Made by a program: the position numbers and the translations under genes. Positions 1-64,000 of a DNA stretch of 64,000 bases are shown one piece after another. This DNA comes from a virus: positions 1 through 64,000 of IMG/VR virus record IMGVR_UViG_3300042900_000746; one strand, given 5' to 3'. The notes below the pieces were generated by a model that searched no databases, was not told the DNA's origin, and saw only the letters and a program-made list of their open reading frames with translations. The stretch's first letter is position 1. Each line of letters starts with the position of its first letter.

Positions 1-2
1 TC

Positions 3-743
3 CTATTTATAGTTATTTTGCACATAAACAGGATACGTTTCATCTATCTCATAATACTTTAGGGGAAATCTATCAAATGGATCTATTCCCTTTTCAATCC
101 TATGCTTAATAGTTTCTAAAGACTTGTATTCATTTTCATTATATTCTGTATGCGCAAATGATTCTATCTTATATATAATATTATTAATATCTGAAAAATA
201 AGAAAAGTGCCAACCAGCGTTGGGTACTCTTGGCAAAAGTGCTTCTCTCATTTTTTGTGGACTATTTTTTTTCAACTCCGAGTATTTCAACGCAACTGGT
301 CTAGCAGTTTGGTTGCAGTGATCTGGAACCTGCCAATTAAAATTCCAAAAATATTGCCTATTATCTAAAGCTACAGGTTTTTTTATATTTTTTAATTTCT
401 GTATAACAGATGATTTAATAATTTCATCCACATCAGATATTAAAATTATGTCATTCTTTTTAGCAAAAGATAAACCATCCATGATGGCGTTTCGTTGAAA
501 GTATTCTCTCTCCCAAGAAGTCATTTCATCTTTTGGAAAATCAACCTTTATTTTAATTATTTTATCCAAAAATGGATTTATCCATTCACCTATATCTTCT
601 AAATAGAAGGGCTTGCTATTGCCAGTAAAGGTTTTAGATGCCTCTACAATTACGAATGAATCAACACAAGAGTATAATTCGTGCAAGCGGATCTTTAGCA
701 TTTGTTCTTCATTAAAATACGTAAAGCAATCAAATATTTTCAT
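3..743 (-). CDS. Glycosyltransferase family 17-like protein
   Basis: A 246-residue protein whose N-terminus (MKIFDCFTYFNEEQ, then KIRLHEL and FVIVEASKTFTG) matches the GT17 / N-acetylglucosaminyltransferase-like family often found in phage and bacterial glycan clusters. A DVDE motif near residue 104 is a plausible nucleotide-sugar/metal site. No signal peptide or membrane segment is seen, so it probably acts in the cytoplasm. It is the last gene of a glycan-modification cassette and overlaps the upstream gene by 14 bases. It probably adds a sugar to a surface glycan or to a modified virion or DNA component; the substrate cannot be told from sequence. Confidence 0.72.
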   Translation of the reverse strand: MKIFDCFTYFNEEQMLKIRLHELYSCVDSFVIVEASKTFTGNSKPFYLEDIGEWINPFLDKIIKIKVDFPKDEMTSWEREYFQRNAIMDGLSFAKKNDIILISDVDEIIKSSVIQKLKNIKKPVALDNRQYFWNFNWQVPDHCNQTARPVALKYSELKKNSPQKMREALLPRVPNAGWHFSYFSDINNIIYKIESFAHTEYNENEYKSLETIKHRIEKGIDPFDRFPLKYYEIDETYPVYVQNNYK

Positions 744-1188
744 ACACTAATACATTCTCATTTTTAAACATTGAATATCTTTTAATTTCAGTTTCCACTT
801 GTGCGTTAATAGTTAGATATTTTCCAAGATCATTTGCCCAAACACCTGGATTTACCACCATTGCAAAACCGCCAGGTTTTAAAAAGCTTTTGATCTGACG
901 GGCTACCATATCTGTGTCGTCGTTCAAAAGTTCTGGATCATAATTAAATGAAATAAATAAATCACAAATTGATTCACCAAAATATGTACCGTTTATACCA
1001 GCTTCCCAGTACTTACACTCGTCGTTAGAGAGATAATTTCCTCTTTCAGTATGCATCATAAAAGCGCCAATACCATGTTTAGGCATGTGTAAAACATCTA
1101 ACAATTCTTTGCTATGGCCATAAAGAGTCGTAAATGTTCTTTGTGGAAACACATCTCTAATTATATGTGCTACGTAGTCCCAATCCAC
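730..1188 (-). CDS. Small methyltransferase-like or hypothetical protein
   Basis: A 152-residue product. The stretch CDLFISFNYDPELL followed by FLKPGGFAMVVNPG resembles the second half of a class I SAM-dependent methyltransferase, but no glycine-rich SAM-binding motif is seen before it. It may be a truncated or highly diverged methyltransferase. The first usable codon is GTG and no clear Shine-Dalgarno lies ahead of it, so translation may depend on coupling to the upstream methyltransferase gene, which ends 8 bases earlier. The true start is uncertain. It lies between a methyltransferase and a GT17 gene, consistent with glycan modification. Confidence 0.5.
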   Translation of the reverse strand: MDWDYVAHIIRDVFPQRTFTTLYGHSKELLDVLHMPKHGIGAFMMHTERGNYLSNDECKYWEAGINGTYFGESICDLFISFNYDPELLNDDTDMVARQIKSFLKPGGFAMVVNPGVWANDLGKYLTINAQVETEIKRYSMFKNENVLVYENI

Positions 1189-1196
1189 GATATGTA

Positions 1197-1736
1197 TTAT
1201 AACACAGGCTTACGGGCGTCGACTTTGAGCCAGCCCCATTCATCTCCACGCTTAACATCTAATATTTCAAAACCCATTTTTTCAAAGTCGTCTTGCAACA
1301 TTCTATGCGTTAAGCCCACAAAGTGAAAGTCAAAAGGATTAAGTTGTTCCGCAAAAAAGATTTGCTGCATTCTTCTGTCTCCATCGAGAGAGTCCATAGA
1401 GATTAATTGATTACAGGCTAGAATAAAGTCTGGGACTTCTATTCTGATCATGCCACCTGGCTTAACAATTCTACACCACTCAGCTAATACTGATTGATAT
1501 TCTTTCCAAGGAAAATGTTCTAGACATTCAGAGTTATAAACTATGTCAGCGTAATTATCTGGAAGATTGATTTTTCGTGCATCGCAAACTACGTCTACTG
1601 GGACAAAAGTTTTATTTACATGATCATATAATGGTGTTGGATCTATATCTATATGCATCCAGTCTGAACCTAGGTATGTTCTGGTACCAATTACGACTTT
1701 TATGCCATTACCTTGTGGTATTGTTTCTAATCTCAT
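1197..1736 (-). CDS. Class I SAM-dependent methyltransferase
   Basis: A 179-residue protein with the late motifs of the Methyltransf_11 type: ADIVYNSECLEHFPW (motif II, acidic and aromatic) and RIVKPGGMIRIEVPDF (motif III). The N-terminal part (GTRTYLGSDWMHIDID) looks like the short form common in LPS/O-antigen-associated methyltransferases that start near the SAM-binding strand. It starts directly after the stop of the GT2 gene (TAA-ATG). It probably methylates a sugar or glycan intermediate; the acceptor is unknown. Confidence 0.75.
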   Translation of the reverse strand: MRLETIPQGNGIKVVIGTRTYLGSDWMHIDIDPTPLYDHVNKTFVPVDVVCDARKINLPDNYADIVYNSECLEHFPWKEYQSVLAEWCRIVKPGGMIRIEVPDFILACNQLISMDSLDGDRRMQQIFFAEQLNPFDFHFVGLTHRMLQDDFEKMGFEILDVKRGDEWGWLKVDARKPVL

Positions 1737-2597
1737 TTAAATTATTCTTCCTCGATAAAGATTTTGCCAACGTGGGACCTTGATAATATCTACTTCGCGC
1801 CCCAAAGCTGCTATATAAATTGTTTCTGGACTCTCATTTAACCCTTTAAGCTCAGGTTGCAACTGATACCATTCCTCCATGTAATGGGAAGTCCAATCTT
1901 CAAACCTAGTTACGTTAGGGCTATGGTAGGTTACATGCGGGCCTACAAAGTATTTATTCCATTTATTCACCCAGTTAACTACGCCTGCATTAATTCTTTC
2001 CTGTGCATCAGGATTTCTAGTGCTTGTGGCGTCGTGAGAGACTACTACTGATGGATCAGCTACTATCTTCCAGCCACCTAATCTTATTCTAGTCTGGAAA
2101 TCAACTTCTTCTTGATGCCCGATCTCTGTATCAAATCCACCGATTTCTTTGTATCGTTGACGATTTAAAATCCAACAAAATCCAACACCCCATAATATTT
2201 CCATATATCTTGTACGCTGTATAGGGTAAGCTCCACCATTAGGAAAAGCCATAGCGACTTCATGATTAGATTCTAGATAACTAGCCAATTTCTCATCCCA
2301 ACCACGAGTAATAGCATACGCATCGTTGTCAAGATAGCCGACATTGTTAGTCTCTGCCCACTCCAGTATTTGATTGACTGCTCCGACATATCCACTATTG
2401 TGATCTAGAAATCTTGGAATGATTCTTGAATCTTCACTAGCGTGTCTTTCAATAACTTCTCTGACACCTGGGTCAGTTGAGGCGTTGTCGACAACTAGAA
2501 AACGCCAATCAGAAGTAGAATTTTCTCTCATATTAATGAGCATCATATTTAACTTCTGAGGATTATTATAACTAGCAGTGCCCATATCTATTCTCAT
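1737..2597 (-). CDS. Glycosyltransferase family 2
   Basis: A 286-residue GT-A fold enzyme. Visible marks are the N-terminal nucleotide-sugar motif (LVVDNASTD), NSGYVGAVNQ, and a DND metal-binding triad in LDNDAYA near residue 90. The start at 2597 is chosen because its ATG overlaps the upstream stop as ATGA; a longer form would begin at 2612. There is no membrane anchor. It transfers a sugar from a nucleotide-sugar donor, probably onto the same glycan the neighbouring methyltransferases and RmlD-like reductase work on. Confidence 0.82.
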   Translation of the reverse strand: MRIDMGTASYNNPQKLNMMLINMRENSTSDWRFLVVDNASTDPGVREVIERHASEDSRIIPRFLDHNSGYVGAVNQILEWAETNNVGYLDNDAYAITRGWDEKLASYLESNHEVAMAFPNGGAYPIQRTRYMEILWGVGFCWILNRQRYKEIGGFDTEIGHQEEVDFQTRIRLGGWKIVADPSVVVSHDATSTRNPDAQERINAGVVNWVNKWNKYFVGPHVTYHSPNVTRFEDWTSHYMEEWYQLQPELKGLNESPETIYIAALGREVDIIKVPRWQNLYRGRII

Positions 2598-3331
2598 GGC
2601 TTCACCCACCACTGTCCGTTTTCATGGCGTACAAAACCTATTCTTACTAACATAGGATCCCATTCCCATTCATATTTATTATTAATGGCTAGGTGCATCG
2701 GGATAGAATTTCCATGCTCAGCGTCGCCTATTCCGAATGCGTTATTAGGAATAAACACACCGTTTTTCTTTAGGCAATTAAAAATAGCTAAAGCCCATTC
2801 ATCTACGTTTACGACATGCTCGAGAAAATCTAGGGCGACAACACCGTCAAACTTATTGCTACCAATTGTTGGTGCAAAGCTATCAGTGAATAAAGTTTTG
2901 ATATCTAGATCAGGGCGCTTGCTAAATCGGTACTGTGCAAAGTTAGCTGTTTTACTATTTTCCAAATCATGGTATGTTGTCTTAATGCCCTGCTCGGCCA
3001 TTCGCAAACTAAGAGTTCCAATTCCATCACCAATGCTTAAAACATTCTTTTTTCCAGAATGAAATAAACCTAAGGAAATTCCCTCACACATACCCTTGTA
3101 ATTAAATCCCTCATCCAAGTGATACGCAGATAGTTCCCATATATATGAGTCTGTAGTTCTATACCAATTCAATAAAGAATTAGGATCGTCTACATTAGTG
3201 CTGTTGTCAATAAAATCTTTAGCCACTTCATGATGGTTCGCATGGAATCCAAGACTCAATCTATCTTTTGCATCTTTTAAACTTATTCCTAGAAATCCTG
3301 AAATAAGTTCTGCCTGGTTATCTATATTCAT
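2594..3331 (-). CDS. Class I SAM-dependent methyltransferase
   Basis: A 245-residue protein with a clear SAM-binding motif I (VLSIGDGIGTLSLRMAEQG), an acidic strand-end residue (TTYHDLEN), and motif II/III (VALDFLEHV, then LKKNGVFIPN). The N-terminal ~80 residues are family-specific. The start at 3331 is preferred over 3349 because its ATG overlaps the stop of the reductase gene (ATGA), with GGGAG just upstream as ribosome-binding site. Part of the glycan cassette; the acceptor is unknown. Confidence 0.74.
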   Translation of the reverse strand: MNIDNQAELISGFLGISLKDAKDRLSLGFHANHHEVAKDFIDNSTNVDDPNSLLNWYRTTDSYIWELSAYHLDEGFNYKGMCEGISLGLFHSGKKNVLSIGDGIGTLSLRMAEQGIKTTYHDLENSKTANFAQYRFSKRPDLDIKTLFTDSFAPTIGSNKFDGVVALDFLEHVVNVDEWALAIFNCLKKNGVFIPNNAFGIGDAEHGNSIPMHLAINNKYEWEWDPMLVRIGFVRHENGQWWVKP

Positions 3332-4188
3332 TTTTTCACTTTCTCCCATAATAAATATGAGGACATTAATCCTTCTTCGTAGGAATCTATATACAATGAC
3401 TTACACCAAGTTGTATCTTTAGGTCTTGGAGCAATACCTTTAAAGTGCTCGTGAGATACACCTTTGATTATAGGGTTAATGCATCCGTGTACATTATACT
3501 TTAAATCTCGTGCTATAGCAAATCTGCTACACTTTATCGGAATGCCTAAATGAACTATTTTTTCTTTAGCGTTCTTAAAATCTAAAGCTCTATTCCAAAG
3601 AATCTTTGCGGCATCTTGTGCAAACAGTGGAGAAAAAAATCGATCATCAACTTGGAGCTGCACTTCATCTTCTATCATTGATTCTAAAGGATTCTTGCGA
3701 CCAATATCTTGGAAAGGTCTTACTCCAATTACGAAAGTTAATCTACATATTTCTGTATTTTGATGAGCTAAAACTATATGTTCAGCAGTTAGTTTTTGTT
3801 TTCCATAATGAGTTAGAGGATGCGCTATATCAGTAGTATTGTAGCATGAGTTATCTCCGCTAAAAATACCCTGAGTACTTCCTTGTATCAAGTACTTATT
3901 ATTCTTCGTTACCCATGTGCATAATGTTTTAACTAAATCAACATTTACGCTTACATATTTTTGTGGATCCGATTCAACTACATCAACTCTATTCTCTCCA
4001 GCTAAATTGATAATTACATCTGGATTTATAATGTCTAAATCTTTCCGAACATCTTGATGATCAACATCTATCCCATACCATCCGGGACTAGAAGTCTTTC
4101 TTGAATAAATTACTTCAACATCTTTTGGCTCATTAATTTTCATATGCTGACCGACAACACCGCCAGCACCTAATATAAGAACTTTCAT
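3328..4188 (-). CDS. RmlD-like NAD(P)-dependent nucleotide-sugar reductase
   Basis: A 286-residue short-chain dehydrogenase/epimerase. The N-terminal MKVLILGAGGVVGQ is a Rossmann GxxGxxG motif, followed by NPDVIINLAGENRVDVVE, as in dTDP-4-dehydrorhamnose reductases, and a HYGKQK stretch giving the catalytic YxxxK. The start at 4188 has an AAGAAGGA ribosome-binding site. An upstream in-frame start at 4254 must be rejected because it would translate the 3' half of the tRNA-Ser gene. It may supply a reduced deoxysugar for the glycosyltransferases downstream. Confidence 0.75.
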   Translation of the reverse strand: MKVLILGAGGVVGQHMKINEPKDVEVIYSRKTSSPGWYGIDVDHQDVRKDLDIINPDVIINLAGENRVDVVESDPQKYVSVNVDLVKTLCTWVTKNNKYLIQGSTQGIFSGDNSCYNTTDIAHPLTHYGKQKLTAEHIVLAHQNTEICRLTFVIGVRPFQDIGRKNPLESMIEDEVQLQVDDRFFSPLFAQDAAKILWNRALDFKNAKEKIVHLGIPIKCSRFAIARDLKYNVHGCINPIIKGVSHEHFKGIAPRPKDTTWCKSLYIDSYEEGLMSSYLLWEKVKK

Positions 4189-4212
4189 ATTTCCTTCTTT
4201 AAAAATAGTATT

Positions 4213-4306
4213 TGGCGGAGAGGGTGGGATTTGAACCCACGGACATTTTTTCAAACGTCGACATCTTAGCAGGATGTTCCATTCAACCGAACTCTGGCAC
4301 CTCTCC
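4213..4306 (-). tRNA. tRNA-Ser (anticodon GCT), CCA encoded
   Basis: The minus strand folds as a full type II tRNA: acceptor arm GGAGAGG/CCTCTCC, D-arm CCA/TGG, anticodon stem ACATC/GATGT with loop CTGCTAA, a long serine-type variable arm, T-arm GTGGG-TTCAAAT-CCCAC, discriminator G, and a genome-encoded CCA tail. The anticodon GCT (complement at 4268-4270) reads AGC and AGT serine codons. It lies between the exonuclease and the reductase genes and is probably processed from the same transcript. Confidence 0.95.
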
Positions 4307-4314
4307 TAAATTTA

Positions 4315-5073
4315 TTAGGAAACTATACCAGGTTTTTCCACATCTTCTGACATTCTAGTTCTACTCCATGCTCCGCATGAGTTGCAGTACCACTGTTGGT
4401 ACGTTGCTACTTGAGTGTATCGTTGTCCACGACGCTGCAAATCATCTGATCCACATATTGGGCAACAGCTTTCTCCTGAATATACATTGAGATTTGGATG
4501 ATTAGCCATCCATGGTCTCAGCTTCATGTAAACATTTCTCAATAGATCCACATCTTGTTTGGCATACTTTGTCATAGTCTTCCATGCCTTCATGTCTCCA
4601 CGCATGCATCCAGCCCATGTAGCAAAGCCGCCCGTATCCACCTTGGCACCTACGCCCAAGTGCTTGCCTAAGTTATCTAGTTTATTACTATTGAACATAA
4701 AGTATCTTCTAGCAGATTTTAATGTATCAATTTGTTTTACTGGCGAGACCGGTCCTAGATTGTGGTAAACAAATCTTGCATTTGCTTTACGCATATCGAA
4801 TCTATCTCCATTATGAGCAATAACGATATCAGCTTCATCTAAGAGGTCCCATAACTTCTTTGCAACATGTATATCATTTTCTGGGTCTTTAGCATAGGTG
4901 TCTGGGAAATCTACGAGAGCACAGACTTGTGTTTTATTTTCATGTTCCCATCTATATGAGACGCACAGTAAATACCATTCGCGTTCATGTTCAATAACAT
5001 TTTGTTCAAAGTGACCCCAAACATAACTCAAGTTTGGTGCAGTTTCTATATCATAATAAAGTATCTTTGCCAT
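4315..5073 (-). CDS. DEDDy 3'-5' exonuclease with C-terminal zinc ribbon
   Basis: A 252-residue DnaQ-superfamily (RNase H-like) exonuclease. Exo I is DIET (D8, E10), Exo II is in HNGDRFD (D90/D93), and Exo III is YAKQDVD (Y170, D174), which makes it the DEDDy type. The C-terminus carries CPIC (C204/C207) and CNSC (C230/C233), a zinc ribbon for nucleic-acid binding. It may proofread or process DNA or RNA ends in infected cells. It is first after a terminator and a likely extended -10 promoter. Confidence 0.85.
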   Translation of the reverse strand: MAKILYYDIETAPNLSYVWGHFEQNVIEHEREWYLLCVSYRWEHENKTQVCALVDFPDTYAKDPENDIHVAKKLWDLLDEADIVIAHNGDRFDMRKANARFVYHNLGPVSPVKQIDTLKSARRYFMFNSNKLDNLGKHLGVGAKVDTGGFATWAGCMRGDMKAWKTMTKYAKQDVDLLRNVYMKLRPWMANHPNLNVYSGESCCPICGSDDLQRRGQRYTQVATYQQWYCNSCGAWSRTRMSEDVEKPGIVS

Positions 5074-5117
5074 ATGTACCTGTTTCAGTCTGGCTTATGT
5101 ATTTAATCGCTGTAATC

Positions 5118-5126
5118 ATTATAACA
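5118..5126 (-). promoter_or_regulatory. Extended -10 promoter (TGTTATAAT)
   Basis: On the minus strand TGT-TATAAT is a perfect extended -10 box about 45 bases ahead of the exonuclease start. No good -35 is seen 16-18 bases upstream, as expected for extended -10 promoters. It directly follows a terminator hairpin, so it would begin a new transcript for the exonuclease, tRNA and glycan genes. Confidence 0.5.
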
Positions 5127-5130
5127 CAAA

Positions 5131-5169
5131 TGGTGGTGCAGTGCTCTCTAAAGTCACACCACACCACCA
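5131..5169 (-). terminator. Rho-independent terminator
   Basis: The minus-strand RNA forms a 13-bp stem (TGGTGGTGTGGTG with CACTGCACCACCA, two G-U pairs) around a 13-base loop, followed by a T-rich tract. It lies just after the stop of the gene at 5185 and ends the small-protein and lysis transcript. Confidence 0.65.
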
Positions 5170-5184
5170 CTTTATAATAGTAAT

Positions 5185-5394
5185 TTATTTATTAACTGTT
5201 TTTAAAATTAAAAAGAATAATTTCTGTAGTTGTTCTTCGGTAGTGCTGAAAATCATTTCTTGATTATCTCCAAACGTCAATTTTATCACATGCCCCTTGA
5301 TTAATCCGCCCTCTGTTGTTATCATTGAAGTTGATGGAGTAATTTCTATATTCTTCATTGCTGGCATAAAACCAGCAAAGGTCATATCATCCAT
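5185..5394 (-). CDS. Hypothetical small protein
   Basis: A 69-residue protein not recognised by family. It is mixed alpha/beta in character: an N-terminal part (MDDMTFAGFMPAMKNIEI), a beta-like middle (GHVIKLTFGDNQEMIFSTT), and a C-terminal helix (EEQLQKLFFLILKTV). There are no cysteine pairs or membrane segment. It is last in the small-protein run and overlaps the stop of the preceding gene by one base, so it is co-translated. Confidence 0.65.
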   Translation of the reverse strand: MDDMTFAGFMPAMKNIEITPSTSMITTEGGLIKGHVIKLTFGDNQEMIFSTTEEQLQKLFFLILKTVNK

Positions 5395-5666
5395 TATTTT
5401 TTCTTCTTAAGAGTTGATACATTTCTTGGAGCTTGCCCTTTAGCCCCTTTGACTGGCGTGCCTTGTGCTCTTTTTCTTTGTACTGCACTCTTTCTTTGTG
5501 CGGGCGAAAGCGCATTTGCTTTTGCTACCGGTAAACACTTAGCATATCCGCCACCCTTACCAGAGGTTCCACAGGGTTGCCACTTACCATTCTTCTTAGG
5601 TGCACCAATGTTAACCCATTTTTGATTAAACCATTTAGTTAAGCCTACACCTTTTGGGCCAGCCAT
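5394..5666 (-). CDS. Lysine-rich DUF5872-like protein
   Basis: A 90-residue very basic protein. The sequence WVNIGAPKKNGKWQPCG, then YAKCLPVAKA, then LSPAQRKSAVQRKR is the pattern of a small domain found in many phages and large viruses (DUF5872-type, named from memory). Two conserved cysteines (QPCG and AKC) may bind metal or form a disulfide. The C-terminus is a KKKK tail. Function unknown; strong positive charge suggests nucleic-acid binding or packaging. Confidence 0.7.
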   Translation of the reverse strand: MAGPKGVGLTKWFNQKWVNIGAPKKNGKWQPCGTSGKGGGYAKCLPVAKANALSPAQRKSAVQRKRAQGTPVKGAKGQAPRNVSTLKKKK

Positions 5667-5672
5667 ATTATA

Positions 5673-5849
5673 TCATTTCTTTTTTCTGGGAGCTGAAGTA
5701 GTTTTCCACGACCCGCCCATTGCTTTGTATTTTTTAGCCGCCCAAGCATTTGCATATGCTGAAGGATAGACATCAAACTTTGATTTTGCTTGCGACTTAG
5801 CTTGACTCCATAGCTTTGGATTCTTTGGAACATTTCTTTTCTCTGCCAT
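5673..5849 (-). CDS. Small basic protein (58 aa)
   Basis: A 58-residue protein with the pattern NPKLWSQAKSQAKSKFDVYP followed by SAYANAWAAKKYKAMGG, typical of small lysine-rich proteins repeatedly found in phages and nucleocytoplasmic viruses. Its ATG overlaps the stop of the 38-residue gene upstream (TAATG), and it ends in RKKK. No enzymatic motif. It probably belongs to the same functional group as the other basic proteins around it. Confidence 0.7.
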   Translation of the reverse strand: MAEKRNVPKNPKLWSQAKSQAKSKFDVYPSAYANAWAAKKYKAMGGSWKTTSAPRKKK

Positions 5850-5965
5850 TACTTTTTTCTTTTCTTTAAATTTTTTTCATAATCATCTTTATAAAACTGA
5901 CCTTTGTTTTTTTTATCTTTTTCAATTTCTTTTTTAATTTTATCAGATGCTTTTTTGGCTGTCAT
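5849..5965 (-). CDS. Very small lysine-rich protein (38 aa)
   Basis: A 38-residue reading frame, about 40% lysine, predicted as one charged helix (KIKKEIEKDKKNKGQF, then KNLKKRKK). The stop shares a base with the start of the 58-residue gene, and its start lies 3 bases after the stop of the membrane-protein gene. That tight packing is the main evidence that it is real. Function unknown. Confidence 0.5.
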   Translation of the reverse strand: MTAKKASDKIKKEIEKDKKNKGQFYKDDYEKNLKKRKK

Positions 5966-5967
5966 AA

Positions 5968-6273
5968 TTAGCTTCTATCTTGATCGTAAATCTGATATCC
6001 GCTATCTGTAGGCTTTGTTTCCTTGTCCTTCAAACCGTTTGCTGCGAGAACTCCTGACAAACATCCGGAAAGGAATAGAACTATTGGAACTAACAAGGAA
6101 TCAATAAAAGCTTTGTCATTGGGACTCTGTTGGTCAATCGGCTGAGTAACGAATACTAAAGCATACATTACGCCACAAACAATGACTGTAAATGTAAATG
6201 CTAAAGTCGCACCCACAAATAAAACCATACGAGCTTTTATTTCACTATTTGTATATCTTTTCTTTTCATTCAT
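5968..6273 (-). CDS. Two-TM membrane protein, possible holin
   Basis: A 101-residue protein with a short basic N-terminus (MNEKKRYTNSEIKARM), one strong membrane segment (residues ~17-42), a polar loop (TQPIDQQSPNDKAF), a second membrane segment (~57-80), and a charged tail. The start at 6273 is supported by ATGA overlap with the lipoprotein gene and a GGGAG upstream; a longer frame to 6324 is less likely. Size, topology and position beside the endolysin fit a holin or other lysis membrane protein, but a second holin candidate exists at 33.9-34.1 kb. Confidence 0.6.
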   Translation of the reverse strand: MNEKKRYTNSEIKARMVLFVGATLAFTFTVIVCGVMYALVFVTQPIDQQSPNDKAFIDSLLVPIVLFLSGCLSGVLAANGLKDKETKPTDSGYQIYDQDRS

Positions 6274-6461
6274 TGAGGTACACTCCCGTATATATCTTCT
6301 GGACATGTTCCAGAAGCTGTACAAATTGGTGGTTTACAATCCGCACTCTCCCAATTAGCTGGATCTTGACATGGATATCTATACGAATCGTTACATCCGC
6401 TTAATAATCCCATGCAAAATGCACCTAACACAGCTGCTAATAGTAAAATTACTTTACGCAT
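6270..6461 (-). CDS. Small phage lipoprotein
   Basis: A 63-residue protein with a signal sequence (MRKVILLLAAVLGAFCMG) ending in the lipobox LLSGC, so it is probably lipidated on C23. The mature part (NDSYRYPCQDPANWESADCK) is rich in cysteine, with six cysteines in all including the lipobox. Its ATG overlaps the endolysin stop (TGATG). It sits between endolysin and membrane protein, suggesting a lysis or superinfection-exclusion role at the membrane surface; a spanin-like role is less natural if the host has one membrane. Confidence 0.65.
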   Translation of the reverse strand: MRKVILLLAAVLGAFCMGLLSGCNDSYRYPCQDPANWESADCKPPICTASGTCPEDIYGSVPQ

Positions 6462-7273
6462 CAGCCAAACATCTTCTTCCAAGTAACGGGACCCACAGAG
6501 CCGTCAGCAGTTAAGCCGTTAGCAGTCTGCCATGCCTTAAGTGAGGCAACAGACTTGGGTCCGAAATCACCATCAGCTTTTGCTCCGATGACTGCCTGAA
6601 CGAGCATAGCAGATGCGCCTTTTGAGCCGAGTCCAACTGGAGTTCCTGGGTATTCAAATACCATTGGGCCAGCTTCTACTGCGCCACCAGATGGCTTTAA
6701 AGCCTCTGCTGAAACTTGCACAGAGCCATCAGGCGAAGCGTCACCTAGTGCATACTGCCAGTGCCAAGCTTCGAATTCTTTAGAGGCTGCGTTATTACCT
6801 TGTAGGTAGAAACCATACTTTGGTGCATTGGCGCACATCCACTCAAAACATTTTCCACCCATTGAGGTGAGTTTGCCATTGGCGTCATAGCCAAGGTCAA
6901 TTGCTAGTCCCCAGCCGTGATTGGAACCCTTAAGGCCAGTTGGGTCTGGGGCAGCTGAGGGAGCTTTGCCCTTCTTCAACCACCAAGTCTTACCCTCATA
7001 TTGACGAGTAACACCAGTGCCAGTGTCAGTTGTTACATAGCGATCCATAAACATTGACAACTGACCCTGGAATGAGCGGTAATCTCCAACGTTTTTAAGC
7101 TTAAAACCAGCAGCTAACGCAGCGTCGTACATCTTATTAAATTGTGCTGCGACTGGTGCATACATTTTTCCTCCAGTTTTTACTGAAGCGAGGACGCTTT
7201 CCGCTAATTGGCCATTCTTGTATTGCTTAAGGGCAGTTGGGACAACTAGTTTTATGTAAGGGTATTGACTCAT
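6461..7273 (-). CDS. Endolysin: M15 peptidase with peptidoglycan-binding domain
   Basis: A 270-residue cell-wall hydrolase. The VanY/M15 domain has R66 (DYRSF), H119-x6-D126 (GSNHGWGLAIDLG) and E168/H171 (EAWHWQY), the zinc and catalytic residues of LAS-type D,D- or L,D-carboxy/endopeptidases. After a linker, residues ~210-270 form a PG_binding_1 domain (ADGDFGPKSVASLKAWQ, then ADGSVGPVTWKKM). No signal peptide, so it needs a holin for release. Codons are richer in G/C at third positions than in most of the window. An AGGAG ribosome-binding site lies 8 bases ahead of the start. Confidence 0.9.
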   Translation of the reverse strand: MSQYPYIKLVVPTALKQYKNGQLAESVLASVKTGGKMYAPVAAQFNKMYDAALAAGFKLKNVGDYRSFQGQLSMFMDRYVTTDTGTGVTRQYEGKTWWLKKGKAPSAAPDPTGLKGSNHGWGLAIDLGYDANGKLTSMGGKCFEWMCANAPKYGFYLQGNNAASKEFEAWHWQYALGDASPDGSVQVSAEALKPSGGAVEAGPMVFEYPGTPVGLGSKGASAMLVQAVIGAKADGDFGPKSVASLKAWQTANGLTADGSVGPVTWKKMFG

Positions 7274-7315
7274 GTATTAATCTCCTATTTTCTTATTTAA
7301 TATAATAGTAATGTC

Positions 7316-7948
7316 TTATTTGAAACTTGGCCAGCCACCATTTATAAACCTAAAAGTTTTAAAAGCTTTATTAAAGTTTGATATCATTAAAGATCCGTTG
7401 TCTGCCATTGCAGGACTTACCTCTATATGTATATGACTAGCTCCAATGGTTTTCCCACCGTGAGCTAGATGGGCACTCGCGTCCCAAATTTTCCACCCAT
7501 AAAAATTTTCTGCTCCTTCTACTGGAGGCTTATTGGCTTGTCTGTCACATCGATAGCCAGCTCCAAACATATTTCTTTCCGTATATATTTCTGGAGGATC
7601 AGAAGTAGGGCGTACAAAATATGGAATAGCTGGTGTTTTAGTTCCTGGAACATATACTCCACAGTAATCATGTATTTCTTCTATGCCCAAACTATCTGGA
7701 ACACCTGATAAAAATCTTAACAAATTTATATTTAGATATCTAAAATCACCATCTGCTGGAACTATAGGGCCAACATCAAAAGCTCTACCCGTATAATGCA
7801 CAGACTTTATGTTAGTATTGAGTGTACCAAGAGGTTGCATTTGAAAATAATAGCAAATTCGATCATAGAGAGCTCGCACTCCAGGCCTAGATTTTTGTTT
7901 GCCAACTTTTACATCACTTGTACCAGTATAGGGTCTATTCTTTTTCAT
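7316..7948 (-). CDS. M15/LAS-type peptidase-like protein
   Basis: A 210-residue protein with the two hallmark LAS metallopeptidase motifs: H51-x6-D58 (VHYTGRAFDVG) and H172-I-H174 (SHIHIEV). It has no wall-binding domain and a long insert between the motifs containing two cysteines (C96, C134). It may be a second wall peptidase, a virion-associated one, or a structural relative. It lies directly upstream of the endolysin in transcription order and overlaps the preceding basic-protein gene by 4 bases. Confidence 0.65.
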   Translation of the reverse strand: MKKNRPYTGTSDVKVGKQKSRPGVRALYDRICYYFQMQPLGTLNTNIKSVHYTGRAFDVGPIVPADGDFRYLNINLLRFLSGVPDSLGIEEIHDYCGVYVPGTKTPAIPYFVRPTSDPPEIYTERNMFGAGYRCDRQANKPPVEGAENFYGWKIWDASAHLAHGGKTIGASHIHIEVSPAMADNGSLMISNFNKAFKTFRFINGGWPSFK

Positions 7949-8154
7949 TTTTTCTTATTTTTATTAGTAATCTTTTTTAAAGTCTTCGCAAAATTTGCCT
8001 GTTGTACAGTTAATTTGCTGTACTTACCTGGATTTTTAGTAACTGCCGTAGCAAAACCTGCTGGAGTTTTACCAGCTTTTTTAGCTTTGGCAGTGAATGC
8101 TCCAGGTCTTTTAATGGCTTTTTGAATCCATTTTTTATCAGCTGGCTTTGCCAT
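7945..8154 (-). CDS. Lysine-rich small phage protein
   Basis: A 69-residue basic protein beginning MAKPADKKWIQKAIKRPGAF, a pattern (WIQKAIKKPG...KAKKAG) common in small phage proteins of unknown function. It contains a predicted helix (TVQQANFAKTLKKI) and ends NKNKKK. It overlaps the end of the LPxTG gene by 17 bases and the start of the M15-like gene by 4. Possibly virion- or DNA-associated. Confidence 0.65.
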   Translation of the reverse strand: MAKPADKKWIQKAIKRPGAFTAKAKKAGKTPAGFATAVTKNPGKYSKLTVQQANFAKTLKKITNKNKKK

Positions 8155-9553
8155 ATTTTCTAGTCCTTCGATTCAATATAAATATTGCTATACCTATAGT
8201 AATCAAAAACGCGCCGATACTCATAGATGAACTACCGTCTTGCCCTGTCGTTGGAAGTGGGCTCTGCGGAGTATCTTGTGACCCATGATCATGACTACTG
8301 TGGTCGTGAACTGTTGTTGTGGTTTCCTCCACGATTATTTGTGGCACTGTTGTAACATTCATAATAGTAGTTGTAGTTTCGGGTTCAGTTACGATAGGGG
8401 CTTGAGTTGTAGTTGTTTCGGGAACTGTAGTTAGGGGGATAGTAGTGGGAGCAATCGTCGTTGTTGCAATAGTCGTAGTAGGCGCTGGCGCATCCCATAA
8501 AACCGTAATTGAGACAACTTTCACTACACCATTAACCGTTGCACTAGCGGTATAAACTGCCGTGCCCTGCGATGCCGTGTTGACAGTGATGTTAGCTATA
8601 CCACTTGCATCAGTTGTTGCGGTAAAGGTTTGCCCTAAATCTGGACCAGAGAAAACTGTCATTGATACTGTGACTCCAGACTGTGGTACTCCAGCTAAAG
8701 TTTGAGCCGTTGCTGTAATAGTAATTGGCTCACCTGCACGAGGGGTTGCAGGACTATATGATAGTACAAAAGAACTAGGAAGAGATACACTGCCACCTCC
8801 AATGGAAACAGCCTTTCTAGAGTCGGATGCTTCTGGATATGGGTAGTCGACAAGAGTCTTTAATGTTCCTACATTGCCGGTGAAATACCCATGCCAGCAC
8901 GCAGCTACAAGTGTATTTGTTAAACCAAAATCATTTACCCCATCAGTTGTAGCTTCTGGTCCACCATTGCACCCTCCATTATTATAGATAGCGCCAGGTA
9001 AAAGTGCAGTCAGCCAACCGTACGATCCCATATTTGCAAACAGACCGCCACCACCATTAACAAAGTCAGCTATCTTTTCTGCATTGGCTGTAAATATTGC
9101 TTCAGTGCCGGATGAACGACTCCAGTTATCTGGTATCCATAATACAGCTGGAGGATTAGACGTAATTGTAGTACTAAAAAAATTGCTTATTTGTGAATCT
9201 GTAATATAAAAATCAATTATAGGAGCAGTGGGAAATTCAACTAAAAACTGTGCACTTAATTGACTGGCCCAGTTAGCCCCACATGAAGTGGTTGTTGCGT
9301 TAGATCCGACAATTGCAATATGGCCATTGTTTAGATTTCGCGCACCATCATGTACCTTCTTAAGAACCTTGGCTATATATTGTCCAGTACTTTCCCATCC
9401 AGAGTGACAAACTGGATCCATTCCATCTAATACGATTGGTCCACCACCGCCACTAGTAGCCAATGCTACTGATGAGTTACTAACTGGATTTAAAAACAAT
9501 CCAATACCTATTGTTATTAGCAATACTGATAAAATATTTTTGAATTTAGACAT
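8138..9553 (-). CDS. Secreted LPxTG-anchored surface protein with Ig-like domain
   Basis: A 471-residue protein built like a Gram-positive cell-wall protein. Residues ~1-32 are a signal peptide; ~34-255 a secreted domain of unknown fold (GGGGLFANMGSYGWL and a CxG pair); ~262-352 a bacterial Ig-like (Big_1/invasin-type) domain; ~355-412 a Thr/Pro linker with TTTT repeats; a His-rich HDHSSHDHG; then the sortase signal LPTTG (433-437), a membrane segment (~445-460) and the basic tail RRTRKYGKAS. Infection would place it on the host wall through the host sortase. The Thr-rich linker style is typical of actinobacterial surface proteins. Function could be superinfection exclusion or surface remodelling; capture from a host is likely but not shown. 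Confidence 0.85.
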   Translation of the reverse strand: MSKFKNILSVLLITIGIGLFLNPVSNSSVALATSGGGGPIVLDGMDPVCHSGWESTGQYIAKVLKKVHDGARNLNNGHIAIVGSNATTTSCGANWASQLSAQFLVEFPTAPIIDFYITDSQISNFFSTTITSNPPAVLWIPDNWSRSSGTEAIFTANAEKIADFVNGGGGLFANMGSYGWLTALLPGAIYNNGGCNGGPEATTDGVNDFGLTNTLVAACWHGYFTGNVGTLKTLVDYPYPEASDSRKAVSIGGGSVSLPSSFVLSYSPATPRAGEPITITATAQTLAGVPQSGVTVSMTVFSGPDLGQTFTATTDASGIANITVNTASQGTAVYTASATVNGVVKVVSITVLWDAPAPTTTIATTTIAPTTIPLTTVPETTTTQAPIVTEPETTTTIMNVTTVPQIIVEETTTTVHDHSSHDHGSQDTPQSPLPTTGQDGSSSMSIGAFLITIGIAIFILNRRTRKYGKAS

Positions 9554-9590
9554 ATCTCCCTCAATTTTTTAACTTGTCCGCGGGAGATAT
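9552..9590 (-). promoter_or_regulatory. Hairpin hiding the ribosome-binding site of the LPxTG gene
   Basis: In the minus-strand mRNA, ATATCTCCC (from 9582-9590) can pair perfectly over 9 bp with GGGAGATAT (from 9552-9560), which contains the GGGAG ribosome-binding site and the first two bases of the start codon. The loop is 21 bases. This would hold translation off until the stem melts or is opened, like a thermometer or a site for an RNA or protein regulator. The pairing is read directly; its function is inferred. Confidence 0.5.
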
Positions 9591-9601
9591 AGTAATGACA
9601 C

Positions 9602-9640
9602 AAATAAAAAAAGGGCTATGACATGTAGCCATAGCCCTTT
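9602..9640 (-). terminator. Rho-independent terminator
   Basis: A perfect 11-bp stem, AAAGGGCTATG / CATAGCCCTTT, with a 9-base loop, followed on the minus strand by TTTTTATTT. It lies between the 44-residue basic protein gene (9658-9792) and the LPxTG gene, so it separates or attenuates the two. The A-tract on the other side makes it usable in both directions. Confidence 0.75.
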
Positions 9641-9657
9641 TAATTAAAACGATTAAA

Positions 9658-9792
9658 TTACATCTTCTTCTTTTTCTTAGCTATTGCAGCCTGGATAAAA
9701 GGTGGAAGTTTCTTTTGTGCCGCTGTAAGACCAGCTGTCTTTTTTGAAGCTGTCTTCTTAGGTGCAGCTGCTTTCTTTTTCATCATTGCCAT
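9658..9792 (-). CDS. Small lysine/alanine-rich protein (44 aa)
   Basis: A 44-residue reading frame: basic Ala/Lys N-terminus (MAMMKKKAAAPKKTASKKTA), a short segment GLTAAQKKLPPFIQAAI, and a KKKKKM tail. It is histone H1-like in composition. A GGGGG ribosome-binding site lies ahead of the ATG, and the gene is followed by a strong terminator. Probably a DNA- or virion-binding peptide; no family is recognised with certainty. Confidence 0.6.
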   Translation of the reverse strand: MAMMKKKAAAPKKTASKKTAGLTAAQKKLPPFIQAAIAKKKKKM

Positions 9793-9794
9793 AA

Positions 9795-10061
9795 TTACAC
9801 CCCCTCTACTTTCTTCTTTCCTTCAGTAGATTTCTTGTAATGCCACATCATGTGACCCTGCATTTGGTCATCAACTTTGTCGACCTGCTCATCTACATGA
9901 TCTATCTTTAAGTGGAGGTCAATGATTTGGTCTTTAACCTCTAGTAAGACAGAAGCTACTGTGTTATGATCATTTTTATTTTCTTTACGACTTCTCTGGA
10001 TGAGAACAACTAGTGGCCCCAAAATTACAGCTGAAATTATTGTAGACCAGAAAGCTGACAT
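9795..10061 (-). CDS. Membrane-anchored coiled-coil protein
   Basis: An 88-residue protein with one N-terminal membrane segment (SAFWSTIISAVILGPLVVLI), a positive stop (QRSRKENK), and a heptad-patterned coiled coil (VLLEVKDQIIDLHLKIDHVD, then EQVDKVDDQM). The arrangement resembles the holin-like or DUF2746-type proteins encoded near actinophage lysis genes. It stops 2 bases before the next gene starts. Confidence 0.6.
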   Translation of the reverse strand: MSAFWSTIISAVILGPLVVLIQRSRKENKNDHNTVASVLLEVKDQIIDLHLKIDHVDEQVDKVDDQMQGHMMWHYKKSTEGKKKVEGV

Positions 10062-10064
10062 AAG

Positions 10065-10352
10065 TCACCATTTCACTTTATTGGCCCAGAAGGCTGCAGA
10101 CAGCTTGCCCTTGGCAATGTTGGCTGCGTGCCTTGCCTTAAAGGACTTTCTTCTTGCTGCGTCAGAAGCGGATTCACCCTTTTTCGCGGGAGATCCAGAT
10201 ACACCTTGCTGTCCAAAGCGAATGGTTTTAACTTGATTTCCAGACTTAGCCACAACTACATGTGACTTAGTGGGATGACTGGGCGTACGCTTAGGTTTAT
10301 TGTAGCCAGTAACCCCAGCTTTAGTTAGACGTGAATCTTTTTTTGTGGGCAT
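10065..10352 (-). CDS. Conserved basic phage protein
   Basis: A 95-residue basic protein with the pattern MPTKKDSRLTKAGV, RTPSHPTKSHVVVAK, VKTIRFGQQG, then RRKSFKARHA and AAFWANKVKW. This is a widespread small phage family (I associate it with DUF6321, from memory). Residues VKTIRFG and FKARH are the most conserved parts as I know the family. Function unknown; expected to be virion-associated or nucleic-acid binding. Confidence 0.7.
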   Translation of the reverse strand: MPTKKDSRLTKAGVTGYNKPKRTPSHPTKSHVVVAKSGNQVKTIRFGQQGVSGSPAKKGESASDAARRKSFKARHAANIAKGKLSAAFWANKVKW

Positions 10353-10379
10353 TGTTGTTCCTGAATAAATAAGATAGAG

Positions 10380-10493
10380 TTATTTCTTTTTTTTCTTTTT
10401 CTTTGGCGCTTTAGATATAACGGGACCACCACTGTTTTGGTTGCTGGTTCCCATTCTAGGTCCACTTATATAGACAAATTTCTTTATTGCCAT
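10380..10493 (-). CDS. Very small basic protein (37 aa)
   Basis: A 37-residue reading frame: MAIKKFVYISGPRMGTSNQN, then SGGPVISKAP and a run of seven lysines. It starts 2 bases after the stop of the 49-residue gene upstream. No family recognised. The poly-lysine tail matches the other small proteins in this run, which supports it being real. Confidence 0.5.
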   Translation of the reverse strand: MAIKKFVYISGPRMGTSNQNSGGPVISKAPKKKKKKK

Positions 10494-10495
10494 GG

Positions 10496-10645
10496 TTACT
10501 TTTTATTCTTGTAAGCCGTCCACTGACTTGAATAATGTCCACCTTTACGTGGAGTATCGATAACGTTCATTACTGAATCTTTCAATAATTTATAATAATT
10601 GTTGTCTGAAGAAGTCTTGCTTCCCCAACCTTTATCCTTAGCCAT
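10496..10645 (-). CDS. Small basic protein (49 aa)
   Basis: A 49-residue reading frame with a KDKGWGSKTSSDNNYYKLL segment, DTPRKGGHYSSQWTAYK and a KNKK end. An AAGGTGGG ribosome-binding site lies 6 bases ahead of the ATG and a good promoter lies about 20 bases further up. Not recognised by family. It is the first gene of the small-protein transcript that runs on to the lysis genes. Confidence 0.6.
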   Translation of the reverse strand: MAKDKGWGSKTSSDNNYYKLLKDSVMNVIDTPRKGGHYSSQWTAYKNKK

Positions 10646-10661
10646 AATGACCCACCTTAAA

Positions 10662-10712
10662 ATAATAGACTAGTTATATAGTAGTGTAAAAACCCTATAT
10701 AACTAGTCTATT
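10662..10712 (-). promoter_or_regulatory. Promoter inside a 17-bp perfect inverted repeat
   Basis: On the minus strand TTTACA (10690-10685), a 17-base spacer, and TATTAT (10667-10662) form a good sigma-70-type promoter for the gene at 10645. The inverted repeat AATAGACTAGTTATATA (10664-10680) and its complement (10696-10712) flank the -35 box, which lies in the 15-base centre; one arm covers the spacer and -10. The layout suggests an operator. The same repeat would form an RNA hairpin if read through from the gene at 10731, but no T-tract follows. Confidence 0.5.
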
Positions 10713-10730
10713 AAAGACGATTTAGTTGTG

Positions 10731-11042
10731 TTATTTTTTATTTGGATTACTTTTTGGTGCAACCTTTTTTGCAGGCTTAGTGCCACCATGATTCTTGGAC
10801 ACTTGTCCCTTTGGTCTACCTGGCTTCTTAGCTGCAGTAGTAGGGCTGACGGTCTTATCCGCTGGATTAGCGGGTGTAATTTTTATATCTTTAGGGGTTG
10901 AATTAACCGACGTGGTTGGAGTCATCCAAATAATCGGCTCGTCTTCCTTGACATTAGTTTTATCATCTAAGTCATATCCACCAATTTTTGTTTTCTTTTT
11001 AAATAGAATTTTTCTTGCTATTTTTCTAATTAGTTTCATCAT
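10731..11042 (-). CDS. AT-hook-containing basic protein
   Basis: A 103-residue protein. The N-terminus is highly basic (MMKLIRKIARKILFKKKTK), the middle is acidic and Thr/Pro-rich, and the C-terminal third carries KKPGRPKGQ, a canonical AT-hook (PGRPKG core) that binds the minor groove of AT-rich DNA, followed by a lysine/proline tail. In an AT-rich phage this suggests a chromatin-like, transcription or host-DNA-targeting role. It is the last gene before the palindromic promoter at 10.66-10.71 kb. Confidence 0.65.
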   Translation of the reverse strand: MMKLIRKIARKILFKKKTKIGGYDLDDKTNVKEDEPIIWMTPTTSVNSTPKDIKITPANPADKTVSPTTAAKKPGRPKGQVSKNHGGTKPAKKVAPKSNPNKK

Positions 11043-11085
11043 TATTTTTTATCCTTTTCAATATTTGTTAGCTAACTATTGTTTA

Positions 11086-11406
11086 TTATTTTCCTTGTTG
11101 TGATTCTTTAATTAACTGATATCTTTCGCCTGTTTCTTTTGAAACAATTGAAAAGCCATATGAAGCTGCAGCTTCGATCATTTCAGTTAACTTATCTTTA
11201 TCTTCCAAAGAAACTTCATTCAATGGCAAAGTAATACCTGCGTATACGTCGATATTCTCAAAATTACCAATGTTAATTTTTCTATTTACTCCACATATAA
11301 ATACTGGATTAGTTGAAATAGATATTTCTGAACTCAAAATATTCACCACCTGATCTATGGGAGAGTCTAATGACTGCTCCATTGCTGTTTTTGATATCTT
11401 AGGCAT
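11086..11406 (-). CDS. Hypothetical protein
   Basis: A 106-residue acidic protein not recognised. Visible features are a helical N-terminal half (MEQSLDSPIDQVVNILSSEI), a beta-like middle (NPVFICGVNRKINIG) and a helical C-terminus (DKLTEMIEAAASYGFSIV). It overlaps the kinase gene by 8 bases and is therefore in the same transcript. No catalytic motif or membrane segment. Confidence 0.6.
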   Translation of the reverse strand: MPKISKTAMEQSLDSPIDQVVNILSSEISISTNPVFICGVNRKINIGNFENIDVYAGITLPLNEVSLEDKDKLTEMIEAAASYGFSIVSKETGERYQLIKESQQGK

Positions 11407-12196
11407 ACACGTCCGTAAAAGTTTGAACTAAATTTGTAGTAGCTAATGCTTGTTCCGCTATGTTTAAGTTGTCGGTGTTAATTATAGCAGAGGCTTTTTC
11501 TTTTATCAAATCAATTTCTTGTTCTGATCTATGATTCATTTGCTCGGGAGTCATGGCATGTCCGTCTCTACGCATCATTCTTTCATTTCTAATCTCATCA
11601 GACGCTTCGTAGCAAATGATTAATCCATTGGGTTGATCAAGTATTTTCTTAGCTTCATTCTCAAATCTAACATCAGAGATAATGATAGCCATCGGCATAT
11701 CTTGATCCTCAAACTCTGGAGTTCTCATATGGGATCTAAATAATTTATTAGCTTTTAGTATGCCCCACTTAGAAAAGCAGTCTTCATCGTATGCCCTACA
11801 CAAGTCTCCTGCCTTTTGTAGGAAAGATCTTGGCTTATAGCCTTCAGGCTCTATGGGTAGATTGTAGATATCTTTCACTAGCTGGCAAAACATATCATAA
11901 TCAGGAATAGTGCCTAAGGCATTAGAGCCAAAAATGTCATACACAACCTCATGGATAGAAAATAACTGACGATCTTTCTGCCTAAAACCCAATGAGTTTT
12001 TTCTTATAGATGCCAACTCATATAATGGTAGTGCAAAAAACAAATGATCCCATTTAACGTGATTTGACACAGGACTGACTTCTGCTTTAGGGACTATCTT
12101 TTCTGCAACTGATGTTTTCCCAGTCGCTGCCTTACCTGCTAGGCCAATAACTATCGGATAATCTTTATAAAATTTTTTATCTTTAATCATATCCAT
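11399..12196 (-). CDS. Deoxynucleoside monophosphate kinase-like protein
   Basis: A 265-residue P-loop kinase. Walker A is GLAGKAATGKT (residues 18-28), with MPMAIIISDVRFENEAK near residue 165 forming the second conserved block of the phage dNMP kinase family (T4 gp1-like), and ERMMRRDGH as a lid-type arginine cluster. It would phosphorylate dNMPs to dNDPs for replication. It belongs with the ribonucleotide reductase, ThyX and dCMP deaminase 17-20 kb away, all supplying DNA precursors. Confidence 0.72.
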   Translation of the reverse strand: MDMIKDKKFYKDYPIVIGLAGKAATGKTSVAEKIVPKAEVSPVSNHVKWDHLFFALPLYELASIRKNSLGFRQKDRQLFSIHEVVYDIFGSNALGTIPDYDMFCQLVKDIYNLPIEPEGYKPRSFLQKAGDLCRAYDEDCFSKWGILKANKLFRSHMRTPEFEDQDMPMAIIISDVRFENEAKKILDQPNGLIICYEASDEIRNERMMRRDGHAMTPEQMNHRSEQEIDLIKEKASAIINTDNLNIAEQALATTNLVQTFTDVYA

Positions 12197-12206
12197 ATTA
12201 TACCAT

Positions 12207-12641
12207 TCATATCCTATTTATTTTCTCTTTTCTTACTTCTAATTCATCTAAAAATTTATTTGCCAAGGCGTCTGGTTCCCAAACAAATGTTCTTTTAACT
12301 TGAATAACCCGAAAATTAAATTCATCTCTGATTTCCTCAATAGTCATCAGTAATGGGATTAGGGCTGCACTCTTGCATTTCCACTTACCGTTAACCTGAT
12401 TAGCCACAACAGCTGAGTCTGTATATATAATTGGGTCTATAAGATCAGCCATAGAACATATCAGCAGTCCTGCTATTACAGCTTCATATTCTGCTTCATT
12501 ATTAGTTCTAGGACCTAATCCTCTGGCAAACTGTGCTATCTTTTTTCTGTTGCGATAAACAACGACAGAACAGGCAGCTTCTCCGATTTTCTTTTGACCC
12601 TGCCCTCTAGATGCTCCGTCACAAAATACTTCTATGTTCAT
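12207..12641 (-). CDS. rnhA: Ribonuclease H (RNase HI type)
   Basis: A 144-residue RNase HI. All catalytic acids are visible: D8 (FCDGASRG), E49 (NNEAEYEA), D75 (YTDSAVV) and D124 (EPDALANKF). It lacks the basic protrusion of the E. coli enzyme, as do many actinobacterial and phage forms. It would remove RNA primers or RNA-DNA hybrids during replication and fits the nearby primase and DnaE polymerase genes. Confidence 0.9.
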   Translation of the reverse strand: MNIEVFCDGASRGQGQKKIGEAACSVVVYRNRKKIAQFARGLGPRTNNEAEYEAVIAGLLICSMADLIDPIIYTDSAVVANQVNGKWKCKSAALIPLLMTIEEIRDEFNFRVIQVKRTFVWEPDALANKFLDELEVRKEKINRI

Positions 12642-12678
12642 AAATAAAAAGCCAATCTTAAAAACTTAAACACTTTTT

Positions 12679-12885
12679 TCAATCAACCTTTACATCATAA
12701 TCTATATTAAATCTTTTTGCTACTTCTGTTAGATTTTTTTTAAGACTTGATGATATTTGAATTGTTTTTGTTAATAGATATTTATTACTTTTATATTCAA
12801 CTTGTGTTGGAAAATTGAGATCTTCTTTTTCTGTAGAATAAAATTCTTCAGATGTATTAACACTTTTGTAATGACCGATAAACAT
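12679..12885 (-). CDS. Hypothetical small protein
   Basis: A 68-residue protein, not recognised. N-terminus MFIGHYKSVNTSEEFYSTEK, a segment LLTKTIQISSSLKKNLTEVA and an acidic end. No cysteines or membrane segment. It lies alone between the RNase H gene and the 171-residue helical protein, with about 37 and 12 bases on each side. Confidence 0.5.
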   Translation of the reverse strand: MFIGHYKSVNTSEEFYSTEKEDLNFPTQVEYKSNKYLLTKTIQISSSLKKNLTEVAKRFNIDYDVKVD

Positions 12886-12897
12886 ATTTCTTGTCCT

Positions 12898-13413
12898 TTA
12901 GTAGGTACTAAAATCCGATTCCAAATAGGAACCTTTTTCTTCTCTAAACGCAGCTACTTGCATGGACTGCATTTTGTCCATTAGCTTTCTAGCTGATTCT
13001 GATGCTATTCTAGCTGACGTTTCCATTGCTTCAGCTAGACTCATGATTGCCTCACAGGTAATCATTTCAGTGTGCTGTGACTCTGCTGCTGCCATGGCTG
13101 AAGCTTCTCTTTCAGCTTCATTCTTTCCGGCTCTATTTGATTTATAGACTCTTTTATAATTACCTTCTATAATCTTATATTGTGCTCTAGACATTCCAGC
13201 AAAGCGCGCTGCTCTACCATAGACATTAGACGTGCGGGCAACTAGCGATGCAATAGTCTCTATGCCTAGATCTATAATGTCGACCTCTGGAATTTCTACA
13301 AAATATTTACTACTTTTTTCTACGTCAGCGTATGCTTCGATAACCTCTTTTAATTGAGGTCCAAGAAAATTCTGCAATAGTTCTTGCAGTTTTTCCATTG
13401 ATTGTAGGTTCAT
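12898..13413 (-). CDS. Conserved helical protein next to sigma factor
   Basis: A 171-residue, almost entirely helical protein. Segments include GIETIASLVARTSNVYGRAA, YKIIEGNYKRVYKSNRAGKN, EAEREASAMAAAESQH and MSLAEAMETSARIASESARK. This pattern recurs in phage proteins encoded beside sigma factor or recombination genes, but no function is established. It overlaps the sigma gene by one base (stop/start), so the two are made together and may interact. Confidence 0.6.
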   Translation of the reverse strand: MNLQSMEKLQELLQNFLGPQLKEVIEAYADVEKSSKYFVEIPEVDIIDLGIETIASLVARTSNVYGRAARFAGMSRAQYKIIEGNYKRVYKSNRAGKNEAEREASAMAAAESQHTEMITCEAIMSLAEAMETSARIASESARKLMDKMQSMQVAAFREEKGSYLESDFSTY

Positions 13414-14273
13414 TAATTCTTCTCCATATTAATTAGCATTGCGTATTCACTGAGATCATTTTCTATAATTAAATCTTTTACTTTATTTTTAATCTTAGAC
13501 AAATGCTCTCTAACTGTATTTGGATGTTCATTAACTTTCTGAGATATTTCGCTGGATCGTTGTCCATCTACATATCTCCATTTTAGAAGTTGTCTTTCTT
13601 GCACTGTTAGTCTATCAAATGGCGCAATATTTTTCTCGCCCAAAACCCAAAATTCATCAATTTTATCTGCAGCCAATAACTGTTCCATACTATATTCCAC
13701 TGGATCTGCTTTGAAACCAATCACATAGTTCTCATCACCCTCATCATTAGTGGCATCGTCGTCTAATAATGGGAATGTCTTCCTGCCTAATTGATCAATA
13801 AGGAATGTATCTACGTTCTTTTTTAGTAAATAAAAAAAATAGCTATACAAGAAACCACTAAAGGGGATTGGACCTTTAGCTGAATCTTTTCTTTCGTATC
13901 GTCCTATGCACTGAAAGAAGGTCATATATACCGTTTGTCTGATGTCCTCCTCGTCCCCATATCTTTTTGCCATATAATGAATACCTCTCATGCATTCATT
14001 TATCACTCGCATGTTAGATCCATTCATTTTATTCTTCATTAGGGCAAACCTTGTGCCAGAATCTTTGATAAATAAAGAGATAAACCTTCGTATGTCATAA
14101 TCATTGAGATTAAATTTTCCATAATATAATAGTGAAATATACTTTGTTAAGAAATTACTGAATACTTTTAAGAGTTCTTCTTGTGCTTTTGCTGAACCTT
14201 TTTTAGCTTTAGCGATTAGGTCTTGCATTTCATTCTCTTCTAAAGAGTAATATTGCTCCTTGTAAGCTGTCAT
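13413..14273 (-). CDS. Phage RNA polymerase sigma factor
   Basis: A 286-residue sigma-70-family protein. The middle (ED-IRQTVYMTFFQCIGRYER) matches region 2, and the C-terminus has a region 4 helix-turn-helix: LTVQERQLLKWRYVDGQR, then SSEISQKVNEHPNTVREHL. A ~50-residue acidic insert (LLDDDATNDEGDEN) separates them. It would steer host RNA polymerase to phage late promoters, comparable in role to T4 gp55. It overlaps the PD-(D/E)XK gene upstream (ATGA) and the helical protein downstream. Confidence 0.78.
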   Translation of the reverse strand: MTAYKEQYYSLEENEMQDLIAKAKKGSAKAQEELLKVFSNFLTKYISLLYYGKFNLNDYDIRRFISLFIKDSGTRFALMKNKMNGSNMRVINECMRGIHYMAKRYGDEEDIRQTVYMTFFQCIGRYERKDSAKGPIPFSGFLYSYFFYLLKKNVDTFLIDQLGRKTFPLLDDDATNDEGDENYVIGFKADPVEYSMEQLLAADKIDEFWVLGEKNIAPFDRLTVQERQLLKWRYVDGQRSSEISQKVNEHPNTVREHLSKIKNKVKDLIIENDLSEYAMLINMEKN

Positions 14274-14836
14274 TTTTTACCTTCCCAGTTAACTATGTAC
14301 TGACTATAAAAAACCTTTATGTCTTCGTAGAAGACAATTTGAGGAACTTCTATCTCAGCCATAAAATTCTTTGCGTCGTTTGAGTATTTACTTATGACGC
14401 ATGTCATTTTTTTGAATTCATCAGGATAATACCTTTTAAATCTTTTTAATTTAATTTTACTTTTATCATCTAGATAGCCTTTAATCTCTACCCATTCACC
14501 ATTTCGTTCTAGAAAAAAGTCAGGAGTATAACCCTTTGTTCCCCTTTTTATTGGGAAAGAAAAAACAGTAGGCTCAAATTTAAATTCTATTTTATAGATA
14601 TTTAGGATTCTAACAAAGTTAGCTTCCCAGCTGGATCTAACATTAAGTTCTATATCTTTCCTGAATCCAGTCTTAGTGTATTGGTACGCGTTACCCTTTT
14701 TTCTTGTGAAGACCCCATCATCCTCTAGGATTACTTTATCGATCTGCCTGTTTCTGATGTTATTCAAATTAGGTTGTTTTTTAAAAGAAGATTTTTCCAA
14801 AAAAAAGTCTTCTGCCTTGACAACATGTAGTTCCAT
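14270..14836 (-). CDS. PD-(D/E)XK endonuclease-like protein
   Basis: A 188-residue protein. The core is RSSWEANFVRILN, then GYTPDFFLERNGEWVEIKGY: E, D and E-x-K in the spacing of PD-(D/E)XK nucleases, as in TnsA-, VSR- or homing-type enzymes of phages. The start at 14836 is chosen for its AAGGA ribosome-binding site; an upstream ATG at 14878 lacks one and overlaps the promoter. It is first in a transcript with the sigma factor, driven by a near-consensus promoter 27 bases upstream. It may resolve or cut DNA in recombination or defend against rival DNA. Confidence 0.7.
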   Translation of the reverse strand: MELHVVKAEDFFLEKSSFKKQPNLNNIRNRQIDKVILEDDGVFTRKKGNAYQYTKTGFRKDIELNVRSSWEANFVRILNIYKIEFKFEPTVFSFPIKRGTKGYTPDFFLERNGEWVEIKGYLDDKSKIKLKRFKRYYPDEFKKMTCVISKYSNDAKNFMAEIEVPQIVFYEDIKVFYSQYIVNWEGKK

Positions 14837-14869
14837 TATGATATCCTTAATGCCTGTAAGCGTATATAT

Positions 14870-14898
14870 ATTATACACTATAAAATAAAAATATGCAA
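14870..14898 (-). promoter_or_regulatory. Sigma-70-type promoter, minus strand
   Basis: TTGCAT (14898-14893), a 17-base spacer, TATAAT (14875-14870): a near-perfect vegetative promoter. The predicted start is near 14863, giving a leader of about 27 bases with AAGGA. It drives the nuclease, sigma factor and downstream genes. Its -35 box forms an inverted pair with the -35 of the plus-strand promoter. Confidence 0.85.
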
Positions 14899-14904
14899 AA
14901 CAAC

Positions 14905-14933
14905 TTGCATTACCACTCAGGAAGCAGTATACT
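14905..14933 (+). promoter_or_regulatory. Sigma-70-type promoter, plus strand
   Basis: TTGCAT (14905-14910), a 17-base spacer and TATACT (14928-14933), with the ATG of the only plus-strand gene 7 bases after the -10 box. The transcript would start at or one base before the start codon, so the mRNA would be leaderless, a layout common in actinobacteria. Confidence 0.82.
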
Positions 14934-14940
14934 AATCACC

Positions 14941-15105
14941 ATGAACACACTAACACACATCATCAACACAGCAATTGAAACAATTAACGACGAAATTATC
15001 GAGGACTTGGTTGTAGACCTCGGTTACGACTACGGCGACGCTGTCAAGGTAGTCACAGAGTTCAATGATTTTGATTTTGCTATCGATACAGACTCAGATT
15101 TCTGA
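14941..15105 (+). CDS. Small acidic protein, the only plus-strand gene
   Basis: A 54-residue, strongly acidic protein (MNTLTHIINTAIETINDEII, then EDLVVDLGYDYGDAVKVV and DFDFAIDTDSDF). It lies under its own strong promoter, is followed by a strong terminator, and uses many C-ending codons unlike most of the window, as expected for a highly expressed gene. A longer frame from 14893 would cover the promoter and is rejected. No family is recognised. Acidic small proteins of this type can be DNA mimics or inhibitors of host proteins; that is only a possibility here. Confidence 0.75.
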   Translation: MNTLTHIINTAIETINDEIIEDLVVDLGYDYGDAVKVVTEFNDFDFAIDTDSDF

Positions 15106-15128
15106 TTCTTTTTTTTAAAAACTACGCA

Positions 15129-15162
15129 TAGAAAAGGGGCTGGGAAACCAGCCCCTTTTCTA
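15129..15162. terminator. Strong two-way terminator
   Basis: A perfect 15-bp stem, TAGAAAAGGGGCTGG with its complement, closed by a GAAA tetraloop. On the plus strand TATTTTCTAT follows; on the minus strand a T-rich stretch lies a few bases further on. It sits between the converging plus-strand small gene and the minus-strand nuclease gene, and includes the latter's stop codon. Confidence 0.9.
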
Positions 15163-15963
15163 TTTTCTATAACTATTGTTTTTATTTCTGTAAACACCAG
15201 TTGGACAAGCACCTGATTTGGCGTGATCACAGTAAGAGCATACTCTGCTATTGGCAGTGGGCGTAAAGTTTTGATCAACCATTATTTTTTGGATAGTGTC
15301 AATAAGCTTATTCTTAACTTCATCTATATCTTCTTGAGTAAACAAATGGCCTTTTCTTTTTCCAGATCTTAAATAATAAAGTTCAGCGTATATTTCTTTT
15401 TCTGGAAATATATTATGAAGCGCAAGGGCATATATGCCTAGCTGCAGATTTGAGTGCACATGCTTCTGTGCAACTTCCCATTTACCAGTTTTATAGTCTG
15501 TTATGTTGACTCTATCTCCAATAATATCTACCCTATCTATAAAGCCAATTATTCTGTACGACCCTATAATATAAGAGAAAGACATTTCTTTATCGTATAT
15601 GGAGAATTCTTTATCCACATTTTGATCGTAGAATTCATTGAGTATAATTGATCCAACTGAAATAAGATCTGGAGTTATTTCTTGATTTGGATCCCAAATA
15701 GGAATATTATTTTTATATTCTTCCTGAAGTTCGTTTAAATCTAAAACTTTATTATTATCTAAAGTATTTTCAAGAACTGCATGAACAATGTTTCCAAGAG
15801 CTGCTGGTGCATTAAACTGTCTTGGTTCTTTCTTAATATAAGAATAGAAATATCTTGATGGACATTGGTCGTACGTATCTATTCTAGAATATGAAAAATC
15901 TACTAAACTTAATTTTTCTAAATCACTTAAGCTATCATAATTTTTAATTAATATAGAACTCAA
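15160..15963 (-). CDS. Cas4/RecB-like PD-(D/E)XK exonuclease with Fe-S cysteines
   Basis: A 267-residue protein. Order: an N-terminal YDQCPSRYFY with a cysteine, HAVLE as the first acidic motif, IIGFIDRVD (catalytic D), ITDYKTG (D-x-K), QLGIYALAL, then the C-terminal CSYC...GACP. One N-terminal plus three C-terminal cysteines is the 4Fe-4S pattern of Cas4 and AddB nucleases. The start is TTG with AGGA seven bases ahead. It probably trims DNA ends during replication or recombination. No CRISPR genes are present, so a CRISPR role is not suggested. Confidence 0.82.
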   Translation of the reverse strand: MSSILIKNYDSLSDLEKLSLVDFSYSRIDTYDQCPSRYFYSYIKKEPRQFNAPAALGNIVHAVLENTLDNNKVLDLNELQEEYKNNIPIWDPNQEITPDLISVGSIILNEFYDQNVDKEFSIYDKEMSFSYIIGSYRIIGFIDRVDIIGDRVNITDYKTGKWEVAQKHVHSNLQLGIYALALHNIFPEKEIYAELYYLRSGKRKGHLFTQEDIDEVKNKLIDTIQKIMVDQNFTPTANSRVCSYCDHAKSGACPTGVYRNKNNSYRK

Positions 15964-15971
15964 AAATATTC

Positions 15972-16139
15972 CTACTGTTCTTCATTAGGATCGTATATTA
16001 GTCGACCATTTTCATCGAATTCTCTTCCGATTTCATCTATAGTATGATTATTAATCTTATTAATATAAGCGCCCTGGCCGATTGCAACCCAACCAGTTTC
16101 ACCTATCTCCATATGATCATCTTCTTCATAGGGCCACAT
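15972..16139 (-). CDS. Small acidic hypothetical protein (55 aa)
   Basis: A 55-residue reading frame: MWPYEEDDHMEIGETGWVAI, then GQGAYINKINNHTIDEIGRE and an acidic end. It overlaps the end of the preceding gene by 14 bases and leaves 8 bases before the nuclease start, so it fills the only gap in this part of the transcript. GGGGG lies ahead of the ATG. Not recognised. Confidence 0.55.
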   Translation of the reverse strand: MWPYEEDDHMEIGETGWVAIGQGAYINKINNHTIDEIGREFDENGRLIYDPNEEQ

Positions 16140-16356
16140 CTTCGCCCCCTATCGATACCTTGACATCAGTAATGTCATCAGCATTGAGATAATAGCCAAC
16201 TACTGTGTACAAGTCTTTGAGTTCTTTTTGCGTTAGATAGAATCCAACACAGGTGCACTGTAGGAATAATTTGTCGTCATAATTGTAAGTTGAATCAGTA
16301 TATTCAGTTAATTTAATATTACCTTTTTCAACAACTGCTGGAAAGTTCTCGCTCAT
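16126..16356 (-). CDS. Hypothetical small protein
   Basis: A 76-residue protein, not recognised: beta-like N-terminus (AVVEKGNIKLTEYTDST), a CTCVGFYLTQKELKDLYTVV segment and an acidic C-terminus. Start at 16356 is set by GAGGA six bases upstream; the frame extends to 16389 without a site. It lies between a zinc-ribbon gene and the 55-residue gene. Confidence 0.6.
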   Translation of the reverse strand: MSENFPAVVEKGNIKLTEYTDSTYNYDDKLFLQCTCVGFYLTQKELKDLYTVVGYYLNADDITDVKVSIGGEDVAL

Positions 16357-16358
16357 TT

Positions 16359-16724
16359 TTAATCCTCGTAATAAGTTATAGGATCCCATTTGGGATCATT
16401 TAATTTTTCTCTCATATCTTTAACATATGAGTCCCAATCGCGTTCATCCCCAGATTTCTTTTCATACTTAACTTCACTCTTAAATGGGTTGGATTTGAAC
16501 CTAGCCATTACAAGTCTACCCTGCTGGGTTTTCCATCTAAGAGTTCCGTTTTTGCAATCACAGAAATCTTCGTTATCTGCTTTAATGATAAGTTCTGGGT
16601 CGTATCGACCTGAGCACCCGTTGCATTTTGTATATCTTCCTTTATCCTGGCATCTATTGCACGATGGGCAGAACACCCAGCACCATTTATCTGTAGGATT
16701 AACTGAAGGTCTATCTGCTGACAT
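16359..16724 (-). CDS. Zinc-ribbon protein
   Basis: A 121-residue protein whose N-terminal half carries CWVFCPSCNRC, CNGC and CDC, enough cysteines for one or two zinc sites of the ribbon type. The C-terminal half is charged and helical (DERDWDSYVKDMREKL). The gene starts directly after the polymerase stop codon. It probably binds DNA, RNA or a replication partner; an accessory replication role is inferred from context. Confidence 0.62.
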   Translation of the reverse strand: MSADRPSVNPTDKWCWVFCPSCNRCQDKGRYTKCNGCSGRYDPELIIKADNEDFCDCKNGTLRWKTQQGRLVMARFKSNPFKSEVKYEKKSGDERDWDSYVKDMREKLNDPKWDPITYYED

Positions 16725-19700
16725 TTATTGCTCCAATTCAATTAATTGTCTAATTGCATCTTCCACTTTAGGGGATGCTTCTATCTTATATTTGTAAATA
16801 AATTTATGTTTACCATCCAATACCTGTAGGAATATTGGACGATCACCTCGTGACGAATCAATTATATCATAAATTTTATCAATAGTCGAAGTAGATATAT
16901 TCTTTTTTACATTAAAAATTATTGCTTTACCAGTGGCATATAGGTGCGCATCTACTTTCTCGCACGAAGAAAAAAATAATTTACATGTGGAATTTTCTTC
17001 TTCACCTTCTTTATTTAAGGTTCCAGATATGATTACTACATCACCTTTAGTAAAGTAGTCATCCGCTATATTCTTTGCATTGTTTGGAAAAACAATTACT
17101 TCAACATCTGAGGAAATATCTTCTATTGATATCTTGAACATCTTTTGACCTTTTTTGGTCATTATCTTTTTGGAGGCTGTAATTATTCCCCCTACTTTAA
17201 TATTTGATCCGACTTGATATTCAGATAATTCAATGATTTCGCAATCAACTTTTTTAGATAATATATCCCATATTCCCATGATAGGATGGCTTGTTACATA
17301 TATCCCAAGTTCTTCTTTTTCTTTTTCTAGCATTTCTATTTCTTGAAGTCTAGGATATTCCCCTGGATCTAGATCTACCAGTTCATCAAATGCCCCAGCG
17401 GCTGCTAAATGCTCTAGTGTACTCTTCTTTAGAATCACAGGATCGCATCTTCTCAGGAAATCTACAATGCTTGTATATGGCTCTTCAGTATTTCTGCAGT
17501 TAACTATTGCATCAGCTATAGACTGTCCAATGCCACTTACGGCAGACAGTCCAAAAACGATTGATGAATCTCCTACTACTTCAAAGTCAATTCCAGATTT
17601 ATTAATTGATGGTGGAGAAACTTCTATATTTAATTTTCTACAGTCCGCTAAGTAAAATGCTTGCTTCTCTTTATTGCCAACTACTGATGACATAAGCCCT
17701 GCCATATATTCTGTTGGATGATTTGATTTAAGATAAGCTGTAACGTAGCTGATCATTGCATAGCTTGCGGCGTGTGCTCTGTTGAATCCATAACCACCAA
17801 AGTATTCAATATCAGAGAAAATTTTATTAGCTAAAGTTTCTGACATATCAGACGTCTGCATGCACCCCTGCACGAACAGGGAGCGCATCTTGGCAATTTT
17901 TTCCATTAATTTTTTACCAATAACTTTTCTTAAATCATCAGCTTCTGCGGAGGTAAATCCTGCCAGCTCTCTAGCTACTCCTAAGACGTCTTCCTGATAC
18001 AGCATGATTCCCAGAGATGGTGCCAACACCTTAGCTAACTTGGGGTGTTCGTATTTGATTTGACTACGACCGTGTTTGCGATCAATATATTCCTTATCCA
18101 TTCCAGAGCCCATTGGACCTGGTCTATATAATGAAATTAATGCCATGATATCTTCTACATTGCGTGGCTGTAGCTGCATCATAAGCTGTCTCATCCCTGA
18201 TGATTCAAGTTGAAAGACTCCAGCACAGTTACCTTTACATAACTCATCATAAGTTTTTGCGTCGTCAAGCGGAATTTTATCAACATCAATAAGTTCACCT
18301 TTGCGCTTATGCACTAACTTAATACAGGAATCAATAACCCCAAGGTTTCTTAATCCAAGAAAGTCAATTTTCAAAAGACCACACTGCTCAACCCTACCCA
18401 TATCCCATTGTGTAATGATTGGATTATCTACACCCTTTCGCATGATGGGGAGATATTCGGTTAGTGCATCTCTAGATATGACTATACCAGCAGCATGTAT
18501 GCCAGTCTGTCTCACCAGGCCCTCTAGACCGAATGCTGTGTCTACAATAGTCTTAGCGTCTGAGTCTTTATCATATAGCTGCTTAAATTCTTCAACCTCC
18601 ATGCACTCTGAAAGGTTTTTTGAGATACCTAATACTGGCGGAGGAACAAGTTTGGCCACTACGTCTCCTCCAGCAAAATCATAACCTAGGGCTCTGGCGG
18701 CGTCTCGAATAGATTGTCTGGCACCCGTCTTATTGAACGTACAGATATGGGCAACGTGGTCAGATCCATATTTAGTTCTGGCATAGTTGATTACTTCATC
18801 ACGATATCTATCATCAAAGTCAAGGTCAATGTCAGGCATTGATTTTCTACCTTCAACAAGAAATCGTTCAAACATTAATCCGAATTTAATTGGATCTAGA
18901 TTTGTAATTTTAAATGCGTAAGAGAGAATGCTGCCTGCTGCGGAACCTCTTCCCCAACCAACTCTGACATTATTATTCTTAGCCCAATTTACTAGATCCG
19001 ATACGACTAAGAAATACTCAGTAAATCCCATTTCTTTTACGACACGTATTTCGTGATTAGCTCTATCCACTATATGAGGAGGTAGAGGGTCACCATATCT
19101 TTCCTTCAAGCCGCTCCAAGCTAACCTATCAAAGTAGTCCATGGGTGCTTCTAGAGTTGGAATAGGGAAGTCTGGGAAGTGAATGTCACCAAAAGAAAGA
19201 TTTAGATCAATCATGTCACAAACATCCATGCTATTTTTTAACCAGTCTGGATTAAATTTAGATGACATTTCATCATACGATTGAAGATAAAACTCTTCTC
19301 CAGTAAATGAAAATCTATTTGGAGTGTGTATATTTGCGTTAGTTGCTACGCATAACATAATGTCATGGGATCTCGCATCACTCTTGTGGACATAATGGCA
19401 ATCGCCACTTGGGACCACTTTTGCGCCGATAGTTTCTGCTATTTGCACTAGTTGATTAAATACTTTTTTCTGTTCTCCAAGACCATGATCTTGAACTTCA
19501 ATAAAGTAGTTTTCCTTGCCAACAATATCTTGCATTTTTTTTGCTGATGCAAGAGCAAAAGCATAATCATCTCTCAGCAATGCTTGGCAAACTTCACTGT
19601 TTAAACAGCCAGAGAGAACAATAATTCCTTCGGAATGTTCTGCTATTAAATCATGATCAATGCGTGGCTTTACGTAATAACCTTCTAGGAAAGATCTAGA

Positions 19701-20048
19701 AGATATTTTAATAATATTATTATAACCAACTTTGTTTTTGGCTAGAATAGTTATATGATAAGGACCTCTTTGCTCCCATTCATTTTGTGATGGTCCTGAT
19801 CTTTCTTCAGGATCTCTATCAAATCTAGTTTTTCTAGCTTGATAGAACTCTGAACCAAGAATTGGCTTAACCCCAATAGAAGTTCCAGCGTCATAGAAGT
19901 CTAACCACGAATGTATATTTCCGTGATCAGTAGTAGCTAAGCCTTTCATTCCTAAGGATTTAGCTCTAGTTAAGTACTGCTCTATGTCGCCGTGACCGTC
20001 TAACATTGAAAAGACTGTATGGTTATGGAGGTTAGTCCAATTCTTCAT
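16725..20048 (-). CDS. dnaE: DNA polymerase III alpha subunit (DnaE type)
   Basis: A 1107-residue C-family replicative polymerase. The PHP domain is at the N-terminus (HNHTVFSMLDG at ~8, TTDHGN at ~40). The palm has GWGRGSAAGS near 366 and PDIDLDF near 404 with the catalytic aspartates; a further conserved block is YRPGPMGSG, followed by helix-hairpin-helix and an OB-fold near 940-1010. It is near bacterial DnaE length. This is a phage replicase independent of the host polymerase; no clamp or clamp loader is seen in the window, so host ones may be borrowed. Confidence 0.95.
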   Translation of the reverse strand: MKNWTNLHNHTVFSMLDGHGDIEQYLTRAKSLGMKGLATTDHGNIHSWLDFYDAGTSIGVKPILGSEFYQARKTRFDRDPEERSGPSQNEWEQRGPYHITILAKNKVGYNNIIKISSRSFLEGYYVKPRIDHDLIAEHSEGIIVLSGCLNSEVCQALLRDDYAFALASAKKMQDIVGKENYFIEVQDHGLGEQKKVFNQLVQIAETIGAKVVPSGDCHYVHKSDARSHDIMLCVATNANIHTPNRFSFTGEEFYLQSYDEMSSKFNPDWLKNSMDVCDMIDLNLSFGDIHFPDFPIPTLEAPMDYFDRLAWSGLKERYGDPLPPHIVDRANHEIRVVKEMGFTEYFLVVSDLVNWAKNNNVRVGWGRGSAAGSILSYAFKITNLDPIKFGLMFERFLVEGRKSMPDIDLDFDDRYRDEVINYARTKYGSDHVAHICTFNKTGARQSIRDAARALGYDFAGGDVVAKLVPPPVLGISKNLSECMEVEEFKQLYDKDSDAKTIVDTAFGLEGLVRQTGIHAAGIVISRDALTEYLPIMRKGVDNPIITQWDMGRVEQCGLLKIDFLGLRNLGVIDSCIKLVHKRKGELIDVDKIPLDDAKTYDELCKGNCAGVFQLESSGMRQLMMQLQPRNVEDIMALISLYRPGPMGSGMDKEYIDRKHGRSQIKYEHPKLAKVLAPSLGIMLYQEDVLGVARELAGFTSAEADDLRKVIGKKLMEKIAKMRSLFVQGCMQTSDMSETLANKIFSDIEYFGGYGFNRAHAASYAMISYVTAYLKSNHPTEYMAGLMSSVVGNKEKQAFYLADCRKLNIEVSPPSINKSGIDFEVVGDSSIVFGLSAVSGIGQSIADAIVNCRNTEEPYTSIVDFLRRCDPVILKKSTLEHLAAAGAFDELVDLDPGEYPRLQEIEMLEKEKEELGIYVTSHPIMGIWDILSKKVDCEIIELSEYQVGSNIKVGGIITASKKIMTKKGQKMFKISIEDISSDVEVIVFPNNAKNIADDYFTKGDVVIISGTLNKEGEEENSTCKLFFSSCEKVDAHLYATGKAIIFNVKKNISTSTIDKIYDIIDSSRGDRPIFLQVLDGKHKFIYKYKIEASPKVEDAIRQLIELEQ

Positions 20049-20254
20049 TAAATTCCTCTACTCTTGTCTGAACCTTCTAAAGAGCTATCTCTTACTTCGC
20101 GATATGTAATAATTACCACTCCACCGCAATACTTGCACGGTACTGGCTTACCTTCTTGAGCGAAGGGACTATTGTACATATATCTTTCGGGCTGATCTGA
20201 TTTACATTCAGAGCAGACGCCAATAACATCATCTGTATCTTCTATCTCAGGCAT
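20048..20254 (-). CDS. Small zinc-ribbon protein
   Basis: A 68-residue protein with CSEC and CKYC (a four-cysteine zinc ribbon) separated by ~22 residues. The start at 20254 follows a perfect AAAGGAGGTGA ribosome-binding site, the best in the window, so strong translation is expected. Its stop shares a base with the polymerase start. Probably a nucleic-acid-binding accessory of the replication module. Confidence 0.68.
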   Translation of the reverse strand: MPEIEDTDDVIGVCSECKSDQPERYMYNSPFAQEGKPVPCKYCGGVVIITYREVRDSSLEGSDKSRGI

Positions 20255-21449
20255 GTTCACCTCCTTTATCCATTAGTTTATAAGCAAAACGCACTGGAGA
20301 TGGAGAAGACTGCTCTTGTGTTTCAACATACTTGTCCCCTATCTTTACCCATTTATTTTTTTTCTCTAGCGAACATTCTCCACATCCAACACCCGCAGAA
20401 TTAGCTCTTTCGCATGTGTATGGTCTTCCGCCGATTCCCAATTCTCTTCTTTTTATCCAATCGTTTACATGACTATTAGTTTTTTCAACATTATAGTCTG
20501 AACAATTACTTAAGATACCATGAAGAAATTTTATTGATTCTTCATTATAAGTTAAAATTGAACATAGGAATAGTCTTGCCTCATGTTCTAGATATTTTTT
20601 TTCAATAGCTTGTTGTTGGAGTCTAGCTATTGATGTACAGCTTTTTAGTAATTTGTCAGGAGTGAATTCTTTTTCTTTAACATCCACTTGTTTAAATGCA
20701 GTTGATCCATACTTATTGAAATAGCCCATAAAATCTTTTGATTTTTCTTTTTCTATTTCCATATTATAGGTAAATTCTCTAAACCATTCATTGGCCTTGG
20801 CATTGAAGTTCTGTTCTGATACTTCATTGGGAGAGGGCACTGTGCAATAATCAGTTATTCTATCCATACCCTGAGAGAGAGTATCTTCTGGTATTAAATT
20901 TTTATATAGATTTGTATCTTGATGCTTACTGCCTTCTAGGCGCCACATTCTTCTAGCATCATACACACTGAAATCTAGTGATTCTAACTTGAGTTTATCT
21001 TTTAGAGTTGAAGCTATGAATCTAAAAATATTAGGAAGATTATTGGATGGATTAATGCCTAGAGTAATGGCTTCACATTCTATATGAAAGCCTTTTTTAC
21101 CAGTAAAATATACCAGTACAGCAGACTTTGGAATATAATTAATAAGATAATTATATAACTTCATGCAATCAATATATGATTCATGTGGATCTTTGTTGTC
21201 TATATCAAAATATAATGATCCTAATCTAATAGCTTTATCTAGATCAGTGGAATTATAATGCCAGATAGAAGTATAGAGGCCAATATTTCCATTCTGTTGA
21301 CGAAAAAATTCTTTATCCTTTGCTTCTATAAATAGAGTATTGTCTCCGTCTTTTTGACGAATAACTCTACCCAAGCTTTGCACATACTTTGCTGTCTCTA
21401 GGTATTTCCAAGATGACAAAAATTTATCTGGATCATTTGGGATTATCAT
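20247..21449 (-). CDS. Archaeo-eukaryotic-type DNA primase
   Basis: A 400-residue AEP-superfamily primase. Marks: LYFDIDNKD (~80, metal-binding DxD), VYFTGKKGFHIECE (~125, the sxGxxGxH-type block), and RRMWRLEGSKHQDTNLYKNL (~185, with the conserved H and nucleotide-binding K). The C-terminus has CERANSAGVGCGECS, a cysteine group resembling the Fe-S region of PriL-type subunits. With DnaE and a DnaB-like helicase it would complete a phage replisome of mixed ancestry. It overlaps the small gene at 21446 (ATGA). Confidence 0.8.
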   Translation of the reverse strand: MIIPNDPDKFLSSWKYLETAKYVQSLGRVIRQKDGDNTLFIEAKDKEFFRQQNGNIGLYTSIWHYNSTDLDKAIRLGSLYFDIDNKDPHESYIDCMKLYNYLINYIPKSAVLVYFTGKKGFHIECEAITLGINPSNNLPNIFRFIASTLKDKLKLESLDFSVYDARRMWRLEGSKHQDTNLYKNLIPEDTLSQGMDRITDYCTVPSPNEVSEQNFNAKANEWFREFTYNMEIEKEKSKDFMGYFNKYGSTAFKQVDVKEKEFTPDKLLKSCTSIARLQQQAIEKKYLEHEARLFLCSILTYNEESIKFLHGILSNCSDYNVEKTNSHVNDWIKRRELGIGGRPYTCERANSAGVGCGECSLEKKNKWVKIGDKYVETQEQSSPSPVRFAYKLMDKGGEHA

Positions 21450-21607
21450 AGTATCTTTGCCTTAGACTCTTTATCGGAAATACTGGCGATTACAATACGA
21501 TTTTCTTTTTTCAAATTAAATGAATTATTTCTATAGTAGACTGATTCTTTAATTATGTCTTCTAGTATAGAAATAATATAAATTCTCTTTGATATTCTGC
21601 TATTCAT
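21446..21607 (-). CDS. Small hypothetical protein (53 aa)
   Basis: A 53-residue basic reading frame: MNSRISKRIYIISILEDIIK, then ESVYYRNNSFNLKKENRIVI. Both ends overlap neighbouring genes (ATG inside the last codons of the HD-domain gene, ATGA with the primase), which is strong evidence that it is translated. Possibly a helix plus beta hairpin; no family recognised. A role with the primase is possible from coupling. Confidence 0.6.
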   Translation of the reverse strand: MNSRISKRIYIISILEDIIKESVYYRNNSFNLKKENRIVIASISDKESKAKIL

Positions 21608-22268
21608 TTGTCCATCTGTCATTAATCAATTGACTATCCTCGATTATAACATGCACTTTACTAGCTATATTGTCAGCTAAATGCACAATATAATCCATAT
21701 AAGTTATCGGATATGTTTCTGGAACTGGTGACCATGGACCCAAATGACATCTCACTAGTCTCAAGATGCTTTGCACATTTTCTTCAGAAATAAACAACGT
21801 AGATGAATGACTGTCATTGGCATATTCCTTATCATATCGAATGCAGTCTGATACAAATTTATTAACAGTGTAGGGGTGCATTGGATCATACTGAAACATC
21901 CCGACTTCTTCAGATGGAATACCCTTAGTAATATCATGTAGCAGGCATGCTGCAATTATAAGATCTCTTTCCTCTATGCTTAATGCATAGGAGTCTGATA
22001 TCACTTCTGCAACTCTAACAACTCTTTTAGTATGTAGCACATTCCCACCAGGGCCATGTTCATCCGGTGGATGATATCTCCCGGAAAAACTAGATGGTAT
22101 TTCCCAAAATGTACTAGCTTTTAGCAAAAGTGATCTGACAAATGATTTGATTCCTTCATCATCTATCTGTCCAATTTCTCCTAATAAGGGAGCCAAGTAT
22201 TCATCTTCTTGAGTAATTTGATTACTTGTATCTTCTTTCAGAATATCATCTAAAATACTCTTACCCAT
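21600..22268 (-). CDS. HD-domain phosphohydrolase
   Basis: A 222-residue HD-superfamily protein: VLHTKRVV (first His), LLHDITKG (the HD pair), and HLADNIAS near the C-terminus (late Asp). These are the metal ligands of dNTPases, nucleotidases and cyclic-nucleotide phosphodiesterases. The start at 22268 is set by TAATG coupling to the upstream gene. Substrate unknown; nucleotide pools, or a signalling nucleotide used in host defence, are both plausible. Confidence 0.75.
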   Translation of the reverse strand: MGKSILDDILKEDTSNQITQEDEYLAPLLGEIGQIDDEGIKSFVRSLLLKASTFWEIPSSFSGRYHPPDEHGPGGNVLHTKRVVRVAEVISDSYALSIEERDLIIAACLLHDITKGIPSEEVGMFQYDPMHPYTVNKFVSDCIRYDKEYANDSHSSTLFISEENVQSILRLVRCHLGPWSPVPETYPITYMDYIVHLADNIASKVHVIIEDSQLINDRWTNE

Positions 22269-23044
22269 TATTTCCATCCAATCCATTTAGAACATGCGTC
22301 ATCGTGCGGACACTTTTTGCAGTAAGCTGTTAATCCTCTTCTTGGGACAAAAGTTTCCTTATGACACATTGTATCACACCAGTATTCCAAAGAGTCAATG
22401 TCTTCTGTACTAATTTCATATTCTATAAAATCTAAACTATTTGACATTAGATCAATATAACCAAAGTTAGTTTCATTAACTCGACTTGGATGACGAAGTT
22501 TAAATCCCATATACATAGCAGAGAAATCAACTTGATACATGTGTCTATGATTAGTCTTATAATTAAAAAGAAGTTTTGTTACATAATTTTTATTATCTTT
22601 TCTAATTATTAAATCAAATTTGTCTACTATCTTAATTTCTTTGTTGATAATTGCTATATACTCTTCGGATATAGCTAGAGGAATCATATCTACGTCTGAA
22701 TAAGTTTCGTGAAATGTAAGTAGTATGCTTGCTGCCTTTGTGGTCAAGCTAGCCATATTTCCATACATGCTCTCGTGTTGTTCGGTAGCTATATCGTAAT
22801 GATCTACATTCTTTGGGAACCATAATTTTTCCCACCTATTTAACAGCGAGGCATAGGACGGACTAATGCCTGCTTGTTTTTTGAACCAAAAGAAATAGAT
22901 AATATTCTTAATAGTTGATTCAAATTTAGCAGTGTAAATATCTCTTGAATATACTTTTTCAGGAAGTTTATCACGATATCTAAAATCGTATAATCTTTCA
23001 CAAGTTTGAAAATCTTTAATTGCTTCTACGTTTAATTCTAGCAT
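22268..23044 (-). CDS. Cas4/RecB-like Fe-S protein, probably catalytically impaired
   Basis: A 258-residue protein with the same plan as the nuclease at 15160: N-terminal FQTCERLYDFRYRD, a core KIVDKFDLIIR (acid present) and LLFNYKTN, then C-terminal CDTMC and YCKKCPHDDACSKW cysteines. The D of the usual D-Y-K-T motif is replaced by N (FNYKT), which should weaken or abolish cleavage. It may be a structural partner or a DNA-binding helicase accessory, since it lies between the helicase and HD genes with one-base overlaps. Confidence 0.65.
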   Translation of the reverse strand: MLELNVEAIKDFQTCERLYDFRYRDKLPEKVYSRDIYTAKFESTIKNIIYFFWFKKQAGISPSYASLLNRWEKLWFPKNVDHYDIATEQHESMYGNMASLTTKAASILLTFHETYSDVDMIPLAISEEYIAIINKEIKIVDKFDLIIRKDNKNYVTKLLFNYKTNHRHMYQVDFSAMYMGFKLRHPSRVNETNFGYIDLMSNSLDFIEYEISTEDIDSLEYWCDTMCHKETFVPRRGLTAYCKKCPHDDACSKWIGWK

Positions 23045-24504
23045 TAGTCAAAACCTTCTCCACTTAATAGTTCTTGAAGATCTGTTGACTCTGAGTATGA
23101 TTGATCACTAATGACTTCATAATCTTCATAGATTTTTTTTGCATCGTTATATCTCACTAAAGGTGGATCATACATAAATGCAGAACCAGTAATTCTGTTC
23201 TTAGGTATTTGAAGCTGCATTATATTTTCATCTTCTGTTTCATCATTTGAAGCCAAACGTTTTTCTGTGATGAAAATTGTAACTGCGCACTTTTGCTGGA
23301 TGGCCAAAGATCCACCTGTATCTGACTGCTGAACAACTTCTCTTTTTTCTTTCATTCTGTTTGAGTTTTCTTGAGCTGTGATGATCATGGCGCAGTTCAT
23401 ATCTCTAGCAAGCTTTTCTAATCTAACCATCATTTCTTCAAACTCGCCCCATCTTGGCTTACCTTTGCCACTGCCACGAGTAAACATAGATTGGATAGTG
23501 TCAATGATAACTACGTCTGGCATGTCTCCAGTATGACCTATCAAATCTCTTAACCAAAATTCAAGATCTTCAAAATATGGAGTTTCAGGATCATGGCGGA
23601 CCATCAATCTATCCCCCCACTCTTCAAGTTTTGATTTAAATTTAGCCAAATAAAACTGTTTCTTTTCTTCGCTCCATTTATGAGCTTCTGAATAAACATT
23701 TTCACCAATGATTTGGGTCATAAGAATTCTCTCCCAGTGACCTAAGGCTTCTTCAAAGTTTACATATAAAACTCTATAGCCAGTATCCAGCCAATTATTA
23801 GCTAGGCACTTAGCAAAGGTACTCTTACCCTTGCCTGAGGGTGCGATAATTGCGTGTACAGCGCCCTTAAAGAATCCACCCTCATCTGTGTACCCCATAG
23901 CCCTATTGAGGGCTTTAAATTGCGTTGGCACAAAATCAGGTATGTCCAGCAAACGATCAGCTCTATTTAGAATGTCATTAGCTGTAGTCAATTTACTAAA
24001 GGGGTCGTACTTAATTTGATTTTCAAGATCCTTAATTAAGGATGTCAAATCATTAATTCGATTAATATCTTCTTGTGATTTCAAACCTTTTTTGTTAATA
24101 AGTATTTGAAGTTCTTGAAGATTAAGAATTTGTTTACGCTTATTTGCTTTATGCTTTATTAATTCAACAACTGATTCTTTTGTAGAAGAATCCAGACTAA
24201 GAATATAATCTATCATTATACCTACGCCAGAAGAACCGCCAAGTGCGTCATAGATATCTGTCTCGCTAGACAGCCATGACTTAAAAGCTATTGGATCAAC
24301 TATGTCTAAATTAGTTGCTCGATAAAAACCAAGGAGCGCACCATAAAATTCATGGATTCCTTTTTCCCCATGAATCATACCAACTATATCTTGTGAAAGA
24401 TTCTCGTCAAAATAGGATATCGCACCTTGCTCTTTCAAGCAGAGTGCGAATGCCTGGTATTCTAGTGGAGTTTCTTGTGATTCTTCTATATCTTCAAGTG
24501 CCAT
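23044..24504 (-). CDS. dnaB: DnaB-like replicative helicase
   Basis: A 486-residue protein. N-terminal helical domain with LEYQAFALCLKE, linker, then a RecA-like ATPase: Walker A APSGKGKST (~225), DVVIIDTIQSM (Walker B, ~333), QENSNRMKEKR and a QQKCAVTIFI block. Length and order match DnaB. The ATG at 24504 overlaps the upstream stop (TGATG); a TTG one codon earlier is not needed. It unwinds DNA for the DnaE polymerase with the nearby primase. Confidence 0.88.
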   Translation of the reverse strand: MALEDIEESQETPLEYQAFALCLKEQGAISYFDENLSQDIVGMIHGEKGIHEFYGALLGFYRATNLDIVDPIAFKSWLSSETDIYDALGGSSGVGIMIDYILSLDSSTKESVVELIKHKANKRKQILNLQELQILINKKGLKSQEDINRINDLTSLIKDLENQIKYDPFSKLTTANDILNRADRLLDIPDFVPTQFKALNRAMGYTDEGGFFKGAVHAIIAPSGKGKSTFAKCLANNWLDTGYRVLYVNFEEALGHWERILMTQIIGENVYSEAHKWSEEKKQFYLAKFKSKLEEWGDRLMVRHDPETPYFEDLEFWLRDLIGHTGDMPDVVIIDTIQSMFTRGSGKGKPRWGEFEEMMVRLEKLARDMNCAMIITAQENSNRMKEKREVVQQSDTGGSLAIQQKCAVTIFITEKRLASNDETEDENIMQLQIPKNRITGSAFMYDPPLVRYNDAKKIYEDYEVISDQSYSESTDLQELLSGEGFD

Positions 24505-25139
24505 CAATTTTTAGAGCCTTTTAGTTTGCGGTAAAGATTCTTTTTATACTCTGAATTTTTCTTTTTCATTTCTTGATAATAATTAGAAGTTGTAATACTT
24601 GCTTTATTATTATCTTTCTTGCTATCTGGACTATTTCTAATAGCTTCCAGCATCCTATTATACACGCTGCTCTCAGTTAAAGAGTCATTATAGCGGAAAA
24701 CAATTAACGCAATTCCATTATCCTTGCACCACTGTGCCTTAATGATATCTCTTCTTTGCGCTTCTTCAAATTCATATTTTGATTCAAAAAATCTAGATGT
24801 ATAAAAGAAGTGTTGACGGCCATGATATTCAGCAGCTATTCCATACGAGGGGCAATAGACATCTAGTCGAAGTTTCTCGCCAATATGAAATTCATTAACT
24901 ACGTCTTCTCCTGGCAAAAGTTTCTTCATTATCATTGTCAGAGCAGTTTGACCACGTGACATTTTCTTTTTAGAATCTTTTAACCAATTTAATCCAAGAT
25001 AATTAATCTTTTTATTTATCTCAGATATTGGAACGTCAAGTTCTTTTGCTATTTGATTTATTGAATAATTAGTATCAAATAAAAGATCTATTAAGAATTC
25101 AATATCATCATCTTGTATTTTTTTATAATTATCTTTCAT
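24504..25139 (-). CDS. DUF559/Vsr-like endonuclease with HTH N-terminus
   Basis: A 211-residue protein. Residues ~10-55 form a helix-turn-helix (SINQIAKELDVPISEINKKI). The catalytic part is LRLDVYCPSYGIAAEYHGRQ, with D and E-x-H-G in the spacing of Vsr/DUF559-type PD-(D/E)XK enzymes, then ALIVFRYND. It ends with a basic helix (KKKNSEYKKNLYRKLKG). It may be a homing or repair endonuclease, or a replication-linked nuclease. Its overlaps with the helicase and the gene upstream indicate co-expression. Confidence 0.72.
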   Translation of the reverse strand: MKDNYKKIQDDDIEFLIDLLFDTNYSINQIAKELDVPISEINKKINYLGLNWLKDSKKKMSRGQTALTMIMKKLLPGEDVVNEFHIGEKLRLDVYCPSYGIAAEYHGRQHFFYTSRFFESKYEFEEAQRRDIIKAQWCKDNGIALIVFRYNDSLTESSVYNRMLEAIRNSPDSKKDNNKASITTSNYYQEMKKKNSEYKKNLYRKLKGSKN

Positions 25140-25776
25140 TAGTACTGTTATGAAATGCAGCCTTGCTCAATGACAAAGTTTTACCAGTATCAATTATGGA
25201 CATGTTTAAATTATCCCACATCTTATTCATCAAAGCTAAACCAAAAACACCACAATCCAAAAGGCAGTAATCTACTTCCTTTTCCATTTCGGCTAATTGA
25301 GCGTAAACGCTATCTAGCTTTTCATGGTAATTATTGTAGGGAATATTTATGATATGAGTATCAAATCCAAAGTGGCGTTGAGCTAGTTTCTTATCATGAA
25401 GTGTAACAATAACTTTTGGAGTATTTCTAATATAGAAATCAATTACTGAATTATACGCATCTTTGTTATTTAGATAAAAGTATTCGAATACGTTTGAGTA
25501 GTAATACTCAAAATTCTTATTCAATCCAATCTTAAAGTGTCTTCCATTTTCAATATCAGAAACTAAAGTATGTGAGATTGCTTTCATGATTTTCTTATCA
25601 TTATTCTTTAATGAAGAAATAATATTTTTAGCAAAATTAGCTGGAAATGGATTCTCGCTATTTTTGCTTAGGGCAACTATAGATGACTTAGGAACATTGA
25701 TATAACTAAATTTTTCTTTTTTACCCATTGCTAGAGTAAGATTTTTTAGTGAATCTGTTGGATTAAGAAATGTCAT
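25129..25776 (-). CDS. Hypothetical protein, possibly GT-D-like
   Basis: A 215-residue protein not firmly recognised. The C-terminal part (VDYCLLDCGVFGLALMNKMW, then SIIDTGKTLSLSKA) resembles the late helix-strand segment of GT-D-fold glycosyltransferases (DUF1792 type), but their usual early D-G-E motif is not visible. No signal peptide or membrane segment. It lies directly downstream of a GT2 gene in transcription order, which is the main contextual support for a sugar-related role. Confidence 0.4.
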   Translation of the reverse strand: MTFLNPTDSLKNLTLAMGKKEKFSYINVPKSSIVALSKNSENPFPANFAKNIISSLKNNDKKIMKAISHTLVSDIENGRHFKIGLNKNFEYYYSNVFEYFYLNNKDAYNSVIDFYIRNTPKVIVTLHDKKLAQRHFGFDTHIINIPYNNYHEKLDSVYAQLAEMEKEVDYCLLDCGVFGLALMNKMWDNLNMSIIDTGKTLSLSKAAFHNSTNER

Positions 25777-25787
25777 TTTATCTCCTA

Positions 25788-26480
25788 TTAAATTCCAAAT
25801 GATCCCCAGTTTATTAGAACTGGTTTTTCATCTATGATTGAATTGATATGGTCTAATTGATGGAAAGCTCCACCGTCTAATTGTGAATATCGCTGATGCT
25901 TAGAGATCTTATCTTCATCTCTAATGTAACCTAAATGTTGCATTATGAGCTTAGAGTCTACCCAATAGTTTTTTCTAGCGATCATGTCTGCTACATATGT
26001 AGGTTCAGATCCGCAGGCTAGTTGCCTATTTTTGAATCCACCATTTTCCACATACCTAAATATTCTAGTACTATTATTTGGTGTCCATAATTTGTCAACT
26101 CTATATTGAGTTTCGTTCCACATATGATAGAAGCGCACATTAACTACATCAAAAGGAGATGTATTCAAAACGTCCCTAATTGACGCGTCATCCGAGTGAT
26201 AAAGTTTTTCATCGCAGTCAATAGCTACGACCCAATCTCCAACACTGGCAAACTTTTCTAAATTGCCCCACGCAAATGCTCTCAATTTTCCTTCATGAAC
26301 ATTAAATAATTGTTCAGGGGTTTGAAAAACTTCAGCGTATTTTGCTGCTATTTCAGCAGTATCATCCGTAGAGCAGTCGTCTGTGAATATTATCTTATCA
26401 ACTTGAGTTGATAATCTTTGTAGTACATCTTCTAAAAATCTAGAAGATTCATTTCTACCAATCATTTGTGCAATGATCAT
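25788..26480 (-). CDS. Glycosyltransferase family 2
   Basis: A 230-residue GT-A enzyme: IIAQMIGRNESSRFLEDVL, FTDDCSTDDTAEIA, and AIDCDEKLY with the D-x-D metal site near residue 87. The pattern is that of GT2 enzymes acting on LPS core or capsule sugars. No membrane segment. Acceptor unknown. It starts after a terminator and so may belong to a separate transcript. Confidence 0.8.
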   Translation of the reverse strand: MIIAQMIGRNESSRFLEDVLQRLSTQVDKIIFTDDCSTDDTAEIAAKYAEVFQTPEQLFNVHEGKLRAFAWGNLEKFASVGDWVVAIDCDEKLYHSDDASIRDVLNTSPFDVVNVRFYHMWNETQYRVDKLWTPNNSTRIFRYVENGGFKNRQLACGSEPTYVADMIARKNYWVDSKLIMQHLGYIRDEDKISKHQRYSQLDGGAFHQLDHINSIIDEKPVLINWGSFGI

Positions 26481-26508
26481 TTTTCTTTCCTTACCTTTAA
26501 ATGAAATC

Positions 26509-26527
26509 GAGGGGGTTTTACCCCCCT
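26509..26527 (-). terminator. GC-rich hairpin terminator
   Basis: GAGGGGG / CCCCCTC, a 7-bp stem of almost pure G-C with a 6-base loop, between the small gene at 26571 and the GT2 gene. The flanking tracts are A/T-rich rather than pure T, so it may be weaker than the one at 15.1 kb. Confidence 0.6.
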
Positions 26528-26570
26528 CAATTTCTGTCCAATAATTACTTAGAGACTTTATTGACGAAGG

Positions 26571-26762
26571 TCAGTCGACCATCTGTTCACGAGCCTCAGC
26601 AGCCGAGATTCGCTCAGTGTCTACTTCTCTGTAGAGCATCTCACCAAGAGTTGAGCGACGATTGCTTGAGCTTGTTGCAATCTTCTCTGCGTCTGCTTTA
26701 TTGTTAGCCTTCACGAGCGAAGTTGTAGTCACTGTGAAATACTTGAACTTGTTATCTGACAT
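26571..26762 (-). CDS. Small conserved phage protein, probably highly expressed
   Basis: A 63-residue protein: FKYFTVTTTSLVKANNKADA, EKIATSSSNRRSTLGEML, REVDTERISAAEAREQM. I recognise the pattern as a recurring small phage protein of unknown function. Codons end in C or G far more often than in the flanking genes, and a GC-rich hairpin follows; the same two features mark the plus-strand gene at 14.94 kb, suggesting high expression. Confidence 0.7.
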   Translation of the reverse strand: MSDNKFKYFTVTTTSLVKANNKADAEKIATSSSNRRSTLGEMLYREVDTERISAAEAREQMVD

Positions 26763-26777
26763 TGGTATTACCTTTCA

Positions 26778-27182
26778 TTAATTTGATGGATAATTGGTTG
26801 CGATATATTCTATCGCATCTTGCATTGTTGATGCAAGTTTTGTTGCCATATACTTTAGGTAGACTCTATTCTTATTAGAGTCACAGCAAAAGACTACTGC
26901 TGGCTGATTATTAAACTTAGCCCAAGCTAACTCAAAATCAGTACCTATATATGCGCGATCTTGTAACATATATTCTACCAGAATAATATCTGCTCTGCGT
27001 TGCATGAACAAATTTTTCTCAACAATTTCTTCTGGCGTTTCATAGCCTTCACCAACAATAGTAGTTGGATCTAACACATCATATCCAGCAAGGTGCAATC
27101 CTTTAGTTGCTGATTTGCGCCAAAAACGACCATAATCTTCAACTCCTTCGATTGCTCCTGAAAGAAATACTTTAAGCGGCAT
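26778..27182 (-). CDS. Nucleoside 2-deoxyribosyltransferase-like protein
   Basis: A 134-residue protein of the N-deoxyribosyltransferase superfamily: KVFLSGAIEG at the start, RRADIILVEYM (strand with the catalytic-region acid), and GTDFELAWA, where E is the expected nucleophile. It may move deoxyribose between bases or hydrolyse nucleotides, supporting precursor supply or salvage. It overlaps the next gene by 11 bases. Confidence 0.68.
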   Translation of the reverse strand: MPLKVFLSGAIEGVEDYGRFWRKSATKGLHLAGYDVLDPTTIVGEGYETPEEIVEKNLFMQRRADIILVEYMLQDRAYIGTDFELAWAKFNNQPAVVFCCDSNKNRVYLKYMATKLASTMQDAIEYIATNYPSN

Positions 27183-27591
27183 ATGATACTCCTGGCCAAT
27201 AATATTCTAAATCATTTGGTTCGTCAAAATATTGTGAATAATATCCAAAATCTTTACGAAGAAGATTTGATCTATGTGATCTATGGAATTCATCAATGCC
27301 AAACCATGCTGGCATGACTACTGAGTTTGGTTCTATTTCCTCAAAGGACATATTATTCTTATATCCTCTGCGGGACCATTCGCGGATAGTCATATTCTGA
27401 TACAACTTTAAAGCGGATTCATAACCAGTCCACATCAGTGTTACTGGATGATTTCTCCAGCCTTTTGTTGGTGTTCTTTCTAAGAGTATATTGAGAACTT
27501 GAAATGTCTCAACGCGCTGTTTTCCAAGACGACGATAATCTAATACTTCTACAGATTTTTGAAAGTCTGCATATGGTAGAAATGTCTGCAC
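27172..27591 (-). CDS. MSMEG_6728-family protein (DNA glycosylase-like)
   Basis: A 139-residue protein with all blocks of a family best known from actinobacteria: MQTFLPYADFQKSVEVLDYR, RLGKQRVETFQVL, WRNHPVTLMWTGYE, SHRSNLLRKD, EYYWPG. The family is related to pyrimidine-dimer DNA glycosylases. The start is GTG with AAAGGA just upstream. It may repair UV damage in phage DNA; it is also a pointer to an actinobacterial host. Confidence 0.78.
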   Translation of the reverse strand: MQTFLPYADFQKSVEVLDYRRLGKQRVETFQVLNILLERTPTKGWRNHPVTLMWTGYESALKLYQNMTIREWSRRGYKNNMSFEEIEPNSVVMPAWFGIDEFHRSHRSNLLRKDFGYYSQYFDEPNDLEYYWPGVSYAA

Positions 27592-27592
27592 T

Positions 27593-27991
27593 TTAATCCT
27601 TTTTAAATTCGGTGAATGTTTTGTCGCCTACGCCAAAGTATTCTCTAGCAAGACCAGATGCTATTATAGCATCATTTAGGCACTCTCCGGCTTGATTCCA
27701 TACTCTTGCTAGCACTCTTCCATACTTTTCATTCTTGTCAATAATAGTTTCTATCTTAACCTTATGGCTAGCGGCTGTTAACCATTGATCAGTAAATTCT
27801 TTTGCTGCTAAGCCCATTTTCTTTTCTTCGAGATTCGTAGTGCGACTCTCGGGAGTATTTACTCCATAAAGACGAACTCTACCCTTTTTCAGGGTGTCAA
27901 ATCCTAAGTCAATAACAATATCAAATGTATCGCCATCAACAACTTTTTTTACTTCTGCGTTATATATCCATGGATTTAATTTATCTGACAT
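27593..27991 (-). CDS. Thermonuclease (SNase) family protein
   Basis: A 132-residue staphylococcal-nuclease OB-fold protein: VVDGDTF (residues 17-23, metal ligands D19/D21), VRLYGVNTPE (39-48, with catalytic R40 and E48), YGRVLARV (second arginine). All active-site residues are present. No signal peptide, so it would act inside the cell, perhaps degrading host DNA or RNA. It is a free-standing relative of the SNase-like domain inside the hub protein near 60 kb. Confidence 0.86.
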   Translation of the reverse strand: MSDKLNPWIYNAEVKKVVDGDTFDIVIDLGFDTLKKGRVRLYGVNTPESRTTNLEEKKMGLAAKEFTDQWLTAASHKVKIETIIDKNEKYGRVLARVWNQAGECLNDAIIASGLAREYFGVGDKTFTEFKKD

Positions 27992-27992
27992 T

Positions 27993-28784
27993 TTAATCTC
28001 TTTCTATTCCAATGTAGTCGCATGCTTTGCGAAATATTGCTTGACTTTCTTTGAATTTAGAATCCGCTTCTCCACCAACCGGTGAAGATTTGTGCCAGCT
28101 ATGGCCAATGGAAACAGTTCCATCATACACCACATTATAGCCTAGATGTCTTGCAAAATATGAACACCACGTCTCTTCGTAATAGTGGGGAGTGGGGAGG
28201 AATGCGCCTGTTGCTCCAGGATACATCTCTTGATACTTAGGATGATTTGTTAATGTGTCCCAAACTTCTCTGCGGATAAAGTAGGCTGAGCCTGAGACCG
28301 TAACACATGGAACTCTATCTTTATAGAGCTGGTCGTCAAAATCACTTTGTCTCCAACCACGATGAGCTGGAGCTGTATTGGTGCCAACAATTCCCGCATG
28401 CGTTATTAATCCATTTTCATCTCTTTGCTTAGGACCAAGAATATGAATATCTGGATTCTCATCAAAAATTTGTTGAGCTCTTACCATCGACGCACTAGTC
28501 ATCCATACGTCTGCATTTAACAGTGCGATTATATCGGATGATCCTTCTCCAGCTAATTGATTGCAGGCTCCAGAGTATCCTATATTGTCATTATCATAGA
28601 ATTTATTAATTCTATATCTTTGATAATTATATTTCAACCAATCAACACTATCATCTTGTGAGCCGTTATCTGCTATGTATAGATTCCAGACCTTAGCAGT
28701 CTCATGCAAATCGCTATGAAGGCAATCTAAAAATCTATTCAGTAATGATCTTGTATTGTAGTTAATTACGCAGAGGTCTATCAA
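27993..28784 (-). CDS. Glycosyltransferase family 2 (rhamnosyltransferase-like)
   Basis: A 263-residue GT2: VINYNTRSLLNRFLDCL, IADNGSQDDSVDWL, ALLNADVWM (metal-site region near 88), and late acidic block HYYEETWCSYFARHLGY (E-T/D pair of the ED-type motif). It resembles rhamnosyl- or galactofuranosyl-type enzymes. The start is TTG overlapping the upstream stop (TTGA) with GGAG ahead. Third clear GT2 of the window. Confidence 0.8.
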   Translation of the reverse strand: MIDLCVINYNTRSLLNRFLDCLHSDLHETAKVWNLYIADNGSQDDSVDWLKYNYQRYRINKFYDNDNIGYSGACNQLAGEGSSDIIALLNADVWMTSASMVRAQQIFDENPDIHILGPKQRDENGLITHAGIVGTNTAPAHRGWRQSDFDDQLYKDRVPCVTVSGSAYFIRREVWDTLTNHPKYQEMYPGATGAFLPTPHYYEETWCSYFARHLGYNVVYDGTVSIGHSWHKSSPVGGEADSKFKESQAIFRKACDYIGIERD

Positions 28785-29035
28785 TTTATTTCTCCAAATT
28801 CAATTACCGCATCAAAAGCGGATGTAGGACTTAATCCGAATTCTACTAAGGATAGGAATTCTTGTTCTATATCAAACAATATATCAGAGTCATAAAACTC
28901 TTTTAATCTATTTTTATATTGATATACAGTTGGATCTTTTTTCTTGGGTTTTAAAGAATTCATAGATTTATTTCTAGCAATTGAAACACCCAAAATAAAA
29001 GAGCTAATCAAGAAAGTAATTTTACCATTCTTCAT
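28781..29035 (-). CDS. Hypothetical small protein with N-terminal hydrophobic segment
   Basis: An 84-residue protein: ITFLISSFILGVSIARNKS is a likely membrane anchor or signal-like segment, followed by a basic linker (LKPKKKDPTVYQYK) and an acidic helical C-terminus. The start at 29035 is a choice among several nearby ATGs; the frame extends to 29068. Not recognised. Cytoplasmic domain facing in is expected from the charge pattern. Confidence 0.5.
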   Translation of the reverse strand: MKNGKITFLISSFILGVSIARNKSMNSLKPKKKDPTVYQYKNRLKEFYDSDILFDIEQEFLSLVEFGLSPTSAFDAVIEFGEIN

Positions 29036-29240
29036 ATTCATCATCTGATTCATCATAGTGATTTTCATTAGCTTGAAATCTTATGTGATCTGCTATTTCC
29101 CTAAATGAATCTGAATGTTCATCTTGATGTTCAGTTGCTAAATAATCATATGTTTCGGCTATGTGCATAGCTAATTCATGATTGATGACGATTGCAGTTT
29201 CGCCTACATTTAGTTTAACTGAGATTTTCTTCTTACTCAT
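29022..29240 (-). CDS. Small acidic-tailed hypothetical protein
   Basis: A 72-residue protein: basic N-terminus (MSKKKISVKLNVGETAIVI), a His/Glu-rich helix (HIAETYDYLATEHQDEHS) and an acidic end (ESDDEYEEW). The start at 29240 follows GGAAG; the frame runs to 29270. It overlaps both neighbours by 8-14 bases. Not recognised. Confidence 0.55.
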   Translation of the reverse strand: MSKKKISVKLNVGETAIVINHELAMHIAETYDYLATEHQDEHSDSFREIADHIRFQANENHYDESDDEYEEW

Positions 29241-29454
29241 TTTCTTCCTTGTCATTACTTTCTTGCTCATTACTTACTTTGTATAAACACATATTATCAG
29301 TGTCTGGTTCAAATGTTACGAAAAATATGTTCTTATCTTCTAATGACATCCCTTCGGGGGGAGGGCTATCAAGTGCTATTTTCTTAGATGAACATCCGTA
29401 AACTTGACTATGATTTTTATATACTACCATATAATTTAGTTTAGCCGCTGGCAT
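29233..29454 (-). CDS. Hypothetical small protein
   Basis: A 73-residue protein, not recognised: MPAAKLNYMVVYKNHSQVYG, LEDKNIFFVTFEPDTDNM and an acidic tail. The start at 29454 follows GAGG eight bases upstream and lies inside the end of the deaminase gene. Probably a small alpha/beta fold. Confidence 0.55.
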   Translation of the reverse strand: MPAAKLNYMVVYKNHSQVYGCSSKKIALDSPPPEGMSLEDKNIFFVTFEPDTDNMCLYKVSNEQESNDKEENE

Positions 29455-29902
29455 TATTAACCTCGAATACATTGATTGAACATTCTGATAAAAATTTCTT
29501 TACATTATCCCAATCCTTATAGGATTCATCATATATGTAATAGACATTTTTTATTGTTGAATTAGCTATTAGCTTAGCGCAAGAAAAACATGGAGGACCA
29601 TTTATATATATGTTTTCTGGTCTACTAGAATAATCCGAATGGAGAAGAGCATTAGCTTCAGCGTGAACTGCTATGCAGTTATCATAATTTGATCCACTAG
29701 GTGACTTCTCAGCTAATCTAGGGCATCCACCGTCTTCACAGTGCTGCTTTCCCTTAGGTCCACCGTTATATCCGACTCCGACTATGTGCCCCTGTGTATC
29801 TACTAGGACAGCTGAATATTTTCTTTTTCCACAAGTAGAAAAAATATTAGCCACGGAAATACACATCTGCATGTATTGGGTATCTTTTCTTGTAACTGTC
29901 AT
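29441..29902 (-). CDS. dCMP deaminase
   Basis: A 153-residue zinc deaminase: H80-A-E82 (CIAVHAEANALL) and C105-F-S-C108 (GPPCFSCAK), the complete zinc and catalytic set. The N-terminal GYNGGPKGKQHCEDGGC is typical of dCMP deaminases and adds zinc- or regulator-binding cysteines. It makes dUMP, the substrate of the ThyX protein encoded just upstream. It overlaps the small membrane-protein gene by ATGA. Confidence 0.88.
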   Translation of the reverse strand: MTVTRKDTQYMQMCISVANIFSTCGKRKYSAVLVDTQGHIVGVGYNGGPKGKQHCEDGGCPRLAEKSPSGSNYDNCIAVHAEANALLHSDYSSRPENIYINGPPCFSCAKLIANSTIKNVYYIYDESYKDWDNVKKFLSECSINVFEVNNASG

Positions 29903-30060
29903 AGAACTAATATAGCTGCTATCGCTGAAGCTAGTATGGATATGGCAATTATTATTTTTCTATTCTTTGTATTAGTTGCAGATTGAGACATAGAATGCAT
30001 CGTAAATGCCCAATTAATAAATACTACAAATAGAATTACTCTAATTGCATCTACTATCAT
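29899..30060 (-). CDS. Two-TM small membrane protein (53 aa)
   Basis: A 53-residue reading frame with two hydrophobic helices (IRVILFVVFINWAF and IIIAISILASAIAAILVL) joined by a polar loop with NTKNRK. ATGA overlaps join it to both the ThyX and deaminase genes, so translation is very likely. Why a membrane peptide sits between two soluble dTMP-pathway enzymes is unclear; it may be an antiholin, a host-defence suppressor or a membrane tether. Confidence 0.6.
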   Translation of the reverse strand: MIVDAIRVILFVVFINWAFTMHSMSQSATNTKNRKIIIAISILASAIAAILVL

Positions 30061-30770
30061 GATACACCAGTCAACAAAGGTATCGATACAGGAAATTTAT
30101 CAATAATTAAATCTTTGACAGCGCGGGCGTAGTCTTGGATCTCTTTCTGAGAGTCTTCTTCAAGGCGTTGGTTAAGGAATAGGGCTACTGATTGTAGGCT
30201 GCATGACCATCTGTATATGACATACATGCCGTATGCCGGGAGAAACAATCTTGCCTGTTCAGCTGCCACACCATTTTGCATAGCCATGTTGTAAAGAGCT
30301 TCACCCTGCTGGATGTAATCTTCCAATTGCTGAGACAGCAATGTTCCAGTCCAGGGATCAAGAGGTCCTCCAGACCCCTGCTTCTTATTGTCTGGTGCCA
30401 GTCTCCACTCTTCTTTTAAGGGAATATAAAATTCAGGCTCAGAAGTTACATATCTTCTACTAGATTCATTCCAAGAATCCATAGTATGATCTGAACCAAT
30501 TACATACTTCCAATGTTGGCGAGCAACCATCAATGGTGCCTTAAATTCAAATGTCATAAACGCATGTCTGAAAGGCGACATATGATTTTCTCTCGCTAAA
30601 TAATCAATCAATCTTGCATCGGCCGCTGATAGTTCAATTGATTCTTTTGCAAAAGATGCTCGTGCGGCGTTTGCCACACTAAGATCCGAACCCATTATAT
30701 CAACTAATCTTACATAACCTTTGTCTAAAACTTTTTTAATGGAGGGTTCATTAACTGAATCATATTCCAT
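30057..30770 (-). CDS. thyX: Flavin-dependent thymidylate synthase
   Basis: A 237-residue ThyX. The signature is split by a short insert: R84-Q85-H86 and, from 101, NESSRRY. Other blocks are MSPFRHAFMTFEFKAPL and QARLFLPAYGMY. It converts dUMP to dTMP with FAD and methylene-tetrahydrofolate. The start at 30770 is chosen for AAGGAG six bases ahead; two earlier ATGs lie on or before the ribosome-binding site. It partners the dCMP deaminase and ribonucleotide reductase. Confidence 0.92.
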   Translation of the reverse strand: MEYDSVNEPSIKKVLDKGYVRLVDIMGSDLSVANAARASFAKESIELSAADARLIDYLARENHMSPFRHAFMTFEFKAPLMVARQHWKYVIGSDHTMDSWNESSRRYVTSEPEFYIPLKEEWRLAPDNKKQGSGGPLDPWTGTLLSQQLEDYIQQGEALYNMAMQNGVAAEQARLFLPAYGMYVIYRWSCSLQSVALFLNQRLEEDSQKEIQDYARAVKDLIIDKFPVSIPLLTGVS

Positions 30771-31107
30771 TTTCATCTCCTTCATCGTCTATGTCTAAAT
30801 CAGAGTAATATTCTATCATACATTCGTTAAAGTCTTCAGATATTTTATAGAGTGAAGACAATAAACTACTGTAAATGTTATCTCCATTAGTTATTAATTG
30901 TTCTTCTCCATCAACTGAATTTATTAAAACTTCAGATATATGACTCATAGCATCTGATAGCGATTGCTGGATTAAAAGGAGTTCTTTTAATCCAAGCTTT
31001 ACATCTTTTTCAAAATGATCTGACATATCTTTTAATTCATCTGAACTAACAATTTCAGTAAATATCTTTTCAAAATCTTCATTGTCAAAGTCTTCTTTTT
31101 CAGGCAT
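30760..31107 (-). CDS. Acidic hypothetical protein
   Basis: A 115-residue, very acidic, helical protein (EDFDNEDFEKIFTEIV, GLKELLLIQQSLSDAM, YYSDLDIDDEGDEN). It sits between the reductase and ThyX genes and overlaps ThyX by 11 bases. There are no cysteines or catalytic motifs. It may be a small regulator of the reductase; that is only inferred from position. Confidence 0.55.
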   Translation of the reverse strand: MPEKEDFDNEDFEKIFTEIVSSDELKDMSDHFEKDVKLGLKELLLIQQSLSDAMSHISEVLINSVDGEEQLITNGDNIYSSLLSSLYKISEDFNECMIEYYSDLDIDDEGDENGI

Positions 31108-31115
31108 GATATTTG

Positions 31116-33050
31116 TCACTTAATCGGACAAGCTCCGCCTTCACACTCAAGGTTATCTAATAAATCTATATTGCTTGAGTCGGCAAAATTGATTCCATCT
31201 TTAATTTTTGACTTTAACTTATTATATGTATCCAATGTAATTTCTTCATATGGAGCCATAATAAAACCATGATCACTATGAAGAAGGAATGAAACTGACT
31301 TTACCTTATTTTTATAGTTCTTTTTCATCCACTCTTGAATTTCGGGAAGCTCTTCTTTACGATAATATACCGTAACACTTACATTATTGTCTGCCCAACT
31401 TGTTTGGGCACGAACTACCCATTCTAGTTGCTCTATAGCAGTCAGTTCCTTTGCCAGGGTAGCGTGTTCGGGCGTTTCGCATGGGAACTCCACTACACAA
31501 ATTGTATGATTTTCCTTGCCATCTAGCCCAATATCGTATTGAACTTTATGACCTTTTTCTCTACAATAATTAACCAATGGATCATTGCTTCCCATGCGTA
31601 CACGGCGAATATAATATTGCGCGTACGCAGGATGAATGCCGGGAGTAACTCCAGCTAGAAGACTTAATGTTCCACTAGGCTTAACCGTTGTTAATTTAAT
31701 TGATTTATTAATTTTAATTTCATTTGACCACTTTTCGTCAACAGCTTTAAGATTTTTATAAGCGTCGTCAACCCAAGACAATTGTTCTTCCGTGGCTTGG
31801 AGCCAGCCAGTAATGCCTTGACCTAATCTTCTATTTCGCTCAATTACATCTCGGCTCTTTTTGTATGGGTAAGCCAATGTTGTAATAGCTTTTTGCGTCT
31901 TATAGAGAAGTGCACTAACATCAAATAGTTCTTCTTTAGAAGAAATATTAGGTAAGAAAATCTCAGCTAAGTTACAAGGCTCGCCGTCTTCTAGGCCAAT
32001 TTCTCCACATGGATTAGTTCCAATAACTTTATTGTCATTGACCTTTTCGCCAAGTCTACCATTCTTGCGAATTAAATTACGGTTAATCAAACCATACGGC
32101 TCACCAGATCCATCATAACCCTTCCAGAATTCATCAATTATTTCGTCATATGAATCTGCGTAGATTGAGTTATTAGAGTTTGCACGCCAAGCTGGGATAT
32201 CTCCCTTGCCCCAATTCTTAGCCTTTAAGAAGAGGAAGTCATCAGGATCTCCAATGGCGATTTGAGCAGAACGGCGAGCAGAGCCAGCTACTACTATTTT
32301 GCCTATTATGTTAGCGATATCTAGGGCATCGATGGAACGAATTTTCTTTCCAACTCTAGCATTAAGAATGTCGCATATATTTAGAATTCCCTCAATCAGA
32401 ACTTCAGGGCCTGATGCTGTTCCCCCAAATGTCTTGAGAGTTGCGCCATATCCACGAACTAGAATAGTGCTATAAGTAAAAGATTCTCCAGTTTCAAAGT
32501 AACTCTTAAGAACTTTACCAAGCAGAGCTGACCAACCATTGCGTGAATCACCTACAATAAAGTCAGCATCGTTAGTTTTTTCATGGCGAACATATCCCAC
32601 ATTTTGTACTTTAGGGAAATCGTGGACGCTAGCTCTTTCGACTGTAAAACCGACTCCACCGCCAACCATTAAATGATCCATTAGGAATTGAAAATCTTCA
32701 ACCTTTGAGATTGTTGTCATCCAACAGTTCACTAAAGAAACACCACTCATTTTTTCCACCAAGGGTGTCCCTAATTGCCACAAGCAGCGCCCAGCAAAAA
32801 TACCCTTAAGGTTAAAGATGTAATCAAATAATCTTTCGGCTTCTTCTTTCGTGTAATTCGCCCCAATTGCTTGTGCACCGTTAATACAGCGTTCGATTGT
32901 TTCATGCCAGTATTCTTTGCGACCAAGGGATTCAATATCTCTTGAATAAGTTCTGCGATAGACTATTTCCCCTAAACCATTAAAGCCCCAAGGTGCTTTT
33001 TTATCTGCGTATGAATTAACGAATTCTTTTGAAAGAATAATATTTTCCAT
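31116..33050 (-). CDS. nrdJ: Adenosylcobalamin-dependent (class II) ribonucleotide reductase
   Basis: A 644-residue monomeric class II reductase, shorter than the ~740-residue Lactobacillus type. Visible: RCLWQLGTP near 95, VNCWMTT (first redox cysteine region), TNPCGEI near 350 (thiyl-radical cysteine), VKPSGTLSLLAG, and the C-terminal CEGGACPIK with the two exchange cysteines. It makes dNTP precursors using B12 from the host. No cobalamin riboswitch is seen ahead of it. Confidence 0.92.
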   Translation of the reverse strand: MENIILSKEFVNSYADKKAPWGFNGLGEIVYRRTYSRDIESLGRKEYWHETIERCINGAQAIGANYTKEEAERLFDYIFNLKGIFAGRCLWQLGTPLVEKMSGVSLVNCWMTTISKVEDFQFLMDHLMVGGGVGFTVERASVHDFPKVQNVGYVRHEKTNDADFIVGDSRNGWSALLGKVLKSYFETGESFTYSTILVRGYGATLKTFGGTASGPEVLIEGILNICDILNARVGKKIRSIDALDIANIIGKIVVAGSARRSAQIAIGDPDDFLFLKAKNWGKGDIPAWRANSNNSIYADSYDEIIDEFWKGYDGSGEPYGLINRNLIRKNGRLGEKVNDNKVIGTNPCGEIGLEDGEPCNLAEIFLPNISSKEELFDVSALLYKTQKAITTLAYPYKKSRDVIERNRRLGQGITGWLQATEEQLSWVDDAYKNLKAVDEKWSNEIKINKSIKLTTVKPSGTLSLLAGVTPGIHPAYAQYYIRRVRMGSNDPLVNYCREKGHKVQYDIGLDGKENHTICVVEFPCETPEHATLAKELTAIEQLEWVVRAQTSWADNNVSVTVYYRKEELPEIQEWMKKNYKNKVKSVSFLLHSDHGFIMAPYEEITLDTYNKLKSKIKDGINFADSSNIDLLDNLECEGGACPIK

Positions 33051-33053
33051 TTG

Positions 33054-33764
33054 TTATGCTCCTATTTTATTTTCTATTTTTCTTATGTATTTAGGGTTTA
33101 TTTTAGCTATCTCTGTTGATTTTATCTTGCATATTTGATCTAATGTATACACTTTGTGTATTTGCTTTTCAAAAAAGTATCCACTTCGCCAATTGAATAC
33201 TTTATTTACAAATACTTTATGATTTACAAACATATTACATATTACTGCTCCACCATAGGCTTTGACAATATTCTTAAATTTATTTTCAATATCCTCACGA
33301 TTACTATCGTTTATGCAGTCATGACTTACTGCTGACTCATATAGCCAGTTATAAGCCTGCCTAGTCATTGGTGCTATATCAATTGGCTCTACAATACCAA
33401 GGGTTATTATTTTATTTCTATTCTTAGATATTTCGAGATCTTCTTTTAGAACATCTATAAATATCTTAAACCAATCATCTCTGTAGAACTGTTTCCACGC
33501 AGTACACCAAAATAATAGATTACTAGGCGGGTCTGGTATGGGCGTATTTTCCACTAGAGGAAGTATAGTAGCGCAAGCTACTGCTCGTTTAATGTGGTCT
33601 TTTGCTTCAGTTTCGTTACTAAATTTGTTCATTGAGTTTTTCCACAGAGCAGCTATGTGTTCTGACCAATTTATATCTGCTATGTACAGTTTCAAGTACT
33701 TTTCTGCAACAGAAAGTGGAAGGCTATTGCTACTAATGGCTTCTTCTATTTCTTTCATTGACAT
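33054..33764 (-). CDS. Hypothetical protein
   Basis: A 236-residue protein, mainly helical, not recognised. Segments: LSVAEKYLKLYIADINWSEH, RAVACATILPLVENTP, TRQAYNWLYESAVSHDC, and a basic C-terminus (KINPKYIRKIENKIG). It is encoded 3 bases ahead of the reductase, with AAGGA ahead of its ATG, and may be a partner of nucleotide metabolism by position alone. A short open frame (33765-33875) ends just before its start. Confidence 0.55.
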   Translation of the reverse strand: MSMKEIEEAISSNSLPLSVAEKYLKLYIADINWSEHIAALWKNSMNKFSNETEAKDHIKRAVACATILPLVENTPIPDPPSNLLFWCTAWKQFYRDDWFKIFIDVLKEDLEISKNRNKIITLGIVEPIDIAPMTRQAYNWLYESAVSHDCINDSNREDIENKFKNIVKAYGGAVICNMFVNHKVFVNKVFNWRSGYFFEKQIHKVYTLDQICKIKSTEIAKINPKYIRKIENKIGA

Positions 33765-33875
33765 TTAAAATCCTTCATAAAATCGGATAAACACACTAAA
33801 AGGTATAAAAGGCTGGCATGAATAAGACAACCCCGCCATTAAGGCGGGGCTGCTTATAGTATTTACTTCCTGCAT
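33765..33875 (-). CDS. Possible 36-residue leader peptide
   Basis: An open frame of 36 residues (MQEVNTISSPALMAGLSYSC, then QPFIPFSVFIRFYEGF) whose ATG lies 7 bases after a perfect TATAAT on the minus strand and whose stop abuts the ATG of the next gene (TAA-ATG). It runs across a GC-rich hairpin. That layout resembles a leaderless leader peptide with an attenuator ahead of a nucleotide-metabolism operon. The evidence is positional only; it may be chance. Confidence 0.3.
   Translation of the reverse strand: MQEVNTISSPALMAGLSYSCQPFIPFSVFIRFYEGF
33831..33849 (-). terminator. GC-rich hairpin (terminator or attenuator)
   Basis: CCCCGCC / GGCGGGG, a 7-bp all-G-C stem with a 5-base loop, followed on the minus strand by TTGTCTTATT. 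It lies after the holin gene and before the reductase operon. It can end the structural/holin transcript or attenuate the transcript starting at the TATAAT 35 bases upstream. Confidence 0.7.
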
Positions 33876-33896
33876 ACACATCATTATAGCATGTGT
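33876..33896 (-). promoter_or_regulatory. Extended -10 box within a palindrome
   Basis: On the minus strand TGC-TATAAT (TATAAT at 33888-33883) is an extended -10 box. It is centred in an inverted repeat, ACACAT...ATGTGT (33876-33896), which could be an operator. No convincing -35 is seen. A start codon follows 7 bases after the box, the same spacing as at the plus-strand promoter near 14.93 kb. Confidence 0.5.
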
Positions 33897-33923
33897 TACT
33901 GGAGACTTGTGTGAGATTACGGA

Positions 33924-34121
33924 TTATTTGATTGTTGCTGCACTTTCGGGATCGCCCATTTTTGTTGCGACCAAACCTTTAACAACACTTATTGCTGCTG
34001 CAACCGCAGCTGTGGCAGCTGATTTGATTTCATCAACACCACCTACGGTATATACGGCTATAAAAGCTTGCGCTGCTGTCCAAATAGCTCTTTCTAAAAT
34101 ATCTTTTTGTAATTTATTCAT
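33924..34121 (-). CDS. Putative holin
   Basis: A 65-residue protein: LQKDILERAIWTAAQAFIAV is amphipathic then hydrophobic, followed by ATAAVAAAISVVKGLVATKM and the ending GDPESAATIK. The form 'ER...AQAF...A-rich...KGL-A...GDP-SA' is the pattern of small two-helix holins in actinobacteriophages (r1t-like). It would open the membrane for the endolysin encoded 27 kb away, unless the membrane protein at 6.0 kb does so. Confidence 0.7.
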   Translation of the reverse strand: MNKLQKDILERAIWTAAQAFIAVYTVGGVDEIKSAATAAVAAAISVVKGLVATKMGDPESAATIK

Positions 34122-34131
34122 AATACCTACC

Positions 34132-34380
34132 TTAGGAAAAATTCTTTCTAATTAGCTTCTCTATAAGAAGATGAAAAGTTAAACCTAGCCACACTCCTGT
34201 GAATATACTTCCTGTTATTTTATTTTCTGTATGCCTCCAAAAAGCTCGAGTTAGTGTCTCGATTTTTTTGGACTTTATAGCATATATATCATACACTATA
34301 ATACCAAGGGCTAAACCGCCCCAAGCTATAGCCCCACTTTTTTTATCATCTTTTTCTAAGATGAGTGGGGTGCCAAACAT
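34132..34380 (-). CDS. Two-TM membrane protein, holin-associated
   Basis: An 82-residue protein with two hydrophobic helices (SGAIAWGGLALGIIVYDIYA and GSIFTGVWLGLTFHLLIEKL) and a basic loop with TRAFWRHTENK. The pattern resembles small actinophage membrane proteins next to holins (DUF7427-like, from memory). The start at 34380 lies 2 bases after the preceding stop; the frame extends to 34470 but overlaps that gene. It may be a second holin or antiholin. Confidence 0.62.
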   Translation of the reverse strand: MFGTPLILEKDDKKSGAIAWGGLALGIIVYDIYAIKSKKIETLTRAFWRHTENKITGSIFTGVWLGLTFHLLIEKLIRKNFS

Positions 34381-34381
34381 T

Positions 34382-35011
34382 TTAGAGAGCTTTAGCGGAA
34401 GCAACTCCGTTAAATTCCTTAACCTTTTCACGACCATAATCTCCAGTAGTATTTGCTTGACCGTAACCACTAGTGAATACTACGGTACTGGGAACACCTT
34501 TGAATTCATTTGGTTGGAAGAACCCGAAAGACGAGGGAGCTCCCTGCGCTTCCGTACGCTGAGCGTGGCCAGTGTTGGCAAAAATGTTAGCTGAGGGGAC
34601 ACCGTCAAATATGTAATTATCATATAAGGCGTAGTCATTGCTTCTATTGATTGCATGTCCAAATGTTGAAGGGAATGCAGATGCGCCAGCTAAGCCTTTG
34701 AATTCCTGTGGTCTGAATCTTGCACCATCATACTGTGCGCCGTCTTGGAAGGTTCCAGATAGTGGGTGAATATACAGAGTGGTACCATTGAATAACTGGG
34801 ACAGGAATCTGTTTCCAGGGAACTGACCGGTGCCAGGAGCAAAATGATTGTCAGGAGCGCCATCTAAAACATGGCTTGTGCTATATAGCGGATAGAAAGA
34901 ATAAGTGCCAGTGCCCTTAGCCTTTCCTGTCATTGATGTATATGGATTAACCATTCCAGCAGTGGTTCTACCCTTTAAAACTGGTCTAGGTCCTACGTAA
35001 AAAGTGGCCAT
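34382..35011 (-). CDS. Repeat-containing structural protein
   Basis: A 209-residue protein with several imperfect copies of a ~30-40-residue unit centred on F-x-G-(V/A/L)-(P/A)-(S/G): VLDGAPDNHF, EFKGLAGASAF, IFDGVPSANIF, EFKGVPSTVVF, EFNGVASAKAL. The repeats are Gly/Phe/Asn-rich and beta-like, as in small fibre or decoration proteins. AAGGAG precedes the start. Its position between the fibre genes and holins suggests a virion or fibre-tip role; no family recognised. Confidence 0.6.
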   Translation of the reverse strand: MATFYVGPRPVLKGRTTAGMVNPYTSMTGKAKGTGTYSFYPLYSTSHVLDGAPDNHFAPGTGQFPGNRFLSQLFNGTTLYIHPLSGTFQDGAQYDGARFRPQEFKGLAGASAFPSTFGHAINRSNDYALYDNYIFDGVPSANIFANTGHAQRTEAQGAPSSFGFFQPNEFKGVPSTVVFTSGYGQANTTGDYGREKVKEFNGVASAKAL

Positions 35012-35073
35012 TTATTTTCTCCTTATGAAAACTACGTGACTTTATAGTACAGAAAAATTTCCTTTTTTAAACA

Positions 35074-36339
35074 TTACTCATAATTAATAATTAAATCAGT
35101 TAACGTTGGGGCTGTTTTATCATCTAACATATTCAATGTAACCTCTATCCACACTGAGTTAGAGGCGCCAGGATTACTTAAGGTGTAGGTGCCAGAATCG
35201 TTATAGATGACTCTATAACTAAAGGCACTACTCATAAGGCTTGAGGGGACATTGTATATTTTAGGAGTGACGTTAGTCACATTTTCAATAACGTCACCGT
35301 CTGGTGCAGTGAACTTAATAATTGTTCTGCCACTTGATAAGAACTTTTCATATCTGATATCCAGGTCTGATAATCCATATGTGTAGATAGCTTTTCCGAG
35401 TTCAGTAAAATAATTTCTTTGAATAAACTTGATTCTTATTGCAGTTATATCAGTATCTGGGAAAGTGAATGCTACGGGTGGACAATTTCTTATGGTGTCA
35501 GCGCCTGTTGTGGACCAACCTCCTGGTGGTACTTTGCCTATGGCTTCTGTAGTTCCATCGTAGTATGCTTTTTTGTTTAAGGGAGTCCATCCATCAGAAT
35601 CAGCTAGTGCTGGATTCTGCTTAGAACTGTATTCAATGCTGACTAGATCTACACCAAAAGCAGGATAGGGGTTTATCTTAATCATATTAGTTTTTAGCGA
35701 CCCCGCTGCTTCTGCAGGTATTTTTACATAGAGCATCATCTGTGCTCCAGCCATAGATGTTGACTCAACTATTACATTTCTTTTCCAAACTTTATCAGGA
35801 GCATCTAGAATAGCATTATAAATTGGTGTAGTATCAATAACTGCACCGTTTCCATCTACCCCTGCAAAATTTGTATCTATTTTAGCCTTAAAAAACTCTG
35901 GCACTACTTGACCGGCAGTCGGGCTAGTGAATTTTAATTTAGAAAATGAACCGCTAGAAACTTTTGGTAAAGAAATGGTATTATATATAGGATCAAAGCT
36001 AAGAAGTTCCGTTCCAGATACAGCGAATGAGGAACCAACTAGAGTCGAATAATCTATTTGACTAAAGGAGTGCAGCGAAATAGTATTGGATGTAGCCTCT
36101 AAAGCGCTTACTCTATTGGTAAGATCTTCTACAGCTGAGGATAAGAATTTATGATCTTTAATAACTCTTTCAAAAGCCTGGGATAATTTATTATCAATAA
36201 TGTTAGATTTGTTATAGAGATAAACTAAATCTTTATAATTTTCTTCTACTCTTTCATTGTAATCAGAACTTTCGACAGGACCGTTATATTGATAGTCTCT
36301 TTTTTTAGTGTTAAGTATGTCAGCCATATTAATTGCCAT
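35074..36339 (-). CDS. Tail or baseplate structural protein
   Basis: A 421-residue protein. The first ~95 residues are helical, with a coiled-coil stretch (AVEDLTNRVSALEATS); the rest is beta-rich (IRIKFIQRNYFTELGKAIYT, WIEVTLNMLDDKTAPTLTDL). The beta-rich end with 'AP-L-D--INYE' resembles the last domain of the larger neighbouring fibre proteins. Function in the tail is inferred from the cluster. Start could also be at 36327. Confidence 0.6.
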   Translation of the reverse strand: MAINMADILNTKKRDYQYNGPVESSDYNERVEENYKDLVYLYNKSNIIDNKLSQAFERVIKDHKFLSSAVEDLTNRVSALEATSNTISLHSFSQIDYSTLVGSSFAVSGTELLSFDPIYNTISLPKVSSGSFSKLKFTSPTAGQVVPEFFKAKIDTNFAGVDGNGAVIDTTPIYNAILDAPDKVWKRNVIVESTSMAGAQMMLYVKIPAEAAGSLKTNMIKINPYPAFGVDLVSIEYSSKQNPALADSDGWTPLNKKAYYDGTTEAIGKVPPGGWSTTGADTIRNCPPVAFTFPDTDITAIRIKFIQRNYFTELGKAIYTYGLSDLDIRYEKFLSSGRTIIKFTAPDGDVIENVTNVTPKIYNVPSSLMSSAFSYRVIYNDSGTYTLSNPGASNSVWIEVTLNMLDDKTAPTLTDLIINYE

Positions 36340-36724
36340 TCTCTAATCTTTGTATTTTATTTAGTAAACGAGAAAGTTTAGAACTGATCTTATTCATTAC
36401 ATCTATTTCTAAAGCTTCTTCCACTGAACCATCTTTGTCTATAAAAATATTTACATCATCTATAGAGTAAGTTAATCCATCATTTAAATTTACTGCATTA
36501 GTGACATCTGCAGGTTCTCCGATAAGGTAACTTAATTTATTTAAAATATCTATATCTATAGATTCTAGCTCATTTAATATTCTAGTTAAATCTAATTGTA
36601 GAAAATTAGTTTCCAAATTTTCACATTGACTTTCTCTACTTCCTCTAAATCTTACCCTATTTACTTGAAATAGTGGTTCCCTAATTCTTTGGGTAATTTT
36701 TGGATTATTATAAGTTGTAGCCAT
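36329..36724 (-). CDS. Small tail-associated protein
   Basis: A 131-residue protein: basic N-terminus (ITQRIREPLFQVNRVRFRGS), then acidic helices (LTRILNELESIDIDILNKL) and a C-terminal coiled coil (NKISSKLSRLLNKIQRLEN). The start at 36724 follows GAGGA; a frame from 36739 would overlap the preceding gene more. It lies between two fibre genes and may be a connector or chaperone. Confidence 0.58.
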   Translation of the reverse strand: MATTYNNPKITQRIREPLFQVNRVRFRGSRESQCENLETNFLQLDLTRILNELESIDIDILNKLSYLIGEPADVTNAVNLNDGLTYSIDDVNIFIDKDGSVEEALEIDVMNKISSKLSRLLNKIQRLENGN

Positions 36725-36735
36725 TTTTCCTCTTA

Positions 36736-38862
36736 TCAACTATCATTATGTTTAAATTTAACTCTAATAGAATCTATTAAAGGAGTTTGAAGTGGATTTT
36801 CATACCTTATTAAATCTGCCCTATATCTTACGGCGGTAACCGTATCTAACGCATTCGAATAGTAATTAAGCAAAGATTTTCCAGAGATTTCTCTTGAAGA
36901 CAAAATTTCTCTTCTTGTATAAAAGGGAGCTATTGTGAATAAATTAGCGCTTATATCTGATCTTCTTTTGAATTCCATGGGATCTAAATATGAGAAATAA
37001 TTCAAGAACATAGTTCCATAGTCAATCAAATTTTTATTAGACATTAAATCAAAATTAATAAGTCCGGAAAAATTCTTATCATAAGTGACAACTATATTAT
37101 TAATTCCAGTAATAAAGTTCCATTCAATAGTAGAAGAAATTACACCGGACGGCAGGTCAGCTATCAGATTACCATTTAAATATATTGCTAAATTAAAATC
37201 ATCTCTACTTTTTGTAACTTTGTGAGATACTTTATATTCTTTAGTTGTTAATAATTTTGTTTCCATTAAACCAACTCTTACACCATATATCCCTGGTGCT
37301 ATATTGCTAATTTGATCTTTTACAATATCTGTATTTAATTCATTAACATCATTAATGGCTATTTTTTCTGTCCAAATATTTAAAGATTTATAATATTCTA
37401 CATTTGAATTTCCAGGTGTTATATGATAGTGCTTATAGCAATTTAAATCAGCTAAAATATATGGATCTATAAATTGATCGCTAGCATTGACGGCCTCAAT
37501 GCGGTACACTTCTTTATCGGTACCAGGCAGAATTGTTGGATTAGCCTCATTAACATTTTCTGGATTAGGATTAATCGGAATAGAGCTTGAATCCTCACCC
37601 GGAACACCTATGTATCTTGATTGTACACTTGAACCACTAAGGTTGACAATTTTTTGTGCAGTGGCGTTAGTCGATGAAGTTGGTTCGATAGGTATCCAAT
37701 TGAACTCAGCAATTTGTTTAGCGCTTGTGGTATCGGCTGCAACGTAATATTTTATATCTGTTCCAGACAATATTTGATCTTTCGTTTCAATTGAAACTGA
37801 ATTGATTGTCAATTTATTATTGTCTGAAACTGGAATTGAAATTGGAGCAGAAACTATTACTGCTGATTTATCATAGTAGTCTGCATTTATTACTAACTCT
37901 CTAATCCCAAATTTATATGTATAGGGATTTATTGAATTATTTTCTATTTGATCTGGTTCAGTTTTATAAATAATTATCATTATTTTACTATAAAAATCAG
38001 CTGGGATAGTAAAAGAGAATCTATTATAATCTGTTTTTGAGGTTTGTGATCTCATTTGCTCCGGCTTATTTGTGTCCGTCGGCGTTGCCGTTACATAGAT
38101 CGCGCATGGTGCTGATGTCAATAATGATCCGCTAATTTTAGACAAATTATATGAAGTATTAATTGGTATATTTAATGTCATCACGACCACTGATGGTTCT
38201 GGGGAGTTATGAGTATAAGACCAGTATGTATCATTAAGTCCATCAAAAACAGATTCAAAATCTTGAACATCGACGTTATTGACTACGGGTTGATTATTTG
38301 ACATAATACTATACGTCGCATTTGAGGACGTTATGGTACTTGTTGTGAGCGCATTAGAAATACTGTTGGTTATTTTAGGTATACTAACATTGCCATATAG
38401 TGTATCAATATATGCGGACGTCATATCCATATCAATTGTATCTAAGTTAGAAAAACCTTCTAAATAAGAATAAAAATATCCATCTGAATTTGAGTTTGCA
38501 AATATTAAATCATCTATTTTATTTTCTAATATTTTTCTTTTACTTTTAAGATTATCTAATCTATTATTTAAAGCTGTAACAATAGAAAATATTTCTTGGT
38601 TATTTTCATTCACACAATCATATAATACTTCAACATTAAAAAGTGTATTTGCCATTAACTCATTTATTAGATTTACATCTGTTTTAGCTACTATGTCTAG
38701 CTTTGTGTAGTCTAATGGAATCGGATTTCCAAATTTATATATAGAAAAATACTCTCCAAAAACTTTTTTAATTTCTAGTTCAGAAGGTTTTTTTCCTTGA
38801 GAATATAAAATTTTATATATATTTCCTAAAAATTTTCTTTTTTGGATAGATGATATATTCAT
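36736..38862 (-). CDS. Large fibre/tail structural protein
   Basis: A 708-residue protein: helical N-terminus to ~120 (NLKSKRKILENKIDDLIFAN), then beta-rich domains with segments such as SVVVMTLNIPINTSYNLSKI and GIYGVRVGLMETKLL. Its middle (IYVTATPTDTNKPEQ; YYVAADTTSAKQIAEFNWIP) resembles parts of the two following genes, suggesting duplication. No enzymatic motif. Structural role inferred from location and composition. Confidence 0.62.
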   Translation of the reverse strand: MNISSIQKRKFLGNIYKILYSQGKKPSELEIKKVFGEYFSIYKFGNPIPLDYTKLDIVAKTDVNLINELMANTLFNVEVLYDCVNENNQEIFSIVTALNNRLDNLKSKRKILENKIDDLIFANSNSDGYFYSYLEGFSNLDTIDMDMTSAYIDTLYGNVSIPKITNSISNALTTSTITSSNATYSIMSNNQPVVNNVDVQDFESVFDGLNDTYWSYTHNSPEPSVVVMTLNIPINTSYNLSKISGSLLTSAPCAIYVTATPTDTNKPEQMRSQTSKTDYNRFSFTIPADFYSKIMIIIYKTEPDQIENNSINPYTYKFGIRELVINADYYDKSAVIVSAPISIPVSDNNKLTINSVSIETKDQILSGTDIKYYVAADTTSAKQIAEFNWIPIEPTSSTNATAQKIVNLSGSSVQSRYIGVPGEDSSSIPINPNPENVNEANPTILPGTDKEVYRIEAVNASDQFIDPYILADLNCYKHYHITPGNSNVEYYKSLNIWTEKIAINDVNELNTDIVKDQISNIAPGIYGVRVGLMETKLLTTKEYKVSHKVTKSRDDFNLAIYLNGNLIADLPSGVISSTIEWNFITGINNIVVTYDKNFSGLINFDLMSNKNLIDYGTMFLNYFSYLDPMEFKRRSDISANLFTIAPFYTRREILSSREISGKSLLNYYSNALDTVTAVRYRADLIRYENPLQTPLIDSIRVKFKHNDS

Positions 38863-41309
38863 TACTTTTTGACCTTTGCTATTAACTCGTAAGAATAAAT
38901 TAATGGAGTTATATTTGTATTTTTATTCTTTATCATTTCTATTTTAACATAAATTTTATTAACAATATTTGGGACCTTAGGACTATTCAAATATGCTACA
39001 CCGGGAATTTGATATGAATCAGGAATATTTTTATTAAAAACAATCACCTCTGCTATACCCTGGGTGTCTAATTGGACTGGAGAAATTTTCATCCAGTTGC
39101 TTCCATCAGCTGAAATATAATAATTAATATTTATTTTATTAGAAAAAGTATTATCAATATTTGTCTCAACAGATAACATTATTGCCTCTACGGGGGCATC
39201 AAATAGGTATGGTGTAGAGACTATTTCTGCCTGATCAGCGTATGTCTCATAGCTAACGCTTATATCCCTTATTCCTATGGCCAATCTTTTAGCTCTATAC
39301 ATCTCTGTTTCTGCTGTAATTGGAACCACTGGTTCCAAAGTTCTTCCTAGACCAGTATGCGTAATGTATTCAACAGCGGGATTTATGATATTAAGAAGCT
39401 CAGAAGCGGTGGGTAATGATGATGAACTTATGCTAACAAAATTAGTTCTAGATATTCCTGTCACAGTTCCAGGCACTGGGGGCGTTCCACCGGTAACGGT
39501 GTATTTGATGCTAGTTGAACTAGTAATTTCAGACACTCTTACTGACTGAGGTGTTCCACCAAATAATTTTCCAGTACCATCTGTTGCAGTAATATAAGCT
39601 CCAACTTCGAGAAGTTGTACGTCTGTCATTCCAGTTATGGTAGCCGTCCATGGGCCAGCTCCTGCGACTGAACTGACGGTACCAGTAGTACTTATTGGTT
39701 GCTTTATACCATTGATAAATGATATAACAGATTGATAATCTTGATTAGCATCGCTTTCTGATTGAAAATACTTTACTGGTCTTGGATCATCTGCATTTGG
39801 GGGTGCTTCAAAATCTGGAGATTCCTTCCATTGAATGTATCTATCTGGGTCATTTAAATCTGTAGTCCAATTCTGGAAATATACTTTTTCACCATCAATA
39901 TCAAAAGTGATAATGTAGGCATTATACACAACTGGCTTTTTCTTAAGTGTTACTTTAATCGAGCCAGGATTGTTTGTATTTGCCTTGAACTTATTGGGTT
40001 GATGTAAAGGAGGAATTATTATATCTTTATTATATGTCACCTCTTCATAAATGTCCCTACTGAGGACATCTGGATTAAATCTACTTAACCCATAAAATGG
40101 GCTTTCTGTTTCTTCATCTTGAGGATAATTTGGTTTCCAATATAGGTGCTTAATATCTATATCTTGTATTGAATCTTGTTCAAAAATTACTTCAACTTTT
40201 AGTATTTTTCTTTCAGAGAATTTAACTGTAGCTTTATTGTAAAAATAGTTTTGTGCTGATTCAATAGTTAGTGGAGCAAATGATGAACCGATAAATATGG
40301 CTTTATCCAATATGTCTTCTGAGGTACCATCTTCTTTGAATATTCTAATTTGATTGACTTTAACGAAGTTAGACGAACCAAAGTAGGGGACTATATCAAT
40401 AGAGTTTGCATTTGTAGCAACATTTGATTCCATAACAACGGTTAGAACTAATGGCTTAGTTAAGTCATAGTTAGACCAATTAGTTAGAGAACCTGCGCCC
40501 TGAGTTACATCTGATCGAGTTCCAGTTACGTAAGAAAACTCATTATCCGATACTGTATTCTTATTTACTGGACCACTATCCCTATCTACATTTAAGGCTT
40601 CATACTCAAAGTAAGTTAATGGATTTGAATCCATTATACCAGCTACAGAACTAATTGTTGGATTTGATTCAAAAATATACCTATATGAAGATGTCCCATC
40701 TGAACTGGTAGACCTAATAACTTGATGATTGTTTCCCATAAATCCATCAGATGAAGTAATGCTTACCCGATTAGGCGACCATAAACGACTTTTTACTATA
40801 GGTAAAGAAAAGGAACCATTGTATATCTGTGGATTAAAATTAATCTTAACCCTATTGAAATCTACTTGATCTGCGTTATCAAAAGAGTCACCTAAATACA
40901 CAACATCATTTGATGGACTTTGGGTGTACATCTGTAAAATTTTTGCTTTTGAAGCTATTCTTTCGGCGTATCTTTTTTCATTTTCTATCTCAGTAGAAAA
41001 AAGATTGAATGTATTAATTGTTTTAGCGACAAGGTAATCTACATGTTCGGCAATTACATTCATATCATTTGCTAGGTCTTTAGAAAATTTATTAATTTTA
41101 GAGGAGATGGGTGGTTCACCCTTTATGTATGGATCAAATTTAGTCATTGGTCCAGAAATGCCCTGATATATTTCAGACAAAAGTTGATTGTATTTTTCAA
41201 TTCTTTCTTCATTTGTTTTAAAAGAATTTGTTTTTTCTAAGATCATAAAATCTCTAATCTTTAAAAAGATTTGATCATATGCCATTAGGTTTGATGAAAC
41301 TTGTGCCAT
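38862..41309 (-). CDS. Large fibre/tail structural protein
   Basis: An 815-residue protein with a helical N-terminus (~1-130) followed by beta-rich domains. Segments such as NINYYISADGSNWMKISPVQ and KIYVKIEMIKNKNTNITPLI echo the neighbouring fibre proteins. A Gly/Thr-rich insert (GTVSSVAGAGPWTATITGMT) looks like a separate small domain. The start at 41309 is set by AGGAAAT ahead of ATG; the frame reaches 41324. Probably virion surface. Confidence 0.62.
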   Translation of the reverse strand: MAQVSSNLMAYDQIFLKIRDFMILEKTNSFKTNEERIEKYNQLLSEIYQGISGPMTKFDPYIKGEPPISSKINKFSKDLANDMNVIAEHVDYLVAKTINTFNLFSTEIENEKRYAERIASKAKILQMYTQSPSNDVVYLGDSFDNADQVDFNRVKINFNPQIYNGSFSLPIVKSRLWSPNRVSITSSDGFMGNNHQVIRSTSSDGTSSYRYIFESNPTISSVAGIMDSNPLTYFEYEALNVDRDSGPVNKNTVSDNEFSYVTGTRSDVTQGAGSLTNWSNYDLTKPLVLTVVMESNVATNANSIDIVPYFGSSNFVKVNQIRIFKEDGTSEDILDKAIFIGSSFAPLTIESAQNYFYNKATVKFSERKILKVEVIFEQDSIQDIDIKHLYWKPNYPQDEETESPFYGLSRFNPDVLSRDIYEEVTYNKDIIIPPLHQPNKFKANTNNPGSIKVTLKKKPVVYNAYIITFDIDGEKVYFQNWTTDLNDPDRYIQWKESPDFEAPPNADDPRPVKYFQSESDANQDYQSVISFINGIKQPISTTGTVSSVAGAGPWTATITGMTDVQLLEVGAYITATDGTGKLFGGTPQSVRVSEITSSTSIKYTVTGGTPPVPGTVTGISRTNFVSISSSSLPTASELLNIINPAVEYITHTGLGRTLEPVVPITAETEMYRAKRLAIGIRDISVSYETYADQAEIVSTPYLFDAPVEAIMLSVETNIDNTFSNKININYYISADGSNWMKISPVQLDTQGIAEVIVFNKNIPDSYQIPGVAYLNSPKVPNIVNKIYVKIEMIKNKNTNITPLIYSYELIAKVKK

Positions 41310-41320
41310 AATATTTCCTG

Positions 41321-43930
41321 TCAACTATTCTTAGCTACTGATGTTAATCTGTCATAATTCGAATCAAATGTTGCTGTCTTAATTTTCAACAGAACTGAGT
41401 CAGCCTTAGCGGGGATGTCTAAGTTGGGGATATTCTTTCTCATAATTAATCTGAATCGTAAATTATAAGGAACATATTCATACAAAACTCTAAAATTGGA
41501 ATTAATAACTTTATTGAAAGTAATATTTTTTCCACTTTGAATAAATAAAGTTAAATTAGTATCGTAGAATTTTGCGCTGTATTGACTATTGGTATAATTC
41601 GTCATATTTATTGCGTATGTTCCATCTGACAATAATATTTTAACAGGATTATACCCGGTTCCTGCGCTTCTGAATATAGTGCCTATTGTCGATCCATACG
41701 TAGCATCATTTAAATATCTCTCATTTATATATGGAGTATATTCTAAACTAATTGATCTATTCGAATCATTTTTAGCAAAAGCCTGACCTGGGCCAGAATT
41801 ATCGCCATAATTTTTTGTTATATCTTCATACAAATTATATTTAATAAAATCTATTTCATATGGATCATACATTACTGTATCCAATGAATACGATACGCAG
41901 AAAATACTTGCTGGCCCAAAAAGAGATCTATCCGTAATGGTAACTTTATTTGACACTACGTTAAATGAGTACTGATTAGTATTACATCTAAGGCCATCTT
42001 TAAATAGTACTAGAGATCCGCTCAATGCTCTAAATCTTAATTTAGCTGAAAAATCTGTAGTGTCAAAAAATATTACTTCAGAATCAATTGAAGTTTCAGA
42101 ATTAAATGCTATAGGCACCCAATCTAGTTCATTGTTAGGACTTTCTTTATTTGAAATAGAAAGTTCATAAGATAACAAGTTGTTTAGATTAAAACTTGCT
42201 GCCTCATTATTAACTGAACTTTTAATAACTTCAGCTTTACTTTTTACTGCTAATATCTGACCATTTACTGGAATTTTTCTACTGACAAAACAAGACTTAG
42301 CGACATTTAAAGAATCACTTTCTAAAAATTCTATTGATTTTAGAGAAAAAATATACTCATAACAATCTGGAGCTTCCTTGGTTAGAAGATCTAATACTGC
42401 GTCCTGCGCAGTTCCATGCGAACTAGCTTGTGTATAGAATTGATATTTTTGATCTGACATATTATTGCTATTGCCTTGCAATATATTTCCAGGGTAAGCT
42501 AGTGTTTGTTGTGGGTTTTTGGTTATTGATGATTCTACAAAGTAATTAGAATACATATTAGAATAATTAGTATCTAAATTAGATACTATATTGTAAAAGA
42601 GATTTTTAAATATTGGCGAATTAAATAATTTACCTCTGTCGCTTAAATCAAAATTATTTGCCTTAAATATTTCATCCGAGATCATCTTAGAATATTCATC
42701 AAGATCTTTAGGAAATCTATAGCTATAATATTCGTTTTCTACGTTTTTATTTTTAGACAAACCATTAACTGTATTATTTCTTTTGAAATGCCAATAAACC
42801 AAGTCTTGCATTAAGCTAAATTTTTTACTTCTTTCATTTAATCTTTCGTTAATAAATGACTGAATATTTTTTGAATTTAGTTCAGAAGTTATTGGTGCCA
42901 GTTTAGTTCTGATATAAGATGATTGATTAAAGATAAATATAAATTTATTAATTATTCTTTTGTCAAAAGATATTTCTAATCTTGAATCAAGATTTTTTGG
43001 TGTAGACAATAATAAATTGTACGACTCCGCCGCATTTAGATTCGATGAGTTTGTATTTGGCGGATTAAAAGCAACGATCTGCAGCAGTTGCAATCCGTTT
43101 CCGAGGTTTGGATTTAGTCTTATCGTATCAATGTTAATCCCAGAAACAAGCTCTACTTCGACAGCTGTTTGTGCTCCGTTAATTCTACTATAATCATAAT
43201 TTAAATATTTTAAATAATTAATTATATTTGAAGTTAAAACTATTGGACTTTTAATAGTTAAATTCCAAGAATCTTTTAGATTATCATTAAATAAATTATT
43301 GAAATTACTATCAGTAGTTATATAATTTGCATAGTTAGAAGCTATATTAATTGATTTAATATTGTTCATTATATTTTTATTAGAATAAGAATTTCCCATT
43401 TTAAGAATTCCACTAACAGTATCTATGAAATAATTCCCACCATTCACAAACGGCGCATTATCTCTATCTGGAATAGTAAAGTTAGACCCGTCATAAGAGT
43501 AATCATATAGGCTGTTATCAAATTTTTCAATATAATTAGCATTATATAAATCATCTTTACCTGAAATATATTCGTAATTGTTAATAAAAATTTCTAGATC
43601 ATTGATATCTTTGTGAATTTTTTCTATTTCAGAAGAAAGGACATCTATCATGGAATTTAGTGCAAGTCCAGCTGAATTGGCTCCATTATATAAATTGTTT
43701 AAACGCAAAGAAGAATCTCTGAAAAGCTCAACTAAGACTTCTTTATTTAAAGTGGTCAAACTTCCAATAGAAGCTGCTGCAAAATTATTTCCGGCAGTGA
43801 AACCAGATAATCTTTTGATTAAAGAACCAATCTCAATTTTATTAACCTTCATGTTTTTAATTAAAGAAGTTACAGTAGTTTTACTGAAACTGGAAAATGA
43901 ATTAATTGTGTCAGGTAAATTTCTCAGCAT
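41321..43930 (-). CDS. Large fibre/tail structural protein
   Basis: An 869-residue protein: helical and coiled-coil N-terminus (MIDVLSSEIEKIHKDINDLE), many Asn/Tyr/Ser residues, and beta-rich later domains (LSYELSISNKESPNNELDWV, then VIFFDTTDFSAKLRFRALSG). Organised like the 815- and 708-residue neighbours, which suggests a set of paralogous adhesins or fibre parts. The start at 43930 has GGAAC ahead and overlaps the upstream stop region; the frame extends to 43951. Confidence 0.6.
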   Translation of the reverse strand: MLRNLPDTINSFSSFSKTTVTSLIKNMKVNKIEIGSLIKRLSGFTAGNNFAAASIGSLTTLNKEVLVELFRDSSLRLNNLYNGANSAGLALNSMIDVLSSEIEKIHKDINDLEIFINNYEYISGKDDLYNANYIEKFDNSLYDYSYDGSNFTIPDRDNAPFVNGGNYFIDTVSGILKMGNSYSNKNIMNNIKSINIASNYANYITTDSNFNNLFNDNLKDSWNLTIKSPIVLTSNIINYLKYLNYDYSRINGAQTAVEVELVSGINIDTIRLNPNLGNGLQLLQIVAFNPPNTNSSNLNAAESYNLLLSTPKNLDSRLEISFDKRIINKFIFIFNQSSYIRTKLAPITSELNSKNIQSFINERLNERSKKFSLMQDLVYWHFKRNNTVNGLSKNKNVENEYYSYRFPKDLDEYSKMISDEIFKANNFDLSDRGKLFNSPIFKNLFYNIVSNLDTNYSNMYSNYFVESSITKNPQQTLAYPGNILQGNSNNMSDQKYQFYTQASSHGTAQDAVLDLLTKEAPDCYEYIFSLKSIEFLESDSLNVAKSCFVSRKIPVNGQILAVKSKAEVIKSSVNNEAASFNLNNLLSYELSISNKESPNNELDWVPIAFNSETSIDSEVIFFDTTDFSAKLRFRALSGSLVLFKDGLRCNTNQYSFNVVSNKVTITDRSLFGPASIFCVSYSLDTVMYDPYEIDFIKYNLYEDITKNYGDNSGPGQAFAKNDSNRSISLEYTPYINERYLNDATYGSTIGTIFRSAGTGYNPVKILLSDGTYAINMTNYTNSQYSAKFYDTNLTLFIQSGKNITFNKVINSNFRVLYEYVPYNLRFRLIMRKNIPNLDIPAKADSVLLKIKTATFDSNYDRLTSVAKNS

Positions 43931-43931
43931 C

Positions 43932-46900
43932 TCAGTTCCAACTGTTCCCATCCATGTCTTGAAGCTCGTAAGCTATACCAGCTGTTAGATTATTGGATAT
44001 AATATTGTAAATTTCTTTTTGGTCTACAAAATAATCTTTAACTTCTTTTGGTATTCTAATTATAACATACCCACCCTTATTGTAGGCTTTGCCAGATGGG
44101 GCATAGACGTCCCAGAAAGATAGTACCTCGGGAATTGCTTCTAATAACTCATAATTTGTTTTATCTACAGTTATCCCTCCACCCTTTAACCTTAGGTCTA
44201 CAGTCTCTGGCGCTACGCTATATGGATTATTGGTTACGTAAATAGTTGCTATTGGTAGAGCGAACGGATCATATTCGGACGATCTATTGTCAAAAATGGC
44301 TGTATCGTATGTGAAGTTAATGGCGGAATCATATAAATAATCATCAATTTTAATTAAATTATTTGTATTATTTTGAATATTTTGTTTTTTATAGATATTT
44401 TTTGGAAGTACATAAATATACAATGGTTGATTATAATAAATATTATTAGAATTTAAAACAGGATTCAATGGAATTGGCACTCCATTTATGTGATTAAGCA
44501 GAATATCCCTATTGACTGTCGTGTAGTTAACTTTAACCAATTGAGAATCTTGAGGTATCATATTCTTATTGAATTCTACTAAACCACTATAGCAATCAAT
44601 ATCTCTAATTTGTGAATATGCAATCTCTACCCATTGCGAAGATACGGATTCTCTAGTGTAAATTTTAATTTGAGGTTTAATAATTCCAACTATTGAATTT
44701 CTATTATTCGTAGGATGATTCCAAGCTAAAATCGGCGTGGAGCTTACCTGAATTTTATTAGAGCTAAGTATCAATGGAGATTCATTAACAATGTCCTGAT
44801 GTCCGAAACCAAATAGTTCTGAGGAGGGGGGTTCAAATTCATTAACTGTTGTGTACTCTGCGTTTAATTCTTGATCAATATAATTCGCTTTCCATCCAGT
44901 CCATTTACGTTCAGAAGAAATAGAAATCTTTTTCCAGAAACTTCCGGTAGTTAACCGCAGTGGCCACGCATCAAACTTAGATAAATTGTCATTGATTTTT
45001 CCTACTTTAATAGCAGAATTAGAATTAGTTTTGACAGAATATACTGGGACTATTGTTCTAAGTGGAACATTTACTGGCTTGAACGTTGTGTTTAATGTTG
45101 GACCAATGTATTCATTTTTATTTTGAGTATTGCCGTCCGCATCTATCGCGCAGACTCCAATAAATATATTGTTGACACCTCTAGATAGAATATCTATATA
45201 AGTTATTTGATTTCCTAAAAATTCTTTTTCTAGAATATCATAAAAACCATAAATGAATCCATCTTGGTTTTCTATTTCATTTTTTACTATAAATGAACCG
45301 TATCTTAAATCTATCTCTTCACTATTTATTGAAGATATTCCTGTTAATTGCGTATTGATTTCAGCTGAGGTCGGTAGTCCATAAGGCGATCCACTTTGAT
45401 TGCATAGCAATAAAATTCCATCATTCACATCTACTGAGTTTCTTGAATCAGAAAAAATACGACCGTCAATTGTCCTAAGTTTGTACCCAGTTGCTAAAGA
45501 ATTGGTAATATTAAATATTTGACTTCCACTATAATAAGTAGCTGACGTAGTTAAGCTATACTGGTTACCTGATGCTGTTAACGTTACAGGGTTTCCCGTA
45601 ACAGTAATCCCGTTAGAAGTTACTGTAGTGATAGCTGCACTATTTAGTGTTACTGATGTTGGCGCACTTGCAAAATTTATCATCAGATTATCAAAAGTAT
45701 GAGTTTCATTATCATCTAGCTTATATTCACCATTTGCAAAAGTCTCAGTTTTAGTTCCCTCAAATATTTGTGGATCAGAATAGGTGATCGAACTAACATA
45801 AGAAGCACTCCTAGTTAGGTTAGAGGTAGTATATGTCTTGCTGGCATCCAAGGCAGTTGTTACGTTATTGTGAGTCTCTTCAGAGACTACTATTGCAGTT
45901 ACAAGAGTCTCTCGAGCAGGCACAGTAACCGTCTGATCGCCAGGATCGACGTCCTTAATGGTAGTTCCATAAGCTTCAATTGCCTTAATGCCAAAACCTT
46001 CGCCATAGCCGTAATACGCAACTGATCTTCCAACAACCGACACCCACATGTACTTACAGTCTTCTGCTGGCATTCCGCCCATCTGAATAACAACATCTCG
46101 ATTGAATGCATTTGCGTTTATAGAACGCAAATTTGTTTTGAATATATCTTTCCCGAAAGAAGAGGACCATCCATACCCAACAATACTAAAATTTTTCCAA
46201 AGTGGATTATCATCGGCTTGAATTTCTATTGAATTTACAATCTTTAATTTTGAAGTATCTACTTCAAAGAATATAATATCTCTAGCTTCACTTGGCCCGC
46301 CAAATCCTGTAAAAGTTATTTTCCTATATGTTTGATTGCTTTCGAGACCTGACGCAACAACGGTAGCACGAGCTGCTTGCATGTACTTAATAACTTCTGG
46401 AACTTTAGTTACATCTCTAGCCCAAGTTATCCAATTATCAAAATTAGCTTCATTCTTCCAAAACTTAGTTAAATACCATTTAGTTTCACTATCAACTTTG
46501 CCATCTTCGTATAATTGCTCGTTGTCTATTTGGAATTTTTTTACTGCCGCCTCAGTAAGTGGACCATAGATGCCATCAACTACTGATTTATATGAGCCAT
46601 GAGCAGCCAGGGTAAACTGTATATATTTTACATATTCACCAGTTGGTGTCCGATCAGATGTCCATATCTTAGTGTCTTTATGAATATCTATATCGCCAGT
46701 ATATGGGAAAACATTATTTGCATTGGAAGTATCCGTTGGCCTCAAGAATCTTAGATCATCAATAGCTGATTCAAAATTTATGCAGCTGGCACTAGTTGAT
46801 ACTATTTCTCCACTGGGTAGGGTAGGATTAGTGGGGGTTAATCTTACCGATTTTAGTTGGGCACTGAATGTAGCCGTTAATCCAGTACTTAAAGTTACAT

Positions 46901-49343
46901 CAAATGCTACGGGCTTATCTACTGCTCTAGCATAGTTATATTTAGATGTTAAATTAAATGGATAAGATCTAAAAGAATTTAATACATTTAATTCATTATT
47001 TAATCTTCGTGTACCAGAAGTACTATATTGACTATCAATAACTGCGTAGGCGCCAAAATTACTTGGTATTGTTAGCTGCGGCGAAACTTTATCTGTATAC
47101 GCGTAACATTTAATATTTGGATCTGTTACTTTAAATAAATAATAAGATGAAGGTATATTTTCATTATTAATATTTGTACTGGTATTGACTACTGTCGTAT
47201 TACTTATTATGACATCAGGATTTGTGACCTCTATGAATATTTCAACATTAGATGACGATAAACTTTGAATTATTTCCCTTTGTGCAAGTGGCAAAAAACT
47301 ACTTAAGGATGATTTATAAAAATCAAATATAGAGCTATTATTATTGATAATAGCTCTAGCATATTTAGATTCTAAATTATTAATTAATACCTGTGTAAAA
47401 TACTGTTCTTTTTCATCATCAAACAACGCATTTTGATCCATAGTCCATGACGAATCCCACTGCGTAATAAAATTATATAAAGAACTTCTGATATCTATTG
47501 AACGAGTTGCTTGACTCCTGCAATATAAAGCGTAGGAAACTATATTGTACAATAATTTAAAAGGACCCTCAACGATACCAGAATACAATGTAGTTCCACT
47601 TAGATCCGCTGCAGTGGGGCCATAGTTCGAATCGGCTACTTGCTCCGGACTATTTATGCTATAAATAGAGTTGCAATATGGCATTAGTGGGAAGGTTGTT
47701 CCAATAATATTGCCTCGAGATAATGAATCTCCACTATTCGGATAGGCCAATACTACACCTGCGCTATATGTGGATGTAGAACTCGCGCCTAAATTTAGGA
47801 ATGAGTTTACTGTTGCTGCATTATTGAAATATTTATAGTTCTTATAGGCGTTTCCCCTATATGAATAATTGGATCCATATATTCCATAGTTGTCTTTTTC
47901 AAAGATACCATCTTGTATTGTCCATCCACCATTTTTAGTATTATCTAATAAAACATTAGTATCTACAGTATCTATATAGTTGGATGAAGTTGTTGCTGAA
48001 CTTAAGCTTAATTGTGGATTTAGTACTGTGGCATTGCATGTCCCACTGCTCATATCAAGAATTAAAGTTCCATTTTTTCTTAGAAATTCTTGAATTTTGG
48101 CGTTTTGATTTGCTGTTATTGATACTGGTGGAGACCAAGCTAAAACATCAAAATTATTAAGATCATCAATAGAATCTATATCGACCTTCCAATAAGAGGC
48201 CAATGTTTTGTCTGTGCCTGTTGCGTTGGGATTAACGAATGTATATTTAGCCAAATTAAACGGAGAGTTTTGCAACCTTGCAAAAACATATGGGTTAACA
48301 GTAGAATTATTTTCTTGAGTTGATGAGCTATATAAAACTCCTACCTTAACAGTTTTTTGTACAATAGTGCCAGAAGAATCTACTTCTGAACCATAGTTAA
48401 CTTGATCAAAATTAATATTATTTCTTGTCCTGGCAATCATTCGCCAGTTAAAAACTTCAAAACTTCTATAATCTTTAATGGCTTTTGACGGTACAACTAT
48501 TTGATATCCACTTTGTTGGTTTACTTGGGAAATTAAAGTGCGATATTTATGATCTATTTTTGTAATAGAAAAATTATTTTTATCTTTATAGTTATCATCT
48601 ATAACAAATGACTCTTCTGGAATTTCGTAAAAGTATGGAATGGCATTAATTGTTTCAGTATAATTTATATTTAGATTAAATATGTTTGCGTTGTCATCGC
48701 ATTCTACTTTGTCGTATACTAATTTCAAATTATTAGGTTCATCTGAATCAAGAAGCACTATAATTCTATAGGGAAATTGATTGTTTGCAAAATTATTTAA
48801 AGTTTTAAATGGTTCTAAAAGAATTCTGTATTTTTTGATATTAGTTATTGGGTCTACATATTCTTTGTTGTCTGCACCCAAAACTTTTATATTAAGATCT
48901 TTAATTGATTCAAACGGAACATATTGCTTTAAGGATATTAAAGATATATTTGCCGGACCAGTAATAAAATATCTACTGATGTACATATAGTGAACAAAGT
49001 CACTTGCGTCCGTTTTGGTAATATCTATTTTTTCTGTGTCTGTTGGTCTGTTTAAGAATATATTTCCAACAGTAATATCATTACTTGGAAAGTTATAACT
49101 TCCATCTATTTTTTTTAAGAAACCTAGCTCGTCAGCAAAGACTATGGTTGCCTTTAATCCGTCTTCATTTGTAATTCTATTTTCTTGTATACTTCCAGAT
49201 ATATCAACCATAGAGATGTTGCTGCGTGGGCTTACCTTCGATGAGGAAAACCATGATATACCAGCAGCTTCCGTGGGAATATTTTTGCCAATTTTAACTG
49301 ACTTTTCATTGCCATCTGTTGTTAAATTTTCAAACTTTTTCAT
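43932..49343 (-). CDS. Giant tail protein with internal peptidoglycan-binding domain
   Basis: An 1803-residue, mostly beta-rich protein. Residues ~905-965 form a PG_binding_1-like domain (VKYIQFTLAAHGSYKSVVDG, then IYGPLTEAAVKKFQ and EDGKVDSETKWYL), the same wall-binding fold as at the endolysin C-terminus. Flanking domains carry Thr/Ser/Asn-rich beta segments. It is likely a long fibre or baseplate adhesin that docks on the peptidoglycan. It shares one base with the upstream gene. No catalytic motif is seen. Confidence 0.68.
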   Translation of the reverse strand: MKKFENLTTDGNEKSVKIGKNIPTEAAGISWFSSSKVSPRSNISMVDISGSIQENRITNEDGLKATIVFADELGFLKKIDGSYNFPSNDITVGNIFLNRPTDTEKIDITKTDASDFVHYMYISRYFITGPANISLISLKQYVPFESIKDLNIKVLGADNKEYVDPITNIKKYRILLEPFKTLNNFANNQFPYRIIVLLDSDEPNNLKLVYDKVECDDNANIFNLNINYTETINAIPYFYEIPEESFVIDDNYKDKNNFSITKIDHKYRTLISQVNQQSGYQIVVPSKAIKDYRSFEVFNWRMIARTRNNINFDQVNYGSEVDSSGTIVQKTVKVGVLYSSSTQENNSTVNPYVFARLQNSPFNLAKYTFVNPNATGTDKTLASYWKVDIDSIDDLNNFDVLAWSPPVSITANQNAKIQEFLRKNGTLILDMSSGTCNATVLNPQLSLSSATTSSNYIDTVDTNVLLDNTKNGGWTIQDGIFEKDNYGIYGSNYSYRGNAYKNYKYFNNAATVNSFLNLGASSTSTYSAGVVLAYPNSGDSLSRGNIIGTTFPLMPYCNSIYSINSPEQVADSNYGPTAADLSGTTLYSGIVEGPFKLLYNIVSYALYCRSQATRSIDIRSSLYNFITQWDSSWTMDQNALFDDEKEQYFTQVLINNLESKYARAIINNNSSIFDFYKSSLSSFLPLAQREIIQSLSSSNVEIFIEVTNPDVIISNTTVVNTSTNINNENIPSSYYLFKVTDPNIKCYAYTDKVSPQLTIPSNFGAYAVIDSQYSTSGTRRLNNELNVLNSFRSYPFNLTSKYNYARAVDKPVAFDVTLSTGLTATFSAQLKSVRLTPTNPTLPSGEIVSTSASCINFESAIDDLRFLRPTDTSNANNVFPYTGDIDIHKDTKIWTSDRTPTGEYVKYIQFTLAAHGSYKSVVDGIYGPLTEAAVKKFQIDNEQLYEDGKVDSETKWYLTKFWKNEANFDNWITWARDVTKVPEVIKYMQAARATVVASGLESNQTYRKITFTGFGGPSEARDIIFFEVDTSKLKIVNSIEIQADDNPLWKNFSIVGYGWSSSFGKDIFKTNLRSINANAFNRDVVIQMGGMPAEDCKYMWVSVVGRSVAYYGYGEGFGIKAIEAYGTTIKDVDPGDQTVTVPARETLVTAIVVSEETHNNVTTALDASKTYTTSNLTRSASYVSSITYSDPQIFEGTKTETFANGEYKLDDNETHTFDNLMINFASAPTSVTLNSAAITTVTSNGITVTGNPVTLTASGNQYSLTTSATYYSGSQIFNITNSLATGYKLRTIDGRIFSDSRNSVDVNDGILLLCNQSGSPYGLPTSAEINTQLTGISSINSEEIDLRYGSFIVKNEIENQDGFIYGFYDILEKEFLGNQITYIDILSRGVNNIFIGVCAIDADGNTQNKNEYIGPTLNTTFKPVNVPLRTIVPVYSVKTNSNSAIKVGKINDNLSKFDAWPLRLTTGSFWKKISISSERKWTGWKANYIDQELNAEYTTVNEFEPPSSELFGFGHQDIVNESPLILSSNKIQVSSTPILAWNHPTNNRNSIVGIIKPQIKIYTRESVSSQWVEIAYSQIRDIDCYSGLVEFNKNMIPQDSQLVKVNYTTVNRDILLNHINGVPIPLNPVLNSNNIYYNQPLYIYVLPKNIYKKQNIQNNTNNLIKIDDYLYDSAINFTYDTAIFDNRSSEYDPFALPIATIYVTNNPYSVAPETVDLRLKGGGITVDKTNYELLEAIPEVLSFWDVYAPSGKAYNKGGYVIIRIPKEVKDYFVDQKEIYNIISNNLTAGIAYELQDMDGNSWN

Positions 49344-52300
49344 TACTGTTCCTCATAATCTGGATGAGAATTCTCTAAGGTTGTTATATATTCTGGAGTT
49401 GATCCAAATAGCTTTAATTGATATTGATCAAATTTTCTTAATGGAACCCATTTTTCTGGAATCCAATTTGGTGTAGCGCCATTTGCAATAACGCTAGAAG
49501 AATCTGAATGCTTATACACGAAATTAGGAGTTGCAGTTAGATCTGAACCAGCCTGCTTGCTGTGGATGAATGAACCAGGTAAAGGCAGTCCTTCGCTAGC
49601 ATACTGCACGTTATCATAAGCTTCATTCCAATAAACGATATCACCAGATATAGTAACGGCAGTTAGTGATAAATCTTCCCCATCATTTATTAATAAGTTT
49701 CTGACTATAGTTGGATCATCAATCTCAATCTTAAGGAACCAGTGACCAGGATTGGTATTCGATTCAGAAGTAATATTATTGTTTATTGCAAAAGTGCCGT
49801 CAGAATTGGTTGTTATACTATCTGCGGGAGTTCCGTCAAAGAGGTCTAACAAAGTTCTTTCCTTAATCCAATTTAGATCTATTACGTGTTCAAATGGTCT
49901 ATTTTTCCAATAAACCCTACCTACAATTGATACATTTGTTAGCCCGTCAGCTTGGATCGAATACCTTACTGGTGTTGCTTTTACCTGTAAATGAAATTTA
50001 TTATTCATATGTATTTTAAATGGTATGACTTTTTGATATCCAGCGGTTGGTGTATCTGTAATGCCAGAAATCAATATCGAACTTTCATCCAATGTGGCAG
50101 GTATGGAGCCAGTGTATCTAACTATAGTAGTTGCAAAACCATTATCGTTTGTTTGGACTTGAGGGTCTTCAGCGTCAATCTCTGTGCTATAAATGTCAAA
50201 CGACATATTTGGTTTTAAGTTTCCGTTAATATCATAAGATACTATTGATAAATACATTAAATCTTCTGCTGAATCAGTTATATGTGCTGGTGATAGGTAG
50301 GCGTCTATCGATCCATATTCATATTCATTAGTATCAATGTAAACATAGCCTTCTTCTAAGGGATTACTAACTTGATTTATATCAAGGTCTATATTGTTAT
50401 GGTTATTCATATAATCTGATTCATAGATTATCTCATAAGAAGGAGTAGGTGACACAGTTGAAGGGGTAGTGGACAAGTATAAGTTAGCTACGTAAGAATC
50501 TTTTGCGCTGGAATAGACATCTTTATCTACATAAAAAGCGTTATTAACATAATATACGACTTCGTATTCTCTACCCTGGACTGATGGGGTAGCCTCTGAG
50601 AATGGCGAAATAACATTAGTTGCCGTACTCAAATTATTATATAAAGTTTTTCCTGTATATAAATCTTTTACAGATATTTTAGATATATTTTCATATGCCA
50701 GATATAAAGAGTTGCCACTATTTCCAAGAATATTTTCAGTATTATAAAAACTTGCCTTACCTGGTGTAGCTGAATCGGTAAATATTAAATTTCTATACTG
50801 AACAGCTGGTGTAGCTGAATCATTGGCGACATTTACTATTATAGGTGCACCGAATCTAGGTATAGAAGTTAATTCAATATTAAAAAACTTTCCAGTATGA
50901 TTTTGGGTTACTGGATTAGCATAAATATAGTGTTGGTCTTGATCAAGATATAACCAGCCGGTATTTAATCCAGTAAGATATGAACTCTCATTTAGATTAG
51001 TTCTCTTGGCATTGACGTTCACATATGTTTTTTCACTTGACGATATTGAGGAGTTTAAGCTATCTAGTAGTACCTCGGGATTATCTACATAAGCTTCTAT
51101 GCTGTTCGGTGTTGCTGCAAGTTTGACATAATTGATATCATATATATCTTCTAAATCTAAATTAAAAGAAGTTCTATTTAAATCAATAGTCTGCAAAAAT
51201 TTATCTTGATTATAGAAATAATTTTTTGATTCATTTATCTTATTGTAAGTATTATTATTTTCATCAATATAACCACTAAATACATTGGGCGTTGTGGTGG
51301 CAGTGAATATATCATTAGTAATCTTATCGAATGGATAATGAGACGAAGGGGTTGCAGCGTCAACGAGTATATAATTAGGAGTAGTAGAAGAGAAGTTAAT
51401 TGTTGCAGATGTTAGATAGTCTTTAGATCCTATCAAAGTGTTATTTGATGCATAAAATCCATACTTAATATTTGGAGATGATGGAACCAAGTATGAGTTT
51501 TGGGTATATGGATCTATTGCATATCCGCCATGAGAAGAATATGATCCAGAGCGATAAAGATCTTGTATTGCTGGAGTAGCTGCATTTATGTATAGATAGT
51601 TTAGGGATGAACCTGGTGGATATATGATCTTATCTAATAAATCATCTTTAAAAGATATAATTTTATTTTCTTTGCCGGAAGCAGATATATCATTTACGGA
51701 GTTTAATACAATATTAGAAGTTAATACATCAGAATTTTTTACCTCTTGCTTAGTTTCATAAACAGTGGATCCAATTCGTAGATTTGCATTTGTATAGTCT
51801 ATATTTGGTGATGTTAATGTGGTAGAGGTGCTAGGGCTTGGGTCGGATACATATGCTATGGGTGATGTGTTAAAAGAAGCTCTATAACCAGCAACTTCGA
51901 TTGTATCGTATGACTGTGTTCCCTGATTCCATCTAACACTATACGTAGTCTTAACGCTGGCTGCGTCATAGACACTAATTGAATTTGATGCTGGGGTAGC
52001 CTCTGTATTATAATACACGTCATTTGTTACTTTATTTCTAAACTCAAGATCGGTTAAAGTTAATCCATCTTGGTCAAATATTTTTATCAGACTAAATTCT
52101 GGACTTGCAGAGTGAGTAGATAAGAATCTATTTCCAACGTACATATCATCTCTATCTAGATAAGATAGATTGGTATAAAAAGTATTTGTTGCTGCATAGT
52201 TATCGTGGGGCGGTATAACAATTTCGTATGCTACTGCTACTCCTATGCTTTCGAACGGAACGGCAGTAAAAGACCGCACTGGACGCACGCGGATCGTGGG

Positions 52301-54433
52301 GGTCATCTTGTCGATGTTGGCGGACTGATTGCCGTTGGAGAAATTCTTGTACCACGCGAAGACGTTGCCGTTCTCAGAAGAACTCCAATAGGTGAAAGTA
52401 GAAAAATCGTCGCCAAGAGCAACACGGTTTGTATAAATTTCGGCAAGTTCATCTTTCGACGGCAAGAACCAATCTGATTGTCCGCCAGAAACTAGTTCAC
52501 TACAATACACTGCGGCCGATGTTGCTGCCACATTTCCTGATTGAGCAACAATATCAATAGTATTTTGTGCACCCGTACCAATCGCTGTACCGTCAGCGCC
52601 AGAAGCTGCCGAATACTGGTTCGCGCCAGTAGACCAAGTTCTTTGTACTTGTGTTGATACTGGAGCTACCTCAAAATATCTACCCGTAGAGTTTCCTGCC
52701 GTAGATGGGGTAATAAAAATCTTGCCACCACCAGGACCAATATCCCCAATTGCGTAGGATCCGGTACCAGCTTTTCTTCTGGGGGCTTCGTAATCTGAAA
52801 CTGTTCTAGTATAATTTAAATACCAAGAATAATGGATGTCTACTGGAGAATATACATACGAGGGGGTACTACTTATTTTTGTTCCGCCAATTTCAATATG
52901 TCCAGAAAATGATACCGTTGCTGATTCAACTGGATCTATCATTAACTTAGCGTCGTCAAAATCACCAACACCTGGTTGATAGTACTCAGCTGGCAGATCT
53001 GTATCTGTATCGTAAATTGCTGCAATTCGGCTTATACCTTCACCTAGTGTTCCAGCATAATCCCATACTCCATCGCCCCAATTAACATATCCTAAATTAC
53101 TTGGATATTTAATATTCAATTCTTCTACTAACTGCTTAAAGGCTGGAAGTGGCTTACCATCTTCGGAGAAATAATCTGCTGAAGATTCAATATCAGATAT
53201 TTCTAAAATCTCTGGAGTTGCGCCTGAATAATCAGAATCCGGCGTGGAACCGTATGCTCTCCATAGGTCTAACTCTCTTCTAAGAGTTTTCTTGTAGGCG
53301 TCCATAGAGACACCAGGAATGTTCTTAGTGACATCTAAAATTCTTTTTCTATAATTAGAGTTTGACTCTAGATTAAGTCTCGGCAGGCTGACTCGAGCAC
53401 CAAATTCATCAAAGTCATTATATATATTTAAAGGGTCTTGACCATATGTGGTGTTATTAACTTTTAATATTGAAAAATTTCTCATTGTTATTATTTGACG
53501 ATCCACCGCATTATAATAAAATACATAATCTGTAGATCGAGAACTAAAGAATTCCAATAAAGAAGAAACTCTACTCAACGGTATATCATCGCCAACTATT
53601 GTATTGATATTAGCTGGAACATTATATGATACATAACACCATGCTAGTTCATTGATATCTGCGCTATTGATATAGGCATTAATTCCATATAGATCAATCT
53701 TACCGGATATATAATCTAAATTTTCTCCAACTAGGGCATTTAGAAATGCACCGCCAGTTGAGTTGGGGGTCGCTAGACTCGGCGTAGCATCGGCCATTGA
53801 GTCTTCGAATAATGCTGTCCAAGAAGGAAATCTTTTAAGAATATTTCTTACAGAATTAGATATTACTGGAGAAATTGGATTATAAATTCCTATTTCTAAA
53901 TAAAATACTAAACCAAGTTGATTGATGTTTATTTCATCAGCATATATTTCAAGTTCTACTTTTATATATGGCTTTGCATTTCTGATAAAAATAGCGTTGG
54001 TATCTCCACGAAGGGAAGATTTTAGCCACGGTCCATCTTCATCATCTGACTCATACATCTGAATATTAAAAGTGGGAGATATAGTTCCTGGTATATTTGT
54101 AAAAATATGCCTATAACTTAGAATATCTATTCTTGAAGAAGTGTCTATAAACCTTTGAACGTTAGGAGTGGCTTCTTCGTATATTATTTCTCCAATGTCT
54201 GTCATATATATAGCGTTGGAGGTTAGCGGAGTATGGCCACCCAATGTAGATGGTGAAGTCAATTCTGTTCCGACGAATGTTTTATCACCTATCAAATCTA
54301 AGCCAGATGGTGACCTTATAGATGAGTAGTTCTTATACTGATTATTGCTATATAAATTTATAGAGTCAGTTGTCCATATATTGCCAGATTTATTAAAATC
54401 AGAACTTTTTAAAAGTAACAAATATTGCTTCAT
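49343..54433 (-). CDS. Giant tail-fibre protein with lectin-like domain (candidate DGR target)
   Basis: A 1696-residue protein and the likely receptor-binding candidate. Residues ~548-722 form a DUF1566/Lcl-type, C-type-lectin-like domain: IGDIGPGGGKIFITPS, YFEVAP, IGTGAQNT, DWFLPSKDELAEIY, TYWSSSE, then IRVRPVRSF. The rest is beta-rich with about 25 scattered (A/S/T)TP tripeptides. An acidic-aromatic N-terminal region (ILKRFPSWTALFEDSMADAT) may attach to the baseplate. The 3' end of the lectin-like domain shows the base pattern of a DGR variable region (separate entry). Confidence 0.72.
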   Translation of the reverse strand: MKQYLLLLKSSDFNKSGNIWTTDSINLYSNNQYKNYSSIRSPSGLDLIGDKTFVGTELTSPSTLGGHTPLTSNAIYMTDIGEIIYEEATPNVQRFIDTSSRIDILSYRHIFTNIPGTISPTFNIQMYESDDEDGPWLKSSLRGDTNAIFIRNAKPYIKVELEIYADEININQLGLVFYLEIGIYNPISPVISNSVRNILKRFPSWTALFEDSMADATPSLATPNSTGGAFLNALVGENLDYISGKIDLYGINAYINSADINELAWCYVSYNVPANINTIVGDDIPLSRVSSLLEFFSSRSTDYVFYYNAVDRQIITMRNFSILKVNNTTYGQDPLNIYNDFDEFGARVSLPRLNLESNSNYRKRILDVTKNIPGVSMDAYKKTLRRELDLWRAYGSTPDSDYSGATPEILEISDIESSADYFSEDGKPLPAFKQLVEELNIKYPSNLGYVNWGDGVWDYAGTLGEGISRIAAIYDTDTDLPAEYYQPGVGDFDDAKLMIDPVESATVSFSGHIEIGGTKISSTPSYVYSPVDIHYSWYLNYTRTVSDYEAPRRKAGTGSYAIGDIGPGGGKIFITPSTAGNSTGRYFEVAPVSTQVQRTWSTGANQYSAASGADGTAIGTGAQNTIDIVAQSGNVAATSAAVYCSELVSGGQSDWFLPSKDELAEIYTNRVALGDDFSTFTYWSSSENGNVFAWYKNFSNGNQSANIDKMTPTIRVRPVRSFTAVPFESIGVAVAYEIVIPPHDNYAATNTFYTNLSYLDRDDMYVGNRFLSTHSASPEFSLIKIFDQDGLTLTDLEFRNKVTNDVYYNTEATPASNSISVYDAASVKTTYSVRWNQGTQSYDTIEVAGYRASFNTSPIAYVSDPSPSTSTTLTSPNIDYTNANLRIGSTVYETKQEVKNSDVLTSNIVLNSVNDISASGKENKIISFKDDLLDKIIYPPGSSLNYLYINAATPAIQDLYRSGSYSSHGGYAIDPYTQNSYLVPSSPNIKYGFYASNNTLIGSKDYLTSATINFSSTTPNYILVDAATPSSHYPFDKITNDIFTATTTPNVFSGYIDENNNTYNKINESKNYFYNQDKFLQTIDLNRTSFNLDLEDIYDINYVKLAATPNSIEAYVDNPEVLLDSLNSSISSSEKTYVNVNAKRTNLNESSYLTGLNTGWLYLDQDQHYIYANPVTQNHTGKFFNIELTSIPRFGAPIIVNVANDSATPAVQYRNLIFTDSATPGKASFYNTENILGNSGNSLYLAYENISKISVKDLYTGKTLYNNLSTATNVISPFSEATPSVQGREYEVVYYVNNAFYVDKDVYSSAKDSYVANLYLSTTPSTVSPTPSYEIIYESDYMNNHNNIDLDINQVSNPLEEGYVYIDTNEYEYGSIDAYLSPAHITDSAEDLMYLSIVSYDINGNLKPNMSFDIYSTEIDAEDPQVQTNDNGFATTIVRYTGSIPATLDESSILISGITDTPTAGYQKVIPFKIHMNNKFHLQVKATPVRYSIQADGLTNVSIVGRVYWKNRPFEHVIDLNWIKERTLLDLFDGTPADSITTNSDGTFAINNNITSESNTNPGHWFLKIEIDDPTIVRNLLINDGEDLSLTAVTISGDIVYWNEAYDNVQYASEGLPLPGSFIHSKQAGSDLTATPNFVYKHSDSSSVIANGATPNWIPEKWVPLRKFDQYQLKLFGSTPEYITTLENSHPDYEEQ
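52274..52390 (-). other. Candidate DGR variable region
   Basis: About 117 bases coding from TYWSSSE to RVRPVRSF. From the Glu after SSS to the Arg of RPVR, 30 of 34 codons end in G or C and 19 end in C, while neighbouring codons mostly end in A or T. The exposed positions are nearly all N-N-C codons (AAC, GGC, GTC, TTC, TAC, TCC, GCC, ATC, GAC, ACC, CCC), the outcome expected when adenines of AAC codons in a template repeat are randomised. The invariant frame (WSSSE, AW, NF, NGNQ, RVRPVR) matches lectin-fold DGR targets. No template repeat or reverse transcriptase was found in this window. Confidence 0.6.
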
Positions 54434-54445
54434 GCAAAAACCTTT

Positions 54446-55615
54446 TTAATAATTAGAAGATCCTATTATAACAGAATATATATTCACACTTCCAGCTGTA
54501 ACGTATTCTTTTATACTATTTGGCATAAAATCTCTTAATGGTAGCTCTTTGCCATCAGCTGTAAATGTATTAATAGTGACGCCTCTTACAAGATCGGAAG
54601 AAAGCTTTATTTGTTGTTCTATTTCAGATAATGAAACAGTATTTCCAATAGTCATAGAATTTAAATATCGCTTAACAAACATCGCTGCCTGATTTCGCAC
54701 TCCATTAATTATAGTATCTGAGTTACCTGAGGGAATGGTTATTGTAGCTGAAACGTTAATGCTAATTTTCTCTGCTACTCTTACATTGAATCTGACACCA
54801 ACAGGCTTAACAGCACTGATTGCACTTAGAATTGCTTGTGGCAAAGCTTTGATCGCAGATGAAACCTCAGGAACTACAATGACGTCACATGACCCTATTC
54901 CATAAGAGGCTTCACGTATCCTTACGTCTTTCACTCCTTTAACCGAAAGGGCTGCAAATCTTACGGATTCGACTGTGCCTGGAGCCTTAGTCTTCATGGA
55001 AGCTAGTATTCTTCTACGATAATTATCATCAGACTCTGATGTAATATTGGAGTAAATTTCCTTGGGGTTATTGGAGAAAACAACTACTGTTGGCGGTGCA
55101 ATAAAATTATGTTTAGTGAGCGAATTTTTAGGGGCAACATATGAGTTATCTGAGAAATTTGGTTCAGCCCTACCATAGGATCTTGTAGCGCCAGCTGGTA
55201 TAGAAACAGTCGAAGATAATTTGTAGCTATATTGTTTAGTGGTAAAATTAGACACGTCATTGTATAATAATGTACCAGCTGGTATTGTTATTCCTGCGCT
55301 GTGGGGTTTATCTATGAAAAATTCTACGTTAAAAGATTGTCTTTCTTCTGCGACAAAATTTGTAACGGACTTTCTTGAGACACCATATAGATCTCCAATT
55401 AAGTCTAAATTCCTACCAGACGCTGTACTTAAGTTACTTTGCGAAACAGTAAATCTAAATGCCTCATAAAGATCAGATATCTCCGCACTAACTGACTCTG
55501 CGAAGGCTCTAGCAATAGAGCCTGGATAAATGGCTGTAATACCAGCATTTTTTTCAAGCCCATTAAGTATGGAGACTAGGATTTCTGATTTATTTTTAAC
55601 ACCGTAAATAGCCAT
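54446..55615 (-). CDS. Baseplate J-like protein
   Basis: A 389-residue protein of the Baseplate_J family (Mu gp47 / P2 J / T4 gp6-like). Marks: AIARAFAESV-type N-terminal helix (SIARAFAESVSAEISDLYEA), GRNLDLIGDLYGV, ESDDNYRRRILASMKTKAPG, TVESVRFAALSVKGVKDVRI, and the C-terminal INVSATITIPSG. It forms the baseplate wedge of contractile tails. It starts one base after the gp25-like gene's stop in the opposite order, in the classical gp25-J neighbourhood. Confidence 0.85.
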   Translation of the reverse strand: MAIYGVKNKSEILVSILNGLEKNAGITAIYPGSIARAFAESVSAEISDLYEAFRFTVSQSNLSTASGRNLDLIGDLYGVSRKSVTNFVAEERQSFNVEFFIDKPHSAGITIPAGTLLYNDVSNFTTKQYSYKLSSTVSIPAGATRSYGRAEPNFSDNSYVAPKNSLTKHNFIAPPTVVVFSNNPKEIYSNITSESDDNYRRRILASMKTKAPGTVESVRFAALSVKGVKDVRIREASYGIGSCDVIVVPEVSSAIKALPQAILSAISAVKPVGVRFNVRVAEKISINVSATITIPSGNSDTIINGVRNQAAMFVKRYLNSMTIGNTVSLSEIEQQIKLSSDLVRGVTINTFTADGKELPLRDFMPNSIKEYVTAGSVNIYSVIIGSSNY

Positions 55616-55996
55616 TTATGCTCCTAAAGTCTGACTAACAGATAGAACTACTGGTTGATCAATATCTGAAATTATATGAACATCAAAACGAATAGTATCC
55701 TTACTGGTAGGAACTGAATCTATTTTAATATTTCTACCCTTAAAAATACCTTCTCTTTGCAATCCTGTTTGAATTAGCTTTTTGCCAAATTCTCCGGTTT
55801 CTGCAGACTGGGGCATTCCATATAGTAAAGATAAATCAATGCCTAACAGTGGATATATGTAAAAATCTCCAGGCTCTGTCATTAGCCTAATATAAGCCTG
55901 TTGTACATCGCTCTGCATGGAGGAGTTAGTTAAAACGATATCCTTATTGCCACCAATTAATATGTCTCCATTTAGTGTAAAATATAAATCACTCAT
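55616..55996 (-). CDS. gp25-like baseplate wedge protein
   Basis: A 126-residue protein of the GPW/gp25 lysozyme-like wedge family. It has DIVLTNSSMQSDVQQAYIRL, GDFYIYPLLGIDLSLLYGM and a C-terminal beta part (DTIRFDVHIISDIDQPVVLS). Together with the J-like protein encoded next it forms the inner baseplate. GGAGC lies ahead of the J start, so they are co-translated. Confidence 0.82.
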   Translation of the reverse strand: MSDLYFTLNGDILIGGNKDIVLTNSSMQSDVQQAYIRLMTEPGDFYIYPLLGIDLSLLYGMPQSAETGEFGKKLIQTGLQREGIFKGRNIKIDSVPTSKDTIRFDVHIISDIDQPVVLSVSQTLGA

Positions 55997-56642
55997 TCAT
56001 TTCCCTTAATGCCCTTAGGTGAGATTGGTCAAAAGTAAGACCTTCTCTAATGTATTTTACCATTAGATCGATATGCTCTTTCGAATAATTGGAAGAGTAT
56101 GCTTCTAGCAGTCCAACTTGTTCAAAAGTTAAATCGGACAAGTTATCCTCCGAAGTATACGTCTGCTGAGGTATTATCTGCTCTTGATTAAAACCATAGT
56201 CACCAGATATAGTAATGGTCTTTTGATTTTCCTGATCTTCTAAATCGTTCATCCTATCTAAATAATATGAAATACCATTTTGAGCTGAATGAATATTCTT
56301 ATAGTTTAGTTTGACCAACGTAGGTTCCGAGTAATCAGATGAAGAATAGTTAAAATTATAATTATTCCACCTAAGTCCGTCCTCGTTACAGTGCATTCTA
56401 ATTTGATCTCCGAATAAGGATATACTCTTAGATCTACCACTGATGACTATTCCAACTCCGGGGGCAGCAAAGATCTCTATATCTCCCTGATCATTTAATC
56501 GTATAAAACTAGATAAATCAGGGTGAGTTAATCCAACTTCTCTATCAGAAAATTCTTTTCTTTTTTGGACTTCTGATTCAACTGGAAAATTCATTTCCTG
56601 TTTATTCCGTCTATTCATAGCTCCAGTATCTAAGATATCCAT
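55989..56642 (-). CDS. Baseplate-associated protein
   Basis: A 217-residue protein with a basic N-terminus, a beta-rich middle (DIEIFAAPGVGIVISGRSKS, ISLFGDQIRMHCNEDGLRWN) and an acidic helical C-terminus. It lies between the V-type and gp25 genes and overlaps both. The beta segment may be a small spike-tip or gp25-partner domain. No exact family recognised; a virion role is inferred from the cluster. Confidence 0.6.
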   Translation of the reverse strand: MDILDTGAMNRRNKQEMNFPVESEVQKRKEFSDREVGLTHPDLSSFIRLNDQGDIEIFAAPGVGIVISGRSKSISLFGDQIRMHCNEDGLRWNNYNFNYSSSDYSEPTLVKLNYKNIHSAQNGISYYLDRMNDLEDQENQKTITISGDYGFNQEQIIPQQTYTSEDNLSDLTFEQVGLLEAYSSNYSKEHIDLMVKYIREGLTFDQSHLRALREMNE

Positions 56643-57010
56643 TAGTGCACCATAAATCTAGGTATTCCAGTATTTACTACAGAATTTCTTATGTAAAATT
56701 TATTAGTTGCAACATCATCAAAAAAATTAAGTATATATGGATTTGATTCATTTGTATCTCTAAACCCTATTAAGCATCTTGTCCCTAGGGTGGGTGAAAC
56801 TGATTGAACTCCTTTGACTAATGGGCAGGGTACATTTTTTAAAACGTTTCCCATATTTTCAGAGTATTGTTCATCTAAGATAACATCAGCTGTACTACTT
56901 GCCCTATTGTAACTGACTATAATTCCAGGTCTTGTCCTGGACTTTTGCATAGATACGTTGTCTATTTGATCTTGTATTTTTTTATCAAATTTTGGATAAT
57001 TACCTGGCAT
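56642..57010 (-). CDS. Baseplate assembly protein V-like (spike OB domain)
   Basis: A 122-residue OB-fold protein: TRPGIIVSYNRASSTADVIL, VPCPLVKGVQSVSPTLGTRC, LIGFRDTNESNPYIL. The G-x-V...A-V-L and V-P-G-T-C-L-I-F pattern matches the gpV/Mu gp45/T4 gp5-N family. It should sit at the tail tip and hold the spike. It precedes the gp25 and J homologues in transcription order. Confidence 0.72.
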   Translation of the reverse strand: MPGNYPKFDKKIQDQIDNVSMQKSRTRPGIIVSYNRASSTADVILDEQYSENMGNVLKNVPCPLVKGVQSVSPTLGTRCLIGFRDTNESNPYILNFFDDVATNKFYIRNSVVNTGIPRFMVH

Positions 57011-57025
57011 TTTTATTTAGTCCTC

Positions 57026-59203
57026 TCATAGTCTTCCTGTGAACATTTCGCCGTTCATCCATCTCTCTATTACTGGAGCAGATCTGGATGTGGCCCCATT
57101 GCCTGCAAAGGCAAAATATCTTCTTACCCACGCCTTTAAGGTTTCTTCTGTTTGATTCGTATTTCTTAGATAAACCCCTACAGCGTCTGACCATTTAACA
57201 TTACTAATTGGGCCATAAGTAGGTGCCCCGCTTCCTGGAGCGCCCCCATAATCCCCCCATGGCTGAAGTACATGTTGCATTTCTGGAATTTGTCCTAATT
57301 TCTGGTCTGCTGGAAGTGGATAAACTGGATCTCGACCACTAGCCATTTTATACAGCATGAATGCTTGATTTATCGGTATCCACAATCGATCACTAGTTGA
57401 ATTTCTACTATCCGTTATATAAGCTGGAGTTTTTTCATTGGCTTTAGATTTAGCTATACTCGTGAAAAAAGATTCCCATTGATCAAAGTTTGTCAGTCCA
57501 AAATATTCCCACGCTGTTGCAGCCAATTTCCAACCTTCTGTAATTGCTACCGTTGGGAGTGGTGTCATATATGTTTTTTTTCCGTGAGCTAACAAATTAA
57601 TTTGAAAACAACCAAAAGAATAATCTCTGCTATTAAGTATTCTTGGGTTCCAACTGCCGACATTGCCTTCTCTAGCAGTTATTGCAGTAAATAGAGCTGC
57701 CAATTCTGGGTAAGCTATTGTCCCTGCGAGAAGTTGGAAAATTTCATCTTGACTTAATTCTCCAGTATTAGGTACTTTATAGCTTTTAGTATATTTGGAA
57801 TCAAGAATATTTCCTGGAGTTATACCTATACCAAAGCCGAAGTCAATAGTTGAACCTGGCACTGTGGCGGGTGTTGCTGGAGGACCAGTAGTAAAAGCTC
57901 CTCCTGGTCCAGTGTATATCCCTGACCTTGCGGGGGAAAATGCAATATGGAGGTGATTTCTATGACCGCTGTCTGGAAACCATCTAACGTGTTTTAAGTT
58001 AGGAAATCTTAGTTTTATCGCTGCGTCGTCTGCGTCTTTGTCCTCACTAACTCCATATTCAGTTTTTAGTCGATCATCAAAACCTAACAGGTCTGGAATT
58101 AGATGCATGGGGAATGAGTTTATAGCAGTTAGGAACATGTCCATAAAGCCTCTAAATGTATCTAAATTTAGGCTTTCCAGATCGTAGAATGTTCCGGATA
58201 GAGATGTTCCGTTCATAAGATCGAATGCTCTACCAAAACCATGTGCAGAAAGTGTATTACCCTCTGTCATACTGTTCTTTCCTGGACTATCTGACCACCT
58301 AGTCATTCCAAAACCGCCACTAAACTTAATTTTTGTACTTAGTAAAATAAAAAATTCAATTATTGCTGGACAAATATACGCCGTTTGCGGATCAGCGTCG
58401 ATAATTTCTGGTGGAATTATAATGATATTTGAACTTTGATCCACAAGAGGGAATTCAGTTCCTCCATCTTTAGTTCCCAAGTCACGTAATCCATTTGGAA
58501 TATCAAAAGGCCAACCAGATTTTAGATAACTACTATTACCCGCGTATCCTATATTGGCTAAAACGAGTGCTCTTTCAGCGTGCCATGCCCGTTCTTCTAC
58601 TGTGCTGTTATTAGTTAACATAACCATTCTTCCTCCAGCACTTGGATTTCCTGAATCAGTATTGGGTGGCGTATCTCCATGATTTTCTGTGCCAGCTTCT
58701 TTTGATTGGGTTTCAAAAGACACATAATTATCGTACAGGTTTCCTTCCGCTTCTTCAATAAAAGAACTGCCGCCTTGTTTCCCTACAATACTTTCTGCAA
58801 GTATCCTAGCAAACGCAGCACCTCCCCTAAGCTTCGCAGTCTCTGTGGCTCCATCAGCATTTGTATAAGTACCACCTTCTGGATTTTCAATTACTAGAGT
58901 TGAAGTTGAATCAAAAGTTGATTCCGAGCCGGCGGTGATTAGGGAGTTTAAAGAACTCCCAATCGATTTATTATAAAAAGTAGTTGCAAATTTTGGGGAC
59001 CTATATAAAACATCTCCAGATATAGCCTCTGATATGGTTCGGCTAGTAAGAGTTTTGCCAGAAACTCCATTTTTGCCAAAAGTTGTATTTTCAACAACAA
59101 TTTTTCCATTTGGAAAATTTTTACTTTTTGGATAATAACTATCAAAAATAGCATTTGTTATCGACTTAGAGTTTGCCATTTGGCTTTTGTCAATGTTAAC
59201 CAT
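57026..59203 (-). CDS. Tail-associated wall hydrolase (M15 plus lysozyme-like domains)
   Basis: A 725-residue protein. Residues ~320-420 form an M15-type peptidase (SAHGFGRAFDLMNG with H-x6-D, and HRNHLHIAFSPA with the second His pair). After a Gly/Pro linker (FTTGPPATPATVPGS), residues ~480-620 form a lysozyme-like domain (TAREGNVGSWNPRIL with the catalytic Glu, SFGCFQINLLA, LAATAWEYFG). AGGAGG lies ahead of the start. It would pierce the peptidoglycan during injection, cutting both peptide and glycan. Confidence 0.82.
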   Translation of the reverse strand: MVNIDKSQMANSKSITNAIFDSYYPKSKNFPNGKIVVENTTFGKNGVSGKTLTSRTISEAISGDVLYRSPKFATTFYNKSIGSSLNSLITAGSESTFDSTSTLVIENPEGGTYTNADGATETAKLRGGAAFARILAESIVGKQGGSSFIEEAEGNLYDNYVSFETQSKEAGTENHGDTPPNTDSGNPSAGGRMVMLTNNSTVEERAWHAERALVLANIGYAGNSSYLKSGWPFDIPNGLRDLGTKDGGTEFPLVDQSSNIIIIPPEIIDADPQTAYICPAIIEFFILLSTKIKFSGGFGMTRWSDSPGKNSMTEGNTLSAHGFGRAFDLMNGTSLSGTFYDLESLNLDTFRGFMDMFLTAINSFPMHLIPDLLGFDDRLKTEYGVSEDKDADDAAIKLRFPNLKHVRWFPDSGHRNHLHIAFSPARSGIYTGPGGAFTTGPPATPATVPGSTIDFGFGIGITPGNILDSKYTKSYKVPNTGELSQDEIFQLLAGTIAYPELAALFTAITAREGNVGSWNPRILNSRDYSFGCFQINLLAHGKKTYMTPLPTVAITEGWKLAATAWEYFGLTNFDQWESFFTSIAKSKANEKTPAYITDSRNSTSDRLWIPINQAFMLYKMASGRDPVYPLPADQKLGQIPEMQHVLQPWGDYGGAPGSGAPTYGPISNVKWSDAVGVYLRNTNQTEETLKAWVRRYFAFAGNGATSRSAPVIERWMNGEMFTGRL

Positions 59204-59204
59204 A

Positions 59205-62200
59205 TTATACAGTTCCTCCTACTACGATTGGCATTGCGGCTGATTCTTCAGCAGTCGTTACAGAATCTGATTCTGCTTGAAGATCTGCAACGTAGACTCT
59301 AGCTAAGTTATTGACTACTAGTTCCCAGTTTAGTGTGTATGGATGTCCATCTTCATAATATTCATCCCAGCTAACTTGAGGCCATTCTGAAACTACGTTA
59401 TAAATTTCTTCTAATATTTTCATATAAACTAAAATATTATATTTCTTTACATATTGTTCGGACAGTCCGTGTAATGGATCTAGATTATCTAAATCATCAA
59501 AATAGTCTTCTTTTACAGTATTAGCTATCTTGCTATAAATTTCATTAAATTTGACTCTAAAAGGCGATTCATCATACATAGAATCTTGCACTTTTGTTTG
59601 CACAGTATCCAAAGATTCTTGATTGCTTCTAAATAAATTTCTAATATTTATTTTATGTTTTTCTATATTTACTTCTGGTAGATAATAGAATATTGTTCCA
59701 ATTGTTCTTTGAAATACATCTCTCACATAATTTGCATCAATATTTTGAGATGCTCCAGCCTCATAGTCCTGTTCTAATACAGCGGTCTTTCCAACTCTAG
59801 TTGGATTAACTCTAAGAACAAAAATTTTATCTGTCAAAGCTTTTGTTGTAAACAGTTTAGCTTTACCACCAGGAGTGGAAAGATCTAATAAACTAATAGT
59901 ATCATTCGCAGTTATTGGATTTGCTGGAGTATCTGGATATCCAACTTTACCTTCCATGGTATTAATTTCAGATGTATTCATTCCATCAAAACGAACTTTA
60001 AAAGTAGCTCCAGATAATACGTCTTCTACTTCAATTGTGTCACCGTCCACGAAGTGAATTACTTTACACAGTACTTTAAATTGTGGTTCAAGCCCAGCTT
60101 TTTCTGGACCAAGTCCTGCCATCTTAAGAACGCGCGCGTGCACTAGAGCGTTTTCATAACTTACATATCTAACCAGGTCTGTAATTTGACTTTCATTCCA
60201 TCCAAGACTCTTGAATAGATCATCGCTTCTAATATACGCATTCCCTTCTGGCGTTCTGACTTTAGCTCTAACGCCAAGTATTCCCGGAAGAAGTGCCTTA
60301 GAATGATACTTTCCGACAACCATTCCCTGATTATAAGAGAGCCCTGCGTCCATTGGTTGACCGTTTTTACTTAAATATTGAACATAACAACCATGCTGAT
60401 CAAGAACTTTATCCCTAATCCAACTCCACCCTTTCCATGCAAGTTGCCCGACTAGAGGCCCACCTATTGCTGCGCCGACTAAACCTATTGGGGTTACTGC
60501 TCCTAGAAGGGCACCTGCTGCTAGGCCACCGGCCAACATTTTAAACCCTACACCTGCACCTCCTCCATTAGCTGAGGCAAGGGCTATTAGCTGATCCTTG
60601 GCGTCTGGCAAACTTTGCGCAGTTTGGTTAGCCATAACATCTTTCACTAAAGCGCTCGAACCATGAGTGAATTGCAATCCGCCTAATAGTTGAGGGGACA
60701 GTGCTTCTCCAAGGGCATCCATAGATACATTTCCGCCAACAGATACTCCTGAGTTTCCCGATCTAATTCTACTTAAATACATTCTAGTATCATTTCGAAT
60801 TGTTTGAACGTTCATCCAAGAATGAATCCAAGATGTCATAAACCATCTTGCTGGGTCATTTACTGTAACTAGAGCATTAGGTGTTATTGACGTTATGTAC
60901 CCTAATTCTGCTGTAAAGTGATGAACGACTTGTTCAACTTCGAATATGCCATACATTCTCTCATAAACGTCAGCCAAATAAATTAAATCGTGCGGTCTAA
61001 TATCTGAGTTTCCAATAACTATTAATTCTCCACCATAAATATCTTTAATTGATTCTTTTAAGTGAGACAGTGCAACTCTTCTTGCAGATAATTCATCAGG
61101 AGCTCCTTGGACATTTTTTGCAATTCCGCTGATTGTTTCGAGCGGGTGCATTAACGGGTGTAGAAATCCAGTAAATCCAGAACCAGTCATATTGTCAAAG
61201 TATAGTCCAGTTTCAATAGTTTTCTCGACTTGCCTTTCAGCTGGAGCACCCTTATCTAAAGCTACAGTGACAGGATATTTTCCGTCTGATACGGCTGTAA
61301 CAGTTGTTGCAACGCCGTTGATATTTTCTTGTATTTCATTAGACAAGATGTGGGAGAAAGAACTTATGTAATGAAGTCTCTGGAATGGTTCACGCACCTC
61401 TATAACTGGTTCTCCATATTCTCTAGTAAATGGATTATCTACAGCTCTAAGAAGTGTTCCAGGTCTTCCTAGCGAATAATAAATGGAATCGTTAAGTGCT
61501 TTATTCAAAATGTTTGCTTGCTTTTTAAAGTTACCTGCTTCGGACAGGGCGTAGCCCATTTGTTGCATAGACAATTGAAACATTGACATTAGGCCTGTTA
61601 AACCATCTCCTATAGCGGTAAAGATTGGTCCTACGTTTGCGTTCCAAAAATCATTAATTCCGTCGGCGCTTTCCCCAACGATATTAGTTGAACTATTCCC
61701 TTCGCCTTTTGTCGCAGCTAATAATTTCAAAAATTTATCATTTTTACCCGGCTTAGCGTAATCGCTATATGGATCAATAAACGCTCTAAATATTTTATCC
61801 ACTGGTTTAAAGCTCCATTGATCATCCCCAGTTTTCTTTCTATCTGGCTTAAGCACTAGCCAAGCTCTTGCATACGGATCTTCCCACATTCTTTGTCTAA
61901 AGATGCCAACCATTAATAAAAATAGTTGTTTTGGTGTTTTAATTTTTTTAGCCAACTCAGATTTTAGTGTTGGGTTATCTGTATCTGCGGAAAGACTAAA
62001 GCTCAATACGTTATTAACAGTGGCATTGTCTAAGAAGTTCTTGTTAATTGAAGTCAATGACTTAACAACAACTGCATTAAAGTATTCTACTATTCCACCT
62101 TTATCTATACTGGTATCAATATAATTTGCTCTAGCAAACTCAATAGCTTCCTTAAAGTTTTGGTTGGAAGTACTATCTGCACTAGATTCACTGGAAGAAT

Positions 62201-64000
62201 TATTTGTACTTTGTAAATTATTTACAAAATCTGAACCCAATAGAATTGAGAACTCATCTAAAGCTCCAGCTGAACCATTTCCAGTAGTATCATTGAATTT
62301 TGCGATAGGATTTGCAATAATTCCAGATCCAGTAAGTATATTTTTATAAAACTCTGGAAATTCATTTTCGTTATCAGGGTCTAAACTAAACGCATCAAAA
62401 AATATTTGTTTAACACTTTCATAATTATGATAACCAAATCTAAATTGATCCCAGATATCTTCAGCCTGCCTTAAGGTTCTGCCATCTCCAGCAATGACTG
62501 ACACTGAGGCATCAAAGTTTTCATCATAATATGATCTAGCCTCAACGCTAACTATATCTAACGGAGAATAAACTGGAGCAAATGAAACTCTTCCAGTTCC
62601 AGAATCACCTCCCGTTGTAGTTAATTCATCATCTAGTATTTCATAGAGATTATCTCTTTTTAGACTATCATAGTCATCGCCAGTAGCATCTATGACGGCC
62701 TGGAAATAAGTTTTTTGATCACCTTCTTTTACGACATTTAATGCATTACCGCCGTATTGCAAACCTTCGACATTTGATACCATATTAGTATCCAATGGCT
62801 TATACGCATTTAATGAATCATTTATGGCGATAGCTCTTCTTTCTATCGTATCTGCCGAACCACTTCTATCTCCTGATGCTGTTCTTTGTATTGCATAATT
62901 TACATCACCTTCTTTTGGTTTAAAGGATCCAAAACCAATTAACTGAACTTCATCTCCCTCAATTTTTTCTCCATTTTCACCCTTTAATGAGAAGTCTGAC
63001 ACTGGTGCAACTGCATCTGCTATAACTCCAACAGGAACATTATCCGGAACAAATGCCATAAAGCATTCTTGCATAATGGGATAAGGTCTAAATCCAGAAT
63101 TTCTCCAGTTATTCATATCTCCACCACCACCCTGTGCTGCCCTAGAGACGACCATGTCTTCTTCTTTAGAATTTCGTGTAATTACACCTAAGTAATAAGC
63201 TGCATCTGGCGACACTACTGCATCAGACAATTGATAATCCTTAGCGGTGCCGTCACTATCAACTCCACTAATTGTTTTTTGACTACCCCATAAGAAGTAT
63301 GCTGGACGACAAACCACCGCTCTTCTATTGGTAGGGTTGTAAACTAAAACTTTTCTAGATTTATAATCTTTTACTGTTCCATATAGATCTTCAAAATCAT
63401 AATTAGATTTAAATTGACTAATAGTATCTTCATCTGCGCCAGTTCTATTGGTTTCACTCTGGGAGACTGGGTTATATGGCCATCTCATGGCTATATAGAA
63501 TTGTTCGTCTTCAGCTGTAGCTGGAGTACCCCATTCCTTATAGGTTAATTCTCCATAATTATCTGATTGATATTCAAAAGAAAAATCATCATCAACATTT
63601 TCTTTTTTTATTACACCTGAACCAATAGACCCTGCTGCATTAGTCGAGAGATCTATTCTTGGCAGCGGGACCATTACTTTTCGTGCTTCTGGATATAATT
63701 TTATTGCTTCTTGATTAAGTTGTCCAAAATTTAATGGATTATCAAGATTAATGGTGTCATCAGACGGGATCAGTGTTTGTTTTGTTTCTTCAAAGAAAAT
63801 ATATTCTAAACTTTGAAGTTTTAATAAATTATTATAATAGTCCTTATTACCTTCAGTTATATGATCTCCATCACTGTCGTCCATATGATCTTTGATATCA
63901 CGTGCCAAAGAAATAAACGGAGCATTAATTAATTGATCGTCAGGGAGATCTTCATTTGCGGTAAAGTATGGGAAACTGTATCTTGGCGGAAGATTGGGCA
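59205..64000 (-). CDS. Baseplate hub protein with SNase-like domain, 5' end outside window
   Basis: The frame stays open past the right edge; the TTG at 63908 is not the real start because in-frame codons continue upstream (PNLPPRYSFPYFTANEDLPD, then INAPFISLARDIKDHM). So at least 1597 residues are encoded. Visible parts: a hub-type segment near 60.88-61.02 kb (GELIVIGNSDIRPHDLIYLA, then GIFEVEQVVHHFTAELGY), a Gly/Ala hydrophobic stretch at 60.43-60.56 kb, and a thermonuclease-like OB domain at 59.95-60.07 kb (VIHFVDGDTIEVEDVLSG, VRFDGMNTSEI). It is probably the large tail-hub protein. Confidence 0.7.
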   Translation of the reverse strand, partial: PNLPPRYSFPYFTANEDLPDDQLINAPFISLARDIKDHMDDSDGDHITEGNKDYYNNLLKLQSLEYIFFEETKQTLIPSDDTINLDNPLNFGQLNQEAIKLYPEARKVMVPLPRIDLSTNAAGSIGSGVIKKENVDDDFSFEYQSDNYGELTYKEWGTPATAEDEQFYIAMRWPYNPVSQSETNRTGADEDTISQFKSNYDFEDLYGTVKDYKSRKVLVYNPTNRRAVVCRPAYFLWGSQKTISGVDSDGTAKDYQLSDAVVSPDAAYYLGVITRNSKEEDMVVSRAAQGGGGDMNNWRNSGFRPYPIMQECFMAFVPDNVPVGVIADAVAPVSDFSLKGENGEKIEGDEVQLIGFGSFKPKEGDVNYAIQRTASGDRSGSADTIERRAIAINDSLNAYKPLDTNMVSNVEGLQYGGNALNVVKEGDQKTYFQAVIDATGDDYDSLKRDNLYEILDDELTTTGGDSGTGRVSFAPVYSPLDIVSVEARSYYDENFDASVSVIAGDGRTLRQAEDIWDQFRFGYHNYESVKQIFFDAFSLDPDNENEFPEFYKNILTGSGIIANPIAKFNDTTGNGSAGALDEFSILLGSDFVNNLQSTNNSSSESSADSTSNQNFKEAIEFARANYIDTSIDKGGIVEYFNAVVVKSLTSINKNFLDNATVNNVLSFSLSADTDNPTLKSELAKKIKTPKQLFLLMVGIFRQRMWEDPYARAWLVLKPDRKKTGDDQWSFKPVDKIFRAFIDPYSDYAKPGKNDKFLKLLAATKGEGNSSTNIVGESADGINDFWNANVGPIFTAIGDGLTGLMSMFQLSMQQMGYALSEAGNFKKQANILNKALNDSIYYSLGRPGTLLRAVDNPFTREYGEPVIEVREPFQRLHYISSFSHILSNEIQENINGVATTVTAVSDGKYPVTVALDKGAPAERQVEKTIETGLYFDNMTGSGFTGFLHPLMHPLETISGIAKNVQGAPDELSARRVALSHLKESIKDIYGGELIVIGNSDIRPHDLIYLADVYERMYGIFEVEQVVHHFTAELGYITSITPNALVTVNDPARWFMTSWIHSWMNVQTIRNDTRMYLSRIRSGNSGVSVGGNVSMDALGEALSPQLLGGLQFTHGSSALVKDVMANQTAQSLPDAKDQLIALASANGGGAGVGFKMLAGGLAAGALLGAVTPIGLVGAAIGGPLVGQLAWKGWSWIRDKVLDQHGCYVQYLSKNGQPMDAGLSYNQGMVVGKYHSKALLPGILGVRAKVRTPEGNAYIRSDDLFKSLGWNESQITDLVRYVSYENALVHARVLKMAGLGPEKAGLEPQFKVLCKVIHFVDGDTIEVEDVLSGATFKVRFDGMNTSEINTMEGKVGYPDTPANPITANDTISLLDLSTPGGKAKLFTTKALTDKIFVLRVNPTRVGKTAVLEQDYEAGASQNIDANYVRDVFQRTIGTIFYYLPEVNIEKHKINIRNLFRSNQESLDTVQTKVQDSMYDESPFRVKFNEIYSKIANTVKEDYFDDLDNLDPLHGLSEQYVKKYNILVYMKILEEIYNVVSEWPQVSWDEYYEDGHPYTLNWELVVNNLARVYVADLQAESDSVTTAEESAAMPIVVGGTV

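Follow-up and report, generated by a model that had tools for sequence, protein, structure and literature searches.

The fibre gene at 49343..54433 on the minus strand of the window, by which we mean the whole 64,000-nucleotide stretch of viral DNA analysed here, probably encodes an orphan target of a diversity-generating retroelement (DGR). Its product of 1696 amino acids would have captured an Lcl module, the variable region (VR) of which comes from, or is rewritten in trans by, DGRs of actinobacteria. This reading is built on comparisons of the gene with other phage records and with bacterial contigs.

A variable region and its template

The sequence-only reading of this DNA had noticed that the codons of the fibre gene switch to N-N-C at 52274-52390, and this switch stands up to a statistical control. 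The 34 codons at 52274-52375 hold the maximum of G/C-ending codons in the gene (30/34, against a gene mean of 0.25) and also that of C-ending codons (19/34, against 0.15). Shuffling the codons 2000 times gave maxima with a 99.9th percentile of 21 for G/C and 17 for C, and the maxima of ten other long ORFs in the window do not exceed 17/34 and 13/34, respectively.

A scan of viral contigs for Lcl relatives gave 70 loci, and a domain end rich in G/C at third codon positions (GC3) was seen in a subset of the relatives only. In this subset the frame TATTGGAGTTCTTCTGAG...GCGTGG...CAG...AAG...GTGCGTCCAGTGCGG is largely common while the intervening codons vary at positions 1 and 2, and therefore a template with AAC at the variable codons was predicted from the phage VRs and recorded before any template was found. 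A loose template pattern retrieved 120 viral contigs, 118 of which carry a DGR reverse transcriptase (RT), an element absent from the query. In IMG/VR a strict AAC-only pattern and a template repeat (TR) pattern using the window's own third bases gave 0 matches each, and a framing pattern returned VRs only and no template. Among genome contigs the framing pattern found 12 loci, 11 titled as actinobacteria and one as Fibrobacter, the last with a continuation unlike the other 11.

The framing pattern is matched by the template of QYPH01000006.1 (L237), a 5 kb contig of an actinobacterial MAG in which a complete DGR locus was observed. This includes an Lcl_C target with its VR, a bAvd gene (PF22296, E 3e-14) and an RT (PF00078, E 1.4e-19), with the TR between. 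The TR, which reads GAG AAC GAC GAC AAC AAC GCG TGG AAC CAG AAT TTC AAC AAC GGC AAT CAG AAC AAC AAC AAC AAG AAC AAC ACG AAC TAC GTG CGT CCA GTG CGG, is near the predicted template. Compared with it, the VR of L237 itself is changed at 27/42 adenines and 0/69 other bases, and that of L234 at 26/42 and 0/69.

The VR of the window (117 bp, 52274..52390 on the minus strand, TATTGGAG...CCAGTGCGG) is changed relative to the same TR at 16/42 adenines versus 4/69 other bases (p=3e-5), with one insertion of 6 bases. When only bases not used to retrieve L237 are counted the figures are 11/31 and 3/44 (p=2e-3). By codon position the mismatches number 9, 10 and 1, which places 19/20 in positions 1-2. As a blastn query the L237 TR matches the phage record at 52268-52406 (E 7.5e-26), the VR itself being its only match there, and it has matches in 18/20 of the genomes or records searched. 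The VRs of L014 (22/42 adenines, 4/69 other bases) and L232 (19/42 and 2/69) gave comparable counts. In the control set of Lcl relatives p<0.01 was obtained in seven loci only, all of them GC3-rich (0.54-0.79); the other 47 Lcl segments have no clear adenine bias, and most have a GC3 like that of their surroundings.

At the 3' end, VR and template have the same 15 GC-rich bases, GTGCGTCCAGTGCGG (52274..52288, minus strand, in the window), an IMH-like segment, and no obvious stem-loop was found just 3' of the VR. Since four non-A positions differ (the template equals the VR at 65/69) and the 6-base insertion adds two codons, located between CAG and ACG, the L237 template is a related and not the exact one. 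The concentration of mismatches at adenines and the AAC codons of this template support the assignment of 52274-52390 as a DGR variable region with NNC codons that trace to template AAC codons, which is what had been proposed from the letters alone. Another pair of relatives, L047 and L055, have near-identical Lcl scaffolds and VR differences mostly where one of them has A; these may depend on a separate template, since the L237 TR fails to account for them.

Loci of the L237 type appear to be actinobacterial, judging by MAG titles and gene content, with the provisos that misbinning is possible and that the Bifidobacterium breve titles are doubtful. Targets L240 and L243 are placed among seemingly ordinary chromosomal genes, such as acetyl-CoA synthetase-like and MoxR-like genes (named from sequence). 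An RT was detected in only 1/7 actinobacterial genomes searched, and the viral RTs nearest to that of L237 gave no match to the L237 TR. One MAG (CAMDER; L238, L240, L242, L244) contains five or more Lcl targets, dispersed and with VRs of this template class, but no RT was found in it, which points either to a multi-target DGR or to incompleteness of the bin. The bacterial target at L237:2703-3689 (minus strand) has collagen-like repeats fused to the Lcl domain, as in the Legionella Lcl adhesin.

The phage record and its Lcl cassette

Neither an RT nor a template repeat was found in the window or in the 133,870-base phage record. The RT was sought with RVT_1, with two DGR-RT HMMs in all six frames and by inspection of xxDD motifs, and the repeat by blastn of the region and by an adenine-tolerant ungapped scan. 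The record is incomplete, as a sister record (G002) extends about 4.2 kb beyond its left end, and this extension contains no RT and no TR. The suggestion that both elements may lie outside the window is supported, a matching RT and template having turned up in an actinobacterial genome (L237) and not in the phage record. The sequence-only reading had also held that their absence from the complete genome, together with a lack of excess variation at these codons in close relatives, would refute it; as to the first half, both are absent from the record, which falls short of the complete genome. In the related phage records searched RVT_1 was negative except for two distant ones (L076, L077), the RTs of which were rejected as a source, being next to other putative target genes with no link to the Lcl domain. 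An HMM search of the fetched VR loci of phages found no RT, and nothing convincing as a TR was seen within 10 kb of the Lcl domains of the relatives.

The record contains genes for tail sheath, baseplate wedge, portal and terminase, and a contractile tail is therefore likely. The baseplate-wedge-like gene (54446-55615, assigned by a baseplate wedge PHROG) adjoins the fibre gene, which was itself recognized by its ORF and its Lcl_C match. The closest relatives of the DnaE-like polymerase are those of Streptomyces phages (actinophages), at only 37% identity. The host is likely an actinobacterium. The sole tRNA found in the entire record is a tRNA-Ser(GCT) at 4213-4306 (minus strand) of the window. 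The fibre protein (49343-54433, minus strand) contains 20 short [A/S/T]TP tripeptides with varied codons, for example in DSATPAVQ, LTATPNF and NGATPNW, against 0-1 in each of seven other large proteins encoded in the window. Close relatives retain most of these tripeptides, and one is insertion-like with respect to L018.

The presence of a lectin-like domain in the fibre, already suspected, was confirmed by an Lcl_C match (PF07603, formerly DUF1566) at residues 632-720, which scores 37.3 to 40.7 bits and is above the curated cut-off of 34.9. The Lcl/DUF1566 C-type-lectin-like cassette of about 178 aa was delimited at 52244..52777 (minus strand) by its presence or absence among fibres and by a structural model. 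Its scaffold (52391..52777, minus strand) has the A/T-ending codons typical of the phage and shares 81% identity with the scaffold of the actinobacterial target L243 over the compared stretch. In the sister phages L068 and L071 a homologous fibre was observed without the cassette, DYEA-GRANDR-GVALAYE replacing about 180 residues, and in the record of L008 the Lcl domain is located away from the fibre homologue. These gaps and this displaced domain show that the module is mobile.

The cassette was modelled with a pLDDT of 87. The nearest solved structure is the C-terminal domain of the Legionella pneumophila collagen-like adhesin Lcl (8q4e, E 1.3e-6), the best match in the PDB in both sequence and fold, with however just 23% identity over the structural alignment. 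Matches to C-type lectins were also found, although weak. Residues 130-168, which form the VR, are mostly within the C-terminal strands of the modelled domain. The VR closes the Lcl domain, as in C-type-lectin-like targets, at the end of the domain and not of the gene.

Variation between strains and between phages

Two close relatives were available, L006, which is nearly the same phage, and L007, a strain whose gene is 98% identical. In the stretch compared upstream of the VR, 40 codons differ between the window and L007, of which 31 are synonymous changes. At 52474-52729 the scaffold half of the Lcl domain is swapped for a diverged, mostly synonymous version in a strain that is otherwise near-identical, and the scaffold of L007 is best read as an allele replaced by homologous recombination inside the cassette.

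Within the VR the two strains differ in five codons, all nonsynonymously (AAC/AGC, AAT/GAT, TCC/TAC, AAC/GAC and GAC/AAC). Four of the five changes are on template adenines, the fifth being in a codon absent from the L237 TR; one strain always has A, and 4/5 are A/G transitions. With five differences, mostly of this kind, the sample is too small to separate mutagenesis from selection. Moreover the two strains agree at 15/15 doubly mutated A sites and share one common VR apart from the five substitutions, so that no re-templating is apparent within this phage and ongoing hypervariation is at most a possibility. A comparison of strains for excess variation at these codons had been proposed; its one informative pair gave five nonsynonymous VR changes in favour and 15/15 mutated sites in common against. 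The further claim that this phage can vary its receptor-binding surface goes beyond these data, as the record is without a DGR and the single strain pair shares its VR but for five substitutions. No VR excess was seen between L016 and L017, and most other sets of strains of Lcl phages are clonal.

When two different phages are compared, about 1/3 of the A sites mutated in both carry the same base, which is what independent sampling of one template would give, and the fixed bases of the template are shared across differing scaffolds. The window and L232 are 66% identical upstream of the VR, which is near background, and 91% identical at the fixed bases of the VR; for L237 the values are 59% and 94%. 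Fixed-base identity so far above scaffold identity indicates that the history of the VR is separate from that of the scaffold. A stretch of 423 nt that takes in the VR is 75% identical to L243, and the likeness of the scaffolds mentioned above indicates exchange with bacteria.

Origin of the variable region

In the reading that we prefer, the fibre would carry an Lcl/C-type-lectin-like module acquired by capture, with a DGR VR as its final 117 coding bases, and the machinery (Avd, an AAC-rich template RNA and an adenine-error-prone RT) would reside in freshwater (lake) actinobacteria rather than in the phage record. In related actinobacterial genomes several Lcl surface-protein genes lie dispersed, their VRs belonging to the same template class. 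The module, and a separate VR in each phage, would have been acquired by recombination with diversified bacterial (or phage) genes or, alternatively, when bacterial cDNA retrohomed into an infecting phage. We infer that the outcome would be a receptor-binding tip sampled from the hypervariable repertoire of bacteria. The data are compatible with recombination as well as with trans retrohoming, and we lean towards capture by recombination because the sole strain pair shows no re-templating.

Trans retrohoming, in which the VR of an infecting phage is rewritten by the RT and template RNA of the bacterium and diversification continues, is possible, and we hold it only tentatively. It agrees with the differing histories of VR and scaffold, with fixed bases that are almost TR-like in several phages, with A sites seemingly sampled independently across phages and with the intact 15-base 3' end of the VR, and action in trans on remote targets has been inferred inside one bacterial genome (PMC10907252). 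However, a single VR is common to the window and L007, the remaining sets of strains are clonal or lack an excess of VR variation, a stem-loop after the VR is not obvious, and recombination accounts for the same data. It is on an equally tentative footing that phages of freshwater actinobacteria might carry orphan DGR targets hypermutated in trans by chromosomal DGRs of the host, which would write the receptor-binding tip.

An ordinary phage-borne DGR acting in cis, with RT and TR in an unassembled part of the genome, is improbable. The record is indeed incomplete, the sister record being about 4.2 kb longer at the left end, and phage DGRs with Lcl-type templates are common; yet in such phages the RT shares a short contig with the template (118/120), no RT was found in the loci around related phage VRs nor in the records except L076 and L077, and the framing pattern retrieves only VRs from IMG/VR. 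Far less credible still is an origin outside DGRs, through recombination with a GC-rich segment or ordinary positive selection on these codons. Several relatives do have GC3-rich ends, some lacking a TR-like bias, and the two strains differ at few positions, mostly by A/G transitions, but neither process accounts for adenine-biased mismatches to a template that adjoins an RT, with 19/20 in codon positions 1-2. Plain import of a GC-rich segment was rejected since the mismatches concentrate at adenines (16/42 vs 4/69) and in those two positions.

Among the closest known systems is the DGR of Bordetella phage BPP-1 (mtd, avd, TR, brt), in which a receptor-binding, C-type-lectin-like target is varied at adenine-derived codons. 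The fibre described here resembles it in being a phage target of that fold with such codons, whereas BPP-1 carries avd, TR and RT in cis. A stem-loop after the IMH of BPP-1 is helpful and not strictly required (PMC12875486). DUF1566 domains are known DGR targets in human microbiomes (PMC4159848); these systems and many IMG/VR phages have the same target domain, the same position of the VR within it and the same AAC-rich template class (..GCC TGG TAT CAG AAC TTC AAC AAC GGC AAC CAG..). They differ in that RT, TR and target are together, while the target of the window stands alone and in the middle of a protein of 1696 aa. Bacterial targets of the L237 type end with the VR (..VRPVRAF stop), whereas that of the window is internal, two codons longer and in a record free of RT and TR. 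In Thiohalocapsa PB-PSB1 remote targets match a distant TR at non-A sites, and action in trans is the best explanation (PMC10907252); there the match is perfect at non-A sites and within one bacterial genome, whereas here it is between phage and bacterium with four non-A mismatches.

Roux et al. stated that their own search would not detect remote targets (PMC8144416), and in the literature searched, with subscription papers mostly outside its scope, we came across no publication that matches a phage target to a chromosomal DGR of a bacterium. Surveys locate DGRs through an RT beside the VR, and consequently orphan targets of phages are missed. If phages take lectin tips with bacterial VRs, or use bacterial RT in trans, phage and host would draw on a shared pool of hypervariable surfaces. 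If this is true, a VR and its template would provide a link between a phage and its host. DGR action across genomes becomes testable, now that TR, RT and target are defined.
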